DNA of 64,000 bases from Synechococcus sp. JA-3-3Ab (lineage in GTDB: Bacteria; Cyanobacteriota; Cyanobacteriia; Thermostichales; Thermostichaceae): the NCBI RefSeq assembly GCF_000013205.1, contig NC_007775.1, positions 2,687,001 to 2,751,000 of the forward strand, in the 5' to 3' direction. Below the pieces are notes generated by a model. The model had not been told where the DNA came from and made no database searches. It saw nothing but the letters and a program-made list of their open reading frames with translations. Below are positions 1 through 64,000 of the stretch, one piece after another. Every line of letters starts with the position of its first letter. The first letter of the stretch is position 1. The position numbers were made by a program, and so were the translations under genes.

Positions 1-585
1 CAGGCTCAGTACCAACAACCCACCCCCCCACCCCACTGGGAACGGGTGTATCGGCGACTGGGGCAGCCCTTGCATTTGGATATCGGCTCAGGGAGCGGAC
101 GCTTTTTGCTGCGCATGGCCCAGGAGCAGCCCGACTGGAACTTTTTGGGGGTAGAGATTCGACAGCCGCTGGTGGAGCGGGCCAATGCTTGGCGGGACGA
201 GCTGGGGCTGGATAACGTCCATTTTCTGTTTGCCAACATCAATGTCTCCCTGCGGCATCTGTTTGCGCCGGGAGATCTCAGCCGGGTCACCATCCAATTT
301 CCGGATCCCTGGTTTAAAAAGCGCCATCACAAGCGGCGGATCGTCCAACCGCGACTGGTGGCGGATCTGGCCCTGCTGCTGCAACCGGGCAGCCCCGTCT
401 TCCTGCAGTCGGACGTGCGGGAAGTGGCCGAGGAGATGGTCGATCGTTTCCTAGAGCATCCGCAGTTTTGGAATCCCTACCAGGGGCCCATCGATGACAA
501 CCCCTTCGGCATTCCCACCGAGCGGGAGTGGCAGTGCCTGCAGTTGGGTCTGCCCATCTACCGTTATTGGCTAGAGCGACGCTGA
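1..585 (+). CDS. trmB: tRNA (guanine-N7-)-methyltransferase, 5'-truncated by window edge
   Basis: SAM-dependent methyltransferase that forms m7G46 in tRNA. The reading frame is open from base 1, and the residues before the first possible start (GTG at 46) already look like the conserved cyanobacterial N-terminus (QYQQPTPPPHW), so the true start lies upstream of the window. Visible signs are the SAM-binding motif LDIGSGSGRFLL and the TrmB signature FPDPWFKKRHHKRR. The C-terminal FGIPTEREW stretch before the TGA at 583 is also typical of the family. Confidence 0.93.
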   Translation, partial: QAQYQQPTPPPHWERVYRRLGQPLHLDIGSGSGRFLLRMAQEQPDWNFLGVEIRQPLVERANAWRDELGLDNVHFLFANINVSLRHLFAPGDLSRVTIQFPDPWFKKRHHKRRIVQPRLVADLALLLQPGSPVFLQSDVREVAEEMVDRFLEHPQFWNPYQGPIDDNPFGIPTEREWQCLQLGLPIYRYWLERR

Positions 586-652
586 CCCCTTTATCCGGCT
601 GAAGCCAATAGAAGCTAGGATATAACCCGCTGGAGTTGCCTCGGTTGCTGCC

Positions 653-2266
653 ATGTCTCCCTCTGAAGCCACGGCCTCTGTCGATCCCTTTTCCGCTTGG
701 CTTTCTGTTCGCCGAGGGATCCTCAACCTGCTGAGCCTATTGGCCCTTTTGATTGTCGGGCTTTCGCTTTCCAGCAGTTGGTTTCAGCCGCCGCCGCAAA
801 CGCAGTTGGATCTGTTGCAAACCAATCTCGCCCTGCAGGCTGCCCGCACCCTCGACGATCCCCGCTATCAGGACCTGGCGCGGGCTCTCCTGGGGCAGAA
901 CGTTTTCGAGCTGGCCCACAATCGCTACCAGCAGGTGGCCGACAACTACGCCGAACGCCTGCAGCGCCTCAAACGGATGGCACGGCTGGAAAGGGCGACT
1001 TCCTCGGCAGGGGGCAAACCCGAATTGGCCAGGGTATCAGATGCGGTGGGGCCGGCCTCAACCCCAGAAGAAGTGGATCCCGTCCTCCTGGCTTCTGTCC
1101 AGGATCTGCAGGCGGAGCTGGACGCCCTGCGGCTGCGCCTGGGTCTGCTCTACGTCTACCAGGAGGATCTGGAGGCAGCCCAGCAGCAGTGGCAAGAGGT
1201 AGTCGATCCAGAACGTCCCTTGGAGCTGGAATCCGGCCAGAAGAGGGTGGCACAGGTTTTACAAGGGCTGTGGGGAACGCCACGGCGCATCTTGCCAGAG
1301 GCCGAGGTGCAAATCCGCAACCACCTGGACGGTTGGTTTGAGGCGGTGGCCCTGCAGCAGCTCTACCGGCTGCAACAGCGCAGCGACAGCCTCAATGCCC
1401 TCAACCAGCAGCAGGAAAAATTGGCCTTGGCAGCCCTGTTCCGGCTGGCGGTGGTGGGCGGGATCCCGCTGCTGGGGGCGCTGCTGGGGCTGGTGCTCTT
1501 GTTGGGCTGGCTGGGCTGGAGCTTCTGGCGCCAACGTCCTCTTGTGGGCCCGCCGTGGGAGGTGCCTTGGCCGGGGATCGGGGCGCAGGCGGTCCTGACC
1601 GGTTGGTTTTTGGGTTTCATTCTCCTCAATGCGCTGGTGCCTCGCCTTTACACGGTCGGGCTCGGCCTGGGGACGCAGCAGCTCAGCCCTTGGCATCAGG
1701 CGGTGGCCCTGTTTCTCACCTACAATGCGGGCGCTCTGCTGGGGGCGGCGCTGTTGTACCGGCTTCTTCGGCTCTATCCCGGTTGGCAGAAGGTGCTGCA
1801 GGTGCGGCTGTGGGGCCCTTGGATCCTCTGGGGCCTGGGCGGCTACTGGGCGGCCCTGCCTTTGGTGGTGCTGGCAGCGGCGCTGTCGCAGTTGCTGCTG
1901 CCCCAGGCAGGGGGCGGGAACCCCATCTTGCCTCTGCTGCTGGAGAGCCATGGCTGGGGGGCGCGCTTGGTGTTTTTGGCCGTGGTGTCTGTCTGTGCCC
2001 CTGTTTTTGAGGAGGTGCTGTTCCGGGGCTTTTGGCTGCCGACGCTGAGCCGCTACTTGCCGATGGGGGCTGCCATCTTGCTCAGCGCCTTCACCTTTGC
2101 CCTTGCCCACCTCAACCTTTCCGATCTGTTGCCTTTGACCATGCTGGGGGTGGTGCTGGGGGTGGTGTACAGCCACAGCCGCAACCTGCTGGCCCCCATC
2201 CTGTTGCACAGCCTCTGGAATACGGGATCCCTGGTCACGCTGCTGGTGTTGGGGGGCGCTTCCTGA
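653..2266 (+). CDS. CPBP/CAAX-type intramembrane metalloprotease family protein
   Basis: 537-residue membrane protein starting at ATG 653, 67 bp after trmB. An N-terminal membrane segment (about residues 20-45) is followed by a long soluble, glutamine-rich helical region to about residue 250. Seven or eight hydrophobic segments then lead to a C-terminal CPBP (Abi/CAAX protease) domain. The family motifs are present: EEVLFRGFW near residue 453, ALAHLNLSD near 486 and LLHSLWN near 520, giving the Glu-Glu and two His residues of the proposed metal site. The soluble N-terminal half is long for the family and occurs in cyanobacterial members. The substrate is unknown; related proteins act in protein processing or bacteriocin self-immunity. 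Confidence 0.85.
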   Translation: MSPSEATASVDPFSAWLSVRRGILNLLSLLALLIVGLSLSSSWFQPPPQTQLDLLQTNLALQAARTLDDPRYQDLARALLGQNVFELAHNRYQQVADNYAERLQRLKRMARLERATSSAGGKPELARVSDAVGPASTPEEVDPVLLASVQDLQAELDALRLRLGLLYVYQEDLEAAQQQWQEVVDPERPLELESGQKRVAQVLQGLWGTPRRILPEAEVQIRNHLDGWFEAVALQQLYRLQQRSDSLNALNQQQEKLALAALFRLAVVGGIPLLGALLGLVLLLGWLGWSFWRQRPLVGPPWEVPWPGIGAQAVLTGWFLGFILLNALVPRLYTVGLGLGTQQLSPWHQAVALFLTYNAGALLGAALLYRLLRLYPGWQKVLQVRLWGPWILWGLGGYWAALPLVVLAAALSQLLLPQAGGGNPILPLLLESHGWGARLVFLAVVSVCAPVFEEVLFRGFWLPTLSRYLPMGAAILLSAFTFALAHLNLSDLLPLTMLGVVLGVVYSHSRNLLAPILLHSLWNTGSLVTLLVLGGAS

Positions 2267-2278
2267 GGGGAGTTTGGC

Positions 2279-3304
2279 CTACTTTTTCTTGCCGAAGAGG
2301 CGGCTCCAGAAGCCGCCGCTATCCTCTTTGCGCGGCGGTGGCACGATTTTCTGGGCCTGGGAGGTCTGACGGCTGGCCGAGGGAACGGGAACCGGCTGTT
2401 GGGTGGTGACCTGCTGCAGCCAGCGGCGCACCTCGGCCATCAACTCGGCGTTGGCCGGCTCGAGGCGGCTCGCCTGCAGGAAGTCGGCCTTGGCCATGCC
2501 AGCGTTGCCCTGCTTGAGGTGGGCGATACCTCGGTGCAGATAGTAACGGGCCACGTTGGGCTGGGCGCTGATGGCGAAGTTTAAATACTGGATGGCAACC
2601 CGGTACTGCTTGCGCTCGATCATGTCCAGCGCCTGCAGGAAGCGGGTCTCAGCGGGGCTAAGTTGCGGGGTTGGGGGCGAAGGAGGGGCGGGCTGGACAG
2701 GGGGAGCGGTGGGTGGAGCAGCCGGGATCCCGCCCAAGGTGGTGCGGCTGGGGGAAGGGGTTGGGATCCCCGTCGGGGTGGTGGTTTTGGCAGCAGGGGC
2801 GGGGATCCCTTTGTAGCCGGCCTTGAGCAGCAGGTAGGCTAGGTTGAGCTCGCTCAACTGCTCGGTTTTCTCCAGCAGGGTGGCCATAGAGCTGTATTGC
2901 TCTTTGGCCAGCTTCTCCACCCGCCGGACATATTCTTCCTGCCAATCGGCGCGCTCGGCCAGGTCTTTGACAGCTTCTCCAGTGGGCCACAGATCGGGGG
3001 GTGGCGACTCCAGCAGGCGTTGAACGCGCAGCTTGAGCACAGTCTCATATTCTGACCGCTCTCGCTCCTTGGCCAGCACCTCGTTGGCCGGGCTGACCAG
3101 CTTGGCGAAGAGGACGTTGGCCCGCTCTGCCCCTTCCGGATCCCCGACAAAGCGATCCGGGTGCAGAGCCTTGGCCGCCTGCAGGTAGCCGCGTCGGATC
3201 CCTTTGGCATCGGCGGTGAGGGGCACGCCCAAGATGGCGAAATGGTCGGTCTCGTAGCGGGCTAGCCCTCGGGTGAGGCGGGGGACATCAGAGTTGGATC
3301 CCAT
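2279..3304 (-). CDS. J-domain protein with proline-rich linker and TPR region
   Basis: The N-terminal J domain (about residues 15-75) carries the HPD tripeptide at about 48-50 (KALHPDRF), which stimulates the ATPase of DnaK-type chaperones. A helical middle region, a proline/threonine-rich linker (about 185-235) and a TPR-like C-terminal repeat region (about 245-310, RKQYRVAIQYLNFAI...) follow. It ends in a basic LFGKKK tail. I chose ATG 3304 over an in-frame GTG at 3313; either start overlaps the 3' end of the upstream solute-binding gene by 40-50 bp, so the two are probably co-transcribed. It is a DnaJ-like co-chaperone without the G/F and zinc domains of classical DnaJ. Confidence 0.8.
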   Translation of the reverse strand: MGSNSDVPRLTRGLARYETDHFAILGVPLTADAKGIRRGYLQAAKALHPDRFVGDPEGAERANVLFAKLVSPANEVLAKERERSEYETVLKLRVQRLLESPPPDLWPTGEAVKDLAERADWQEEYVRRVEKLAKEQYSSMATLLEKTEQLSELNLAYLLLKAGYKGIPAPAAKTTTPTGIPTPSPSRTTLGGIPAAPPTAPPVQPAPPSPPTPQLSPAETRFLQALDMIERKQYRVAIQYLNFAISAQPNVARYYLHRGIAHLKQGNAGMAKADFLQASRLEPANAELMAEVRRWLQQVTTQQPVPVPSASRQTSQAQKIVPPPRKEDSGGFWSRLFGKKK

Positions 3305-4188
3305 AGTTGCCACTTCTCCAAGATGCGTTGCAAAGTTCCGTTTTCGGTCAGGACTGCGATCGCCCCATCCACGGCTTCCTTCAGGGAAGGATGCTGTGAG
3401 GATACCACGCCCACCAAAGGAATCGGGAACAGAGGCGGCCCCGCCAGGCGCAGCCGGGATCCCGCCTGGCGCAGGCTCAGGGCGGCAACGGGCTGATCGA
3501 CGAGCACCGCATCCAACTGGCCAGCCTGGAGCTGGGCAAACAAGCGATCCGGGTTGCTGGTGGCAAAAAGACGAATGGCGTTGCCCCGCCTCTCGTTGTA
3601 CGCCTCCAACAGAGCGGCTCCCGTACTGTTAACTACAATGCCCACTTTGCGGCCAAAGAGTTGCGACAGCGCCTCAATGGGAGCTTCCTCTGGCCCGGGA
3701 TCCCGTACCACCAAGCGCTGCGGGCTGAGGTAGTAGGGTCGGGTGGCGAGAAACTGCTGCGGATCCAAGCCCAAAGCTTCCCGCGCCCCCCAGATGAGAT
3801 CCACCTCATCCGCTTGCAAAGCCGCCAACTGCTCGCTCCAAGCCACATAGACGGGCTCCACTCGCACCTGCAGCGTCTGGGCAAGCGCCTCCAGGATATC
3901 CCACTCGAAGCCGGCGTAGGTTTGCCGCTCCAGGTCGGTGTAGAGGTAAGCCGGGCCCAGGCTGGGATCCAGGCCAACCCGGATGCGCCCCCGCGCCTGA
4001 ATCTCGGCCCAACGGGAATCGGGAACCTGTGCTCGCTCGCTGGCAGGAGCGGGCAGGGTCGGCTTTGGGGCAGGCTGAGGGTAGGCCGGGATCCCCAAGA
4101 GCAGCGCCAGGCCAAACCCTGCCGCCCAACAACGACGCCGGAGCTTTTTCCCGGCCAAGTTATCTCCCTTGCCTTGCGAAAGAGCCAT
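3262..4188 (-). CDS. Family-3 extracellular solute-binding protein
   Basis: 308 residues from ATG 4188. The basic N-terminus plus hydrophobic stretch (CWAAGFGLALLLGIPAYPQ) is a Sec signal peptide. The mature part matches the bacterial family-3 (amino-acid type) periplasmic binding fold: RIRVGLDPSLGP, the FEWDILEALAQTL helix, and a second lobe ending in LTENGTLQRILEKWQLW. The frame is open for a further 98 codons upstream, but that part has no protein-like character and runs into the neighbouring phosphatase gene. No permease genes lie alongside, so the ligand cannot be read from context. Its 3' end overlaps the J-domain gene. Confidence 0.82.
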   Translation of the reverse strand: MALSQGKGDNLAGKKLRRRCWAAGFGLALLLGIPAYPQPAPKPTLPAPASERAQVPDSRWAEIQARGRIRVGLDPSLGPAYLYTDLERQTYAGFEWDILEALAQTLQVRVEPVYVAWSEQLAALQADEVDLIWGAREALGLDPQQFLATRPYYLSPQRLVVRDPGPEEAPIEALSQLFGRKVGIVVNSTGAALLEAYNERRGNAIRLFATSNPDRLFAQLQAGQLDAVLVDQPVAALSLRQAGSRLRLAGPPLFPIPLVGVVSSQHPSLKEAVDGAIAVLTENGTLQRILEKWQLWDPTLMSPASPEG

Positions 4189-4229
4189 GAGGGCCTTTGC
4201 GTAAACCTTACCCAATTTTCGCCTGATCT

Positions 4230-5102
4230 TTACCTGATCTTTAAACTTTGGCCGTTTTGCTCCCCAGACCGGCGATCCCGCCGCATGGGGAAGGAGACCG
4301 GCAGAGGGCTGACCTGGGCCAGTTCTTCCTGAAGAGCAGCGTGTAGCCAGCCGTTGCTGGCCAGCAGGCGGCCACTGTACACATCCACCGGGCTGCCATC
4401 GTAGGCGGTGACCTTGCCGCCCGCCTCTCGCACCAAGACAATCCCGGCGGCAATGTCCCAGGGGGAGAGGCCCCGCTCCCAATAGCCGTCCAACTGGCCG
4501 GTGGCCACGTAGGCCAAGTCCAGGGCAGCCGATCCACCTCGCCGCACTCCCTGGGTGAGGTGGGTGAAGTGGCAGAACTCGGCGTAGTTGTTGTCGGGGG
4601 TTTCGCGGCGGTCGTAGGCAAAGCCGGTAACTAAGAGGCTGTGGGAGAGTTCAGTTGTGGAAGAGACGCGGATGGGCTGGCGGTTGCGGGTGGCGCCCAT
4701 CCCTTGTACGGCGCGAAAGAGATCCCCGCGAAAGATGTCGTAGATCACCCCCAGCACCGGCTCCCGCCCCTCCAGCAGACCAATAGAGACGGCAGCAAAG
4801 GGATAGCCATGGGCAAAGTTGGTGGTGCCATCGAGGGGATCGATCATCCAGGCGTAGGTGCCCTGCGGGGATCCCTGCTGGCCGGATTCTTCCGTCAAGA
4901 TCACATCTTCGGGGAAGTGCCGCCTTAAGATTTTCAAGATAAGCTCCTCGGAAGCGCGATCCGCTGCTGTTACCAAGTCGCCCGGACGTTTCTCCTCAAT
5001 GGCAAGGGTGCCCCCCACATAACTGCGCAGCAAAGCCCCTGCCTCCAGGGCCGCCTCTGTGGCCACATCTAACCGACGCAACAGGGCCTCCGTCACACCC
5101 AC
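4230..5102 (-). CDS. Inositol monophosphatase family protein
   Basis: 290-residue Mg2+/Li+-type sugar phosphatase. The first metal-binding motif WMIDPLDGTTNFAHGYP lies near residues 85-101, with the upstream EES Glu near 65; the second motif (GLSPWDIAAGIVLVREAGG) is near 215. Start is GTG 5102, as no in-frame ATG precedes the conserved region. Family members hydrolyse myo-inositol phosphate, histidinol phosphate or fructose-1,6-bisphosphate, and sequence alone does not separate these. It is the first gene of the leftward phosphatase, solute-binding protein, J-domain group, with a 41-bp gap to the next start. Confidence 0.88.
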   Translation of the reverse strand: MGVTEALLRRLDVATEAALEAGALLRSYVGGTLAIEEKRPGDLVTAADRASEELILKILRRHFPEDVILTEESGQQGSPQGTYAWMIDPLDGTTNFAHGYPFAAVSIGLLEGREPVLGVIYDIFRGDLFRAVQGMGATRNRQPIRVSSTTELSHSLLVTGFAYDRRETPDNNYAEFCHFTHLTQGVRRGGSAALDLAYVATGQLDGYWERGLSPWDIAAGIVLVREAGGKVTAYDGSPVDVYSGRLLASNGWLHAALQEELAQVSPLPVSFPMRRDRRSGEQNGQSLKIR

Positions 5103-5399
5103 ACCTCAAGGCTACAAACCTGCTACCCAGAATAGCCCGCCCGCGGCCAAGGCTGTGGCTCCCAAGGGATCCCTTAAAACGGGAATAGCTCCGACCTGAA
5201 CCCAAACCCAATTTTTCCAATTTTTTTTAGGAAAAGGGAGTATCTCCAAGGCTGCCTGTGGTGTATAGTAGTGTACATTAAGGCCTATGAGTTTTCCACC
5301 AGCCCGCCAACGCCGGGGGGATGTTGGGTGTCTCCTAGTTTCTGGGAACTCTAGGGTTCAGGGAGTTGGACTGGAAGAGCCAGGCTGCCGGGCAGGTAG
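5103..5399. other. Intergenic region between divergent genes
   Basis: 297 bp between the leftward phosphatase and the rightward FHA gene. It includes a T-run followed by a comparatively AT-rich stretch around 5220-5290 that could hold promoters for both sides. I see no ORF, hairpin or repeat that I can support. Confidence 0.5.
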
Positions 5400-6002
5400 T
5401 TGAGCGTCGAGGAGGAAACGCTGTTGCCCCAGAGCTACGACGATTTTTTTACCTCTACTACGGCAGTGGGCAGAGGCCATCTGTCCGGCAGTCAGGACTT
5501 CGATCTGCCGTTGGATCTGTTCGACCAAGTCCCGCAGCAGCCGGTGTCTCACCCGGAGTTCACCCTGTCCGTCTGCCATCCTGTGCGGCCCTGCAGCTAC
5601 ATCCTGCGGGAGAGCATTTACACGATCGGACGGGATCCCTCCAATGCCATCCAGATTGTCAACCGCTTCGTCTCCCGCCGCCACGCCTATTTGGTGCGAG
5701 TGCCCACCAAGTCCAATCGCACAGGATTTACGTATTGTCTAGTCGACGGCAACCGCAAGGGGCAGTCCAGCACCAATGGGGTGTTCGTCAACGGCACGCG
5801 GGTAGCTACCCACTACTTGAGGAGTGGCGATGTTATCTACTTTGGGCCGGAGATCCGCGCCTACTTCTTCGAGGTGGCCCGCATTCCCCCTCTGCCCAAC
5901 CCTTTTGAGGTCAACCCTGACCTCGGCAAAGGATCCAACTTGGTTCCTGAGGAGATGAGAGGTGGCCGCAGCCCGTTGACAGATCCAAGGTTGCATCGCT
6001 AA
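5400..6002 (+). CDS. FHA domain-containing protein
   Basis: 200 residues. The forkhead-associated domain spans about 65-165 and has the phosphothreonine-binding signature: YTIGRDPSNAIQI, SRRHAYLV and STNGVFVNG...LRSGDVIYFG. Start is TTG 5400 because a TAG (5397-5399) sits immediately upstream and no in-frame ATG precedes the domain; a later GTG inside the N-terminal tail cannot be excluded. The low-complexity N-terminus (about 60 residues) has no recognisable domain. Expected to dock onto Thr-phosphorylated partners of Ser/Thr kinases. tRNA-Gln follows 20 bp downstream on the same strand. Confidence 0.82.
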   Translation: MSVEEETLLPQSYDDFFTSTTAVGRGHLSGSQDFDLPLDLFDQVPQQPVSHPEFTLSVCHPVRPCSYILRESIYTIGRDPSNAIQIVNRFVSRRHAYLVRVPTKSNRTGFTYCLVDGNRKGQSSTNGVFVNGTRVATHYLRSGDVIYFGPEIRAYFFEVARIPPLPNPFEVNPDLGKGSNLVPEEMRGGRSPLTDPRLHR

Positions 6003-6022
6003 AGTAGTCAAGCAGTGTAAAT

Positions 6023-6094
6023 TGGGGCATCGCCAAGCGGTAAGGCAGCGGGTTTTGGTCCCGCCATTCGGTGGTTCGAATCCATCTGCCCCAG
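6023..6094 (+). tRNA. tRNA-Gln (anticodon UUG)
   Basis: 72-nt cloverleaf. The acceptor arm TGGGGCA (6023-6029) pairs with TGCCCCA (6087-6093) and the discriminator base is G. The anticodon stem is GCGGG/CCCGC (6048-6052/6060-6064) around the loop TTTTGGT, with anticodon TTG at 6055-6057. The T arm has GGTTCGAATCC. No CCA is encoded, so CCA must be added after transcription. Confidence 0.95.
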
Positions 6095-6305
6095 TCTTAA
6101 GCTGGGCTAGGTCTGCTTGAGACAGCAGAAGGCTTTTTTGGGCAGTTCCCCTTCGCTGATTCGGGAACTTCCCGCTAGGCGCAAGGGTACGCTTTTTGCA
6201 TTGCTGGCGCGAAGACTTTGGCCAGCAGAGGGCCAATCCGTCAACCTAGCGCAGTCGGCTTAGGGGAGAGGGTGGACAATCGGCCTGGGAGGGAAAGGGA
6301 GCCGA

Positions 6306-7793
6306 ATGAGCAGTGCTTGCCGATCCTTGATGGTCGTGGGGACTTCTTCCCACGTGGGCAAAACCCTTTTGGTAGCTGCCCTCTGTCGCCTTCTCAAAAA
6401 GGCGGGGAAGAAGGTTGCCCCTTTCAAGGCCCAGAACATGTCGCTGAATGCCTACGTCACCCCGGAGGGCCATGAGATTGCCTATGCGCAGGCTCTGCAG
6501 GCTTGGGCCGCCGGGATCCCGCCCGCGGTGGAGATGAACCCGATTTTGCTCAAGCCGCAGGGCAACCTGACTTCCCAGGTCGTCCTCAACGGCGTGGCAG
6601 TAGATACCTGTCGCGCCGGCGAGTACTACGAGCGCTGGTTTGCGCCGGCCTGGGAGGCGGTGAAAACGGCCCTGGCCCGCTTGCAACAGCAGTACGAGTG
6701 GATTATCTGCGAGGGGGCAGGCAGCCCGGCGGAGGTAAACCTCAAACACCGGGATCTGGCCAACACGCGGGTGGCTTTGCATCTGGGATCTCCCACCTGG
6801 CTGGTGGCGGACATCGACCGGGGTGGGGCGCTGGCCCATGTGGTGGGCACCCTGCAGTTGCTGGAGCCGGCCGAGCGGGCCCTGATTCGCGGCATTGTTA
6901 TCAACAAGTTTCGCGGCGCACGGGAGCTGCTGCAGCCCGGCCTGGATTGGCTGGAGAACTACACCGGGATCCCAGTGGTCGGAGTTCTGCCCTGGCTGGA
7001 TTGGGTGCTGCCGCAAGAGGATTCGATGGGCCTTGAGGCGGGCCCTCAACTCTGGGAAAATCGCCGCGAACGTGCCGGGCGGGGGAGCTGCCTGGAGATT
7101 GCCGTGATCCGCCTGCCCCAGGTGGCCAATTTTTCCGATTTCGACCCCTTGCTGGCCGAGCCCAGCGTCCATCTGCGCTGGGTTCACCCCGGCCAGAGCC
7201 TGGGATCCCCCGATGTGGTCATCCTGCCCGGCAGCAAAACCACCCTCAAGGATCTGTTGGCATTGCAAAAGACCGGCCTGGCCGACCAACTGCGCCTCTA
7301 TTCCGGCCACATCGTCGGCATCTGCGGCGGGCTGCAGATGTTGGGGCAAACCATCGCCGATCCCGCCGGCCTAGAGGGAGTTGCCGGCACCTACCCCGGG
7401 CTGGGCTTCCTGCCGCTGACTACTGTCTTGCAACCCACCAAGGTTACCCAGCAGGTGCAGACGCAAAGCCGCTGGCCCGCCCCCGCTCCCGTCCAGGGGT
7501 ACGAAATCCATCAGGGATCCACCCAGGCCGATCCCGCTGGCTGCCTGCCGATCTTCGAGCAAGAAGGCCTGGGCTGGCGGGATCCCACAGGCCGGGTCTG
7601 GGGCAGCTATCTGCACGGCCTCTTCGACAACCACCGCTGGCGGCGCCACTGGCTAAACGAGCTGCGCCGCCAAAAAGGCTGGGATCCCTTGCCAGAGCTG
7701 GAGGGCCACTACGCCCAGCAGCGGGAAGAACTGCTGGATTGCCTGGCAGAAGCTTGGCGGCCTCATCTCGAGTGGCAGCAGCTTTTGGAATAG
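6306..7793 (+). CDS. cobQ: Cobyric acid synthase
   Basis: Glutamine-dependent amidation of adenosylcobyrinic acid a,c-diamide to adenosylcobyric acid in (pseudo)cobalamin synthesis. 495 residues, normal length. The N-terminal dethiobiotin-synthetase-like ATPase has P-loop VVGTSSHVGKTLL at about 9-21 and the family hallmark FKAQNMSLNAYV at about 39. The C-terminal triad-type glutaminase has nucleophile motif GICGGLQMLG near residue 340 and late His in SYLHGLFDN near 440. ATG 6306. Confidence 0.96.
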   Translation: MSSACRSLMVVGTSSHVGKTLLVAALCRLLKKAGKKVAPFKAQNMSLNAYVTPEGHEIAYAQALQAWAAGIPPAVEMNPILLKPQGNLTSQVVLNGVAVDTCRAGEYYERWFAPAWEAVKTALARLQQQYEWIICEGAGSPAEVNLKHRDLANTRVALHLGSPTWLVADIDRGGALAHVVGTLQLLEPAERALIRGIVINKFRGARELLQPGLDWLENYTGIPVVGVLPWLDWVLPQEDSMGLEAGPQLWENRRERAGRGSCLEIAVIRLPQVANFSDFDPLLAEPSVHLRWVHPGQSLGSPDVVILPGSKTTLKDLLALQKTGLADQLRLYSGHIVGICGGLQMLGQTIADPAGLEGVAGTYPGLGFLPLTTVLQPTKVTQQVQTQSRWPAPAPVQGYEIHQGSTQADPAGCLPIFEQEGLGWRDPTGRVWGSYLHGLFDNHRWRRHWLNELRRQKGWDPLPELEGHYAQQREELLDCLAEAWRPHLEWQQLLE

Positions 7794-7861
7794 GGCGGGG
7801 CCATTGCCAAGGTCTGCAAGAGTAGCTGTATTCTAGACAGGAATTTCCTTCCCCCTGACCT

Positions 7862-8872
7862 ATGCGGCTTCTGGTTACCGGCGGCGCGGGCTATATCGGC
7901 AGCCACACCTGTAAGGCCCTGGCAGCCCACGGCCACCTGCCAATTGCCTACGACAACCTGGTTTACGGCCACCCTTGGGCCGTTCGCTGGGGGCCTTTGG
8001 AAATCGGCGACATTGCCGACCGCCAGCGGCTGGATCAGGTCATTCGGCAGTATCGGCCCGAAGGGGTGATTCACTTTGCCGCCTATGCCTACGTGGGCGA
8101 GTCGGTCAAGGATCCGGGCAAATACTACCGCAACAACGTGGCCGGATCCCTGACCTTGCTGGAGGCCATGCGGGATCACGGGATCCCCTACCTTGTCTTC
8201 TCCAGCACCTGTGCCACCTACGGCGTGCCGGAGCAGATCCCGATCCCGGAAACCCACCCCCAGCGCCCCATCAACCCCTACGGCCAGAGCAAGCTGGTGG
8301 TGGAGCAGATGCTGCGGGACTTCCAGACCGCCCACGGGATCCGGTTTATCAGCCTGCGCTACTTCAACGCCGCCGGCGCCGATCCCGACGGAGAAATCGG
8401 CGAAGCCCACGACCCCGAAACCCACCTCATCCCCCTGGTGCTGGAAGTCGCCGCCGGCCAACGCCCCCACATCACTGTTTTTGGCGACGACTACGACACC
8501 CTCGATGGCACCTGTATCCGCGACTACATCCATGTCGCCGACCTGGCGCAGGCCCATGTGTTGGCCTTAGAAGCGCTGGCGTCTGGCCAGCCTGTGCAGG
8601 CAGCCTACAACCTGGGCAATGGCCAGGGCTTCTCTGTTCAGGAGGTGATCGCCACGGCAGCAGCGGTAACTGGAAGACAGATCCCGGTGCAAGTTGGAGC
8701 CCGTCGACCGGGGGATCCCCCCTGCTTGGTGGGCGATGCCACGGCCATCCAGCGGGATCTCAACTGGCAGCCCCGCTATGCCGACTTGGCCGAGATCCTG
8801 CAGACAGCTTGGCGCTGGCACCAAAGGCGGCCCTATTTTGCCAAGGCCACACCGCCGCTCCGGGGGGCTTGA
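7862..8872 (+). CDS. galE: UDP-glucose 4-epimerase
   Basis: 336-residue extended short-chain dehydrogenase that interconverts UDP-glucose and UDP-galactose for envelope or storage glycans. NAD-binding motif GGAGYIGSH (7-15), active-site Ser in FSSTCATYG near 119, and YxxxK in PYGQSKLVVEQ near 140. FNAAGADPDGEIGE and CIRDYIHVADLA are GalE-specific. 68 bp after cobQ, same strand. Confidence 0.93.
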   Translation: MRLLVTGGAGYIGSHTCKALAAHGHLPIAYDNLVYGHPWAVRWGPLEIGDIADRQRLDQVIRQYRPEGVIHFAAYAYVGESVKDPGKYYRNNVAGSLTLLEAMRDHGIPYLVFSSTCATYGVPEQIPIPETHPQRPINPYGQSKLVVEQMLRDFQTAHGIRFISLRYFNAAGADPDGEIGEAHDPETHLIPLVLEVAAGQRPHITVFGDDYDTLDGTCIRDYIHVADLAQAHVLALEALASGQPVQAAYNLGNGQGFSVQEVIATAAAVTGRQIPVQVGARRPGDPPCLVGDATAIQRDLNWQPRYADLAEILQTAWRWHQRRPYFAKATPPLRGA

Positions 8873-8943
8873 CCCAACTGGGATGGCGATCCGAGGATCC
8901 AGCGGTACGATCAGGGGAGGTCGACGCCTAGAGCTTGCTTCCG

Positions 8944-9279
8944 ATGGAGGAAAAGACCGCCCCCGATACCCTGGCGGTTGTCATGACCACCGTGGGATCC
9001 GAAGCCGACGCCCATCGTTTGGCACACACTCTGGTGGCCGAGCGCTATGTGGCCTGTGCCCAGGTGCTGCCGCCGATCACCTCCTACTACCGCTGGCAGG
9101 GATCCCTGCAGACAGAGAAAGAATACTTGCTGCTGCTTAAGTTGCCCAGCAGGGCTTATCCCCGCCTGGAACCGCGGCTGCGGGAGCTCCACCCCTACCA
9201 GGAGCCGGAGATCCTGGCTCTGCCGGCTGCTCAGGTAAGCGCTACCTATCTGGCGTGGGCCCGAGAGCAGGTAGGCTAA
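8944..9279 (+). CDS. cutA: Divalent-cation tolerance protein CutA
   Basis: 111-residue trimeric ferredoxin-fold protein. Family features are the [19 protein letters not shown] opening, [27 protein letters not shown] and [13 protein letters not shown]. Start chosen at ATG 8944; a TTG three codons upstream (8935) is possible but less likely. Lies between galE and coaD in the same direction. Related to copper tolerance in E. coli; its role in cyanobacteria is unsettled. Confidence 0.9.
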
Positions 9280-9301
9280 GAAGAGCGGTACCCTCTCTAG
9301 C

Positions 9302-9781
9302 ATGATTGCCCTCTACCCCGGCAGCTTCGACCCCATCACCTTTGGGCACCTCGACATCATCGAGCGGGCCAGCCGTCTGTTTTCCAAAGTCATCGTTGCA
9401 GTCCTGAAAAACCCCAACAAAACGCCTCTGTTTACTCCTGAGCAGCGGCAAGCCCAGATCCTCCTCTCTGTTGCCCACCTAAAAAACGTTGAGGTCGACA
9501 CCTTTTCCGGCCTGACGGTGGCCTACGCCCGCCAGCGAGGGGCAAGAGTCATTGTGCGCGGCTTGCGGGTGCTATCTGACTTTGATGTCGAGCTGCAGAT
9601 GGCCCACACCAACAAGCTCCTGGCTCCTGAGTTGGAAACCCTTTTCCTTGCGACTGCCAGCGAGCACAGCTTTGTCAGTAGCAGCTTAGTTAAGGAAGTG
9701 GCCAAGCTAGGCGGCCCCATTGACCACCTGGTACCCCCGCCGGTGGCTCAAGATCTGCGGGAGCGTTTCCCCTTAACTTGA
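9302..9781 (+). CDS. coaD: Phosphopantetheine adenylyltransferase
   Basis: 159 residues, full length. Transfers AMP to 4'-phosphopantetheine in CoA synthesis. The nucleotidyltransferase motif is [15 protein letters not shown] (4-18), with [19 protein letters not shown] near 88-106 and the second nucleotide-binding motif [11 protein letters not shown] near 125. ATG 9302, 22 bp after cutA. Confidence 0.96.
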
Positions 9782-9797
9782 TCCGCTCTGTCCCCAA

Positions 9798-10196
9798 CTA
9801 CGAAAACAGGGCCCTGAGCTCTTGCAACGTCTTTCTCACCTTGGCCTGGGCAGCTTCCACCTCTGGTTGGTCGTAGGCTTTGGCGGCAAAGTCCAGTTCT
9901 TCCAAGCTGCGGCCCATTTCCTTGGCCAAGCGCAGCATCTCCCGCTTTTGCTGCTGGGGCAAGGTGTTTGCCAGGCTGGTTAGGGTCTTGCGGGTCAGGC
10001 CCATCGGCCCGTGAATGTAGGAGCGGATCTCCAGCCAATCCTCAGCGTCCACCAGGCTCTGCAGCCGCTCTACGTGTTGCTCTAGCTGCTGTAGCTCTCG
10101 GGGCAAGGCGGCAGCCGCCTGGACAGGAAGGGATCCCAGCCACAGACCCAATGTGAGGATGGCAATCAGCAGCAGATTGGGCCAACGACGCATCAT
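9798..10196 (-). CDS. psbQ: Photosystem II extrinsic protein PsbQ (CyanoQ)
   Basis: 132 residues from ATG 10196, which has a strong ribosome site (GGGAGGTG) 5-6 bp upstream. A Sec signal peptide (LLLIAILTLGLWLG...VQA) precedes a four-helix bundle with the family landmarks SYIHGPMG and LAKEMGRSLEELDFAAKAYD. It binds the lumenal face of PSII and stabilises the oxygen-evolving complex. No lipobox cysteine is present at the cleavage region, although many cyanobacterial PsbQ proteins are lipoproteins. Convergent with coaD (17 bp apart). I considered Psb27, but the YIHGP motif fits PsbQ. Confidence 0.86.
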   Translation of the reverse strand: MMRRWPNLLLIAILTLGLWLGSLPVQAAAALPRELQQLEQHVERLQSLVDAEDWLEIRSYIHGPMGLTRKTLTSLANTLPQQQKREMLRLAKEMGRSLEELDFAAKAYDQPEVEAAQAKVRKTLQELRALFS

Positions 10197-10359
10197 CTTA
10201 CACCTCCCATCCGCCTTCACAGGCTTGCTTTCTGGCCGTTACTTCCTTGGCCAGCCATAGGCAATCAATAGTGTACCTGGTAACTGCCCTCCAGGCCGCT
10301 GTGGGCAGAGGGGCAAATCGGTTAGCCTAGAGCTGTAAAAGAACGTAAAGAGCGCTCCC

Positions 10360-11538
10360 ATGCAACGCATCATCCTCATGACCGGCAAAGGTGGGGTCGG
10401 CAAGACCTCGATGGCGGCAGCAACCGGCTGGCGTTGTGCCGAGCTCGGCCTGAAGACCCTGGTGTTGAGCACGGATCCGGCCCACTCCTTGGCCGACAGT
10501 TTCGACCGGCCCCTGGGCCACGAGCCGGTGGAGGTCAAGCCCAACCTCTGGGGAGCAGAGCTAGACGCCCTGCAGGAGCTGGAACTGAACTGGGGATCCG
10601 TCAAGGCCTACATCACGCAGGTGTTGCAGGCCCGCGGGCTGGATGGCGTGCAGGCCCAGGAGCTGGCGGTGCTGCCGGGGATGGACGAGATCTTCGCCCT
10701 GGTGCGGGTCAACCGCCACTACGACGAGGGCAAGTTTGATGTGCTGATTATCGACTCGGCTCCCACCGGTACGGCCTTGCGCCTTTTGAGCCTGCCCGAT
10801 GTTTCCGGCTGGTACATGCGCAAGTTCTACAAACCTTTGCAGGGGTTGGCGCGGGTGCTGCGCCCCATTGCCGAGCCGATTGTAAAAGGGCTAACCGGGA
10901 TCCCCCTGCCGGATGACCAGGTGCTGGATGCCCCCTACGAGTTCTACCAGAAGATCGAGCGGCTGGAGCGCATCCTCACCGACAACCGCATCACCTCGGT
11001 GCGCCTAGTCACCAACCCCGAAAAGATGGTGATCAAGGAGTCGCTGCGGGCCCATGCCTACCTCAGCCTCTACGGCGTCGCCACCGATTTGGTGATTGCC
11101 AACCGCATTTTGCCGGAAGGGGTGGTGGATCCCTACTTTGCCGCCTGGAAGGCCGCCCAGCAGAAATATCGCCAGGAGATCCACGAGAACTTTGCCCCCC
11201 TGCCGGTGGTGGAGATCCCGCTTTACCCAGAGGAGCTGGTGGGGTGGGACGCCCTGGCCCGCCTGAAAAAGGATCTCTGGGGGGATCGCAACCCGGCGGA
11301 GGTGTTCTACGCCGAGCAGACGATGAACGTGGCTAGCGACAACGGCCAGTACCGCCTGGATCTGTACTTGCCCGGGATCCCAAAAGAGCAGGTGGAGCTG
11401 AGCAAAACTGGCGACGAGCTCAACATCCGCATTGGCAACCACCGCCGCAACCTGGTGTTGCCCCAGACCCTGGCCGCCATGAAGCCGGCCCGTGCCAAGA
11501 TGGAGGAAGATTACCTGCGCATCCATTTTGCCGCCTGA
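10360..11538 (+). CDS. ArsA/GET3-family ATPase with C-terminal HSP20-like domain
   Basis: 392 residues. The deviant Walker A (GKGGVGKT, about 9-16), [12 protein letters not shown] (switch I) and [13 protein letters not shown] (switch II) define the ArsA/Get3 P-loop class. The last ~65 residues (from about 325, [18 protein letters not shown]...) form an alpha-crystallin/HSP20-like module often fused to cyanobacterial ArsA proteins. No ars operon neighbours and no paired ATPase half are present, so a chaperone or tail-anchored-protein role is as likely as arsenite export. Start is ATG 10360. Confidence 0.87.
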
Positions 11539-11735
11539 AGCCGCAGGGCAGTGTCCTGCTTGCCGTTTGCCAAAAAGTAGGCTTGTTGGAGTTGTTCCTG
11601 GTCGAGAGTGGGCATATTTGCAGGACGGGAGGAACTCTGGCTGGAAGAGAGCCCACGGAGGGGTGGGGAAGCGCCTTCATCTAGCTGTAGCCCTCTTCGG
11701 GCAAGGAGTTGGGCAGCAGCCTGGTTGGCCTCCAT
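11511..11735 (-). CDS. Small hypothetical protein
   Basis: 74-residue frame starting with ATG 11735 and overlapping the 3' end of arsA convergently by 28 bp. The second half ([20 protein letters not shown]) looks protein-like and helical, while the N-terminal half is Ser/Arg-rich. No domain recognised. It occupies most of the 254-bp gap between arsA and the IS607 element; it could also be chance. Confidence 0.33.
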
Positions 11736-11805
11736 CGGTGGGGCCTATTCTCCAACCGCTTGCCCTACACCGTCCAGCTTGAGCCATGCTGAATGGCTGC
11801 TTGGT

Positions 11806-12423
11806 ATGGCTAGATATGTAAAACCGAGAGAAGCGGCGGATTATTTTGGGGTGTGTCTCCACACCTTGAGGCGATGGGAACAGAAGGGCTGGATCCATGC
11901 AGTACGTACACCATCCGGTAGGGCGAGAAGGTATGACCTTGACAGCTACATTGGCCTCCGGCCCGCTGACGCGAACAGAGCGCCCAAGAAGGACAAACGA
12001 GTCGTTTTGTACGCCCGAGTCAGCAGTCGAGGGCAGAAACCAGACTTGGAGAGACAGATTGCAAGACTGGTTGACCTCTATCCTGGAGCCGAAGTGGTCG
12101 GAGAGGTTGGCGGCGGTCTCAACTTCAAAAGGCCAAAGTTCCTTGCCTTATTGGAACGAGTTCGTGCGGGAGATGTCGGAACAATTGTGGTCGCTCACCG
12201 GGATCGACTCTGCCGGTTTGGATTTGAGTTCGTTGAGTGGTACTGCCGTCAATACGGGTGCGAAATCTTGGTTCTCGATGACGATCACCTTTCTCCCCAG
12301 CAGGAACTGGTTGAGGATATCCTCACCATCCTGCACTGCTTCAGCAGTCGGCTCTACGGACTCAGAAAATACCGGGCTGCAATCGAGAAAGATACGGATT
12401 TATCCGGAGCCAGCGCTGGCTAA
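11806..12423 (+). CDS. tnpA: IS607-type serine recombinase TnpA
   Basis: 205 residues. The N-terminal MerR-like HTH (YVKPREAADYFGVCLHTLRR, about 4-23) is followed by a small serine-recombinase domain with catalytic Ser in VVLYARVSSRGQK (about 67-79), plus DLERQ and VVAHRDRLCRFGFEF. Start ATG 11806 corresponds exactly to the start in copy 2; the frame is open further upstream but not conserved there. Between HTH and catalytic domain lies a GLRPADAN linker encoded by a repeat-like sequence (11953-11976). Confidence 0.9.
   Translation: MARYVKPREAADYFGVCLHTLRRWEQKGWIHAVRTPSGRARRYDLDSYIGLRPADANRAPKKDKRVVLYARVSSRGQKPDLERQIARLVDLYPGAEVVGEVGGGLNFKRPKFLALLERVRAGDVGTIVVAHRDRLCRFGFEFVEWYCRQYGCEILVLDDDHLSPQQELVEDILTILHCFSSRLYGLRKYRAAIEKDTDLSGASAG
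11953..11976 (+). repeat. Small GC-rich repeat inside IS607 tnpA, copy 1
   Basis: GGCCTCCGGCCCGCTGACGC plus GAAC; resembles the reverse complement of the repeat at 16051-16077 and encodes GLRPADAN in the TnpA linker. Both IS607 copies carry it. Confidence 0.5.
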
Positions 12424-13558
12424 AGTCTGGAAGCGGTGGCAAGCGGCGTGCCGGTACTGCTACAACCAAGCGATTGCCTATCAGCGTCAGCATGGTGCCC
12501 CAAAAACGGCCAGAAAGCTGCGGGACATCATCCTGCGCTCCGATTTACCTCAGTGGGTGAAGGACGTCCCTTGTCACATCAAGCAGAACGCGGTCGTCGA
12601 GGCGTGGTTGGCGTTTCGCCGAAGCAAAGACGCGAGGTTTCGCAGTGTGCGGGACAGGTCGCATACGCTGCAATTCAACGCCGGCAACTTTCGCAATGGG
12701 ACGTGGTATCCGAAACTCACCCGAGGTTTGGCGTTCCGTGCATCCGAGGAGATGCCCAGAGAATGGGCACGTGGAACTGAGCTAATGCGGGTGAAAGACA
12801 GATGGTATGCCATCTTCCCTGAGCCCGTGAACGAGCAGTGTTCGTTAGCAAAGGGGGTGATCGCACTTGATCCTGGAGTAAGAAGCTTCCTTACAGGGTT
12901 TGATGGGGCGGGCTTTGTAGATATCGCCAAGGGAGACTTTGGCAGGATCGTTCGGCTGTGCTACCACCTAGACGATCTGCAATCTAGGCTGAGTAAAGCA
13001 CCGCGACCCAAGCGTAGGCGAATGCGGCAAGCGGCGTTTCGTCTGCGGGAGAGAATCAGGAACTTGGTGGACGAGTGCCATCGCAAGGTAGCGGCGTTCC
13101 TAACGGATAACTACCGATTGATATTCCTCCCCACTTTCGAGTCAGCCAAGATGGTTGCCAAGGCAGGGAGGAAGTTTGGTAGCAAGACAGCAAGGGCGAT
13201 GCTCACCTGGGCGCACTATCGGTTCAAGCAGCTCCTGAAGTTTCAAGCCAAGAAGAAAAACGTGGTTGTCGTGGAAGTATCGGAAGCGTACACCAGCAAA
13301 ACCTGTACCAAGTGCGGGCACATCCACACTAAGTTGGGTGGCGCAAAGGTGTTTCGATGCCCAAAGTGCAACCATAGGCTACCACGAGATTGGCAAGGCG
13401 CTCTGGGTGTTATGCTCAGGGCTTTGCGGGATACCGCCTTTCTGTTTGGACTCCGTCCCGCTAACGCGGTCGCGTCAGCATCGCGTAGTGACAACGGAAA
13501 CGGACAGAATGCTATCGCTTCACCGCTGAGCAGTAATGCTCAGCAGTGTTCAGCGTAA
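12278..13558 (+). CDS. tnpB: TnpB RNA-guided nuclease of IS607 copy 1
   Basis: Overlaps the tnpA end in another frame. Protein-like sequence begins near KIRIYPEPALAKVWKRW (about 12385). The in-frame ATG 12278 is the nearest orthodox start; the open frame further upstream only mirrors tnpA. RuvC-type residues are Asp in IALDPGVRSFLTG, Glu in LPTFESAKM and Asp in PRDWQGALGV, with the zinc ribbon CTKCGHIH/CPKC between the last two. The family are guide-RNA-directed DNA nucleases. The tail contains GLRPANAVAS, matching the ~27-nt repeat family. All expected catalytic residues are visible. Confidence 0.82.
   Translation: MTITFLPSRNWLRISSPSCTASAVGSTDSENTGLQSRKIRIYPEPALAKVWKRWQAACRYCYNQAIAYQRQHGAPKTARKLRDIILRSDLPQWVKDVPCHIKQNAVVEAWLAFRRSKDARFRSVRDRSHTLQFNAGNFRNGTWYPKLTRGLAFRASEEMPREWARGTELMRVKDRWYAIFPEPVNEQCSLAKGVIALDPGVRSFLTGFDGAGFVDIAKGDFGRIVRLCYHLDDLQSRLSKAPRPKRRRMRQAAFRLRERIRNLVDECHRKVAAFLTDNYRLIFLPTFESAKMVAKAGRKFGSKTARAMLTWAHYRFKQLLKFQAKKKNVVVVEVSEAYTSKTCTKCGHIHTKLGGAKVFRCPKCNHRLPRDWQGALGVMLRALRDTAFLFGLRPANAVASASRSDNGNGQNAIASPLSSNAQQCSA
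13448..13468 (+). repeat. Small GC-rich repeat in tnpB tail, IS607 copy 1
   Basis: Encodes GLRPANA and resembles the other ~27-nt repeats. The equivalent site in copy 2 (24188-24208) differs at several bases, encoding GLRPSSA, in an otherwise near-identical stretch. Confidence 0.45.
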
Positions 13559-13578
13559 ATGTATCAGGTTGCTCTTCT

Positions 13579-13600
13579 GGCCCAGCGAGGGCCCCTTTTT
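13579..13600 (+). terminator. Possible Rho-independent terminator
   Basis: GGCCC (13579-13583), loop AGCGA, GGGCC (13589-13593), then CC and five Ts. It lies between the IS607 end and trmFO. The stem is short, so this is only a possibility; it might have been the arsA terminator before the IS inserted. Confidence 0.3.
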
Positions 13601-13631
13601 CGCTTCCTGAGGACTGTTGCGGGAGGTCATG

Positions 13632-14987
13632 ATGCCCCATTCCATGAGCCGAGCAGAGACCCTAGCTCCCATCCATGTGGTGGGTGGGGGGCTGGCGGGG
13701 ACAGAAGCCGCCTGGCAGATTGCCCAGTTGGGGGTGCCCGTCATCCTGTCGGAGATGCGCCCTGTGCGGCAGAGCCCGGCCCACCACACGGATCAACTGG
13801 GAGAGCTGGTGTGCAGCAATTCCTTCGGGGCCCTAGCCAGCGACCGGGCGGCAGGCCTGCTCAAGGAAGAGCTGCGCCAACTGGGATCCCTGGTCATCGC
13901 CACCGCCGATCGCCACGCCGTGCCGGCAGGGGGAGCCCTGGCCGTGGATCGGGCCCGCTTTAGCCAGGCCCTAACGGAAGCCATCGCCAACCATCCCCTC
14001 ATCACCCTGCGCCGGGAGGAGGTGACCGGGATCCCGGAAGGGATAGCCGTCCTCTGCACGGGCCCGCTGACCAGCGAGCCCTTAGCTAAGGCGCTGCAAG
14101 CTTTTACGGGCCTGGAATACCTGAGCTTTTTTGACGCTTCCAGCCCCATTGTTACCGGGGATTCCCTCAACCGGGCGGTGGTGTTTCAGGCTTCCCGCTA
14201 CGACAAGGGGGAAGCGGCCTACCTCAACTGCCCCATGACCGAGGCGGAGTACGAGCGCTTCTGCCAGGCGCTGGTGGAGGCCGAGCAGGTGCCCCTCAAA
14301 GACTTTGAAAAGGAGGAGCGCAAGTTTTTCGAGGGCTGCCTGCCCATTGAAGAAATGGCCCGCCGCGGCAAAGATACTCTCCGCTTTGGGCCCCTGAAGC
14401 CGGTGGGGCTGGTGGATCCGCGCACGGGATCCCGGCCCTATGCGGTGGTGCAGCTACGCCAGGAGGACCGAGCAGGCAAGCTGTGGAACCTGGTGGGCTT
14501 TCAGACCAATCTGAAGTGGGGAGAACAGCAGCGGGTCTTTCGCCTCATCCCTGGCCTGGAGGCGGCGGAGTTTGTCCGCTTTGGCGTGATGCACCGCAAC
14601 ACCTTTTTGAATTCGCCGCAGCTTCTGTTGCCTACGTTGCAATTTCGCCGCCGGCCAACGCTGTTGGCTGCCGGCCAGTTGGTGGGCACCGAAGGCTACG
14701 CCTGTGCCGTGGCAGGAGGGTGGCTGGCCGGACAGAACGCCGCCCGCCTGGCCCTGGGGCTGCCTTTGATCACGCTGCCGCCGGAGACGATGATGGGATC
14801 CCTATTCCAGTTCATCAGCAGCGCCGATCCCAAGCACTTCCAGCCCATGCCGGCCAATTTTGGCCTCCTGCCGGAGCTGGAGGGGCAAAAAGTTCGCAGC
14901 AAACAAGAGCGCTACGCCCGCTACCGGGATCGCGCCTTGGCTGCTCTGGCGGCCACAGGCCTGGTGCGCCAGGCGCAAACTGCCTGA
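13632..14987 (+). CDS. trmFO: Methylenetetrahydrofolate-tRNA (uracil-5-)-methyltransferase
   Basis: FAD/folate enzyme forming m5U54 in tRNA. FAD-binding motif [16 protein letters not shown] near residue 14, then SEMRP and [13 protein letters not shown]. Later ECM-like blocks are [25 protein letters not shown] and [16 protein letters not shown]. Of the in-frame starts TTG 13617, ATG 13629, 13632 and 13644, I prefer 13632 because GGAGG (13622-13626) is 5 bp upstream. The right end of IS607 copy 1 lies 64 bp upstream, so the native promoter may have been displaced. Confidence 0.94.
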
Positions 14988-15053
14988 GTTCCTTACCCTC
15001 CAAGCGCAAACGGCTGGCTAGCCTGGATTGACATACTCCCCGCCCTAAAGGGC

Positions 15054-15079
15054 ATTCGCGACAGCGGGCCGTAGGCCGA
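15054..15079. repeat. Small dispersed repeat (copy a)
   Basis: Inserted in the end hairpin of the tnpB element: without it the sequence would read CCCCGCCC-TAAA-GGGC followed directly by GGATTCTCG. Related to copies at 15421 and 16051. Confidence 0.6.
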
Positions 15080-15186
15080 GGATTCTCGTTCTTGGTTCCA
15101 CGAGCGCACTTACCATGTCAGGTTGCCCCTTCATGGCAGCGGTGCCACCCTCCCCAAGCGTTCCCCCTTGCGGGGCGGTTCCCTCC

Positions 15187-15211
15187 TCGCGCCAGCGGCG
15201 GGGAGCGCTTT
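15187..15211. repeat. Small dispersed repeat (copy b)
   Basis: TCGCGCCAGCGGCGGGGAGC followed by GCTTT. Lies in the 3' part of the tnpB pseudogene, downstream of its catalytic Asp. More divergent than the other copies. Confidence 0.45.
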
Positions 15212-15416
15212 GCCCTGAGGTACCGTTCCACACCATGCCTAAGAGTTCTAGACCTCGGCGCAAGATGTTGAGAGCGGCGTTGTGGTCGCGACACAGCACC
15301 AGACCGCAACGCGGGCATCGGTGTGTGCGAGTGGATAAAGTCTTCTTCACCAGGTAGCCGCACCTTGAACACTCCTGGGTGGTGTACTCCGGCGGCACGG
15401 CAATCGCCACCTTGCC

Positions 15417-15443
15417 AATCGCGTAAGCGGGACGTAGTCCTTA
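15417..15443. repeat. Small dispersed repeat (copy c) with 9-bp flanking direct repeats
   Basis: 27 nt lying between two copies of CACCTTGCC (15408-15416 and 15444-15452). It adds an in-frame TAA to the tnpB pseudogene on the minus strand, between DYYGKV and AIAVPPEY. Confidence 0.7.
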
Positions 15444-15498
15444 CACCTTGCCGTAGTAGTCCAGCCACCCGGTGAAAATGCTCCCTGCGGCATCCTGG

Positions 15499-15525
15499 AA
15501 AGTGCTCCGCACCGCTAACGCGAAC
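15499..15525. repeat. Small dispersed repeat (copy d), in frame
   Basis: Adds the peptide SFALAVRSTF to the tnpB relic between HHLAK and QDAAGSIFTG without breaking the local reading frame. Confidence 0.65.
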
Positions 15526-15597
15526 GACTTGGCCAGATGATGGTTCTTGACCAAGTTCTGCACCTGCAAGTCCTCATACACCACGATGTCGTGAGAC

Positions 15598-15625
15598 AAA
15601 GCGCTCCGCGCCGCCGAAGGCGAAC
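15598..15625. repeat. Small dispersed repeat (copy e), causes frameshift
   Basis: Lies between the FARC and SHDIVVYEDL blocks of tnpB, which are in different frames on its two sides. Orientation is opposite to copies g and h. Confidence 0.65.
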
Positions 15626-16050
15626 ACCACGCACCGGGCAAATTTGATTGCCCAGTCTCTACGCTGGCGTTGAACCTTGAGGTGCAGCTTGCCAAGACGT
15701 TGTTTCTGCTTGAGATAGTTCTTGGACTGTTTCTGAATGCCCTTTCTAAACCGGCGACTCAACCTCCTTTGGTGTTTTTTGAGTCTACGTTCAGCACGGC
15801 GCAGAAACTTAGGGCAACTGACCTTGTTGCCGTGTTGGTCGGTGTAGAAGTGCTCCAGCCCTAAGTCAAGGCCGATCACGTTGCCGGTGTACTGGCTCTT
15901 TTCCCTGCGCTCAAGGTCAAGGCAGAACTGGGCGTAGTACCCATCTGCTCGTCGGATAACCCGCACCCGGTTGATTTTGGAGCTGAGGATGAGTTTCCTG
16001 GCCTCCCCGTTGCAGTACAGGGCAAAGGTGCCAGCCTGGTTGCCATCGGT

Positions 16051-16077
16051 GTTCGCGTTAGCAGGCCGTAGGCCTTA
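16051..16077. repeat. Small dispersed repeat (copy f), introduces stop
   Basis: 27 nt flanked by GGT on both sides. On the minus strand it begins with TAA directly after GMSIT of tnpB; coding resumes with TDGNQAGTFALY after it. Confidence 0.68.
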
Positions 16078-16149
16078 GGTGATGGACATTCCATCTGCCG
16101 ACAACTTCCACCCAGATTGCTTGTACTCCACCGGGCGGCAGTTCTTTTT

Positions 16150-16175
16150 GCTCGCGAAGCGGCGCGGAGCGCTCA
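16150..16175. repeat. Small dispersed repeat (copy g), introduces stop
   Basis: GCTCGCGAAGCGGCGCGGAG plus CGCTCA. On the minus strand it places a TGA after KKKGYPQ of tnpB; coding resumes at KKNCRPVEYK. Confidence 0.68.
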
Positions 16176-16460
16176 CTGGGGGTAGCCCTTCTTCTTCTCA
16201 CCATCACGACAACGGCGGTAGAAGTTGGAGATGGCTGCCCAAGCTCCCTCTGCACTGGCTTGCCTGGCTGTTGAGTTGAGCTTGGCAGCAAACTCAAACT
16301 CCTGGGCCAGATGCTTGCAAAGAGCGTACAGCTCCTTCTTGCCCACGCTTTGATTGTCCATCCAATAGTGCAGGCATTTGTTGCGCACACACTGCGCTGT
16401 GCGGATGGCTTCATCCAAAGCTTGGTACTGGGCTGGCACTCCATGAAGGAGCTTGGCTTC

Positions 16461-16487
16461 CCTCGCTTTAGCGGCGCGGAGCGCTTT
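16461..16487. repeat. Small dispersed repeat (copy h), in frame
   Basis: Shares the core AGCGGCGCGGAGCG with copies g and i. It encodes ALRAAKARE at the tnpB N-terminus. Confidence 0.62.
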
Positions 16488-16598
16488 GACGCGCATGATG
16501 CTAGTTTATCAGGGGAAACCTTGGATAAAATGCTGCGCCTTACATCCCCACCTTCAAAGGCGGGGCCTTACGGCACTTTTTGGTAGAAGGAGGGTCCC

Positions 16599-17810
16599 GT
16601 GCCCATCCTGGTCCTCAACGCTGGCTCCAGCAGCCTTAAATCCTCTCTCTTTGCAACCGTTGAGAGTACGGTGGAGACCACCCCCCTTTGGCAGGCGCAG
16701 GTGGACTTTGCCTACCAGCCCGACCAGGCCCTGATTCAAGTCCGGCGGCAGGGCGGTCCCTGGGAGCCTTTTCCCGCCCTTTCCTCTCCCTCCGGCATTA
16801 GCGGTTTGGCTTCTCTCTTTCAAAGCCTCTGGCAGGGGGAGGGATCCCCGTTGGCCACAGCGGCTGAGATCAAGGCCATTGGCCACCGGGTGGTGCATGG
16901 GGGATCCCTCTATCGCCAGCCCACCTTGATTACGCCCGAGGTGGAACAGGCCATCGAGCAACTAAGCCCCCTGGCACCGGCTCACAATCCCCCTGCTCTT
17001 GAGGGCATTCGCCTCCTGCGCCAACTGTTGCCTGGGATCCCGCAGGTGGCTGTCTTCGACACCGCTTTTCACCAGCAGATGCCTGCGGCAGCCGCCCTCT
17101 ATCCTCTTCCCTACGCCTGGGCCGAGCAAGGGATCCGCCGCTACGGCTTCCACGGCATCAACCACGAGCACTGCGCCCGCCGCGCCGCTGAGATCCTGGG
17201 GCGGCCCCTGGAAGAGCTGCAGCTCATCACCTGCCACCTGGGCAATGGCTGTTCTCTGGCGGCCATTCGCGGGGGCCACAGCGTCGACACCACCATGGGC
17301 TACACCCCCCTGGAGGGCCTGATGATGGGATCCCGCTCCGGCTCGGTGGATCCGGGGATCCTCATCCACCAGTTGCGCCGGGGCATGGACGTGGAGGAGC
17401 TGGATCGGATCTTGAACCGGGAATCGGGCTTGCAGGGCGTGTCCGGCCTCAGCAGCGACATGCGAGTGATCCTGGAAGCCATGCAGGCAGGCCATGCCCG
17501 CGCCGAGCTGGCCTTTAACCTCTTCATCCACCGCCTGCGCAGCCAGATTGGGGCCATGCTCATGAGCCTGGATCGGCTGGATGCTTTGGTCTTCTCCGGC
17601 GGCATCGGGGAAAACGCGGCGCCGGTACGGGCCGCAGCCTGTGCCAACCTAGGCTTTTTGGGGATCCAGATCGACCCAGTTCTCAACGCCGGATCCCCGC
17701 GCAACTGCGACATCAGCACCTCTGATGCTCCGGTGCGGGTGTTGGTCATCTCAGCCCAGGAAGACTGGGCCATTGCCAATGCCTGCCAAAAGCTCCTGCA
17801 AGAGGAATAG
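16599..17810 (+). CDS. ackA: Acetate kinase
   Basis: 403 residues. Interconverts acetyl phosphate and acetate with ATP/ADP, used in fermentation in the dark and acetate overflow. Start GTG 16599 with an AAGGAGGG ribosome site 5 bp upstream. Signatures: [14 protein letters not shown] (4-17), GHRVVHGG near 94, the catalytic region around [10 protein letters not shown], and [30 protein letters not shown] and [10 protein letters not shown] decayed tnpB element ends about 25 bp upstream, so its promoter may lie within or beyond that element. No pta gene is adjacent. Confidence 0.96.
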
Positions 17811-17984
17811 GCGAAGGAGCTCAGGCTGCTTCTAGCCAGGTTTTCTCCTTTCCAAGGACTGGCTCCGTCGAGACCCTCCCGCCACAATGGAGCCAAAGCC
17901 CTGGGCAGGGGAGGATAGGAGGAACCCTCCCTTTCTGCCAAGAGAAGACTTGCAACCCAGCTCATTTGAAGGTAACGGAAACCT

Positions 17985-18455
17985 ATGCAGCCTGCCCAAC
18001 TCCTGAACAGACGGATCCCCCTGCTGTGGCTCCTGGGCGTCGTTTTGGCGGGATGCGGGGAGACGACCAGCAGCAGCCCCCTGCCCCTGCCGACGCCCCT
18101 CCCTCCTCCTTCTCTCACCATCACCGATCTCTCGCCCCGCACCGTCCCCGTAGGGCAAACCCCCACCTTTGTCGTCTCCTTCCGCGTCGAGGCTCCTGCC
18201 GGGATCCGCGGATCCAACGCTTTCTTGGCTGCCGTCACCACTCCCCTGGGCAACTTTGTAACCCTAGGGGCTTTCGACGCTTCCCAATTGCCCGGCTGCT
18301 TCGTTGGAGCCACCGCCTGTACCGTAACAGGGCTTACCCTGCCCCAGAGCCGCTTTACCGTCACCCAGACGGGATCCCATCAGCTCACCATCAGTGTGTT
18401 CGATCGGCAGGAGCGGCTGGGCAGCGGCAGTTTCCCATTTACCGGAGTGCTTTGA
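17985..18455 (+). CDS. Hypothetical lipoprotein
   Basis: 156 residues. A signal peptide with lipobox LAGC (RIPLLWLLGVVLAGC) is followed by a Ser/Pro-rich tether and a beta-rich domain (LTITDLSPRTVPVGQTPTFV...) of about 110 residues that resembles an Ig-like fold. One further Cys pair (PGCFVGATAC) could form a disulfide. No specific family recognised; expected to be membrane-anchored in the periplasm or at the outer membrane. Confidence 0.75.
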   Translation: MQPAQLLNRRIPLLWLLGVVLAGCGETTSSSPLPLPTPLPPPSLTITDLSPRTVPVGQTPTFVVSFRVEAPAGIRGSNAFLAAVTTPLGNFVTLGAFDASQLPGCFVGATACTVTGLTLPQSRFTVTQTGSHQLTISVFDRQERLGSGSFPFTGVL

Positions 18456-18980
18456 AAACGGTTTGGATAAAGACACAGAGGATACTAGTCTTGCAGGATC
18501 CCCAGAAACTCAAAACTCACTCTAGGCCCTATCTCTCAGGTGGATTTCTGAGGCTTCCGGCCAAGGGATCAGGCCACCTCGGTCAAACTTGAACGGCCTC
18601 GCCGTTCCTGAGGAGATCGAGTTTTGTTGCTTCAAATCGGGTGGGGATAAAGTCGAGTATGTAGTCACTCTAAACATCATGGTCTAAACATCATGAATGA
18701 AACCTTTCCGTCTGGCTCCCCTCTCCCTCTGGAAGAGGAGCTGAGGGTGGTCGCGGAAGCGGCGCGGAGCGTTTGGGCACGGTCTCCAGCAGGAATGTAA
18801 CTCGGAGATCCCAACTCAGGTGATCCGGATCAGCGCAAGCCTTTGGTCGGGGGAATAGGCTACAGTTATCCAAAAAGATAACAAAAGATAACAATTTTGA
18901 CGAAAAAGACATCTTCTGCTTTTCCCAAGCTGACCTTTCGATATGCTGAAGCCGATCACAGGGAATGGAGGCACTGAACT
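18456..18980. other. 525-bp intergenic region with one small repeat
   Basis: No supportable gene. It contains one ~26-nt GC-rich repeat (18750-18775) next to a CCCTCTCCCTCTGGAAGAGG stretch, then an AT-richer stretch (18850-18960) before the FHA gene that probably holds its promoter. Confidence 0.5.
18750..18775. repeat. Small dispersed repeat (copy i), intergenic
   Basis: GTCGCGGAAGCGGCGCGGAG plus CGTTTG; nearly the same as copy g (16150-16175) but outside any mobile element. Confidence 0.6.
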
Positions 18981-19538
18981 GTGGAGAATGGGATCGTGTG
19001 TCAACTCACTTTAGAATGGACCGAGGCCGACCGGCGCCGATCGCAAACGGTTTCGCCTGTTCCCTCCAAGCTGGTTACCATTGGACGGGATCCGAGCTGT
19101 GATGTGGTGCTCAATGACCCAACTCGCTCGGTCTCAGGAGTTCACGCCGGGCTTTATTTTGATCCCAAAACCTTAAACTTTCACATTCGCAACTTAACTC
19201 GGGATCGTTTGCCTCCTAAGCAGCCCAACCCCGTCTGGGTGAATGGCCGAAAAATAATTCAGGAAGAGCTTGCGCTTGAGGCCAATAGCCAAATTCAGTT
19301 GGGGCACATTGTGCTGAGGGTGAAGTCTATAGAAGTGGCCAGGAAGAATCAGGGGGTTCCCCTCAGCCGCGGCACTTTGGACGCCCTCAAGGTTAAGTGC
19401 AGCCGCCTGGAAAACCCTCACTACCTGCCCCCAGAATATCAGGGTCAGAATTGTCCCTACTGTGGACATTTGGTCTTGAGCGCTACCTTGGTGATCCCTC
19501 CTCCAGAAGCTGGCAAAGCCCCACAACCTCCTCTCTAG
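18981..19538 (+). CDS. FHA domain protein with C-terminal zinc ribbon
   Basis: 185 residues from GTG 18981. The FHA domain fills about 25-125: LVTIGRDPSCDVVLNDP, SVSGVHAGLYFD, a long loop, then WVNGRKI and QIQLGHIVLRVKS. The C-terminus has CPYCGHL near 162; only one CxxC is seen, with an earlier single Cys in VKCSRLENP, so zinc binding is uncertain. First of three rightward genes (two FHA proteins and a membrane protein), suggesting a phosphothreonine-dependent module. Confidence 0.78.
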   Translation: MENGIVCQLTLEWTEADRRRSQTVSPVPSKLVTIGRDPSCDVVLNDPTRSVSGVHAGLYFDPKTLNFHIRNLTRDRLPPKQPNPVWVNGRKIIQEELALEANSQIQLGHIVLRVKSIEVARKNQGVPLSRGTLDALKVKCSRLENPHYLPPEYQGQNCPYCGHLVLSATLVIPPPEAGKAPQPPL

Positions 19539-19716
19539 AGGACCAACCCTTTCTATTCTTCTTACAGATCCCAGTGGCTGATCCAAGTCCGTGGGGGATA
19601 GAAAAAAGGGATCCCGGGCAAACCAAAAGTGACCTGTGAGGTCGCGCTGTTCTGTGTTTTCTCAATGGCCTCTTCATGATCTTTGTACATGATCTTTGTA
19701 AAGGTGAGCAGAAGCT

Positions 19717-21738
19717 ATGCAAATTCAACTGAGCTGGGAAGATCCCATCACCGAAGAACAGCAGGAGCTGATTTTTCCATTGCCTCTTGCCTTGGGCAGG
19801 GAGCTGGCCCAATTGCCACAGGAATGGCAAGGTCGAGAAGTGGCGCGGGCTGTGTTTGCCAGCCAGGAGATCTCCCGTTATCACGCCCTCGTCTATCTCG
19901 GTGAGGATGGCCAGGTCATCTATGAAGATCGCAGTGCCAACGGCAGCCGCATCAATGGGGAAAAAATCCGTCAGGCACGCCGGGTGCTCCAGGGGGGAGA
20001 AGTGGTGGAGCTTGGCCCCTACAGCATCACCGTGGGTTTGGTGTCCCCCAGGGATCCCAATGCCACCCTTTTGACCGGCACCCCTACTCTTTTGCTGGAG
20101 CCGCGCACCGAACTGATTCGCCCGGCCACCCAACCCGACACCGCATTTGAGGTTCCCCCGGCTTCCACGGTGGTTTTTACCCCAGAGCAGCTTCCTGAAG
20201 TGCGGGCTGGCTCGGATTTTCCGCCGCCGGATTTGTTTCGAGCTGAGCAAATTGCCCTGAGCGCCCTCAAAGCCACCGGACTACCTGTGGAAGAGACCCT
20301 CTATTTGGCCTTGGGCGGCGGTATCGGCAGCTTTGTCTGGGTGGATACCCTGCGCATCTACGGGGTCAGACCGGAACACATCCGCGTCATCAGCATTGCC
20401 CGCAAACCCTACGAACGGTATGAACGGCTTTTGACCAACTGCCAGATCCCCCGCTGGAAGCGAATTCGCTCTGGCTCCGATTCTTGTCCAGACAACATTT
20501 GGGGCTGGCCCGGCTATGCCCTGCGAGATGCTTGGCGTTCCTTTTTCTCCGGCCGATTGTTGGAAGCATTCGGCTTTTTGTGGCAGGTATTTAGTGAGCC
20601 CTTGTTGGCAGATACCTATACGCCGCGGGCGGGGGATGTATTTGCCTCAATGGATCGGGAGGCAGCCCGAATTGGTTGGGAGCAAATGTTGTGTTACGGC
20701 CATATTCGCGCCATTCGCAAAACGGAGGATGGGCGATATGTGGTGGCCTATTCGGCAACGCGGCCCGGCCATACAGATCACCGTTTTATGGTGGCCAAGT
20801 ATCTCCATTTGGCAACTGGATATCCGGCCATCAAGTTGCTCAACGACCTGCAGGAGTTTCGCGAAAAAACAGGAGATTTGAGATCGGTGGTACACGGCTA
20901 TGAGCCTCATGATCACGTTTATGAGCAGTTGGAGAAACAAGGTGGCACCGTCCTAATTCGGGGATTTGGGATCGTCGCCTCTCAGGTGATGGAACGCCTT
21001 TACGAAGCCCGCAAAGTCAACCCCCGCATCTCGGTGGTGCATCTGAGCCGTGCGCCCAAAAGCGGTAATCGCTTCGGACGAGCCAAACGGGCAGTGGAGA
21101 ACCATTGGGAGTTTCAGCCCTTCAACTGGCCCAAGGCCACTTGGGGAGGAGTTCTGCGTGCCAAATTGGAAGCGGCGACCCCCCTGGAACGGCGCGAACT
21201 GCTGGAAGCTTGGGGCGGCACCACGACAGCAAGTCGGCGGAAATGGCGGCGGATCGTGCGGCAAGGGTTGCGAGAGGGCTGGTACTCGATTGTGTTCGGC
21301 AAGGTGGAGTCGGTGGTTCCCGGCGACAAGGGTAAGCCGGTAACCTACATTCGAGGTACCCACAACAACACGCAATTAAAGGTGGAGGCCGATTTCGTTA
21401 TCGACTGTACGGGTTTGGTTTCGGATCCCATGACCAATCCTCTCCTCAACGATCTAATTACCCACTACAACCTGCCCCTCAATCCTCACGGGCGCTTGCA
21501 TGTCTCCAACGACTTTGAGCTGGTGGAGATGCGCAACCGGGATGGGCGAATGTACGCTGCCGGGATCATCACCTTGGGCGGGCCCTATGCGCCGGTGGAT
21601 ACGTTTTTAGGTTTACAGTACTGTGCCCATCGCTCGGTGGAACACCTGGCTCGACTGCGGGCACCGGGGGTCAAAGGCTTAGAAGGGATCCGATCCCTGT
21701 GGCAATGGTGCAAGTGGGCCCTAAACATCAGCCCCTAG
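19717..21738 (+). CDS. FHA domain fused to FAD/NAD(P)-binding oxidoreductase-like region
   Basis: 673 residues. The N-terminal FHA domain (about 25-110) has ISRYHALVYLGEDG, DRSANGSRINGEKI and VVELGPYSITVGLV. After a linker, the rest resembles a flavin monooxygenase-like Rossmann protein: LALGGGIGSFVWVD near 200, the second dinucleotide motif LIRGFGIVASQVMERLYEA near 415, and a late IDCTGLVSDP plus RMYAAGIITLGGPYAP, like the FAD/substrate-contacting C-terminus of N-hydroxylating monooxygenases. The substrate is not evident. ATG 19717. Confidence 0.75.
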   Translation: MQIQLSWEDPITEEQQELIFPLPLALGRELAQLPQEWQGREVARAVFASQEISRYHALVYLGEDGQVIYEDRSANGSRINGEKIRQARRVLQGGEVVELGPYSITVGLVSPRDPNATLLTGTPTLLLEPRTELIRPATQPDTAFEVPPASTVVFTPEQLPEVRAGSDFPPPDLFRAEQIALSALKATGLPVEETLYLALGGGIGSFVWVDTLRIYGVRPEHIRVISIARKPYERYERLLTNCQIPRWKRIRSGSDSCPDNIWGWPGYALRDAWRSFFSGRLLEAFGFLWQVFSEPLLADTYTPRAGDVFASMDREAARIGWEQMLCYGHIRAIRKTEDGRYVVAYSATRPGHTDHRFMVAKYLHLATGYPAIKLLNDLQEFREKTGDLRSVVHGYEPHDHVYEQLEKQGGTVLIRGFGIVASQVMERLYEARKVNPRISVVHLSRAPKSGNRFGRAKRAVENHWEFQPFNWPKATWGGVLRAKLEAATPLERRELLEAWGGTTTASRRKWRRIVRQGLREGWYSIVFGKVESVVPGDKGKPVTYIRGTHNNTQLKVEADFVIDCTGLVSDPMTNPLLNDLITHYNLPLNPHGRLHVSNDFELVEMRNRDGRMYAAGIITLGGPYAPVDTFLGLQYCAHRSVEHLARLRAPGVKGLEGIRSLWQWCKWALNISP

Positions 21739-21984
21739 CTTGCCGACATTGGGCAACGCTCCTGGATTTTGCCGGATGTTTATGGTTATCAACGCTATTG
21801 TTGGCGACACATCATGGCTATTCCCCATCCCGTTGAACCTGGTGAAAGGGGTGTTGCGTTGATCCCCAACTCTTCCATACCAAAGGGGGAAGGGTTGGGG
21901 GTGAGGGCCAGAAGATTCTCTCAAACAGACCGGGAGCGAAATAGATCCTGATGATCTCGATAGGCAAAACTGCTGGAGGAAAAG

Positions 21985-22437
21985 ATGACTCCGACCTTGA
22001 TTGGCCGCTGGCAAACTCGCATTTTCTTATTGGCCACCGTTGGTGTTTTGGCAAGTTTACCCTTTTATTTTGGGATCACTGGACATGGCGGCAGCCTCAC
22101 CTATTTTTGGGTGCTGTTCTACGTAGGTCTGTTTGGCTGTGTTTGGGATGTTGTTTATAACTACCTGATGGGGTGGATGTGGGATCACGATTGGCCTGGG
22201 ATCCTTCAGCTTTTGGCCGGCATTTGGGAAGGGCTTTTTTTGGGTACAGTCTTGAAGGTGGTGGGTCTTCCTTATATCCCAACCCAACGGTTTGACTTGG
22301 GAGATTTTATTCTCCACTACAGTGTGGTCTGGGTTTGCCTTTACCTCAGCGCTTGGGTGGTAATGCGCATTTTGTTTCCCCGCTGGCGCTTTCGCGGTGG
22401 AGAGTGGCTGGGGCCATGGCCGCGCTCCGGCAGCTAG
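21985..22437 (+). CDS. Hypothetical four-helix membrane protein
   Basis: 150 residues with hydrophobic segments at about 12-30, 38-60, 78-95 and 108-130, the first starting RIFLLATVGVLASLPFYFG. Conserved-looking WDVVYNYLMGWMWDHDWPG between helices 2 and 3. No family recognised. 246 bp after the FHA-oxidoreductase gene and same strand; proposed third member of that group. A GGAGG ribosome site precedes ATG 21985. Confidence 0.68.
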   Translation: MTPTLIGRWQTRIFLLATVGVLASLPFYFGITGHGGSLTYFWVLFYVGLFGCVWDVVYNYLMGWMWDHDWPGILQLLAGIWEGLFLGTVLKVVGLPYIPTQRFDLGDFILHYSVVWVCLYLSAWVVMRILFPRWRFRGGEWLGPWPRSGS

Positions 22438-22545
22438 AAAGGGGATCCATTGCCGTTAGAATCGGGCTGGGAGCATGACTTTAGTCAATGATACGCTGGA
22501 CTATACTGAAAATAATGTACAGTATGTTCAGTATGGCTGCTTGGT

Positions 22546-23163
22546 ATGGCTAGGTATGTAAAACCGAGAGAAGCGGCGGATTATTTTGGGGTGTGTCTCC
22601 ACACCTTGAGGCGATGGGAACAGAAAGGCTGGATCCATGCAATACGTACACCATCCGGTAGGGCGAGAAGGTATGACCTCGACAGCTACATTGGCCTCCG
22701 GCCCGCTGACGCGAACAAAGCGCCCAGAAAGGCCAAACGAGTCGTTTTGTACGCCCGAGTCAGCAGTCGAGGGCAGAAACCAGACTTGGAGAGACAGATT
22801 GCAAGACTGGTTAACCTCTATCCTGGAGCCGAAGTGGTCGGAGAGGTTGGCGGCGGTCTCGACTTCAAAAGACCAAAGTTCCTTGCCTTATTGGAACGAG
22901 TTCGTGCGGGAGATATCGGAACGATTGTGGTCGCTCACCGGGATCGACTCTGCCGGTTTGGATTTGAGTTCGTTGAGTGGTACTGCCGTCAATACGGATG
23001 CGAAATCTTGGTTCTCGATGACGATCACCTTTCTCCCCAGCAGGAACTGGTTGAGGATATCCTCACCATCCTGCACTGCTTCAGCAGTCGGCTCTACGGA
23101 CTCAGAAAATACCGGGCTGCAATCGAGAAAGATACGGATTTATCCGGAGCCAGCGCTGGCTAA
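22546..23163 (+). CDS. tnpA: IS607-type serine recombinase TnpA, copy 2
   Basis: 205 residues. Differs from copy 1 at only a few residues (for example HAIRTP for HAVRTP, NKAPRKAKR for NRAPKKDKR). The MerR-like HTH, catalytic VVLYARVSSRGQK and the GLRPADAN linker are all intact. It should be as functional as copy 1. Confidence 0.9.
   Translation: MARYVKPREAADYFGVCLHTLRRWEQKGWIHAIRTPSGRARRYDLDSYIGLRPADANKAPRKAKRVVLYARVSSRGQKPDLERQIARLVNLYPGAEVVGEVGGGLDFKRPKFLALLERVRAGDIGTIVVAHRDRLCRFGFEFVEWYCRQYGCEILVLDDDHLSPQQELVEDILTILHCFSSRLYGLRKYRAAIEKDTDLSGASAG
22693..22716 (+). repeat. Small GC-rich repeat inside IS607 tnpA, copy 2
   Basis: Same position and sequence as 11953-11976 in copy 1, so it was present before the element duplicated. 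Confidence 0.5.
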
Positions 23164-24283
23164 AGTTTGGAAGCGGTGGCAAGCGGCGTGCCGGTACTGC
23201 TACAACCAAGCGATTGCCTATCAGCGCCAGCATGGTGCCCCAAAAACGGCCAGAAAGCTGCGGGACATCATCCTGCGCTCCGACCTACCCGAGTGGGTGA
23301 AGGACGCCCCCTGCCACATCAAGCAGAACGCGGTCGTCGAGGCGTGGTTGGCGTTTCGCCGAAGCAAAGACGCGAGGTTTCGCAGTGTGCGGGACAGGTC
23401 GCATACGCTGCAATTCAACGCCGGCAACTTTCGCAATGGGACGTGGTATCCGAAACTCACCCGAGGTTTGGCGTTCCGTGCATCCGAGGAGATGCCCAGA
23501 GAGTGGGCACGCGGAACTGAGCTAATGCGGGTGAAAGACAGATGGTATGCCATCTTTCCTGAGCCCGTGAACGAGCAGTGTTCGTTAGCAAAGGGGGTTG
23601 TTGCGCTTGACCCTGGGGTAAGAAGTTTCCTTACAGGGTTTGATGGGGCGGGCTTTGTAGATATCGCCAAGGGGGACTTTGGCAGGATCGTTCGGCTGTG
23701 CTACCACCTAGACGATCTGCAATCTAGGCTGAGTAAAGCACCGAGACCCAAGCGTAGGCGAATGCGGCAAGCGGCGTTTCGTCTGCGGGAGAGAATCAGG
23801 AACTTGGTGGACGAGTGCCATCGCAAGGTAGCGGCGTTCCTAACGGATAACTACCGATTGATATTCCTCCCCACTTTCGAGTCAGCCAAGATGGTTGCCA
23901 AGGCAGGGAGGAAGTTTGGTAGCAAGACAGCAAGGGCGATGCTCACCTGGGCGCACTACCGGTTCAAGCAGCTCCTGAAGTTTCAAGCCAAGAAGAAAAA
24001 CGTGGTTGTCGTGGAAGTATCGGAAGCGTACACCAGCAAAACCTGTACCAAGTGCGGGCACATCCACACTAAGTTGGGTGGCGCAAAGGTGTTTCGATGC
24101 CCAAAGTGCAACCATAGGCTACCACGAGATTGGCAAGGCGCTCTGGGTGTTATGCTCAGGGCTTTGCGGGATACCGCCTTTCTGTTTGGACTCCGTCCGA
24201 GTAGCGCGGTCGCGTCAGCATCGCGTAGTGACAACGGAAACGGACAGAATGCTATCGCTTCACCGCTGAGCAGTAATGCTTAG
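23018..24283 (+). CDS. tnpB: TnpB RNA-guided nuclease of IS607 copy 2
   Basis: About 421 residues from the in-frame ATG 23018, which overlaps tnpA. Catalytic blocks VALDPGVRSFLTG, LPTFESAKM and PRDWQGALGV and the zinc ribbon are intact. It stops five residues earlier than copy 1 (CAG to TAG, giving SSNA*). As in copy 1, the true start is unclear because the N-terminal frame lies over tnpA. Confidence 0.8.
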   Translation: MTITFLPSRNWLRISSPSCTASAVGSTDSENTGLQSRKIRIYPEPALAKVWKRWQAACRYCYNQAIAYQRQHGAPKTARKLRDIILRSDLPEWVKDAPCHIKQNAVVEAWLAFRRSKDARFRSVRDRSHTLQFNAGNFRNGTWYPKLTRGLAFRASEEMPREWARGTELMRVKDRWYAIFPEPVNEQCSLAKGVVALDPGVRSFLTGFDGAGFVDIAKGDFGRIVRLCYHLDDLQSRLSKAPRPKRRRMRQAAFRLRERIRNLVDECHRKVAAFLTDNYRLIFLPTFESAKMVAKAGRKFGSKTARAMLTWAHYRFKQLLKFQAKKKNVVVVEVSEAYTSKTCTKCGHIHTKLGGAKVFRCPKCNHRLPRDWQGALGVMLRALRDTAFLFGLRPSSAVASASRSDNGNGQNAIASPLSSNA

Positions 24284-24307
24284 CAGTGTTCAGCGTAAAT
24301 GTATCAG

Positions 24308-24690
24308 AAAGCCATTTCCAGTAGCCATAGAACGGCTTGCTGCCTAATACCTGCACTTTCTTGGGAAAAAGGGTAAACTACCCGGCTCCAACCGCCCTCC
24401 ACACCCCCCGTATACGGGGGGATGGACCTACATACCTGCACAGCCAAGTTGCTGGAGAGCCCAAACCGTGCATGGATTTCGCGGTCGCTCAGAGACTGAA
24501 GCTGAAGAGCGTTGGTTATCTTCTCTGGCGTGTTTTGGTTGGCAGGCCTGGGCAAAGGCATCCAAAGTTGCATCCAGCTTTGTGGCTTGCGAGGCAGATA
24601 CCTTGAGCTTGCAGAAGATAGTCAGGACTTGGGTCATGCTGGTTATATTAGGCGCTATCGCTCCCCACCGTATAGACGGTGGGGTGTCCC
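24308..24690 (-). mobile_element. Remnant of an IS200/IS605-group tnpB element
   Basis: On the minus strand, 24637-24530 encodes a TnpB N-terminus (MTQVLTIFCKLKVSASQATK, then LDATLDAFAQAC). In another frame at about 24490-24430 it encodes HARFGLSSNLAVQVCR, a conserved TnpB block. Upstream is an end hairpin CCCCACCGT-ATAG-ACGGTGGGG (24663-24684). The rest of the gene is missing and IS607 copy 2 abuts it at 24307. Confidence 0.7.
24404..24421. repeat. 18-bp perfect palindrome within tnpB relic
   Basis: CCCCCCGTATACGGGGGG, found again exactly at 51704-51721 in another tnpB, with similar flanking CCNCC bases. On the minus strand it encodes PPYTGG directly after the conserved LAVQVCR block. Confidence 0.75.
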
Positions 24691-24744
24691 GCGCATTCAG
24701 ATGAAGGCTGCTGGCCGGACAGGCGCTAGATTGGCTGATTAACC

Positions 24745-25014
24745 ATGGATACTCGCCTAATCAACATCGGCTTTGGCAATATCGTCGCCGCCGGGCGCGT
24801 TATCGCCATTGTCAGTCCTGAGTCAGCTCCCATCAAACGCATCATTAGCGACGCCCGCGAAAGAGGCCAGTTGGTGGACGCGACCTACGGTCGCCGCACC
24901 CGCGCCGTAATCATCACCGATTCCGGGCACGTCATCCTCTCGGCCATTCAGCCGGAAACCGTTGCCAACCGCTTCCTTACTGCCAAAGTCGGTGCGCCGG
25001 AGGAACCTGAGTAA
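24745..25014 (+). CDS. RemA-like DUF370 DNA-binding regulator
   Basis: 89 residues from ATG 24745. The entire protein fits the DUF370/RemA family: [40 protein letters not shown] and [20 protein letters not shown]. RemA in Bacillus is a DNA-binding activator of matrix genes; cyanobacterial homologues lie next to gmk, as here (95 bp). A tnpB remnant is just upstream. Confidence 0.92.
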
Positions 25015-25108
25015 GGGCCTCACAAGCAGCCTGCGAGGCCGAGAGTGAGATATCCTAAAACAAACCAAACCAGCCAACTGTCCAGCCGTCCTTTGTCGCT
25101 CTCCGCCT

Positions 25109-25762
25109 ATGGCAGTTTCTTCCACTACGCTCTCCTCGCCAACTCCCCCTGAGTGCCTGCAGCAACAGGAAGCCCCTCGGCCTCCTGCCACTCGCGGTCG
25201 CCTGGTGGTTTTGACAGGGCCCAGTGGGGTGGGCAAAGGCACTCTGGTCAGCCAATTGCGCCAGCGCCACCCTGAGCTGTACTTTTCTGTCTCGGTAACC
25301 ACCCGCCCCCCCCGCCCTGGGGAACAGGAAGGCGTCAACTACTACTTCCGCACTCGCGAGGAGTTCCTCAACCTGATTGAAGCCGATGAGTTGTTGGAAT
25401 GGGCCCAGTACGCAGGTAACTTTTACGGCACTCCCCGCGAGATCGTGTTCCAAAAACTCAGCCAGGGTCAGGATGTGCTTCTGGAAATTGAACTGGCCGG
25501 GGCCCGCCAGGTGAGACAACAGTGTCCCGATGCCATTCGCATCTTCCTGTCTCCTCCCTCGCTAGAAGAGCTCGAACGCCGCATTCGCGAACGCGGACAA
25601 GACTCTGAAGCCAGCATCCAACGCCGTCTGCAACAGGCTCGCAAAGAATTGGATGCCAAAGACGAATTCGACTACGTGATCGTCAACGACAATCTAGAGC
25701 AGGCTCTACAGGAGCTGGAAGCCTTGCTTTATCCTCCCTCTCCAGGGAAGGGGCAATCCTAG
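25109..25762 (+). CDS. gmk: Guanylate kinase
   Basis: 217 residues. Phosphorylates GMP to GDP. P-loop [13 protein letters not shown] near residue 37, GMP-binding [21 protein letters not shown] near 63 onwards, [15 protein letters not shown] and [14 protein letters not shown] Ser/Pro-rich N-terminal extension of about 30 residues precedes the kinase. Follows the RemA-like gene. Confidence 0.95.
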
Positions 25763-25858
25763 GAGCTCTGCGACTCTACGCGCTTTTTTCCGAGAGCTCG
25801 CGTCTTTTTCTTAACTAAAAAACGGCGACACAAGCCTCGGCATCCACGCCAAGTGCTT

Positions 25859-27156
25859 TTTGACACTCCCCCGACTCAAGTCGGGGAATTCTCACGCAGT
25901 CCACAACCGGAATCGCGAAGGCGCTGTCAAGACGCCCCTACACACAAAGGGATAGCTTAGTAGCCCCGCACTTGAGTGCGGGGCGGAAAAGCCCGCTAGC
26001 CACTTTAGTCGCTTACCCATGATGGGGGTCGTTGATATAGTTTCATAGCTCAAACAACCTCTTCCTGACTTCTCCTACCAAGACCTTTTTCCTTCTCTTT
26101 GGCCAAAAAATGAGATGAACAACCGCTAGCCCCACACCATGGTTGTAGTGATTGTACCGTTGACTTTCCTCTCGCACTATCGCTTGCCCATGTCAGACTG
26201 CGGTTGTCATGCCGCTTGCCAACAATGATGGAGTGCGGCTGTCAGCAGGTTCGAGTCAGGAACAGGGAGCTAGTCCCCCTATCAGAGTACTTGTGTCAAC
26301 AGTCTAATAAGGTGTACAACTGTGCTTTGTACTATGCGAGACAAGTCTATTTCAAAACGAAGCGATGGGCAAGCTATGGTGCGCTTTGCGCTGAGATGGT
26401 GAGAACCCAAAACAAGCACTTCATCGCAATGTATGTCTCCGCCGCACAACAGACCTGTAAGTCTGTAGCTGGAGTGGGTCTATGCCAAGCCTGCTCAGCC
26501 CAAATCACTGGATCCGAGAAAAGCTCTAGCAATTGACCACGGAGTCAACAACTGGCTTACGTGCGTTAGCAACTTAGGACATAGCTTCATCATTGGTGGC
26601 CGCAAAGTCAAGTCCTTTAACCAGGGGTACAACAAGGAGCTGGCTAGGCTCAAGACTCACAAGCTGCGGGGGTTTTGGTTGCAAAAGCTTCGTCGAATTA
26701 CGGAAACCGGAGAATGCAATCCACAAAGCTGTGGGCAAGGTCATTGACTTCTGTTTGCACCACTCAATTGGGAGAATAGTCTTTGGTTGGAACAAAGAAT
26801 GCGGTTTAGGGAAGGTCAATAACCAAAACTTTGTTTTCATTCCAACAGGTCGGTTCAAGGAGCGTATTGCGCAATTATGTCAGCATTATGGCATGGAGTT
26901 TATTGAGGTAGAGGAGGCGTACAGCTCGCAGGCAAGCTTCCTAGATGGAGATGAGCTACCTAATTATGGTGAAAAACCCGACGGGTGGAGACCCTCTGGG
27001 CTGAGGCGAATGCTGCCGCCAACCTGCTTAAGAAAGTCAGCAGAACCTTGGGGCTTTGCCTTCAGGAACTGTCTAGAGGCGCTTTGACAACGCCGTTACG
27101 GGTTCTTTTGTGGACTGCGTAAGAATCCCCCGCCTTTAGGCGGTGGGAGTGTCAAA
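25859..27156 (+). mobile_element. Degraded tnpB element bounded by inverted end sequences
   Basis: The left end (25859-25906) and right end (27108-27156) are imperfect inverted copies of the same sequence: TTTGACACTCCC, a GC hairpin, then ACGCAGTCCACAA. The similarity continues inward for about 30 nt (GGCGCTGTCAAG against GGCGTTGTCAAA). Another hairpin, GCCCCGCACT-TGAG-TGCGGGGC, lies near 25963. The interior holds a decayed tnpB. Confidence 0.68.
26204..27087 (+). pseudogene. tnpB: tnpB pseudogene (IS200/IS605 group)
   Basis: Two out-of-frame pieces. The first (to 26536) has a TnpB-like N-terminus, SNKVYNCALYYARQVYFKT and FIAMYVSAAQQTCKSVAGVG. The second (about 26690-27087) has the central/C-terminal part: IGRIVFGWNKECGLG, QLCQHYGMEFIEVEEAYSSQ (catalytic Glu region) and YSSQASFLDGDELP. 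The RuvC Asp region (LAIDHGVNNWLTCVSN, about 26525-26575) is in another frame and the zinc-ribbon cysteines are lost. Frameshifts and missing zinc ligands make it inactive. Confidence 0.75.
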
Positions 27157-27266
27157 TATACCTACTTTTCGAGGCAAGGCAGCAATCTCTCTGGACGCTT
27201 TCCAGGTCTAAGTAGGGGAGTATCTTTAGTCATTTAGACAGGCCAAAACCCTTATAGGAACTCAGG

Positions 27267-27345
27267 TACGGCCTGTTAAAGAATTAAAGGGCACAGTAGC
27301 AACACCTAGCAAACCAACTTCGGAAGCAGGATGGATTGATTAGTA
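27267..27345 (-). mobile_element. Solo terminal fragment of the IS630-type element
   Basis: 79 nt that match, with substitutions, the reverse complement of the last ~80 nt of the IS630 copies at 42415-42493 and 53927-54005. The shared inner block is TAGCAAACCAACTTCGGAAG. The rest of the element is absent. It lies 75 bp before the response-regulator start. Confidence 0.75.
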
Positions 27346-27419
27346 CCGCCAGTTCCCACGGCTAGGGTATGCTGGTGAGCAGTGAGCAAGTTTCCTGCCT
27401 TTTCTTTTGAGGAGAGAAT

Positions 27420-28112
27420 ATGCCAGAACCGGAATCCTCCTCAGCCCACATTCTGGTGATCGAAGATGAGGCCAAACTGGCCCGTTTCCTGGAAACCGAG
27501 CTGGCCTATAGGGGATATCGGGTGAGTGTGGTCGGCGATGGCACGGTGGCCTTGGCGGCAGCCCGCGACCAGAACCCCGATTTGGTGCTGCTGGACTGGA
27601 TGTTGCCCGGGATCTCGGGGTTGGAAGTTTGTCGGCAGTTGCGCTTGACGGGCAACCGCGTGCCCGTGGTGCTGATGACTGCCAGCGACGAGGTGGCAGA
27701 TCGGGTGGCAGGTCTGGATGCTGGGGCAGATGACTATGTGGTCAAACCCTTTAGCCTTCAGGAGTTGCTGGCGCGGATACGGATCTATCTGCAGCCCCCC
27801 AAGGGATCTGGCGACAGCCGGTTGGTGTTTATGGATCTGACGCTGGATCCGGTGACACGCCAGGCAAGCCGGGGAGAGCGACAGGTGGAGCTGACGGCCA
27901 AGGAATACGACTTGTTGCGCTACCTGATGGAACACCCCCGCCAGGTGCTCACACGCCAACAAATTTTGGAGCATGTGTGGGGCTATGACTTTACAGGCGA
28001 TTCCAACATCATCGAGGTCTATATTCGCTACTTGCGTCTTAAGATCGAAGGCCCAGGGGAGAAGCGCCTGATCCAGACGGTGCGCGGGGTAGGCTACGTG
28101 TTGCGCGAATAG
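27420..28112 (+). CDS. OmpR/PhoB-family response regulator
   Basis: 230 residues. Receiver domain 10-125 with acidic pair IEDEAKL, phosphoacceptor Asp in LVLLDWMLPGISG near 58, Thr in LMTASDE and Lys in VVKPFSLQE. The C-terminal winged helix (about 135-228) includes ELTAKEYDLLRYLMEHP and RGVGYVLRE. No kinase gene adjoins, so its partner is unknown; two IS-derived fragments lie directly upstream and may include its promoter. Confidence 0.93.
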   Translation: MPEPESSSAHILVIEDEAKLARFLETELAYRGYRVSVVGDGTVALAAARDQNPDLVLLDWMLPGISGLEVCRQLRLTGNRVPVVLMTASDEVADRVAGLDAGADDYVVKPFSLQELLARIRIYLQPPKGSGDSRLVFMDLTLDPVTRQASRGERQVELTAKEYDLLRYLMEHPRQVLTRQQILEHVWGYDFTGDSNIIEVYIRYLRLKIEGPGEKRLIQTVRGVGYVLRE

Positions 28113-28284
28113 GAGGCCGACATCCCCCAGAAGAATGGCCTGGGCAGCCTGGGGGGATCGCTGCTGCGGCAAGATTGGGGAGAAAAGAACCCGGAGAGGA
28201 TTTCGTCCTGCTAGCAGGTGAGGTTGATGGAAGCCGACTGCTGGAAATGAATGGGGGGATTTTGGGGTGCAGAGGGTGTTGTCG

Positions 28285-29424
28285 ATGAATCTAGGGAGTG
28301 CAGGGCTGCTGGGCCTTACCTTCAGCTCACCGGGAGAATTTGTCTTCCGCTTTCCCCCCGAAACCCCTCTCGTAGGTGGGCTGGGGCTGCGCTGGTACGG
28401 CCTGCTGATGGCCATTGCCGTGTTGCTGGGGCTGCTCTTGACCAAAGCCTTGGCGGAGGCCCGCCACCTGGAGAAGGAGCCAGGCGAGGCCAGCGAACGG
28501 GTCGAGATCCTGGCCCTGTGGCTAGTGGTATCGGGATTTCTGGGCGCCCGCCTCTACTACGTCCTCACCCACTGGTCAGAGTTCCAAGACAACCCCCTCC
28601 TGGCCTTTGCCATCTGGCGGGGAGGCATCATCATCCACGGTGGGATCTTGGCTGGTGCACTTGCCCTCTACCTTTACTGCCGCGCCACCGGGATCAACGG
28701 CTGGAAGTACGCCGATGTGATCACGCCGGGGCTAATCTTGGGCCAGGCCATTGGGCGCTGGGGCAATTTTTTCAACTCTGAGGCCTATGGAGCCCCCATT
28801 CCCCCAGACAGCAGTTGGCCCTTGCGGGTATATATCCCCCCCCAAGCCCGCGAGCCTGACTACAGCCAGTTTGAGTTTTTCCACCCCATCTTTTTCTACG
28901 AAAGCCTGCTCAACCTGCTTCTGTTTGCTCTCTTGATGGGGATGTTCTGGCGCTTCCCCAAGCTCAAAGATGGCACCTGGGTCTGGACCTATGTGGTCGG
29001 CTATAGCTTGATCCGCATCCCTTACGAAATTTTGCGCGTCTCGGCGGTGGCCTATCTGCCGGGAACTTCCATCAAGGCCGCCTACGTGGCCAGCGCCGTA
29101 GGCCTGGTGCTGGGGATCGGCATGCTGGTCTATATGTACCGGCTGCGCTTCGACCCCGATTTGGAGCAGTTGACAGCTTGGCTGGCCCAACAGGCAGGGC
29201 TAGAACAGGAGACGGCTGCTGAGCTGGTGCAGCGGGCCTGGGCCATCCAGCAAAAGCACCGCCGCGCTGACTTGCTGGATCGCGTCACCCTGGCCATGCC
29301 CCACTTTCCCAGCGCCCTTGCCCCCCATCTCTCTTTGGGCCAACGGGAGCTGCTGCTGCGGCAATTGTTCTGCCGCTTGGAAGGTCGGGATCCCGCTGGA
29401 GAAGGGCTTCCCCAGCCAAGTTAG
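28285..29424 (+). CDS. lgt: Prolipoprotein diacylglyceryl transferase
   Basis: Transfers diacylglycerol from phosphatidylglycerol to the lipobox Cys of prolipoproteins at the inner membrane. Seven hydrophobic segments. Conserved LRWYGLLMAIAV, GARLYYVLTHW, the Lgt signature GRWGNFFNSEAYG and FFYESLLNLLLF, and R-based IRIPYEILRV. I chose ATG 28285 over GTG 28267. Beyond the usual ~280 residues there is a ~95-residue soluble tail (from FDPDLEQLTAWLAQQAG) rich in Ala/Leu/Gln. Confidence 0.93.
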   Translation: MNLGSAGLLGLTFSSPGEFVFRFPPETPLVGGLGLRWYGLLMAIAVLLGLLLTKALAEARHLEKEPGEASERVEILALWLVVSGFLGARLYYVLTHWSEFQDNPLLAFAIWRGGIIIHGGILAGALALYLYCRATGINGWKYADVITPGLILGQAIGRWGNFFNSEAYGAPIPPDSSWPLRVYIPPQAREPDYSQFEFFHPIFFYESLLNLLLFALLMGMFWRFPKLKDGTWVWTYVVGYSLIRIPYEILRVSAVAYLPGTSIKAAYVASAVGLVLGIGMLVYMYRLRFDPDLEQLTAWLAQQAGLEQETAAELVQRAWAIQQKHRRADLLDRVTLAMPHFPSALAPHLSLGQRELLLRQLFCRLEGRDPAGEGLPQPS

Positions 29425-29466
29425 CGCCAGAGCTATCGGGCCGGACTAGGCCACCCAAACTAACCT

Positions 29467-31423
29467 TCAGGTCTTCAGACTTTGCAGCCACGCTTCTAGG
29501 GCGCGGATGGGAGCGGGATCCCGGTAGAGGCGCTCTTGGCGGGCTTTTACCCGCTGCCCTATTTCCTCACGCCAGCGGTCATCCAGGCCCAGCCGCACGG
29601 CAATCTGGATGTACTCCTCTAGGCTAGAGGCGATGGTCTCGTAGATCCCCATCTGCCGCAGGATGGCGTAGGTGTGGCGGCCCCGCATCAGGGATCCCGG
29701 CAGCGTGACGATGGGCAGGCCATGGGGCAGGGCTTCCAGGGTGGTGTTGCCGCCGGACCAGCCGATGCTATCCAGGTAAACATCCCCCAGGGCGTTGTAG
29801 GCGGCATATTGGGCAGGCGAGAGCTCCGGCAACAGCAGCACATGGTCTTCAGCGGCCAGGCCGTAGGCTTGAAAGGCCCGCTGCAGCCGTTGCCAAAAGC
29901 GCTGGCGGATCCCTTGGGAGAGGCGGCCTCGCAAAAACAGGAATTGACACCGCCCCACTTCCCGAGCAATGCGGGGGAACACCTCGTCGTACTGCGGCAA
30001 GTACTTGAACAGAGATTGGGCGCAGAGGTAGAGCACCCTGTCGGGATCCACCCCCCAGGCTAGCCAGTCCACAGGGGCGGGGTCAATGTCCAGAGGGATG
30101 TAGTAGGTGCCGATGCCGGGCAGGGGCAGGAGCTGCTCGGTGTAGTGGCCGGCCCCGTCCGGCGGCTCCATCAGCTCGCTGCTGAGGAAAACATCCATTG
30201 TTGGCAGGCCAGAGGTTTGCGGATGTCCCCAGGCCATGGCCTGCACAGGGGCCAAACGCAGGGCGGCCAACTGGGCACAGACCGGGTCGATGCCCACCTC
30301 CGGGTAGAGGAGCACGTCCAGTTGCGCCTCCCGAAGGGTTGCCTGCCACTCCGCCAGGCTGCGGGATCCGGCCACAGACTGCTCAAAACGAGGGGGCAGG
30401 GAGCGCGTGATCTCGTCTTGGACGGCCGAGGTGTGGAAGCCGTAGAGGGCCACTTGGGAGCGATCCAGAGCTTCTACCCAGCCGCCGGTCAAGATCTTCC
30501 ACACCGAATGATCCCGGAACAGGCCGGAGACGATGCCCACCCGCAGCCGGCCAGGACCTCGCCGCAGGACAACAGGGGGCTGGGGGTAGCGGGCCGCCAT
30601 CACCTCCCCCACCAGGGATCCGTACAGGTGCTGCAGCTCGCGGTCGTTCTGGCCCTGGTAGGGCACAAAGAAGGGTTGGACGGAGCCGACGCCGGCGGCA
30701 GCGCGCTCTAAAGCAGCGGGATCCCGCGGCAGTTGGGCCCAGCGGGCCTTGACCTGTTCCAGCGCTTGGCGGTGGCGCTGGCGGGCGCTTGCAATTTGCT
30801 CAGGGGTGTCGTAGAGCAAAGGCAACTGGCTGACGCACCAGCCCAGGGCCGCGGCCAAATCGGCGGGATCGGCCTGCCAGAGGCGGTAGAACAGCTCCGC
30901 TGCTTCCGCCTCCCGGCCACAATCGCGCAGCAGGATGGCCAGCGTGTAGGCGGCATCGGCAAAGTCCGGCTGCAACTCCAGAGCCTGCTTCAGGGGTACC
31001 AGGGCCGCCTCCAACTCCCCCTGTTGCCGCAGCACCAGCCCCAACTGGTACAGAACTTCCGGATCCGGCCCCCCCCTGCTCCAGAGCCTGTTGGAGGTGA
31101 GCTTTTGCCTCCTCCAGGCAGCCTACCTGCTTGAGGACAATTGCCAGATTGTAGTGGGCGTCGGGAAACCACGGCTGCTGGGCCAAGGCCTGCTGCATCA
31201 GGGCAATGGCTTCTTCCAGGGATCCCTGCTGCTGCCGGCAGATCCCCAAGAGGTGCAGCGCCTCCGGGTGGGCGGGCTGGGCTTGCAACACCTGTTGGTA
31301 GAGGGAGATGGCCTCCGGCAGTTGCCCCGCCTGGTGATGGTGGACAGCCTGAACCAGCAGGCGCTGCAGGTGCTGTTCCTGGTTCTCTCGGCTGGGGCCA
31401 AAGCCCTTTCCCGGCGGCGACAT
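29467..31423 (-). pseudogene. TPR / O-GlcNAc-transferase-like (SPINDLY) gene with G-tract frameshift
   Basis: The start ATG 31423 opens a TPR frame (LPEAISLYQQVLQAQPAHPE, FPDAHYNLAIVLKQ) that runs into nonsense after LQQALEQGG. The TPR series resumes in the next frame as PDPEVLYQLGLVLRQQGELE and continues into a GT41-like domain (RLRVGIVSGLFRDHSVWKIL, LAPVQAMAWGHPQTSGL, LDSIGWSGGNTTLEALPHGL). The switch coincides with a run of 8 G on the coding strand (about 31069-31076); 7 G would join both frames into one ~650-residue protein. It may be phase-variable, a real mutation or a sequencing error. The downstream part alone (from 31044) could give 525 residues. Confidence 0.82.
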
Positions 31424-31425
31424 CT

Positions 31426-32907
31426 TTAGCCGTTGGGAAAATTCAAAAAGCCTGCCAAGGCCGGGGCAATCGGCAGCAGGGTCATCACCATCAAAAAGAG
31501 GGCCAGCAACGCCAAGGCATCCCGTTGGCCGTCGGTCTCGGTAATCTCATCCTGCGGGGGACGCTCCGGCTCGCGGGCAATAAAGAGAATCAGCAGCGCC
31601 CAGTAGAGGGCCAAGACGTTGCTGATGGCCGCCACCGCCAGGGCAATCAGGGTAATCACCGTGGCGCGGGCCGCCGTCTTCCGCCCGTACACCGCCTGCA
31701 CAATGCGACCCCCGTCCAACTGCCCCGCCGGCAGCAAGCTCAAGGCGGTGATGGCCAGGCCAATCCAGCCCACCGCCACGAAGGGGTGAATGGGCACCAG
31801 CTCCGCCTGCAACTGGGATCCCAGCACCAGCCGCGCCAGCGTGCCCACCAGGATGGAGCTGCGAAAGATCTCCGTGGGCACGTACAGCCCCCCGGAGCCA
31901 GACAGCCTTAGGCCGACCAGCAGCACCACCAAGGAAAGGAGGCCGCCCGCCGCCGGGCCGGCAAAGGCGATGTCGAACAGGGCCTTGCGGTTGGGCACCG
32001 GCGACTGGATGCGGTTTAGGGATCCCAGCGTGCCGATCCCCAAGCTGGGGATAACAAAAGCCGGGCTGAGGCGCACCCCATACCTGCCGGCCATCCAGCG
32101 GTGGCCCGTCTCGTGCACCAGCAAAATGGCGAAGATCCCCGCCGCCACGGGCAGGGCCTCCACCCAACGCCCCGGCGCCTCCAACAGCCGGAAGCCGAAC
32201 AGGTTGGCCCCCACCTCCAAAGTGGCCAGAAAGCTAGCCAGCATTAGGCCTGCTGCCAGAATCTGGGCTCCCCTCGAGGTGCGGTAGTTAACAATCTCAT
32301 CTGGCAAGACCACCACCGCCGGCTTTTCTGAGGCATCTTCCACCAAAAACAGTTGGTAGCGGCTGCCCAGCCGCTCCCTTAGCCTTTCCTGCAGCAGCGG
32401 CACCACCCCCTCCGCCTCCCGCCGTAGGTTGCCCTTGAAGATCGCCCCCTCCCCATAGGGGATGGTCTCAGTCACAAAAAAGGTGTCCAGGCTGAAGATG
32501 GACTGAATGGCCTGCAAATCTTCCGCAGAGATGCCCCGCAAGACCAAAGGCTGCTCGGCAGGCGTCTCCCCAGCCCCTTCCGAGGGGATTTCCTGCCACT
32601 CCTCCATCTGGGCCAACTGCTGCCGCCGCGCCTGCAGCTCCTGCTGGGCCAACTGACGGGTTTTGCGCCCCACGGCAATGTAGAGCCCCGTGAACACCAG
32701 CAACAGCAGCAGGAAGCCGGCGAAGTTGAGGTAGATCCCCAGCAACAGCAGCCCCAGAAAGACCACCCACGGCAAAAGGAGCAGGGATCCCTGTAACCAC
32801 ACCCAGACGGCCAGGGATCCCCGCCGGCGGGCTCGCCAGAAGCCCCAACCCAAAAACGCCAGCGTTCCCAACAAAAAGAGGGGCGTAATCTCGGCGGCGA
32901 TGTTCAT
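31426..32907 (-). CDS. Site-2-type (M50) membrane metalloprotease, EGY1-like
   Basis: 493 residues. N-terminal membrane segments (about 5-75), a soluble region, then the M50 core. The zinc site HETGH sits in IFAILLVHETGHRWMAG near residue 270; the second motif LPAGQLDGGRIVQAVYG near 400 provides the Asp. The long N-terminal soluble domain and FVIPSLGIGTLGSLNRIQS resemble the EGY1-type plant/cyanobacterial subgroup without PDZ domains. Two bases separate its TAA from the start of the TPR gene, so the two are co-transcribed. Confidence 0.87.
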   Translation of the reverse strand: MNIAAEITPLFLLGTLAFLGWGFWRARRRGSLAVWVWLQGSLLLLPWVVFLGLLLLGIYLNFAGFLLLLLVFTGLYIAVGRKTRQLAQQELQARRQQLAQMEEWQEIPSEGAGETPAEQPLVLRGISAEDLQAIQSIFSLDTFFVTETIPYGEGAIFKGNLRREAEGVVPLLQERLRERLGSRYQLFLVEDASEKPAVVVLPDEIVNYRTSRGAQILAAGLMLASFLATLEVGANLFGFRLLEAPGRWVEALPVAAGIFAILLVHETGHRWMAGRYGVRLSPAFVIPSLGIGTLGSLNRIQSPVPNRKALFDIAFAGPAAGGLLSLVVLLVGLRLSGSGGLYVPTEIFRSSILVGTLARLVLGSQLQAELVPIHPFVAVGWIGLAITALSLLPAGQLDGGRIVQAVYGRKTAARATVITLIALAVAAISNVLALYWALLILFIAREPERPPQDEITETDGQRDALALLALFLMVMTLLPIAPALAGFLNFPNG

Positions 32908-32953
32908 GGCTAACCCACGAGGCTTACCAATAGGGAGCTGGAGTCAAAACGGC

Positions 32954-34045
32954 TCAAGCGGAAACAGCCGTTCCTTCAAACCGAGGCTCCGGCTGCTCCC
33001 ACAAGTAAAAGCCAGCTTTGCGCGGTTTGAGCAGGAACAGCCGCAGGAACTGGTAGGCGTTGTTGAGGTAAAGAGGCAGCTTGCGCAGGCTCTTGAAGGG
33101 CCCAGCTCCGCGGGCAATCTCCCTCAACTTGGCGTTGTTGGCCACGCACTTCTGCAGCCGGCGCACAAACTCGGGGTTCTCCACATCCAGCACCACCGGG
33201 AAGACCTTGGCCGCCTCGCGGTTGGTCTTGTAGATCACCTCCATGTCGTAGGTGTGCGGATCCAGGCCCAGGAGGCGGTAGAAACCTGGGCGCTCGCCCA
33301 CGTCGTTGAGGTACATGGTGGCAAACACCGACAGCAGGAAGAAGCGACACCACAGCTCCGCCACCCACCCCTCGAGCAGCCGCGGCTGGCTCAGGAGCAT
33401 GAGGGCAAAGAAATCGCCGTGGCGGTTCTCGTCCTGGCACCAGTTCTTGAAGAAGTTGAAGATTGGGTAAACGCGGTTTTCGGGGTGAGCCTCCAGGTGG
33501 CGGTAGATGAGAATGTAGCGCCAGTAGCCGATCTTTTCGGAGAGATAGGTGGCGTAGAAGATAAAGCGGGGCGCAAAGTAAGTGTAGGACTTGTGCTTGG
33601 TCAAAAAGCCCAAGTCAAAGGCCATGTTGAAATCGCCCATGGCGCGGTTGAGGAAGCCGGCATGGCGAGCTTCATCGCGGCTCATCAGGGCAAAGCACTC
33701 AGCCAAGACCGGGTTGGTCTCCTTCAGCCTGCGGGATAGCTCCTTGTAGAGGAGGAAGCCGGAGAACTCCGCCGTGCAGGAGCGCTCCAAAAACTCCACA
33801 AACAGCCGCCGCGCCTCCGGATCGAGCCGGCTTTCCCAATCTTGGTTGAACTCCTCGCCGCGGACGAAGTGGTGGCGGTTGTAGTCGGCGCGAAACTCCT
33901 CCAAGATGGCCCGGAAGTCGGCCTCTCGATCGCCTAACCCCATCTTGCCGATGGCCTCGAAGTCGGTAGTGTAGAAGCGCGGCGTCAGGATGGTCTCGGT
34001 GGGCACTCGCGCCTGGGTTTGGGCAGCTCGCAAAGTGGAACTCAT
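32954..34045 (-). CDS. acsF: Mg-protoporphyrin IX monomethyl ester oxidative cyclase (aerobic)
   Basis: 363 residues, full length. O2-dependent diiron enzyme that forms the isocyclic ring of protochlorophyllide. Diiron ligands are seen in [33 protein letters not shown] (ExxH) and [15 protein letters not shown] (ExxH). N-terminal [12 protein letters not shown] is characteristic of AcsF. ATG 34045. 46 bp from the M50 gene; may be transcribed with it. Confidence 0.96.
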
Positions 34046-34144
34046 AGGGGTTACAGGATGAAAAGGCCAGTATACTCTCGCAGTTTACCAGCCCTTGTGG
34101 CCGGCGGGGGGATAAGAAGTGTTACCGACAGGCCCCACAACCCC

Positions 34145-37100
34145 CTACGACTGCACCGCCGCCGGCTGGGATCGCGCCGGATCCGTCAGCTCACTCCCCT
34201 CCTCCGAAGGAGGGATCACCTGCCAAAACAGAGGCAGGTAGCGCTCCCAGTTCTGCAGGATGCGCTCGGCTTTGGGGGAATGGGTGCGGCGGTAGTGCTC
34301 TTGGATCAGGCCCTTCAGTTGCGCTTCCGCCGCCGCCGTCTGTATCCGCTGGATGCGCACGATCTCGCCGTTGACCTTGGCGGGGAAGTTGCCCTCTTCA
34401 TCGAGCACGTAGGCCAGGCCGCCGGTCATGCCCGCCCCCAGGTTGCGGCCCACCCGCCCCAGCACCACCACCACACCGCCGGTCATGTACTCGCAGCAGT
34501 GGTCGCCGGATCCCTCGATCACCGCCTGGGCGCCGGAGTTGCGCACGGCAAAGCGCTCCCCCGCCTGGCCGTTGGCAAACAGGGATCCGCCCGTGGCCCC
34601 GTACAGACAGGTGTTGCCCAGGATTACATTTTCCGCCGGATCCCGCGGGGCTTCTGGGGGAGCCAGAATGACAATTTCACCGCCGCACATGCTCTTGCCC
34701 ACGTAGTCGTTGGCTTCTCCCGTCAGGGTCAGGCGCATGCCCGCCAGGGTAAAGGCCCCAAAGCTCTGGCCGGCTGTGCCCACAAAGCGCAGATCCAACA
34801 GCCCCCCTTGTCGGACAAAGCCGGTATCCCCATACAGCCGAGCCAGGGTGCCGGCAATGCGCCCGCCCACGCAGCGGTCGGTGTTGGCGATGGGCAGCTC
34901 CAGCATGGCCGCGCCGCAGGTCTCGATGGCCTTTTGCACCTCGGGCCGGGCCAAGATGGCGTCATCCAGCACCGGGCCATTGGAGTGCACCGGCTCGTGC
35001 TCCAGCCACTCTGGGCGCTTGTGGGGATCAAAGCCCGGCGGAGTTCGCAGCAGACACTCCAAATTCAAGGACTGGGTTTTCGCCAAAGCCACATCGGCGC
35101 GGGGGCAGAGCAGATCCACCCGCCCAATGACCTCCTCCAGGGAGCGGTAGCCCAGCCGGGCCAGGATCTGGCGCACTTCCTCGGCCACAAAGGCGAAGAA
35201 GGTCACCACCTGGTCCGGAGTGCCAGGGAAGCGCTTGCGCAGCTCTTCCTTTTGGCTGGTCACCCCCACCGGGCAGTTGTTGGTGTGGCACACCCGCGCC
35301 ATGATGCACCCCTCGGCAATCATGGCTACTGTCCCGAAGCCGAACTCCTCTGCCCCCAGCATGGCCGCCATCACCACTTCCCAGCCGGTGCGAATGCCGC
35401 CGTCCACCCGCAGAATTACCCGCTGCCGCAGGCCGTTTTCCAAGAGAGCATGATGCACCTCCACCAGGCCCAGCTCCCAGGGTGCCCCCGCATGTTTGAT
35501 GGAGCTCAGGGGAGAGGCCCCTGTGCCCCCCTCGTGGCCGGAGATCTGGATGATGTCGGCATTGGCCTTGGCCACTCCCGCCGCCACGGTGCCGATGCCC
35601 ACCTCCGCCACCAGCTTCACCGACACCTGCGCCTGCGGGTTAACCTGGTGCAAATCGAAGATCAACTGCGCCAGATCCTCAATCGAGTAGATGTCGTGGT
35701 GGGGCGGCGGCGAGATCAGGGTCACCCCCGGCTTGGAGCGGCGCAGCTTGGCGATGTAGGGGCTGACCTTTTTGCCGGGCAGTTGTCCGCCTTCGCCCGG
35801 CTTGGCCCCCTGGGCAATTTTGATCTCGATTTGCCGCGCGTTGAGCAGGTACTCCGGCGTCACGCCAAAGCGGCCCGAAGCCACCTGCTTCACCGCCGAG
35901 CTGGCGTTGTCCCCCATGCGCAGGCCCTTAAGGTGAGGAAAGCGCGCCGAGGTCCCCTCGGGTGTTACATCGGTGATGGGGATGTAGCGCTCCGGATCTT
36001 CCCCGCCTTCGCCGGAGTTGGACTTGCCGCCGATGCGGTTCATGGCAATGGCCAGGGTCTCGTGGGCCTCGCGGCTGAGGGCCCCCAGCGACATTCCCCC
36101 CGTGGCAAAGCGCTTGAAGATCTCGGTGGCCGGCTCCACCTCCTCCAGGGGAATGGGATCCCGGTCGCTGCGAAAGTCCAGCAGATCCCGCAAGGCTGTG
36201 GGGGTGCGGCCCCGCAGATAGGTCCGGTAGATCTCGTAGTGGTCGGGCTGGCCTGAGGCAATGGCCTTGTGGAGCAGCTTGGCCATCTCCGGGCTGTTGA
36301 TGTGGTATTCCCCCTTGGGCCGCGCTTGGATGAAGCCAAAGTTCTCCAGCTTTTTCGAGGTGAGCTGGGGGAAGGCTCGCTGGTGATTGGCCATGCCCTC
36401 GCGGGCCAGATCCGCCAGCGTCATCCCCCCCACCCGCGACACCGTGCCGCGGAAGGCCAGATCGATCACCTCTTGGCTGAGGCCGATGGCCTCGAAGATC
36501 TGGGCCCCGTGGTAGCTGGAGAGGAGGGAAATGCCCATCTTGGAGAGGATCTTGAGCAAGCCCGCCTCGATAGCTGCCCGGTACTTCAGTTGAGCTTCGG
36601 CCAGAGAGAGCTGGGGCAGCTTGCCGGCGGCCATTTGGGTTTGCGTCTTGGGCTTGTGCCACCACTGGCGCACCGCCTCATAGGCCAGGTAGGGACAGAC
36701 GGCGCTGGCCCCGTAGCCAATTAGACAGGCAAAGTGGTGGGTACTCCAGCACTGGGCTGTCTCCACCACCAGGGAAGCGCGCAGGCGCAGCCCCTCCTGG
36801 ATGAGGTGATGGTGGATGGCCCCCACGGCCAGCAGAGGCGGGATCAAGGCCTGCTCGGCGCTCAGGCCGCGATCCGAGAGGATTAAGATCTCTGCTCCCT
36901 CCCGCACCGCTTGCGCCGCCTCTTGACAGAGGGCTTGCACCTGGGCGGCCAGCCCTGCTGGCCCAGCGGCCACCGGGTAGAGGATCGGCAGCGTGCGGCA
37001 GGGAAAAGGCGTCTGCTGCAGGGCGGCCAGCTCCGCCTCGTTGAGCACCGGGCTGCGCAAGTGCAGCAGACGGGCATGCTCTGGGCGAATCTCCAGCAGG

Positions 37101-38779
37101 TTGCCTTTGGATCCCAGGTACACCTCCAAAGACATCACCAGGCTCTCCCGCAGGGGATCAATAGCCGGGTTGGTTACCTGGGCAAAGCGCTGCTTGAAGT
37201 AGTCGTAAAGGGGGTGGGGCTGGGTGGAGAGCACTGCCAGCGGCGCGTCGTCCCCCATGCTGAAAACCGGCTCTTTGCCTGTGGCGGCCATTTCCTCGAT
37301 GATCATCTCCACATCTTCCGAGGAGTAGCCGCAGGCAGTTTGCAGTTGGAGCAGCTGCTCTTCGGTAAGCTGCGGGGCGTTCTCAAAGTCTTGGCTAGCC
37401 AGCTGAACGCGGTGAGCCCTTAACCACTCCCCATAGGGGTGCTGAGCTGCCACCTGGGTCTTGATCTCCCAGTTTTTGTAAAGCTGGCCACTTTGCAGAT
37501 CCACCGTCAGCATCTGCCCCGGCCCCAGCCGCCCCTTTTCCAGGATCTCGGCTTCCGGCAGCGGAACCACCCCGGCCTCTGAAGCCACCACCAGCAACCC
37601 ATCGCGGCTGAGGGCATAGCGGGCCGGGCGCAAGCCGTTGCGATCCAGGGTGGCGCCAATGGTTTTGCCGTCGCAGAAGACCACCATAGCCGGCCCGTCC
37701 CACGCTTCCTGCAGGCCGGCGAAGAACTCGTAGAAGTCCACCACTTCCGGGCGATCTTGCAGCTCCGGCTGGTGGCGGTAGGCCTCCGGGATCAGCGCCA
37801 TCATCGCCTGCTGGCTGGAGTAGCCCGACGCGATCAAGAGCTCAAAGACCGCGTCCAGGCCCGCTGAGTCGCTGCTGCCGGGATCGATGACGGGTTTGAG
37901 CTCCTCGATGGCCTCGCCCCAGAGGGGATGGGCCAGGGTGGGCTCGCGGGCAGCCATCCAGTTGACGTTGCCGAGATACGTGTTGATCTCGCCGTTGTGG
38001 CAGAGGTAGCGGAAGGGCTGGGCCAGCGACCAGCGGGGCAAGGTGTTGGTGCTGAAGCGGCGGTGATAGGTGGCGTAGGCGGTGGTGTAGAGGGGGTTGT
38101 GCAGATCGCGGTAAAACTGGCCCAGCACCGCCGATTGCACCATGCCTTTGTAGACAATCAGCCGGCAGGAGAGAGAAGCAAAATAGATGGAATAAAAGCC
38201 AAACCGGCTTTCCACCTGCCGCCGCAGACGCCGCCGCAGCAGATAGAGCTGCCGCTCCAGCTCATCTCCCGCCAGCCTGGGATGGGTGAGAAGCATCTGC
38301 CAGATAGAAGGCAGGGTTTGCCGCGCCATCGGCCCCAGGCACTCCGGATTGACCGGCACCTGGCGCCAGAGGGGCCGCCCCCACTCGCTGGTGGCCAAGT
38401 AGTCGTCGATAAGCTGGCGTACCGCCTGGCACTCGGCGGGAGCCTGAGGCAAAAACACCATGCCCACCGCGCTGCGGCCGGGATCCCAAGCCCGGATCTC
38501 GTCCCTCTCTGCCTGCAGCAGTTGCCAGGGAATGGCTGTGGCAATGCCGGCCCCATCGCCGCTTTGGTTGTCGCCGCCGCAGCCGCCGCGGTGCTCCATG
38601 CAGGCGAGAGCTTGGAGGGTTTTTTGCAGCAGCTCGTGGCTGGCTCTCCCCTGGCGATCCACCAAAAACCCAACGCCACAGGCATCCCGCTCTTGAAAGT
38701 GCCAGCTTTCCTGCAGGATGGGAACCGAGACCTGGGAGCGATGGGGATTCATGGGGAAAAACGGCTTGGAATGAATCAC
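34145..38779 (-). CDS. gltB: Glutamate synthase large subunit (ferredoxin-type)
   Basis: About 1,540 residues. Makes two glutamates from glutamine and 2-oxoglutarate. Propeptide ending at the catalytic Cys of RDACGVGFLVDRQG (class II glutaminase), central domain, FMN-binding domain (GEGGEDPERYIPITDVTPEG, GAKPGEGGQLPGKKVSPYI, ISGHEGGTGASPLSSIKHAG) with 3Fe-4S ligands in CIMARVCHTNNCPVGV, and the GXGXG beta-helix (GDHCCEYMTGGVVVVLG, NLGAGMTGGLAYV). Start is GTG 38779 or ATG 38752. No small-subunit gene is adjacent, which fits a ferredoxin-dependent enzyme. Confidence 0.94.
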   Translation of the reverse strand: MIHSKPFFPMNPHRSQVSVPILQESWHFQERDACGVGFLVDRQGRASHELLQKTLQALACMEHRGGCGGDNQSGDGAGIATAIPWQLLQAERDEIRAWDPGRSAVGMVFLPQAPAECQAVRQLIDDYLATSEWGRPLWRQVPVNPECLGPMARQTLPSIWQMLLTHPRLAGDELERQLYLLRRRLRRQVESRFGFYSIYFASLSCRLIVYKGMVQSAVLGQFYRDLHNPLYTTAYATYHRRFSTNTLPRWSLAQPFRYLCHNGEINTYLGNVNWMAAREPTLAHPLWGEAIEELKPVIDPGSSDSAGLDAVFELLIASGYSSQQAMMALIPEAYRHQPELQDRPEVVDFYEFFAGLQEAWDGPAMVVFCDGKTIGATLDRNGLRPARYALSRDGLLVVASEAGVVPLPEAEILEKGRLGPGQMLTVDLQSGQLYKNWEIKTQVAAQHPYGEWLRAHRVQLASQDFENAPQLTEEQLLQLQTACGYSSEDVEMIIEEMAATGKEPVFSMGDDAPLAVLSTQPHPLYDYFKQRFAQVTNPAIDPLRESLVMSLEVYLGSKGNLLEIRPEHARLLHLRSPVLNEAELAALQQTPFPCRTLPILYPVAAGPAGLAAQVQALCQEAAQAVREGAEILILSDRGLSAEQALIPPLLAVGAIHHHLIQEGLRLRASLVVETAQCWSTHHFACLIGYGASAVCPYLAYEAVRQWWHKPKTQTQMAAGKLPQLSLAEAQLKYRAAIEAGLLKILSKMGISLLSSYHGAQIFEAIGLSQEVIDLAFRGTVSRVGGMTLADLAREGMANHQRAFPQLTSKKLENFGFIQARPKGEYHINSPEMAKLLHKAIASGQPDHYEIYRTYLRGRTPTALRDLLDFRSDRDPIPLEEVEPATEIFKRFATGGMSLGALSREAHETLAIAMNRIGGKSNSGEGGEDPERYIPITDVTPEGTSARFPHLKGLRMGDNASSAVKQVASGRFGVTPEYLLNARQIEIKIAQGAKPGEGGQLPGKKVSPYIAKLRRSKPGVTLISPPPHHDIYSIEDLAQLIFDLHQVNPQAQVSVKLVAEVGIGTVAAGVAKANADIIQISGHEGGTGASPLSSIKHAGAPWELGLVEVHHALLENGLRQRVILRVDGGIRTGWEVVMAAMLGAEEFGFGTVAMIAEGCIMARVCHTNNCPVGVTSQKEELRKRFPGTPDQVVTFFAFVAEEVRQILARLGYRSLEEVIGRVDLLCPRADVALAKTQSLNLECLLRTPPGFDPHKRPEWLEHEPVHSNGPVLDDAILARPEVQKAIETCGAAMLELPIANTDRCVGGRIAGTLARLYGDTGFVRQGGLLDLRFVGTAGQSFGAFTLAGMRLTLTGEANDYVGKSMCGGEIVILAPPEAPRDPAENVILGNTCLYGATGGSLFANGQAGERFAVRNSGAQAVIEGSGDHCCEYMTGGVVVVLGRVGRNLGAGMTGGLAYVLDEEGNFPAKVNGEIVRIQRIQTAAAEAQLKGLIQEHYRRTHSPKAERILQNWERYLPLFWQVIPPSEEGSELTDPARSQPAAVQS

Positions 38780-39040
38780 GCTTTAGAGTTGGGAAACTAG
38801 CATATCGCAATCCAATCCGGCAGGAAAAGGGGTCAGCCCCAAGTCAAGCTGGATTTTGCCGATAGGACAATCGGATAAGCGAAGAAAGCCAAAAAAGGCT
38901 CGCTACGAACAGATTTTTCCAGTTTTTCTGCCAGCTTCTTCGGCAGACTTTGGACGATCTGGGACAACCAGAGGGTATGCCTCAGCTGGCGCTGGCTTCG
39001 CTTGCCGCCAACCGGCCATGTGGAGAACTGCCATTAACTG
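38780..39040. other. Intergenic region between gltB and a lipoprotein gene
   Basis: 261 bp upstream of gltB. No ORF or clear repeat; likely contains the gltB promoter. No NtcA-type GTA-N8-TAC site was found by eye. Confidence 0.4.
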
Positions 39041-40153
39041 TTATCTGAAGAAGTCGGAAAATGTATTTCGCAGATCGGAGAGCCGGTCGTTGAAGCAGGT
39101 GAGCCGGTCATCGGTGGAGCTCACCAGGGTTAAATCTGCCCTGCCGGTTGCGCCCTCGGATCCCAAGAGGGGGACGCTCATGCGGCTGGGATCCGCAGGA
39201 TTCTGGGAGACGCGGATGACAGCTTGCTGGCGGTTGAACTGATAGGCCTCGGCCACGTAGCGGATGGGCTCGCTCAAATTGGGATCCACCGGCAAGCTGG
39301 GGGCCGGCAAAAGATCCACCAGCTCGGTAAAGGTGCCGCTCCGCAGGCCCACCACGGCAGCAGCCCCCAACTGGTTGCAGATGGCGATGAGCACCGGCTC
39401 TTGGGCGCTGGCGCTGACGTTGGCCAAGGTGACGGTGACGGTGGCCCGGCTGGGCGCTGGGGGATAGGTGATCTCAAAGGTGCGGGCAGAGGCGTTGCCC
39501 AGCTCGTCGCGGGCGCGGAAGCGGAGCTGCCCTCTGTAGGGCAGGATGGAGGAGAAGTAGAGGCCAAAGCGATCGCTAGGGCCCCGTCCAGGGATGTTGG
39601 CCTGGCCGGGGACGTAGGCGAGGACGGCCCGCGTCTGCCAATTGTTGGGCGGCGCATAGGGCAGCAGCGGGCCGCTATTGAGGCTGGGGGGTTCTCTGGG
39701 AGGCGGATCCGGCTGGCCATCTCTGTTCAAGTCCAGGCCGTTGCCCAAAAAAGCCACCGAGCGTTGGAGCAGGATGGGGCGGTTTTGGGTATCGACCAGA
39801 GGAGACCGCCCTTCCGCCAGCCCCGCATTCTCCACATAGACGTTGAAGGGGCGATTCAAGATCTGGTTGTCCCGCTGCCGCCGCACGTTGAACTGCAAGT
39901 AGGGCCCCACCGCGCCCGCTGTCGGGGATCCCCCTGTAATTTCAAAGTCGTCGGCCCGCAGAAAGGCATTTTCCAGCGGGCTAAGCGGCGTTGTCGCCTC
40001 GCCACAGCCGACCAGGCCGAGCGCCAAGATCGCCCCAGCTGCCAAAGATCCCAGTCTAGGTTTGACGAGATTTGGGATAAGAGATTGAACAGGGGAAGTC
40101 GGGCCCGCACAGGTGGGATGCGCAGGCCGGCAGGCAAGCTTTGGCTTCACCAT
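39041..40153 (-). CDS. Hypothetical lipoprotein
   Basis: 370 residues from ATG 40153. A lipobox LVGC lies about residue 50 (GSLAAGAILALGLVGC), so either the n-region is unusually long or the real start is internal; no in-frame ATG nearer the lipobox was found. The remainder is beta-rich and Pro/Asn-rich, with LNRDGQPDPPPREPP and a domain RATVTVTLANVSASAQEPVL. No family recognised. Confidence 0.68.
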   Translation of the reverse strand: MVKPKLACRPAHPTCAGPTSPVQSLIPNLVKPRLGSLAAGAILALGLVGCGEATTPLSPLENAFLRADDFEITGGSPTAGAVGPYLQFNVRRQRDNQILNRPFNVYVENAGLAEGRSPLVDTQNRPILLQRSVAFLGNGLDLNRDGQPDPPPREPPSLNSGPLLPYAPPNNWQTRAVLAYVPGQANIPGRGPSDRFGLYFSSILPYRGQLRFRARDELGNASARTFEITYPPAPSRATVTVTLANVSASAQEPVLIAICNQLGAAAVVGLRSGTFTELVDLLPAPSLPVDPNLSEPIRYVAEAYQFNRQQAVIRVSQNPADPSRMSVPLLGSEGATGRADLTLVSSTDDRLTCFNDRLSDLRNTFSDFFR

Positions 40154-40384
40154 TCATCTTCTCCCCACAACAGAGATTGGCGACCGGGCTGAGCGGGAAA
40201 TCGGCGAAAATCCACCTGCAGCCCCCCAGCGTCGCCTGAACCACTATATCCTGAGCTTCGGTTTGGATCCCACCATCCCTATGGGGTTGGGAGCCATGAG
40301 TCGGCGATAGGGAGGGAGGAATTGAGGGAATCGCTACTCCTTTCTCCTGAGCCGGCTTGATAGCTTAGAGGGAGCGAAAGGTGG

Positions 40385-41404
40385 ATGCCCATGTCAGATA
40401 CCCCTGCAGTCTTGGTAGAACAACTCCAGAAGCGCTACGGCTCCACAGTGGCCGTGGCCGATGTCTCCTTCCAAGTAGAGCCCGGCCAGATCTACGGCAT
40501 TCTCGGCCCCAACGGCGCCGGCAAAACCACCACCCTGCACTGCCTGTGCACCCTGCTGCGCCCCGACGCAGGCCGGATCGAGGTGTGCGGGATCCCCGTC
40601 AACGAAAATCCCAAGGCAGTACGCGAAAAGCTGGGCTTTGTTGCCCAGGAGGTGGCTTTGGATAAGGTGCTGACGGGGCGAGAATTGTTGCAGTTGCAGG
40701 CCGATCTCTACCACCTGCCGCGGCCCTTGGCCCAAGAGCGGATTGCCACCGTCCTCGAATTACTGGGGCTGGCCGACCGGGCCGACCAACGCATCGGCAC
40801 CTACTCCGGCGGCTTGCGCAAACGCCTCGATCTGGCGGCAGGACTGCTGCACCAGCCCCAGGTGTTGGTTTTGGACGAGCCCACGGTGGGCCTAGACGTT
40901 CCCAGCCGGCAGGCCATCTGGGACTTCCTGCGCCAGCTCAAGAACACCGGCGTTACAGTGGTGCTCAGCAGCCATTACCTGGAGGAGATCGACCTATTGG
41001 CCGACCGGGTGGCCATCATCGACCGCGGCAAGGTGATTGCCGAAGGCACCCCAGAAGAGCTAAAAGCCCGCGTCGGCGGCGAGCGCATCACCGTCAAGCT
41101 GCAGGAGTTTGCGCCGCCAGAACTGGCCCAACGGGGGGCCGAACTGCTGGGATCCCTGCCCTTTGTCCAAAAAGTGGTGATCAACAGCGCCCAGGGCAAC
41201 GCCCTCAACCTGGTGGTGCAGCGCAACGGGGAGGATCCCCTCAGCCAGATCCGCGCCCACCTCGAGGCCCATGGGCTGGAGGTGTTTAGCAGCAGCCAAT
41301 CTCGCCCCAGCTTGGATGACGTGTATTTGGCGGCAACCGGGCAAACCCTCCTGGATGCGGAGCTGGCTGCCGCCGAAGCCAACCTGGGCAAAAAGAAAAA
41401 GTAA
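40385..41404 (+). CDS. ABC transporter ATP-binding protein (ABC-2/DrrA type)
   Basis: 339 residues. Walker A GPNGAGKTTTLH near 42, signature YSGGLRKRLDLA near 142, Walker B QVLVLDEPTVGLD near 162, and His in LSSHYLEEIDLLA. The C-terminal extension after about 225 is the domain found in DrrA/ABC-2 exporters. ATG 40385 or 40391. Its expected permease begins at 42586 on the same strand, with an IS630 copy between. Confidence 0.92.
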   Translation: MPMSDTPAVLVEQLQKRYGSTVAVADVSFQVEPGQIYGILGPNGAGKTTTLHCLCTLLRPDAGRIEVCGIPVNENPKAVREKLGFVAQEVALDKVLTGRELLQLQADLYHLPRPLAQERIATVLELLGLADRADQRIGTYSGGLRKRLDLAAGLLHQPQVLVLDEPTVGLDVPSRQAIWDFLRQLKNTGVTVVLSSHYLEEIDLLADRVAIIDRGKVIAEGTPEELKARVGGERITVKLQEFAPPELAQRGAELLGSLPFVQKVVINSAQGNALNLVVQRNGEDPLSQIRAHLEAHGLEVFSSSQSRPSLDDVYLAATGQTLLDAELAAAEANLGKKKK

Positions 41405-41529
41405 CTTCATTTTCAAGAGCAATGCAACGGTTCCCCACGTCGATCCCTAACTCCCCAATTGAGCCATACTGATTACAGCCTTTTAATTTAAAATAGGGTA
41501 CAGGTATTCAAGAGGAAGGAGAGAAAGGA

Positions 41530-41928
41530 ATGCCGACTCATTCTTTGGATTTGCGGCAAAGAGTTGTAGCAGCCTATCAGGCAGGTAACACCTCCATCCG
41601 CCAGGTAGCTAAACGCTTCATGGTGACCAAAAGAACAGTACACCGCTGGGTGCGTCAGTACCAACAAACTCAAGATTTAGCTCCTAAGAAAGCAGGCACC
41701 AAGCGAGTGGGCATTTTGGAACAACATCGGCAGGAAGTGATGGCAATTATTACAGAACACCCAGACTTCTACCTGTGGCAGTATCAAGAACTGTTGCGCG
41801 AGCGCTTAGGAATCAATGTAAGCATCGTCACGATACATAATTTCTTGAAAAAGCAAGGAATGACTCTAAAAAAAAGACCTACCGCAGTGCAAAAGTCAAA
41901 GAAGAGGAGGTGCAAAGGGAACGACTAG
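41530..41928 (+). CDS. IS630 transposase OrfA (HTH part), copy 1
   Basis: 132 residues; HTH SIRQVAKRFMVTKRTVHRWV near 21-40 then RQYQQTQDLAPKKAGTKRVG and a second HTH-like region. A strong ribosome site (GGAAGGAGAG) precedes ATG 41530. Near its 3' end is A8 (CTA AAA AAA AGA). A -1 shift at A-AAA-AAA-G gives KKKTYRSAKVKEEEVQ and joins orfB, making the full transposase. Confidence 0.85.
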   Translation: MPTHSLDLRQRVVAAYQAGNTSIRQVAKRFMVTKRTVHRWVRQYQQTQDLAPKKAGTKRVGILEQHRQEVMAIITEHPDFYLWQYQELLRERLGINVSIVTIHNFLKKQGMTLKKRPTAVQKSKKRRCKGND

Positions 41929-42476
41929 CTTATAGTCAAGAAGTCAGGAATATTCCAGCGGAGGATTTGATTGCCATCGACCAGACGGGAGTCTGGGAGG
42001 GAATGGAGCGGAGAGTATCTCGGAGTTTACGTGGTCAAAGGGCTTATCATTATCGTCAGAGATACAAGGGTGAAAAGTATACAGTTATTGGAGCTATTTC
42101 CTTGAGAGGTGTAGTTGGCTGTCGTGTCATCAAGGGTGGGATGAAGAAAGGAGACTTTTTGGAGTTTTTGAGAAGCGAGCTATGTCCGAAGCTAGATGCG
42201 AGGAAGGTTGTGATTATGGACAATTTAAATATCCACAAGAGTCGGGAAGTTGAGGAATTGATTAGGGGGACAGGAGCACGAATCCTATACCTGCCTGTGT
42301 ATGCGCCGGAGTTGAATCCCATTGAGATGATGTGGTCGGTATTGAAGTATTTTATTCGGCAGCTTTGCAGAATTGGGAAATATAGCATGGAGCAGACAGT
42401 GAAGACTTCTTTACTACTGATCAATCCATCCTCCTTCCGAAGTTGGTTTGCTAAGTGCTGCTATTGTACCCCTTGA
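41910..42476 (+). CDS. IS630 transposase OrfB (DDE part), copy 1
   Basis: 188 residues, expressed as a -1 frameshift fusion with orfA rather than from its own start (GTG 41910). DDE catalytic residues are seen in LIAIDQTGVWEGM (Asp), KVVIMDNLNIHKS (Asp) and PELNPIEMMWSVLK (Glu). Ends next to the right inverted repeat. Confidence 0.85.
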   Translation: MQRERLAYSQEVRNIPAEDLIAIDQTGVWEGMERRVSRSLRGQRAYHYRQRYKGEKYTVIGAISLRGVVGCRVIKGGMKKGDFLEFLRSELCPKLDARKVVIMDNLNIHKSREVEELIRGTGARILYLPVYAPELNPIEMMWSVLKYFIRQLCRIGKYSMEQTVKTSLLLINPSSFRSWFAKCCYCTP

Positions 42477-42585
42477 GCCCTTAACAGGCTGTACAAGCTG
42501 ATATGTACAAAGTTCCATTGATATTGATTGATCGATTGAAGATTGCATTGATGATTATTGATCGCAACATTGCAGGAGCCTTGGT

Positions 42586-43440
42586 ATGACCTCTGCCGCT
42601 TCCCCCATCCAATCCAACCCGATTCCTCTATTTACAGCCGACTTTTGGCAGGAGACCTTTGCCCTCGCCCGCCGCTTGTTTATCCAATTGCAGCGTCGCC
42701 CCGCCACCCTGCTGGTCGGCATCATCCAGCCGCTGCTCTGGCTGATTTTGTTCGGGGCCTTGTTCCAGAATGCCCCTGCCGGCATTTTCGGGGCCGGACA
42801 AAACTACACCCAGTTTTTGGGGGCAGGCGTGATCGTGTTTACGGCCTTTGGCGGGGCCTTGAACGCCGGTGTGCCGGTGATTTTCGACCGGGAGTTCGGA
42901 TTTTTAAACCGATTGCTGGTGGCTCCCCTCACCTCTCGCTTTTCCATTGTGCTGGCCTCTAGCCTGTTCATCGTCAGCTTGGCGCTGCTGCAGACGGCGG
43001 TGATCGTGGGGGCAGACTACGTCCTCGGCGGCGGGATCCCGGACGGGCCGGGCTTGGCGGTGGTGGCGTTGATCGTGGGCCTGTTGGTCTTGGGTTTCAC
43101 CGCCCTGAGCTTGGGCCTGGCCTTTGCCATGCCGGGGCACCAGCAGTTGCTGGCCTTTATCTTTTTGGTGAATCTGCCGCTGATCTTTTCCAGCACCGCT
43201 TTGGCTCCCCTCAGCTTTATGCCCACCTGGCTTCGCTGGGTGGCCAGCCTCAACCCGCTCACCTTTGCCATCGAGCCGATTCGCCACGTCTATCGCAGCA
43301 GCACCTGGAGCTTTGCCGATGTGGTGCTGCAGGCCCCCTGGGGCGAACTCACCCTGGCGGGATCCCTGGGGCTCTTGACAGGGTTTGTGGTGGTGTCAGT
43401 GCTGCTGGTGCAGGGGGTGCTGCGCAAGAGTTTGGCCTGA
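42586..43440 (+). CDS. ABC-2 type transporter permease
   Basis: 284 residues with six hydrophobic segments. ABC-2 hallmarks: RRPATLLVGIIQPLLWLILF at the first segment, GAGVIVFTAFGGALNAGVPV, the coupling-helix region FDREFGFLNRLLVAPLTSRF, and LASLNPLTFAIEPIRHVYRS-like VASLNPLTFAIEPIR. Partner of the ATPase at 40385; the two were probably adjacent before the IS630 insertion. Could export an antibiotic, lipid or polysaccharide; the substrate is not inferable. Confidence 0.9.
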   Translation: MTSAASPIQSNPIPLFTADFWQETFALARRLFIQLQRRPATLLVGIIQPLLWLILFGALFQNAPAGIFGAGQNYTQFLGAGVIVFTAFGGALNAGVPVIFDREFGFLNRLLVAPLTSRFSIVLASSLFIVSLALLQTAVIVGADYVLGGGIPDGPGLAVVALIVGLLVLGFTALSLGLAFAMPGHQQLLAFIFLVNLPLIFSSTALAPLSFMPTWLRWVASLNPLTFAIEPIRHVYRSSTWSFADVVLQAPWGELTLAGSLGLLTGFVVVSVLLVQGVLRKSLA

Positions 43441-43463
43441 GCATTTTGCCCAGGCTGTGCCCC

Positions 43464-43679
43464 TCAAAGCCACTGGCGGGAGACGGACTTCTCTAGCTCT
43501 GCCTGCGCTTGCTGCACCAGGGCCAGAGGGCTGTCCTTTGCTGGCGAGAGATGTAGAGGAGGGGTGAGGCTGCGGGCCTGCAGGGCCATGTGGAGCTGCA
43601 GTTCGGTTACATAGTCGCGCAGGTCAAAGCCAGCGGCAGAAGAGGAGCGAGCTGTAGCGGAAGCGTAAGAGGCAGACAT
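43464..43679 (-). CDS. Small hypothetical protein
   Basis: 71 residues from ATG 43679 (GTG 43682 also possible). Ala/Ser-rich start, then FDLRDYVTELQLHMALQ and LALVQQAQAELEKSVSRQWL, which look amphipathic. No membrane segment or domain recognised. It fills the gap between a permease and a methyltransferase, on the opposite strand to both. Confidence 0.48.
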   Translation of the reverse strand: MSASYASATARSSSAAGFDLRDYVTELQLHMALQARSLTPPLHLSPAKDSPLALVQQAQAELEKSVSRQWL

Positions 43680-43797
43680 CACGGCAAGAAGTCCCTCGGA
43701 AAATGGCCACCGTCGCCCTGCTACGCTATCACGCCTGCTCCCCTCGAGGGAGTTCCAGAATGTTAGCTTTGATTAAGCTTTGCAACAGATTTTGGCC

Positions 43798-44442
43798 ATG
43801 GCGGTTCTTGAAGATTGGCAGCGCTCCAAGTTGGATCCCAGCGACGATGCCCTCTTTTACGACTATCCCCGCTTCGTAACCCATGTGGATGCCGGCTTCA
43901 TCGGCCAGCTCACGGATCTCTACCGCCGCTACTTGCAGCCCCAGACCCGCATTCTCGACCTAATGAGCAGTTGGGTTTCCCATTTGCCCCCGGAGATGGA
44001 TTTTGCCCATGTGGAAGGGCATGGGATGAATGCTCAGGAACTGGCCGCCAACCCCCGGCTTGACCATTTCTTCGTCCAGAACCTCAACCAAAACCCGCTT
44101 CTGCCCTTCCCGGACTGCACTTTTGATGCAGCGCTGAACGCGGTTTCGGTGCAATACCTGCAGCAGCCGGAGCAGGTGTTTGCCGAGGTGCATCGCATCC
44201 TCAAGCCCCAGGGCCTTTTCATTGTCAGCTTCTCCAATCGCATGTTTTTCCAGAAGGCCATCCAGGCCTGGCGGGATGGCTCGGAAGCAGAGCGGGTGGA
44301 GCTGGTCAAGCGCTATTTTGAGTCGGTGCCGGGATTCGAGATCGTCGAGGTGATCCAGCGGCCTGCTCCCCTGGGTTGGCTTGCCCTTTTGGCTGGCGGG
44401 GATCCCTTTTACGCTGTGGTCGGTCGGCGAACCGAGGCATGA
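43798..44442 (+). CDS. SAM-dependent methyltransferase (class I-like)
   Basis: 214 residues from ATG 43798 (TTG 43780 also possible). Motif I ILDLMSSWVSHLP is unusual (no glycine-rich loop); then LPFPDCTFDAALNAVSVQYL, PEQVFAEVHRILKPQGLFIV and SFSNRMFFQKAIQAWRDG match methyltransf_11-type proteins. Substrate unknown. Confidence 0.82.
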   Translation: MAVLEDWQRSKLDPSDDALFYDYPRFVTHVDAGFIGQLTDLYRRYLQPQTRILDLMSSWVSHLPPEMDFAHVEGHGMNAQELAANPRLDHFFVQNLNQNPLLPFPDCTFDAALNAVSVQYLQQPEQVFAEVHRILKPQGLFIVSFSNRMFFQKAIQAWRDGSEAERVELVKRYFESVPGFEIVEVIQRPAPLGWLALLAGGDPFYAVVGRRTEA

Positions 44443-44624
44443 GGCCATCCATCTTGCGCGTGGCGCCCTTGCATTTCTGGACTCCAACCGGCATGCCGCT
44501 GCGGTTCCCCGGCCTTGAGGGGCGGGTTGCTCCCTGCCGAACGACGGGGGCAAAGGCGACGAGACTGGATCCCTGAGGCAAACTGCCATCCCGAGGAGGT
44601 TCTGCGGGGGTTCTCCGGGCAAGC

Positions 44625-47600
44625 TTAGGAAGGGGGGGGCAAAGGGATCTGCAGCTCCACCACTGTGCCGCTACCCAAGCGGCGGTTGCGCCAGGTGATG
44701 GTTGCCCCGATTAGCTCGGCTCGGTAGCGCATGTTGAGCAATCCATGGCCGTGGCCAGGTTTCTGATCGGGATCGATCCCACCGTTGAACTCCGGCATGC
44801 CACGGCCATCGTCGATGATCTTCAGCTCCAGGTGGGTGTAAGGGGCTTCGGGATTGACAGAAGGCTCCTCTGCGCCGCTACCGGCTTGAACCTTGGGCTG
44901 AATGGTGATGTCGATGCGCCGTGCCCCTGCGTGTTTGACGATGTTGTTCAGCGCCTCCTGCACGATCCGAAAGATGTTGCTTTGGCAGGCAGGGCTGAGA
45001 CGGGAGAGCAGGCCATCGGCGCGGTTGTCGAAGCGGGTGAGAAGCGGGTGAGGAGAACGCTGGGCCGCCCGTTCCAGAAGGCTGCGCAGAGCCGGGCCCA
45101 GGTTAAAAGCCCGCATGGCCAGCGGCTGCAGATCCTCGACGATCCCCCGCAACTCGGCCATGGTCTCCTGCAGTTGGACGCTCATGACGCGTAGCTGAGC
45201 CTGGCCGGCAGGGCTGAGGGTCGGATCGCCGGCGAGCTCCTGAATCTGACGAGACAGAGCTCCCAGATCCGCTAGGGTCTGATCGTGCAGATCGGCGGCC
45301 AGGCGACGACTTTCCGCCTCTCGCCCCTCGGTCAGCCCTTGCAAGGCTGCTGCCGTCGCCTCTTGACGGCGAACCTGCTCGTAGAAGGAGGCCCGCTGCA
45401 GCGCCACTGCCGCAATGTCCGCCAGCGCTTCCACCAAGTCCCTATCTGCAGGGGCAAATCCGGCGGCTTCGGGGGCAGTATCGGCAGTTGGAGGCTTCCG
45501 GCCTGCCGTCGCCAGGGGCGGAATGGAGGCGCAGAGCACACCCGCAATCTGGTTGGCATCGGTAACCAGAGGTACACACAGTAGGGAGCGGATGCCCTTC
45601 TGCAACAGCGTCTGGCGGGTGGGAAGGGGCAGCGGAAAGGTTTGGACATCGGGGATCAGCAGCGTGTCCAGATGGGTGTAGCAACTTACCCAAATGAGCT
45701 GGCTCAGCTCAGGGGTCAACGTCTGCCCCACCTGGGAAGGGATCCCCGGCTGACGGCGGTATTCCTGAAGAATGGCGAGGGGTTCTGGAGCCGCTGCAGG
45801 CTGTTGGGCGCTCGGCCCATAGCCGCTCCGCGGCGCCACAAAAGTACAGCGATCGACCTGCAAAACTTCCGCCATGCCCTCGAGGGCAATCTCTACCACT
45901 TGGTGGGGATCATAGGTGCCGCTGAGGCGCTGGGCGACCTGGCGCAACAAGCTTTCCCGCTGGGCCGAGATGCGGGTTTGCTCGTAAAGTTGCGCCTGTT
46001 GGAGGGCGATCCCCGCCTGCTCGGCCACGGCTTCCGCCAACTCCAGATCCTCCGGCTGCCAGGGGGATCCGCCGTGAGGGTAGCGCAGCAGGGCAATACC
46101 CCCCAACACTTCCTGTTGTCGCTGCGGCTGGTCAGAGGCAAACAAAGGCACCCACAACAGCCCGCTTCCCTGCCGCTGCGGCTTCAAGTCATCCGGCACC
46201 ACCACCGGCTCCTTCAAGGTGGTCAGCAGGCTGGCTGCCAAGCGCAACTTGGCCTGAACCGTTTCCGACAATTCCGGCGGGATCCCCGGCTCCGGCCAGG
46301 GCTTCTGGAGGGATCCCGTCAGCGGGGCATCCAGCAAGGGCTCCGTCCCGCTCACGCGCACGGCAGGGGTGAGCTCCGGCGCATAGATGCCCACAGGATG
46401 CAGCATCTCCTGTTCTGGCTGCCAAAGGGCCAAGATACACACATCCGCCTGAAAAGCCGCACCAATCTGCTGGGTAATCGCGTGGAAGAGAGTGGTGGGC
46501 TCCAGGCTGGAGCGAATTGCCGCTGTGATCGAGTGCAACAGCGCCAGCCGTTCCGCCTGCCGATGGGCCCGCTCAAACAGGCTGGAACGAGTTAGGGCAA
46601 TCGCCAGTTGGTAGGCCACCGAGCGCAACAGGTCAATCTCCTCCGGCTGCCAGGGGTGGGGTGTAGTTAGGTATACCCCCAGCAGCCCGATCATCCCCCC
46701 TGGCGCAGCAGCCAAGTCGGATCGGCCCGTCTGCGGATCCCTGCCGCCGGCTTCCCCCAGCCCGGCTCCTGCTGAGCCCACCGCTTGCAACGGGATCAGC
46801 ACCGCCGAGCGAGCCTGTAGCGCCTGGAAAGCGGCCAGTCCCTGCGGCGGCAACAGATGTTCCTGAGCCGGCTGCATATGCAGGGCTATTTGCACCACCT
46901 GCCCCTCCTGCAACCGCTCGCACAGCGAGCCAAAGTCTTGGATCCGGTACACCTGCCCCAGGGACGGGGCCAGCCCAGGGCTTAGGGCCTCGTGGGTGAC
47001 CTGAACCGTCTCCTGATCCGGGTTGATACTGTAAAAACAACAGCGGCTCAGCCCCTTCACCCCTTTCGAGAGAAAGGCGTGCTGCAGCTCCTTCAGGGCA
47101 GTGCTGACGATTTGATCCCACTGCAGAAAGCGGTGGACAGTGCTGGTGATGCGGTTGAGCAACGCCTCCCGCACCGCCTGTCGGCGGCTGCGCTCCAGCA
47201 GCTTGGCATTGATAATGGCGCTGGCCGTATAGGAACAAAGAAACTTCACTACTTCTACAAAGCTGGCCTCCAAGGGTGTCCGGCTCAGCAGAGCCAAAGC
47301 GCCCAGCCGCTCCTCCCCGCGGTTAATTGGGTAGGCGACAAAGCCCCGCAGGCCATTGGCCCTCACCCACTCCGGGGCAGGCATCCAGACCTCTTGATCC
47401 GGGTTGTTGCTCAAGAGGGGCAACCCTTGCTGGACCACACGCCCCATAGGGCTGTCATCGGGGTAGATTCGCTCAATTTGGGCGTGGGCAGGGCTGAGCA
47501 GGCCAGCATGGGCCACCGACCGAAAGCAACCCTCTTGCGGGTCGAAAAACCAGAGGCGAGCGGAGGCCACGCCCAGGCGGCTCACCATCTGGTGCACTAG

Positions 47601-47762
47601 GGTTTGAGCCAACTTGAGCAGGCCTTGCTCCCACACCTCCGGCTCCGCCGCTTCTGAAGCCTCTTGCGAAGAGAGCAGCACCAGTTCCTGAACGATTTGG
47701 TTGGCAGCCTGAAGCTGGATCAAGAAAGTGGAATCCGGATCGACAAAAGCCTGCAAAGGCAT
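44625..47762 (-). CDS. Multi-GAF sensor histidine kinase (NarL-type HisKA_3)
   Basis: 1,045 residues from ATG 47762; the longer frame overlaps gltX and is not protein-like. About four GAF-type sensory domains in tandem (roughly 15-190, 205-390, 400-600, 615-800), e.g. LLHSITAAIRSSLEPTTLFH and RESLLRQVAQRLSGTYDPHQ. The HisKA_3 helix has the phosphoacceptor in RLAADLHDQTLADLG near 826; the ATPase domain has an N-box NNIVKHAGARR near 939 and IIDDGRGMPEF near 985. No transmembrane segment. 40 bp after gltX, so possibly co-transcribed. Ligand unknown; no Cys for bilin binding was obvious in the GAF motifs. Confidence 0.9.
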   Translation of the reverse strand: MPLQAFVDPDSTFLIQLQAANQIVQELVLLSSQEASEAAEPEVWEQGLLKLAQTLVHQMVSRLGVASARLWFFDPQEGCFRSVAHAGLLSPAHAQIERIYPDDSPMGRVVQQGLPLLSNNPDQEVWMPAPEWVRANGLRGFVAYPINRGEERLGALALLSRTPLEASFVEVVKFLCSYTASAIINAKLLERSRRQAVREALLNRITSTVHRFLQWDQIVSTALKELQHAFLSKGVKGLSRCCFYSINPDQETVQVTHEALSPGLAPSLGQVYRIQDFGSLCERLQEGQVVQIALHMQPAQEHLLPPQGLAAFQALQARSAVLIPLQAVGSAGAGLGEAGGRDPQTGRSDLAAAPGGMIGLLGVYLTTPHPWQPEEIDLLRSVAYQLAIALTRSSLFERAHRQAERLALLHSITAAIRSSLEPTTLFHAITQQIGAAFQADVCILALWQPEQEMLHPVGIYAPELTPAVRVSGTEPLLDAPLTGSLQKPWPEPGIPPELSETVQAKLRLAASLLTTLKEPVVVPDDLKPQRQGSGLLWVPLFASDQPQRQQEVLGGIALLRYPHGGSPWQPEDLELAEAVAEQAGIALQQAQLYEQTRISAQRESLLRQVAQRLSGTYDPHQVVEIALEGMAEVLQVDRCTFVAPRSGYGPSAQQPAAAPEPLAILQEYRRQPGIPSQVGQTLTPELSQLIWVSCYTHLDTLLIPDVQTFPLPLPTRQTLLQKGIRSLLCVPLVTDANQIAGVLCASIPPLATAGRKPPTADTAPEAAGFAPADRDLVEALADIAAVALQRASFYEQVRRQEATAAALQGLTEGREAESRRLAADLHDQTLADLGALSRQIQELAGDPTLSPAGQAQLRVMSVQLQETMAELRGIVEDLQPLAMRAFNLGPALRSLLERAAQRSPHPLLTRFDNRADGLLSRLSPACQSNIFRIVQEALNNIVKHAGARRIDITIQPKVQAGSGAEEPSVNPEAPYTHLELKIIDDGRGMPEFNGGIDPDQKPGHGHGLLNMRYRAELIGATITWRNRRLGSGTVVELQIPLPPPS

Positions 47763-47802
47763 AGCAGCAAGCAATAGAAAAGTCAACTCCAACAGCCTGA
47801 AC

Positions 47803-49242
47803 TCAGGCAACCACCTTCTGCACCGCCTCCAGCCGCCCCAAAGCCCAGCCCCGCCGCTGCAACAGCGCAAAAGAGGCCATCAAATCCGGCCCCTGCAGAT
47901 CCCCTGTCAGGGCGGCCCGCAAGCTTTTCAGCAGCAGGCCCTTTTTCATCCCCTGGCTTTTGGCCACCTCTTCCACCAGCGGTTTTAGGCTGTCCGCGGA
48001 AACTGGCTGGGGCAACTCAGCAGCAGCCAACGTGGTGGCCATGGCGGCCATCGCTTCCGCCACCCCCGGCAGGCGCAACTGTTCCAGAGCCGGCAACGAG
48101 TAGCTGAGGGGCTCTTGAAACAAAAAGCGGCTCAGGGGAGGAGCCTCCGTCAGGCGGTCGATGCCCTCGGCGATTAGGCAGGCCACCTCTTCCAGCCAAG
48201 TGGGATCCGGCACGGATCCCAGGTCAAACCCCGCCGCCTGCCAAAAGGGTGTCAGCCGCTCCACCAATTCTGCCGGGGAGAGCTGCTTGATGTACTGGCT
48301 GTTGATCCAGTTGAGCTTGTTCCAATCAAAACGAGCGGCAGCCCGGTTGACCCGGTCGAAGTCAAACATCGTAGCCGCCTTTTCCAACGAGAAGATCTCT
48401 TCCCCATCGGGAGGCGACCAACTGAGCAAAGCCAAGTAATTCTTGAGAGCTTCCGGCAAGAAGCCCATCTGCTGAAACTCCGCCACCGAGGTCGCCCCAT
48501 CCCGCTTGGAGAGCTTCTTCCCTTCTGGATTCAGGATCAGGGGAGAATGGGCAAACTGCGGCGGTTCATGACCCAGAGCGCGGTAGAGCAAGATCTGCTT
48601 AGGCGTGTTGCCGATATGGTCTTCGCCACGGATGACATGGGTGATGCCCATGTCGATGTCGTCCACCACCACTGCCAGGTTGTAGAGAGGGTAGCCATCC
48701 GCCCGCGCGATCACCATGTCTCCCCCCAAATCCTGGGTGTTCCAGGTAATGGGGCCGCGGATAAGATCCACCCACGACACCTCCAGGGGCTCCTCGATCT
48801 TGAAACGGATCACCGGCTGCCGACCCTCGGCTTCATAGGCCCGTCGCTGCTCCTCAGTGAGAAAGCGGTGGCGGTTATCGTAGCGGGGAGCCTTGCCGGC
48901 GGCCTTCTGCGCAGCGCGCATTGCTTCTAGCTCCACCTCGCTGACATAGCAGCGGTAAGCCAGCCCCTGGTCCAAAAGCTGCTGCACCACCGCTTGGTAG
49001 CGCGCGATGCGGTTGGACTGGTAGATGGGCCCCTCATCCCAATCCAGTCCCAGCCAGGCTAGCCCTGCTAAGATGTTGCGGGTGTAGCGGGGGGAAGAGC
49101 GCTCGCGGTCGGTGTCTTCGATGCGCAAAATGAACTGGCCACCGTGGCGGCGAGCGTAGAGCCAGTTAAACACCGCCGTCCGGGCGGTGCCGATGTGCAA
49201 GTTGCCAGTTGGGCTAGGGGCAAGGCGAACGCGAACACTCAC
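47803..49242 (-). CDS. gltX: Glutamyl-tRNA synthetase
   Basis: About 480 residues. Class I synthetase with HIGH-type motif PSPTGNLHIGTARTAVFNW at about 9-27 and KMSKS-type motif KKLSKRDGATSV near 241. ICT blocks include ILRIEDTDRERS and HVIRGEDHIGNTPKQ. Start is GTG 49242 (TTG 49248 is two codons upstream). In cyanobacteria the enzyme usually also charges tRNA-Gln for transamidation; no glnS was seen in this window, though tRNA-Gln is present. Confidence 0.96.
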   Translation of the reverse strand: MSVRVRLAPSPTGNLHIGTARTAVFNWLYARRHGGQFILRIEDTDRERSSPRYTRNILAGLAWLGLDWDEGPIYQSNRIARYQAVVQQLLDQGLAYRCYVSEVELEAMRAAQKAAGKAPRYDNRHRFLTEEQRRAYEAEGRQPVIRFKIEEPLEVSWVDLIRGPITWNTQDLGGDMVIARADGYPLYNLAVVVDDIDMGITHVIRGEDHIGNTPKQILLYRALGHEPPQFAHSPLILNPEGKKLSKRDGATSVAEFQQMGFLPEALKNYLALLSWSPPDGEEIFSLEKAATMFDFDRVNRAAARFDWNKLNWINSQYIKQLSPAELVERLTPFWQAAGFDLGSVPDPTWLEEVACLIAEGIDRLTEAPPLSRFLFQEPLSYSLPALEQLRLPGVAEAMAAMATTLAAAELPQPVSADSLKPLVEEVAKSQGMKKGLLLKSLRAALTGDLQGPDLMASFALLQRRGWALGRLEAVQKVVA

Positions 49243-49468
49243 AGGCAACGGTTCTCAAACAGTGCATCCCGATCCTAGTCGGCAGGGGGATCCCGTGTCA
49301 TGTTGGGGGCTGCAACCGTTGTCAACCGAAGTCTTTCGGGTAGAATCCGCCTTAGCTGCCGGTCAAGAGGTAGGCTCCCCGGGGGTCAAGGTTGGTGGGC
49401 AACGCCCAGCTTCTGCTTTTTCCGGTGTTGAGGAACGAACTACAGTAGCGTAGGAGGAACTACAGCAC

Positions 49469-49819
49469 ATGCGTCTAACCCTGGCGATTGTTCTGGGCTG
49501 TCTAGCCGCCGGGATCCCGGCGGGGGCTGTTTTTGCCCAAATTGCCTATCCTTCTTACCCGGTGGGGGATGCCCTGGATGCGATCCTGCTGGATAGGGGC
49601 AGAGATGCGGATCCGGTGGTTTTCCCTGAAGAGGTAGTGCGCTCCCAGGCCCGGCGAACCACCGCCTTCTTCACCACTTTGCTGAACCAGCGCACCAACA
49701 TCCCGCCCTTGCGCTCGCTGGATTTGCCCAGCCCCTACCAAGCCTCGGTCCGCACCCAGGCTGGCTATTACCGCGTTACCCAGACAGAGCCTGTTTTGGA
49801 CGCCGAGCTCCTCCGCTAG
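49469..49819 (+). CDS. Hypothetical secreted protein
   Basis: 116 residues. A signal peptide MRLTLAIVLGCLAAGIPAGA ends near VFA/QIAYP. The mature part of about 90 residues has VVFPEEVVRSQARRTTAFF and NQRTNIPPLRSLDLPSPY. The lone Cys is inside the signal and not in a clean lipobox. Looks like a cyanobacterial conserved protein; no function recognised. Confidence 0.65.
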   Translation: MRLTLAIVLGCLAAGIPAGAVFAQIAYPSYPVGDALDAILLDRGRDADPVVFPEEVVRSQARRTTAFFTTLLNQRTNIPPLRSLDLPSPYQASVRTQAGYYRVTQTEPVLDAELLR

Positions 49820-49931
49820 GCAAGGCAGATACCCAGCCTGCATTGTGTAGAACCTCTACAAATTCGTGGTTTCGGCCAGGGGGCGTCGGGCCGAGAGGCT
49901 AAGATCGGCTTGTAGCGTGTTCAGGCTGCCT

Positions 49932-50156
49932 ATGTCTGCCCGATCCAAAGTAGAAGCCCTCCCCAAGGGCATGGATCCCCGCCAGTTCACTGCAGCCGAT
50001 GTGGCGGCCATTGCGGAGCGTCTGGAGCGCAACGAGTACCCCAACGTGTTCGACTGCCTGGAGGATTGGCACACCCTGCGGGCCATTGCCTTTTACTCTC
50101 CCGAGCTGGTGGCTCCTTATGCCCATCTGTTGGAGTGGGAAGTGGATGAAGACTAG
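49932..50156 (+). CDS. Small conserved cyanobacterial-type hypothetical protein
   Basis: 74 residues from ATG 49932; an upstream in-frame extension to 49866 looks non-coding. Acidic, helical: FTAADVAAIAERLERNEYPN, VFDCLEDWHTLRAIAFYSPE and LLEWEVDED. No domain recognised, but the composition is clearly protein-like. Confidence 0.68.
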   Translation: MSARSKVEALPKGMDPRQFTAADVAAIAERLERNEYPNVFDCLEDWHTLRAIAFYSPELVAPYAHLLEWEVDED

Positions 50157-50202
50157 AGCTGTCCTTGTAGCTCTGAGCTTTGCTTAGAAGGGATCCCCCT
50201 CC

Positions 50203-51195
50203 TCAACCAGAAGGGGGAGAAGAGCTTCCATCTAGCCCCTGTCTGCGAATAAGATAGCGCACTTCTTCGAGGAGAACGTTAAACCTCTGGTCATTCTCGA
50301 TCTGACGCTGGTTGATGGCCTGGATAGCGCGTTCGTGCTCTTGTTGCAATGCAGTGAGAGTGATGAGAGCTTGAGTTACTTCCTCGGCCCATTCGGCCAA
50401 GTGTGCTAAGTCCGAGCGGGTCTCACGGACAACTTCCTGTAAGTCTCTCAAGCCTTGCGCTTGAGCCACGTTTTGCTCATAGCTTTCCCGAATGGCCTGG
50501 CGCAGCTGCTCAATTTCCCGGCTGCGAGCGGCGTTTTGCTCGCTCAGCTCGGCGTGGCTTTCCCGAATGGCCTGGCGCAGCTGCTCAATTTCCCGGCTGC
50601 GAGCGGCGTTTTGCTCGCTCAGCTCGGCGTGGCTTTCCCGAATGGCCTGGCGCAGCTGCTCGATTTCCCGGCTGCGAGCGGCGTTTTGCTCGCTCAGCTC
50701 GGCGTGGCTTTCCCGAATGGCCTGGCGCAGCTGCTCGATTTCCCGGCTGCGAGCGGCGTTTTGCTCGCTCAGCTCGGCGTGGCTTTCCCGAATGGCCTGG
50801 CGCAGCTGCTCGATTTCCCGGCTGCGAGCGGCGTTTTGCTCGCTCAGCTCGGCGTGGCTTTCCCGAATGGCCTGGCGCAGCTGCTCGATTTCCCGGCTGC
50901 GAGCGGCGTTTTGCTCGCTCAGCTCGGCGTGGCTTTCCCGAATGGCCTGGCGCAGCTGCTCGATTTCCCGGCTGCGAGCGGCGTTTTGCTCGCTCAGCTC
51001 GGCGTGGCTTTCCCGAATGGCCTGGCGCAGCTGCTCGATTTCCCGGCTGCGAGCGGCGTTTTGCTCGCTCAGCTCGGCGTGGCTTTCCCGAATGGCCTGG
51101 CGCAGCTCTTGGATCTCGCGGCTGTTAGCAGCAGTTTGCTCGGCTGCCTGAGCTAGGAGTTGTTCTACTCGATCTAAGCGGTCTTGGCCGTTCAT
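50203..51195 (-). CDS. Coiled-coil protein with eight perfect 25-residue repeats
   Basis: 330 residues. After 38 residues (MNGQDRLDRVEQLLAQAAEQ...) there are eight copies of a 25-residue unit containing AELSEQNAARSREIEQLRQA, then a 92-residue tail (YEQNVAQAQG...) ending LDGSSSPPSG. All charged, Gln/Glu/Arg-rich and helical: a long coiled coil. 25 residues equals 7+7+11, which suits a heptad/hendecad coil. The 75-bp DNA repeats (about 50480-51080) differ by only a base or so between copies, which suggests recent expansion and variable copy number. No membrane segment. The DUF4404-like gene lies just upstream. Confidence 0.8.
   Translation of the reverse strand: MNGQDRLDRVEQLLAQAAEQTAANSREIQELRQAIRESHAELSEQNAARSREIEQLRQAIRESHAELSEQNAARSREIEQLRQAIRESHAELSEQNAARSREIEQLRQAIRESHAELSEQNAARSREIEQLRQAIRESHAELSEQNAARSREIEQLRQAIRESHAELSEQNAARSREIEQLRQAIRESHAELSEQNAARSREIEQLRQAIRESHAELSEQNAARSREIEQLRQAIRESYEQNVAQAQGLRDLQEVVRETRSDLAHLAEWAEEVTQALITLTALQQEHERAIQAINQRQIENDQRFNVLLEEVRYLIRRQGLDGSSSPPSG
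50480..51086. repeat. Tandem array: eight 75-bp units
   Basis: Each unit reads GAATGGCCTGGCGCAGCTGC, followed by CGATTTCCCGGCTGCGAGCG and so on for 75 bp. Two early units have CAATTTCC instead of CGATTTCC. No spacer between units, so not a CRISPR. Flanking partial units diverge. Confidence 0.9.
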
Positions 51196-51225
51196 TCTGA
51201 AACCCTTGGATACCCACCGCGGGAA

Positions 51226-51501
51226 CTACAAACCCATTCCTGCCAATGTGTCAATCACCTGCTCCAGGATCAGCGTGAGGTTGGGGTGAGAGGTTTCAAA
51301 CAGTGCCAGCGCTTCCCCAATGCGAGCTTTGCGCCCTGGGTTTTGTTGGCCCTTGGTTGGGGATCCCAGCTCTGCCAGCACGGCTTCCACCTCCTGGCGG
51401 ATGGCGGCAATGTGCTGCCGCTGCCTTTCATCCAAGCCGGAGGTTTTTTGCAGCTCAACATCCAGATCGTGCAGCAGTTGTCGCAGTTTTGATTCGGCCA
51501 T
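51226..51501 (-). CDS. DUF4404-like small protein
   Basis: 91 residues from ATG 51501 (TTG 51507 possible). Pattern: KLRQLLHDLDVELQKTSGLD, RQHIAAIRQEVEAVLAEL, then IGEALALFETSHPNLTLILE and DTLAGMGL, which match the DUF4404 family. Cytoplasmic, helical; function unknown. 30 bp before the coiled-coil repeat gene, same direction. Confidence 0.78.
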   Translation of the reverse strand: MAESKLRQLLHDLDVELQKTSGLDERQRQHIAAIRQEVEAVLAELGSPTKGQQNPGRKARIGEALALFETSHPNLTLILEQVIDTLAGMGL

Positions 51502-51638
51502 TCTCAAAAAGACCTTAACAAATCAAATCAAGTTTTGACCACGCTGACTCGATCATACGTCCTGTGACATCCTCTCCCGCTAAGCCCTGACGGGCTGTAG
51601 ACGGGAGCTTCCGAGAATCACTTCTCGGAGTTGCTGCT

Positions 51639-52880
51639 TCAACGGACTGGTAAACCAGGATCCTCCACAGCCAGAGAGCGGCAGTCCCACCGCCCCCCTA
51701 TATCCCCCCGTATACGGGGGGACCTGAGTCCACGCTTCAAAATCTCGATAGCAGCGTTCAAGTCTCTGTCCCACGACCCGCAACGGGGGCAATCATGCAC
51801 CCGTTCCGACAAGGCCTTGGGAACACGCTCCTCACAAACACAACAATTTTGGGACGTACCACGGGGATCCACTCTCAACACCTGTTTGCCGCGTTTGACC
51901 GCCACTGCTGTCAGAATGTCAAGAAATTGTCCCCAAGCCGCATCCAAAATCGATTTAGCCAACCGAGTCCGTGCCAGCCCTCGGACGTTGAGATCCTCCA
52001 CCACCAACAGGTCGTATTGCCCCACCAGCCAGTGCGCCACTTGGTAGTGGAACGCTTTGCGTTGTCGGGCAACGTGCAACTGCAAACAAGCAACTTTCGT
52101 GGCTTGTCTCTTCCAGTTGGCGGATCCCTTCACCTTGCGGCTCAGTTGCCGCTGCTGTCGGGCCAAGTGCTTTTGAGCTCGGCGGTAGTACCGCGGGATA
52201 GGCACCACCTCCCCATCGCTGGTGGTGAGAAACCTATCCAATCCCACATCAATGCCCACCGCCTTTTTGATCGGCACAGGCTCTGGGAGAGGAACGCTTT
52301 TGTCTTCCAAGCTGATGCAGACATACCACCCATCGGCCTTGCGCACCACTGTGCAGGTTTTGGGCACAAACCCCTCCGGCAAGGGGCGGTGCAGCACCAC
52401 AGGCATCGAGCCAATCTTGCTCAGCCGCAGAGTCTCCCCTTCCAGATGCGCTCCCGCCTTGGGGCAATTGATGCGGGGGAATGTGAAGGATCTCAACTCC
52501 CCCGCTTTTTTGAAGCGAGGCCGCCCCCGCCGCTTGCCTGTGCTATCCGGCACCTGCCACGCTTTCCACGCCTTGTCCAGCCGCATCAAGTTTTGCTGCA
52601 GCACCTCGGCGTAAATGCCCCGGTAGGCCGGGAACAGTTGCTTGATTTGTTTGAGGGATCCCGCCTGCCGATAATAATTCGGCTCCAGCGGAGCTTCTGA
52701 CACAGGCAACGGGCACGAGACAAGACTGCAACGGTCAATTGGGCAACGGGTTGCGGTCAGCCAGTCCAGTCTCTGCCCCAGAGCGTCGTTCCACTGCCGC
52801 CGCAACAATTCCAGCCACTCGGTCATCAGAGCGGCTTGGTCGTCGCTGGGCAGGATCCGGTACTCGTGGGTGATAATCAT
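51639..52880 (-). CDS. tnpB: TnpB RNA-guided nuclease (IS200/IS605)
   Basis: 413 residues, uninterrupted from ATG 52880. RuvC-type residues: Asp in AVGIDVGLDRFLTTSDG, Glu in YDLLVVEDLNVRGLA and Asp in GSWDRDLNAAIEILKRG, with the zinc ribbon CCVCEERVPK/CPRCG. N-terminal MIITHEYRILPSDDQAALMT is typical. Close to the stop the 18-bp palindrome CCCCCCGTATACGGGGGG is embedded in frame, encoding SPRIRGD after ILKRGLR. Probably still active as a nuclease, while tnpA is broken. Confidence 0.9.
   Translation of the reverse strand: MIITHEYRILPSDDQAALMTEWLELLRRQWNDALGQRLDWLTATRCPIDRCSLVSCPLPVSEAPLEPNYYRQAGSLKQIKQLFPAYRGIYAEVLQQNLMRLDKAWKAWQVPDSTGKRRGRPRFKKAGELRSFTFPRINCPKAGAHLEGETLRLSKIGSMPVVLHRPLPEGFVPKTCTVVRKADGWYVCISLEDKSVPLPEPVPIKKAVGIDVGLDRFLTTSDGEVVPIPRYYRRAQKHLARQQRQLSRKVKGSANWKRQATKVACLQLHVARQRKAFHYQVAHWLVGQYDLLVVEDLNVRGLARTRLAKSILDAAWGQFLDILTAVAVKRGKQVLRVDPRGTSQNCCVCEERVPKALSERVHDCPRCGSWDRDLNAAIEILKRGLRSPRIRGDIGGRWDCRSLAVEDPGLPVR
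51704..51721. repeat. 18-bp perfect palindrome within tnpB
   Basis: CCCCCCGTATACGGGGGG, identical to 24404-24421; lies in frame near the C-terminal end of tnpB (51639-52880). Confidence 0.75.
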
Positions 52881-53042
52881 GAGACGGTTCTAGCATTTAG
52901 CGCAACGAGCTACAACATAGGCCATCGTTCTGTTTACAGCCTACAAATCCACTTGGTGCTGGTGACAAAGTACCGTCGTCGGGTGATACAGCCTTTTAAT
53001 TTAAAATAGGGTACAGGTATTCAAGAGGAAGGAGAGAAAGGA

Positions 53043-53447
53043 ATGCCGACTCATTCTTTGGATTTGCGGCAAAGAGTTGTAGCAGCCTACCAGGCAGGTA
53101 ACACCTCCATCCGCCAGGTAGCTAAACGCTTCATGGTGACCAAAAGAACAGTACACCGCTGGGTGCGTCAGTACCAACAAACTCAAGATTTAGCCCCTAA
53201 GAAAGCAGGCACCAAGCGAGTGGGCATTTTGGAACAACATCGGCAGGAAGTGATGGCAATTATTACAGAACACCCAGACTTCTACCTGTGGCAGTATCAA
53301 GAACTGTTGCGCGAGCGCTTAGGAATCAATGTAAGCATCGTCACGATACATAATTTCTTGAAAAAGCAAGGAATGACTCTAAAAAAAGACCTACTGCAGT
53401 GCAAAAGTCAAAGAAGAGGAGGTGCAAAGGGAACGACTAGCTTATAG
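53043..53447 (+). CDS. IS630 transposase OrfA, copy 2
   Basis: 134 residues, with the same HTH and ribosome site as copy 1. The slippery run is A7 instead of A8 (CTA AAA AAA GAC), so the -1 shift used by copy 1 no longer leads to orfB; a +1 (or -2) shift would be needed. Product probably truncated and non-functional unless transcript slippage restores the frame. Confidence 0.83.
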   Translation: MPTHSLDLRQRVVAAYQAGNTSIRQVAKRFMVTKRTVHRWVRQYQQTQDLAPKKAGTKRVGILEQHRQEVMAIITEHPDFYLWQYQELLRERLGINVSIVTIHNFLKKQGMTLKKDLLQCKSQRRGGAKGTTSL

Positions 53448-53988
53448 TCAAGAAGTCAGGAATATTCCAGCCGAGGATTTGATTGCCATCGACCAGACGG
53501 GAGTCTGGGAGGGAATGGAGCGGGGAGTATCTCGGAGTTTACGTGGTCAACGGGCTTATCATTACCGTCAAAGATACAAGGGTGAAAAGTATACGGTTAT
53601 TGGAGCTATTTCCTTGAGAGGTGTAGTTGGCTGTCGTGTCATCAAGGGTGGGATGAAGAAAGGAGATTTTTTGGAGTTTTTGAGAAGCGAGCTATGTCCG
53701 AAGCTAGATGCGAGGAAGGTTGTGATTATGGACAACTTAAATATCCACAAGAGTCGGGAAGTTGAGGAATTGATTAGGGGGACAGGAGCACGAATCCTAT
53801 ACCTGCCTGTGTATGCGCCGGAGTTGAATCCCATTGAGATGATGTGGTCGGTGTTGAAGCATTTTATTCGGCAGCTTTGCAGAATTGGGAAATATAGCAT
53901 GGAGCAGATAGTGAAGACTTCTTTACTACTGATCAATCCATCCTCCTTCCGAAGTTGGTTTGCTAAGTGCTGCTATTGTACCCCTTGA
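53422..53988 (+). CDS. IS630 transposase OrfB, copy 2
   Basis: 188 residues, differing from copy 1 at a few residues (MERGVSR for MERRVSR, VLKHF for VLKYF, EQIVKT for EQTVKT). Catalytic IDQTG, MDNLNIH and LNPIEMMW are retained. Has no good start of its own and needs a frameshift from orfA. Confidence 0.82.
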   Translation: MQRERLAYSQEVRNIPAEDLIAIDQTGVWEGMERGVSRSLRGQRAYHYRQRYKGEKYTVIGAISLRGVVGCRVIKGGMKKGDFLEFLRSELCPKLDARKVVIMDNLNIHKSREVEELIRGTGARILYLPVYAPELNPIEMMWSVLKHFIRQLCRIGKYSMEQIVKTSLLLINPSSFRSWFAKCCYCTP

Positions 53989-54542
53989 GCCCTTAACAGG
54001 CTGTAACTGCTCCAATGTTGCAGAGGCTGGAAGATATATTTCGAGCGACCTGCCAAAAGTGGCGCTGTTCCTTGGTGGAGTTCGACGGTGAGGCGGATCA
54101 TGTGCATCTGTTGGTGAGTTTTCCGCCGGATGTCCAGGTCTCGAAGCTGGTGAACAACCTGAAAACAGTCTCCAGCCGGTTGATTCGCAAAGAGTTCGTC
54201 ACAGAGGTGGCACGGTTCTACAGCAAGCCTGTATTTTGGACAGGGGCCTATTTTGTTGCCTCTTGTGGTGGGGTCACCGTTGAGCAGTTGAAGAAGTATG
54301 TCGAGCAGCAGGCAACGCCCAGATTGTGAGACTCAGGGGCATTGAACCCCTTCGTCTCACCGCCTATCCTCCATCCCGCCAAGCTGCGCTGTGGCGGGAG
54401 TACCCCGGAGGTTCTGATGGGCAGGAGCGGAGATCGCTCTTTTGGGGGTGGCTGAGGCGGCAAAGGTTAACTTTTGCAGCCAGGGATCCCAACCTTGGAG
54501 CAACTCTCATTAGGATGGCCAGTAGCCTTGCTGTCTATCCCT

Positions 54543-54728
54543 ATGTCTGAGCTGGCATTGGCCCTGCTGGGGGCAGCAGTTGCCGTTGCCCTGTTCCTAG
54601 GAATTAGACAGGGCCAGGGGCTGTTGCAGCGGTGGGCAGCAACGCAACGTCTGGGTGAGGCTAGGGCACTGGTGGCTGGGGCTTTTGTCCAGCCAGATGG
54701 AAGAGCGGTGGGAGTAAGTTGGGGATGA
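54543..54728 (+). CDS. Small putative membrane protein
   Basis: 61 residues from ATG 54543. One transmembrane helix LALALLGAAVAVALFLGI (4-21), then a basic/helical tail QGLLQRWAATQRLGEARALV. Ends 3 bp before the SIMPL gene, so probably translated with it. The frame is open to 54474 with a TTG/GTG-type start, but the N-terminus there is not protein-like. Confidence 0.5.
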   Translation: MSELALALLGAAVAVALFLGIRQGQGLLQRWAATQRLGEARALVAGAFVQPDGRAVGVSWG

Positions 54729-54731
54729 AGC

Positions 54732-55499
54732 ATGGAAGGGAGCAAGGGCTGGAAAAAAGAGCAGTTGGGATTCTTGAAGGGAATGCCCTGGCTGGCTTTG
54801 GGACTGGCGCTGGTCTTATTGGTGTGGAATGGGCTTGGCAGCAATGGAGGAGCGATGGCCAGTCCCGGTGAAGGATCCCGAACTTTGACGGTAACCGGCC
54901 AGGGATCTGTTGCCGTGGAAACCTCAATTGCGATGATCCGGCTAGGGGTGGTGCTCCAAGGGGAGACGGCGCAATCGGTACAGCAACAGGTGGCCGAGCG
55001 CTCGGAGCGGCTGGTGAACCGCCTCAAAGAGCTGCAGGTGAGCGCCCTGCAGACCACCGGCATTTCCCTCTATCCCCAATACGACTACCAAGAGAGCCCG
55101 CCTCGCCTGGCAGGGATCCGGGGGCAAAACAGCTTCCAATTTGAGGTGCCCATAGCCCGAGCAGGACAAGTGCTGGATGAAGCCGTGGCTGCCGGAGCCA
55201 ACCAAGTGGAGTCGGTCAGCTTCCGAGCCGATGAGGCCGCCCGGTTGCAGGCACGCAGCCGCGCCCTAACCCAAGCTATGGAAGATGCTCGACGCCAAGC
55301 CAGCGACGTGCTGGGGGCCTTGAACCTGAGCATCCGTTCCGTGGAACGCATCCGGATTCACAGCGACAGCTATGTCCAACCCCCGTCCCCAGGCATGGGT
55401 GGAGCGGAGGAGGATGCCCCTCTCCAGGCAGCCACCACGCCAGTGGAAGGGGGACAGCAAACGGTGCGCGCCCAAGTCACGCTCGAGATTCGTTTCTAG
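54732..55499 (+). CDS. SIMPL (DUF541) domain protein
   Basis: 255 residues. N-terminal membrane anchor or signal (MPWLALGLALVLLVWNG, about 18-34), then the SIMPL domain: RTLTVTGQGSVAVETSIAMI, RLVNRLKELQVSALQTTGIS, LYPQYDY, EVPIARAGQVLDEAVAAGAN and QARSRALTQAMEDARRQASD. Exposed on the periplasmic side; function of this family is loosely linked to stress and periplasmic proteostasis. Ends in ARVTLEIRF-like AQVTLEIRF, a common family terminus. Confidence 0.88.
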   Translation: MEGSKGWKKEQLGFLKGMPWLALGLALVLLVWNGLGSNGGAMASPGEGSRTLTVTGQGSVAVETSIAMIRLGVVLQGETAQSVQQQVAERSERLVNRLKELQVSALQTTGISLYPQYDYQESPPRLAGIRGQNSFQFEVPIARAGQVLDEAVAAGANQVESVSFRADEAARLQARSRALTQAMEDARRQASDVLGALNLSIRSVERIRIHSDSYVQPPSPGMGGAEEDAPLQAATTPVEGGQQTVRAQVTLEIRF

Positions 55500-55708
55500 G
55501 TTCCTGTGGCGGCCATGAAATCGCGTCGAACCCTGCCTTCCCTCTCGCTGGGGCAGAGAAGGATTCCCCCTGGGAGAGGGAGGAACGCCTAGAAGCCTCT
55601 TCCTCGGGTTGGGAATGACTACGAAACTTCAAAAATCTCAAAAAAATAACCCGGCAAAGTTAGGTAGTGGCTGCCAATCCCTACGTCTAGAATGGCGATG
55701 GAAAACCA

Positions 55709-57052
55709 TTGGAAAGTTTGCTTTCCCGGATTTCCTTCTCATCTGGCTTTGGCTTGCCCGTGGATCCCAATTTGGAGAGCGCTGCTGCCACTGGTACGTC
55801 TGAAGGCCCTCAGGCAAGCTTGGGCGCTAGCAAAGGCGAAGCCAGCAGCTTGCGGGCCCATGTGCTGATCGTGGATGACAGCTACATGGTGGCGGAAATG
55901 CTCTCTAATTTTCTCGGCAAGCAGGGCTGTAGTATTTCCTATGCCCTGGATGGCCTTTCTGCCCTAGAACAAATCCGCCGCCGAACTCCAGATCTCATCA
56001 TTGCCGACTGGGTCATGCCCGCTCTCGACGGCCTAGAGCTGTGCCGGCAGTTGCGGCAAGCGCCCGAATATGCCTGGGTGTACTACATCCTCATGACCGC
56101 CCGCGAGGGCAACGACAACATGGAGCGGGCTTTAGAAGCCGGAGCCGACGAGTTTCTTTCTAAGCCTTTTCAGGCGGCGGAGCTGCTGACGCGGGTGCGG
56201 GCAGGGCTGCGCATTGTGGAGAGCCGCCGCCAGCAATATCTGCTCCAGACTGGACAAAAACAAGTCTCATCTCCTTCTGGCTCGGTTGCTTTGGGCAATC
56301 GGCAGGATCTGGTTACTCGCCTGCCGTTGCGGGTGGCCCAAGCCCGTGCCCAATCGGATCCCCTCAGTTTGTTTGTGCTGCGCTTGGCCAACCTCGCTGC
56401 TCTGGGGCAAGGACTGGAGGCCGGCGGTCGGGCTGCTCTTCTCAAGCTGTTTACGGATCGCTTGGCCCACAATTTGCGAGAGGGGGATGATCTCTTTTGC
56501 TACGACGAGGGCCAGTTTATCGTGGTGCTGCCGGGGAGCACTCTGGCCGCTGCCCAGATCGCTGCCGAGCGCTGCTGCCAGCGGTTGATCCAGGATCCCT
56601 TTGTGGTGAATGGGCAAGCGCTGCCGGTGCAGCTTCAATTTGGGGCGGCCACGCTCACAGATAAGGACGATCCCAAGGGGGTGGCCCTGTTGCGACGGGC
56701 TGCCCAAGCCCTGCGAGACAGCAAAAATGTCCACACCTCGGTGGTGACTGCTCCCCATCCCATCCTCGTTTCCGACCGTGTCAGGGGGACGGAGTCTTCA
56801 GAGCTGCTGAAATCTCTGCAACGTCTGGAACAAGAAAATGCCAACCTGCGCCAGGAGTTGGAAACTCACCTCCGGCAGCTCGAAGAGTTGCGGCAACAAA
56901 ACCAAGAGCTAAGCCAAAGGGTTGGCAGGCTTGGATCTGAAACCTCTGCAGCGGGATCCCGCTCTCAGAGGCCCTTGTGGATCCGCCGGCGGAAACCGCG
57001 GCGTCGTCTAGAGCGTCAACTGGGCCGCGGAAAATGGCGACTGCGCCGGTAA
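55709..57052 (+). CDS. Response regulator with degenerate GGDEF domain
   Basis: 447 residues from TTG 55709, or GTG 55760. Receiver domain at about 50-170 with HVLIVDDSYM, phosphoacceptor Asp in LIIADWVMPALDG, LMTAREGN and FLSKPFQAAELL. The second domain (about 200-350) has GGDEF-like structure, but the active-site loop reads DLFCYDEGQFIVVLPGS in place of GGDEF/GGEEF, so it should not make cyclic di-GMP. It ends with a coiled coil (LLKSLQRLEQENANLRQELE) and a basic tail RRRKPRRRLERQLGRG. Confidence 0.83.
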   Translation: MESLLSRISFSSGFGLPVDPNLESAAATGTSEGPQASLGASKGEASSLRAHVLIVDDSYMVAEMLSNFLGKQGCSISYALDGLSALEQIRRRTPDLIIADWVMPALDGLELCRQLRQAPEYAWVYYILMTAREGNDNMERALEAGADEFLSKPFQAAELLTRVRAGLRIVESRRQQYLLQTGQKQVSSPSGSVALGNRQDLVTRLPLRVAQARAQSDPLSLFVLRLANLAALGQGLEAGGRAALLKLFTDRLAHNLREGDDLFCYDEGQFIVVLPGSTLAAAQIAAERCCQRLIQDPFVVNGQALPVQLQFGAATLTDKDDPKGVALLRRAAQALRDSKNVHTSVVTAPHPILVSDRVRGTESSELLKSLQRLEQENANLRQELETHLRQLEELRQQNQELSQRVGRLGSETSAAGSRSQRPLWIRRRKPRRRLERQLGRGKWRLRR

Positions 57053-57119
57053 GTCCGATCCCCAAAGTTTGCCATCAGGTTGGCTTGAGCAGAATGGGTG
57101 GGGGAGAGGTGTAACAGCG

Positions 57120-57623
57120 ATGTTCAATTCTATTCAGGGCCGAGGAGCAGGATCCGCTACCTGGAAGTCAGCAAGAAGGTGGTTTCTCGACAACATCGAG
57201 CTGATCCTGACAGCGGTGGGGATAGGCGTAATCCTGCTCAGCGGTTGGGTGGCCAGCCGCAGCGCTCTTTCCGTAGCAATGGCAACGGCAGTCAGCGCCA
57301 CCGTGGTGGGGGTTATCCACGGCATTCTGTTCTGGCTGTTGCGGCGGCGGCAGCGCCGAGTGCGGCAGGAGGCCATCGGTCAGATTCGGGAAATGCTGGA
57401 GGATCTGGGCAAAAACCGGCTGCAAACCATCAAGATGAGCCTGTACATGGTGCAGGCGCGCCAACCAGATCAAGAAGAGCGCACCCGCCAAAGCTTTGAC
57501 CGCGCCTACCAAATTCTGGGAGAGATCAGCAACTTAATCGATCACATTTCCGAGGAATCCCTGGCCAGTTGGCGGCAGCGCTACCGGCAAACTCTAGATC
57601 GCGTGGAGTCGGAATCTCGATAG
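57120..57623 (+). CDS. Hypothetical membrane protein with helical C-terminal domain
   Basis: 167 residues from ATG 57120. Two hydrophobic segments (about 25-45 ILTAVGIGVILLSGWVAS and 50-72 AMATAVSATVVGVIHGILFW), then a basic helix RRRQRRVRQEAI and a cytoplasmic helical stretch with LGKNRLQTIKMSLYMVQARQ. That region looks like a histidine-kinase dimerisation hairpin without a His. No family assigned. Same strand as the response regulator upstream and aroE downstream. Confidence 0.65.
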   Translation: MFNSIQGRGAGSATWKSARRWFLDNIELILTAVGIGVILLSGWVASRSALSVAMATAVSATVVGVIHGILFWLLRRRQRRVRQEAIGQIREMLEDLGKNRLQTIKMSLYMVQARQPDQEERTRQSFDRAYQILGEISNLIDHISEESLASWRQRYRQTLDRVESESR

Positions 57624-57658
57624 CCGAGACTCGCAGACAATTTGGAGTTGGGATTGGA

Positions 57659-58534
57659 GTGGACAGGCGGATTTCGGGAAGCACACAGTTGCTGGGCCTG
57701 ATCGGGGATCCGGTGGCCCACAGCCTATCCCCGGCGATGCACAACGCCGCTCTGGCGGCCATGGGAGAAGACTACTGCTATGTGCCCTTTCCGGTGGCGG
57801 CAGAGCGCTTAGCGGTGGCGGTGGCCGGCCTGGCGGCCATCGGCGTGCGGGGGTTTAATGTCACCATTCCCCACAAGCAGGCGATTCTGCCTTTGCTCAG
57901 CCAGGTGGAAGCGCGGGCGGCAGCGGTGGGAGCGGTGAACACGGTCTACGCCCTGCCGGAGGGAGGCTGGGGCGGCACCAACACCGATATCGACGGCTTT
58001 GTCCAGCCTTTGCTGGGCCTGGAGAAAGGGATCCCCACCCTGATCCTGGGATCCGGCGGGGCGGCGCGGGCGGCCATCCAGGGCTGTTTGGAGCTGGGGC
58101 TGGGGCCAGTGCGGGTGGCCGGGCGATCCCCTGAGAAGTTACGTGCCTTGCAACAGACCTGGCCGCAGGTGGAGACGCTGAGCTGGGCAGAACTGGATCG
58201 CCACCTGGCTGAGACGCGGCTTTTGGTCAACACCACCCCCGTGGGCATGCATAAGCCGGGATCCCTTGCTGAGCTGTCTCCCCTCAGCTGGGAGCAACTG
58301 CGCCTTCTGCCCGCCGGCGCCACTGTCTATGACTTGGTCTATGTGCCGGATCCCACACCGCTGCTGCGCATGGCTGCTGAGCTGGGCCACACCCCTATTG
58401 GCGGCCTGGAAATGTTGATCCACCAGGGGGCCAAAGCCCTCTCCCTCTGGCTGGGGGGCAAGCTCGTGCCGGTAGAGGTGATGCGGCAGGCGGCCCGGCA
58501 GCAGTTGGCCCAGATCGGGGATCCCAACTCCTAG
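57659..58534 (+). CDS. aroE: Shikimate dehydrogenase
   Basis: 291 residues from GTG 57659, preferred to the upstream open frame that overlaps the neighbouring gene. Reduces 3-dehydroshikimate with NADPH. Substrate site LIGDPVAHSLSPAMHNAAL, catalytic Lys in FNVTIPHKQAILP, Asp in GTNTDIDGFV, NADP motif LILGSGGAARAAI, VNTTPVGM and GLEMLIHQGAKAL. Confidence 0.94.
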   Translation: MDRRISGSTQLLGLIGDPVAHSLSPAMHNAALAAMGEDYCYVPFPVAAERLAVAVAGLAAIGVRGFNVTIPHKQAILPLLSQVEARAAAVGAVNTVYALPEGGWGGTNTDIDGFVQPLLGLEKGIPTLILGSGGAARAAIQGCLELGLGPVRVAGRSPEKLRALQQTWPQVETLSWAELDRHLAETRLLVNTTPVGMHKPGSLAELSPLSWEQLRLLPAGATVYDLVYVPDPTPLLRMAAELGHTPIGGLEMLIHQGAKALSLWLGGKLVPVEVMRQAARQQLAQIGDPNS

Positions 58535-58804
58535 TTGTCCTCTTGGCTGAGTCTTGAATTCAAACAGAGCCGTATTTTTTGCTACAAAGATAGGCTCCTC
58601 ACTCTGTTGAAATCGGTAAACGATCGAGCTTCCTGCAATGTTATTCTCCGCGCTGAGAAGCCCACAGTCGTGCGAGAAGTTTCAGGACAACGGGCTCGAA
58701 GTTAAATGAGCTTGATTGAGCTTGTTCGAGCGGGAACAATTGCTTTTGATTTGCCGATCTTTAGAGGAGAAAGAGGATAGGATTGAAGCCATTCTCAGTA
58801 GAGG
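58535..58804. other. Intergenic region upstream of the glycosidase-like gene
   Basis: 270 bp, AT-richer than neighbours, with the repeated word GAGCTTGATTGAGCTTGTTCGA-like near 58708. Probably contains the promoter. No ORF supported. Confidence 0.4.
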
Positions 58805-60475
58805 TTGAGAGTGTCGGGAGTGCTGAGGCAACGGTGGAAAAAATACGGGATCCGTTGGCTGGGGGGCGTGCTCGGCGCGCTGATACTCCTGGGATCCGGG
58901 ATCGCCGCCCAGGCCCAATTCCTCTGGCCCGGCCATTCCGGGTTGCAGGGTAGGGGGGAACAGAGGGGATCCCTCGACGCCTTCTGCCGGCAGCCGCCTG
59001 AGGAAGTGGCGCGCAAGGCCCAACTGCGCCAGCGGGCCGCCCAGTCAGATGCCGCCCGAGCTGAATACAACCAAGTTTTGGCAGAACATCGCGCTGCCTT
59101 GATCGCCTGCCGTAGCCGCCGTTGGCCGCAAATCCAAGCCATTTGGGTGCGCTTGCATCCCTGCGATGCCAATCCGGGCGTGTTGGATCAGGTGTTTGAC
59201 CAGGTGGTGAACCTGGGCTACAACCGCGTCTTTATCGAGACGTTTTACGATGGCCGCTCCATTTTGCCAGATGGTGGGGGCGGGATCTGGCCCAGCCTAC
59301 AGCCCAACGCCGATTTGTTGGATTTGGCCCTCAAGGCGGCGCGACGGCGAGGGCTTTCGGCTTATGCCTGGGTGTTTTCCCTCAATTTTGGCTACAGCTA
59401 CGGACAGCGACCGGATCGTCAGGCAGTCTTGGCCCGCAACGGCCGTGGCCTCACCACCGTCTTGGATCCGGCAACGGCCCTTCTGGAAGATTTGGGCAGC
59501 CCGGATGAGGTGTTTGTGGATCCCTTCCATCCCGTGGCGCGCCGGGATTTTGCCGAGCTGATCCGCCGCATCCTGCAGCGGCAGCCGGATGGGATCCTCT
59601 TCGACTACATTCGCTATCCCCGCGGCTCTGGGGGATCCAGCCTGGCAGCCACCGTCCGGGATCTCTGGATCCATGGGGAGGCGGCCCGGCAAGCCTACCT
59701 GGATTTGGCAGAAAACGCGGCAGGCCGAGCCTTGCTGGAGCGTTACCTCAGCCAGGGCTACGTGACAGTGGCGGATGTGCTCCACCTGGACGCCACCTAT
59801 GGCGAAGAGCCCAAGTGGCGTCAGCCAGGGGATCCCAGGCCCAGCGCAAGCGGGGAGCGGCCGCTTTCTCCAGAGCTATGGGACGGGATGGCCCAAGGCA
59901 GAGCAGGCGGGAACGAAGATCTACATTCAAGCCTTGCAAACGAGGATTCCCAGCCGTCGGCGAATCCCACCCCCTCTCCGACACCCAGCGCCGCTTTCCG
60001 ACAGGAGCGCTGGCAGCAGCAGCTCTGGCAGCTCAGCGTCGAGTTTGCCCGCTACGGGATCCTCGATTACCTACGGCAAGCTGCCCAACCGGCCCAAAGC
60101 CTTGGGATCCCGAGCGGAGCCGTCTTTTTCCCCGATGGCAATCAGGCGGTGGGAGAAGGGTTTGACGCTCGTCTCCAGCCCTGGGATCGCTTCGATCCCG
60201 GCATGGAGTGGCACCCAATGGCCTATGCCAAGTGCGAGGATGGCTCCTGTGTGGCGCAGCAGGTGGAGCAGGTCTTGGCCGTGGCCTCTCCCCAGACCTT
60301 TGTCTGCCCGGCCATTGCCGGTCTATGGGGACAAGCCCAGCGGCAACGCCCCAGCCTGGAAACCCAAACAGCAGAGCTGGCCCGCCGCTTCCCGCAGTTG
60401 CCCTGTGTGAGTCACTTTGCCCTCTCTTGGATCGAGCCGGAGCTGGAACGCAGCCGTCGCACTTGTCAACTCTGA
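58805..60475 (+). CDS. Secreted glycosyl-hydrolase-10-like (GHL10/DUF187-type) protein
   Basis: 556 residues; start TTG 58805 or GTG 58811. Signal peptide (GGVLGALILLGSGIAAQAQ). After about residue 115 the TIM-barrel-like core shows IQAIWVRLHPCDANPGVLDQ, YNRVFIETFYDGRSILP, RRGLSAYAWVFSLNFGYSYG, EVFVDPFHPVARRDFAEL and DGILFDYIRYPRG. The late portion has FDPGMEWHPMAYAKCEDGSC. Similar to cyanobacterial family-10-glycosidase-like proteins; likely acts on cell-wall or sheath glycans. Confidence 0.78.
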   Translation: MRVSGVLRQRWKKYGIRWLGGVLGALILLGSGIAAQAQFLWPGHSGLQGRGEQRGSLDAFCRQPPEEVARKAQLRQRAAQSDAARAEYNQVLAEHRAALIACRSRRWPQIQAIWVRLHPCDANPGVLDQVFDQVVNLGYNRVFIETFYDGRSILPDGGGGIWPSLQPNADLLDLALKAARRRGLSAYAWVFSLNFGYSYGQRPDRQAVLARNGRGLTTVLDPATALLEDLGSPDEVFVDPFHPVARRDFAELIRRILQRQPDGILFDYIRYPRGSGGSSLAATVRDLWIHGEAARQAYLDLAENAAGRALLERYLSQGYVTVADVLHLDATYGEEPKWRQPGDPRPSASGERPLSPELWDGMAQGRAGGNEDLHSSLANEDSQPSANPTPSPTPSAAFRQERWQQQLWQLSVEFARYGILDYLRQAAQPAQSLGIPSGAVFFPDGNQAVGEGFDARLQPWDRFDPGMEWHPMAYAKCEDGSCVAQQVEQVLAVASPQTFVCPAIAGLWGQAQRQRPSLETQTAELARRFPQLPCVSHFALSWIEPELERSRRTCQL

Positions 60476-60490
60476 TGCCCATCTCAATCT

Positions 60491-60855
60491 ATGAGCGCCG
60501 AACAATTCGAGCTGATTAACCGCTTGTTTCAACTCACGTTTCAAATCGGGGATCGCTTGGGATGTGAGTCTTCGGATCCTGCTCAGTTATTGCTGACCAG
60601 CCAACCTAGCCTGGAAGCAAGCCATCTATATTTCCCTTCCGATTACGTTTATGAGGCTCTGGATCCCGAAGTGTGGGCCAATCATGTGCTGAGGTGCCAG
60701 CTTTAGCCCAGATGGCCGATATTTTGCAACCTTACCTTTTCACCGGTGGCATCTATCGCCAAGACGAGGTTTCGTGGTGGATTTGCGCTTTTTGGATGGC
60801 TCAAGAGAGGCTAGGAACCAACGTGCTCTTGCCCGCCCATAGAGTCGAAACTTAG
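60491..60855 (+). pseudogene. Small hypothetical gene, apparently frameshifted
   Basis: First frame (60491-60706) gives SAEQFELINRLFQLTFQIGD and FPSDYVYEALDPEVWANHVL, then RCQL and a stop. An overlapping frame continues with EVPALAQMADILQPYLFTGG, IYRQDEVSWWICAFWMAQER to 60855. The two look like one ~120-residue protein joined by a frameshift near 60695. No family recognised; two separate genes cannot be ruled out. Confidence 0.42.
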
Positions 60856-60912
60856 GCAGTTGATCCCCAAGTTCCCTCTCGTATTGAGATGGGGATCGGT
60901 GTTACTTAAAAT

Positions 60913-62709
60913 CTACATCGACTCCGGCGCGCTCAGGCCGAGAATGCCGGTAAGCACGTTAAACAAAACCTGTCGCGTGGCCTGCACCAATTGAATGCGG
61001 GCTTGAGCCAAGAGGGGATCCTCTTTCAAAAGGGGCAAAATGCGGCAGTTGTCATAAAACTTGTTGAAATCGGCGGCAATCGCCTCGGCATAGCGGATGA
61101 TCTTGTGGGGGGCGCGCTCTTCGGCAGCGGCGATCAGCTCATCGGGCAGGGCCAACAGGCGCAGCAACAGGGCCCGCTCTTCGGGTTCTTGGTAGGGCAG
61201 TTTTTGTTGCTCTGTCAAGGTAACTTTGTTAGTTAGCTCCACTTTTTCTTCTTCCTGAAGCCGCCGCAGCAGGGTACAGCAGCGGGCATGGCTGTAGTGG
61301 ACATAGACCACCGGGTTGTCGAAAGTTTGCTTGACGGCCAAATCCAAATCGAAGTTGATGGGGCTGTCCATGCTGCTGCTGAGCAAAAACCAGCGGGCCG
61401 CATCCACCCCAACGCCAATTTCGGGATCGTCGATGAGATCGTTTAAGGAGACAAAATTGCCGGTGCGCTTGGACATGCGCACTTCGGTTTTCTCGCCGGT
61501 TTCCGGGTCGGTTTTGAACAATTTGACAAATTGTCCAATCAGGATCTCCAGCTTGACATCCGGGCTGAAGGCGCCCACCGCCGCATGCAAGCGACCGATA
61601 TAGCCGTGGTGATCCGAGCCGAGGATGTTGATGAGCCGTTGATAGCCCCGCCGCACTTTGTCGCGGTGGTAGGCAATGTCGGCGGCCAGGTAGGTAAAGG
61701 AGCCATCCGCCTTCTGCACCACCCGATCCTTGTCGTCGCCAAACTCTTGGGTTTTGAAATAGACGGCCTCTTCCGCTCCCGGCTTGGGATCCTCACCCCG
61801 CGGCGCCTTGGCCCTGTAGAGGAAGCCGCGCTCCTGCAGCTCCTGCAAAGCCTGTTGGATGGCGCTCAGGCCCGTCTGGGGATCCGGGGCGTGCAGGCGG
61901 CGCTCGCTAAACCAGTGGTCAAACTCGGTGCGCAACTGTTGCAAAGTCTGCTTTTGCCAAGCCAGCATCTCGGCGTAGGCAAAATCGGTGTACTCTTCCG
62001 GGGTGGTGGGCAGAGGGCGGATCCCGGCCTTAACTTGATCCAGCAGCCGCCGGGCGATATCGACCAAGTAGCTGCCGTGATAGGCGTCTTCCGGCAGAGC
62101 CACCTCTTCGCCCTGCAGTTGCCGCACCCGCACTTCTAGCGACTGGCCCAAGAGCCGCATCTGGTTGCCGGCATCGTTGATGTAGAACTCCCGCTCCACC
62201 TGGTGCCCCGTCCAGCGCAGCAGGTTGGCCAGCGTGGAGCCGACAGCAGCCCAGCGCCCGTGCCCCACGTGCAGGGGCCCCGTCGGGTTGGCGGAAACAT
62301 ACTCCAGCAGGATGCGCTCGGGATGGGGGGCAGCAGTTTTGCCGAAATCTTCCCCCAACCGCAACAGCTCTTGTAACCGCTCGGCCAAAAAGGAATCCCC
62401 CAGCCGGAAATTGAGGTACCCCCCCCCTGCTACCTCAGTTGCAATGCCCGGCAGATCCAGGTGTTTTTGCAGAGTCTGGGCGATCTGGGCCGGCGCCATG
62501 CGGCAGAGCTTGGCCATGCCCAGAGGAGTGGGACAGGCGTAGTCGCCGTAGCGGGGATCGCTGGGAATTTGGATCGTGGGAGCAACTCCTGCCGCCTGCT
62601 CCAGCGTCAGCGATCCCAGTTGCCCTGCCTCGGAGGCCCGTCGAATGCTCTCGGATACAGCGGCGGTGAGAAAGCGAACTAGCGAGGTGGAGAGGGGTTG
62701 GGTGGCCAT
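60913..62709 (-). CDS. argS: Arginyl-tRNA synthetase
   Basis: 598 residues from ATG 62709. Class I synthetase with N-terminal tRNA D-loop-binding (Arg_tRNA_synt_N) domain, HIGH-type motif [19 protein letters not shown] near 136-154, KMSKS-type motif [13 protein letters not shown] near 405 and the C-terminal anticodon-binding DALR domain ending [15 protein letters not shown]. Confidence 0.96.
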
Positions 62710-63054
62710 GGCAGAGACCTTGCCGGAAAATTCAACCCAGAGAAGAGGCGTTTTTCGATTTTGACATACTTCCGCCTGGGCTAGGCCCCTCTACCAGAGC
62801 CACTCCTGCTGTAGCGCCAAGTTAGTATCAAGTTAGATGTCTAACAAAGTTACTGAAAAGCAGAGATCATTGCGCCTCATTAACCATAGTAAATTGTTCT
62901 TCAGTTCTTAGAGAGAAACCTTGAAAACGGCAGGTTCTGCGGCCATGGCTACGCTCAAGCCCAAAGCTGCTATCGATCCCAAAGAAAAGCTAAATAAGCC
63001 TGCGCAGGTTGGGGATCCCTTCTAACGTGGAGAAAATTGCTGGGGAGTTGCCTC
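62710..63054. other. Divergent promoter region between argS and etfB
   Basis: 345 bp between oppositely transcribed genes. AT-rich parts at 62815-62920 (e.g. TTAGTATCAAGTTAGATG) are candidates for promoters. No ORF or repeat supported. Confidence 0.4.
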
Positions 63055-63906
63055 TTGGAAACCTTTGTTTTGATCAAGCAAGTTCCCGATCCAAATGCCA
63101 AAGCCGGCATCAACAGCGATGGCACGATCGACCGGGCCAAGGCCAAGCGGATGCTCAACCCTTTCGATCGCTATGCGCTGGAAGCGGCCCTGCAAACCAA
63201 ACGGCAACACGGGGCGAGGGTGACGGCAATTACCATGGGGCCGCCCCCGGCCATCGAGGTGCTCTACGAGGCCATTGCCCACGGCGTGGATCGGGGCATT
63301 TTGATGACCGACCGCCGCCTGGCCGCTTCGGATACCTTGGCCACCGCCTATACCCTGGCCCACACGGTTCGCTACGCCGGCCAGCCCGATGTCATCTTCT
63401 GCGGGCTCCAGACCACTGACGGCGACACGGCCCAGGTGGGGCCCCAGTTGGCCGAGCGGCTGGGGATCCCTCAGGTTACCTATTGCGAGGCCTTCGAGAT
63501 CCGCGATGGGATGCTGGTGGCGCGGCGGGCCATCGAAGGGGGATCCCAAATCGTGATGGTGCCTCTGCCGGCCTTGGTCACGGTAGCCAATTCGGCGCGG
63601 CGTCTGGCCTATCCTACCCTGCGCGGTGTGCAGCGGGTGCAGCGGCTGATGCGGGATGAGGCGGCGCGGGCCGAGGCCATCCAGATCCTCAACCTGGACG
63701 ATGTGGGGGCCGATCCAAAGCGCTGCGGCCTCCAGGGATCCCCGACCATCGTGGCCGCCACCGAAAAAGTAGGGGAAATCGGCGGCAACTGTCAGATCTT
63801 TCAAGGGCAGCCCGTGCCGCAACTGGTGAAGGAATTGGCTCAGGCACTTGACTTGAGCCTCTACCTGGCTACCCCAGAGGCTTTACCCTCTTTCCCCTTC
63901 CGCTAA
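63055..63906 (+). CDS. etfB: Electron transfer flavoprotein beta subunit
   Basis: 283 residues from TTG 63055, which has GGGAG about 9 bp upstream; the frame is open to a TTG at 63037. ETF beta features: FVLIKQVPDPNAKAGIN, NPFDRYALEAAL, CGLQTTDGDTAQVGPQLAE and the AMP-binding loop, then EGGSQIVMVPLPALVTVANS. Forms a heterodimer with EtfA, which is expected downstream beyond the window (about 90 bp remain). Confidence 0.9.
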   Translation: METFVLIKQVPDPNAKAGINSDGTIDRAKAKRMLNPFDRYALEAALQTKRQHGARVTAITMGPPPAIEVLYEAIAHGVDRGILMTDRRLAASDTLATAYTLAHTVRYAGQPDVIFCGLQTTDGDTAQVGPQLAERLGIPQVTYCEAFEIRDGMLVARRAIEGGSQIVMVPLPALVTVANSARRLAYPTLRGVQRVQRLMRDEAARAEAIQILNLDDVGADPKRCGLQGSPTIVAATEKVGEIGGNCQIFQGQPVPQLVKELAQALDLSLYLATPEALPSFPFR

Positions 63907-64000
63907 CTCCACCCTCTAAACCCATTCCTTAACTTCTCAGTTGCAGCCTGCCCAAAGGTGAGTTATCGCTAAGTTGCGGAAATCTGTATAGGAATTGACC

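Follow-up and report, generated by a model that had tools for sequence, protein, structure and literature searches.

A 24-nucleotide repeat that folds into two small hairpins has inserted eight times into a degenerate tnpB gene of a hot-spring cyanobacterium

We initially examined an insertion sequence (IS) in Synechococcus sp. JA-3-3Ab (NC_007775.1). The window, meaning the whole 64,000-nt stretch of DNA analyzed, covers positions 2,687,001 to 2,751,000 of a single 2,932,766-bp contig. The IS lies between a trmFO-like and an ackA-like gene and carries a degenerate tnpB on the minus strand. A Pfam search matched its pieces to OrfB_IS605 (PF01385, window positions 15574 to 15966) and to the Cas12f1-like TNB domain (PF07282, 15045 to 15410). 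In other members of the genus the trmFO and ackA homologues are adjacent (118 bp apart in the congener G292), so the whole IS is an addition. The features of this locus, with the elements in gene order, are as follows.

15027 to 16560, minus strand: IS with the degenerate tnpB (IS605 OrfB/Cas12f1-like TNB type); outer limits approximate.
16462 to 16485, plus strand: element 1, 24 nt; in frame, adds 8 codons near the tnpB start (open reading frame 16173 to 16496).
16151 to 16173, plus strand: element 2, 23 nt, with the triloop GAA in hairpin 1; brings a TGA stop.
16052 to 16075, plus strand: element 3, 24 nt, with a GGCC/GGCC stem; brings a stop.
15600 to 15624, minus strand: element 4, 25 nt, with a variant hairpin 1 (CGCC-TTC-GGCG); shifts the frame.
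15501 to 15524, minus strand: element 5, 24 nt, near-consensus TTCGCGTTAGCGGTGCGGAGCACT; the highest-scoring copy in the window.
15418 to 15441, plus strand: element 6, 24 nt, with a GGAC/GTCC stem; brings a stop.
15186 to 15209, plus strand: element 7, 24 nt, in the poorly conserved 3' part; the 24 nt are absent in the homologue of the sister genome.
15055 to 15078, plus strand: element 8, 24 nt, near the end of the IS.

The initial annotation had listed eight palindrome-like repeats of about 27 nt in this gene, some adding codons in frame and others bringing a stop or frameshift. All eight places hold a copy, within 1 to 2 nt of the starts proposed there, and the effects on the frame are as it described. 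However, the unit is 24 nt (one copy 23, one 25), and it is not a simple palindrome but two adjacent hairpins on one strand. The two sequence cores that the annotation distinguished are variants of one family, differing in the stem of the second hairpin. Covariance-model E-values in the window ranged from 2e-7 to 2e-3. The first core pattern, with up to 3 mismatches, gave 10 hits in the window against 0.44 expected by chance, and the second core gave 5 against 0.00. Eight copies in 1.45 kb has a Poisson p of about 1e-14 to 5e-11 for 137 to 400 copies per genome.

To examine if the repeats are insertions, we aligned the tnpB to intact relatives. An intact paralogue (429-aa open frame, 75% identity over the best-conserved part) lies elsewhere in the genome, and the nucleotide alignment shows that the window copy equals the paralogue plus eight inserts. 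The homologue in the sister genome (G177; 3,046,682 bp) lacks the same eight, so the direction is insertion. The outgroups tested also lack the units found at filled sites. The window contains further copies of the unit outside this tnpB.

11952 to 11975, minus strand: copy inside an abundant resident IS (TNB-domain ORF), in frame (LASGPLTRT in the protein); other copies of the IS show a 24-nt empty site.
13448 to 13492: nested pair, one element split by a second one in opposite orientation; an IS copy without the pair is exactly 48 nt shorter.
18750 to 18773, plus strand: copy inside a larger dispersed intergenic repeat, shared with G177.
22692 to 22715, minus strand: copy in a second copy of the abundant IS.
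24209 to 24232, plus strand: copy at the far end of the same second IS copy, with the same score as the inner element at 13469 to 13492.
46337 to 46360, minus strand: diverged copy, also recognizable in G292.

The abundant IS (window positions 11794 to 13573), with a Cas12f1-like TNB-domain ORF, is present in about 19 near-identical copies in this genome, and many copies of an abundant IS carry the nested unit. The larger intergenic repeat (approximately 18715 to 18775) reads CTCCCCTCTCCC...GGGAGAGGGGCTGGGGGTG, with the 24-nt unit or its relic at its end.

We next determined the distribution and structure of the unit. Its form is [N]TCGC-GNNA-GCG-NNNC-GKA-GNNN. Strict copies (TCGCGNNAGCGNNNCGKAG) number 91 in this genome and 333 (G177), 302 (G292), 117, 43, and 24 in the other five of the genus, with 0 for the pattern read backwards. 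Viral contigs gave 120 or more pattern hits, but about that many are expected by chance for 14.5 fixed bases, and they were not used. In 133 copies with unrelated flanks, the second hairpin pairs in 122, 123, and 126 cases at its three variable pairs, against 97, 62, and 55 expected from independent columns; the search pattern did not ask for this pairing. The first hairpin also has compensated variants: CCC-GNNA-GGG, CAC-GACA-GTG, and TGC-GCCA-GCA. A counted structure on 52 diverse units gave a covariation score of 0.545, against 0.140 for shuffles and at most 0.160 for slid versions, although these 52 were chosen for pairing and the 133 copies are the fairer test. Conversely, the loops stay constant. 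Tallied without asking for them, GNA was found in 264 of 282 second hairpins and GNNA in 241 of 282 first hairpins, and only 34 of the latter are GNRA. Control loops gave few double hairpins (14 to 15 per 242 to 294 hairpins, against 293 of 527).

To study mobility without using any pattern, we collected indels of 6 to 80 nt from alignments of about 730,000 columns between three genomes. Above 18 nt almost only two sizes occur, 24 nt (51 distinct) and 48 nt (9), against 0 to 5 for every other length from 19 to 80. Nearly all 24-nt cases are the unit, and the 48-nt cases are mostly one unit inside another or two in tandem. Within one genome, IS copies with 120 of 120 identical flanking bases differ by the unit, indicating a very recent copy. 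In the sister genome, copies of one IS tnpB carry different numbers of tandem units at exact 24-nt steps in the zinc-finger region (FRGSGPEA repeats; L126:13827, L131:7848, and L132:11917). Tandem copies might point to tandem-repeat slippage, which we considered together with ordinary coding sequence and assembly error. These readings are refuted by the indel spectrum and by the homologues that lack the units exactly; in addition, dispersed copies have unrelated flanks, and the same family occurs in six genomes and in other cyanobacteria. Together, these results make insertion and mobility near certain, and they support the proposal of the initial annotation that these are tiny mobile repeats like the small dispersed repeats (SDRs) of cyanobacteria.

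To define the target, we compared 41 independent filled/empty pairs free of tandem neighbors. The empty site reads C (26/41)-Y (37/41)-R (35/41)^A (35/41; P of about 4e-19). The net gain is 24 nt, in either orientation and without target duplication. For the 35 sites with A, the A is kept to the left of the unit in 8, kept to the right in 14, and replaced in 13, mostly by T, which is unexplained. A 1-bp target duplication of the A was considered and set aside because A on both sides is rarer than expected (about 1 of 80 among copies with unrelated flanks, against roughly 5), although this is not a strong test. The GC skew is flat and did not permit a test for replichore orientation bias.

The same architecture occurs in small numbers in other cyanobacteria. 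In 20 of 21 copies read, the base just before the unit is G. In two of these genomes, G213 and G255, some joined flanks restore a perfect GCGATCGC, i.e., the unit sits between nt 3 and 4 of HIP1, which is the position reported for SDR5 (PMC4390886). In the genus studied here, HIP1 is at chance level (2 per 64 kb) and the target is CYR^A, so insertion at HIP1 does not apply. In the JA-3-3Ab DNA, the octamer in excess is GGGATCCC (70 against 2.3 expected), reported as the top octamer of JA-3-3Ab and JA-2-3B (PMC4390886). The HIP1 position GCG^ATCGC and the CYR^A rule share Y-G^A.

Copies are disfavored in genes but common there: 57% lie in an open frame of at least 200 codons, against 81% of random positions. 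One copy adds eight codons to the gene for leucyl-tRNA synthetase, an essential gene. In this gene (the one strong match of each genome), three genomes carry the 8-codon unit (VRGSGTES in the genome designated G000), eroded by point changes in two, and three lack it. Other carriers by Pfam include a sodium/hydrogen exchanger, an ABC transporter, a carbohydrate kinase, and a dnaX-like protein. Because 24 is a multiple of three and most frames are open, many insertions survive as eight extra codons; in dispensable genes such as this tnpB they pile up.

We compared the unit with known repeats. The SDR4/SDR5/SDR6 group (Elhai et al., 2008, PMC2527708; see also PMC4390886) appears to be characterized by a length of 21 to 27 nt, dispersal, mobility, and nested insertions, which the unit shares. 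GTAG-tagged REPs (PMC3733652) are also short hairpin repeats in many copies, and a GTAG/GGAG string is present in the unit. However, REPs carry an unpaired GTAG tag at one end and are extragenic by definition, while here GKA is the loop of the second hairpin and many copies are inside open frames. Rickettsia palindromic elements, to which the initial annotation had also compared the repeats, likewise insert in frame in protein genes, including conserved ones, but they are about 150 bp with conserved peptides (PMC10969869), so the comparison holds for the effect and not for the element. MITEs are also nonautonomous and dispersed, but the unit has no terminal inverted repeats (its ends are TTCGCG and NNCT), no target duplication in 41 pairs, and is far shorter.

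The precise insertion, the target, the strand asymmetry, and the fold-conserving evolution indicate a 24-nt nonautonomous mobile element of the SDR kind. On the strand that reads 5'-CYR^A-3', the unit can fold into the hairpins NNN-GNNA-NNN and NNNC-GKA-GNNN. According to our model, which we consider somewhat more likely than not, the moving form is that strand folded as single-stranded DNA, protected and recognized through its two mini-hairpins, and pasted into transiently single-stranded DNA by an enzyme supplied in trans that cuts between R and A. The single-stranded DNA step is the uncertain part. In its favor, GNA and GNNA loops closed by G-C pairs are those of extraordinarily stable, nuclease-resistant DNA mini-hairpins (PMC4686876). 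Alternatively, a transcript could fold into the two hairpins and be reverse transcribed into a nicked target, the route that Elhai et al. appear to have favored for SDRs. The structured, strand-asymmetric unit with compensated stems and the lack of target duplication would fit this route, and RNA folding energies are as good as or better than DNA ones, so the fold alone does not choose DNA. However, we found no RVT_1 reverse transcriptase in any of the six genus genomes, with positive controls, although RVT_1 may miss a diverged enzyme. Moreover, the hairpin-1 loops are mostly GNYA and not the GNRA of stable RNA loops, and GNA triloops are a DNA mini-hairpin signature. We regard the RNA route as unlikely.

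No enzyme is tied to the element. A specific form of the single-stranded DNA route is that a Y1 (HUH) transposase of an IS200/IS605 element or a RAYT-like relative mobilizes the unit, as RAYTs are thought to do for REPs. Y1_Tnp matches were found in all six genomes, one with an intact frame in the copy-rich G177, and insertion without duplication at a short target and the hairpins would agree with this. On the other hand, in G292 and the congener G293 every long Y1 match carries an internal stop, although G292 has 302 copies, and the REP-type unpaired GTAG tag is absent. The resident IS605 copies, bounded by GTGAC.../...ATGG, do not show the CYR^A target, but the IS ends were read by eye and this evidence is weak. 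This possibility remains doubtful. It is also possible, but seems improbable, that no dedicated enzyme is involved and that replication or repair occasionally inserts the folded unit (template switching or capture of nuclease-resistant hairpin oligonucleotides), the unit being simply the sequence that survives best as a short single-stranded DNA. A length of 24 nt leaves no room for long recognition ends, and the nuclease-resistant loops, the varying tandem copies, and the one-base uncertainty at the junction would fit. Conversely, the sharp C-Y-R^A target and the constant 24-nt size suggest an enzyme with specificity, and nested copies are intact 24-nt insertions. More speculatively, an element of the smallest class of mobile DNA may move without reverse transcription, as single-stranded DNA folded into one GNNA and one GNA mini-hairpin, at a Y-R^A site common to the phylum; the HIP1 association of SDR5 would then follow from HIP1 containing CG^A. 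We put this forward only tentatively.

SDRs are already known as a kind of repeat. The presence in this HIP1-poor thermophilic lineage, the CYR^A rule, the 24/48-nt indel spectrum, and the absence of RVT_1 reverse transcriptases were not found in the literature examined, which did not extend to the primary description of SDRs. The unit is one of the smallest DNA elements known to spread, and how a repeat of 20-odd nt can do so has been open since SDRs were described. This genus gives a clean system, with hundreds of copies, closely related genomes with empty sites, a sharp target rule, and no RVT_1 reverse transcriptase, which bears directly on the RNA route. In the aligned DNA the unit accounts for nearly all indels of 19 to 80 nt, so it is a main source of structural change in these genomes and adds eight-residue segments to proteins, including the leucyl-tRNA synthetase.
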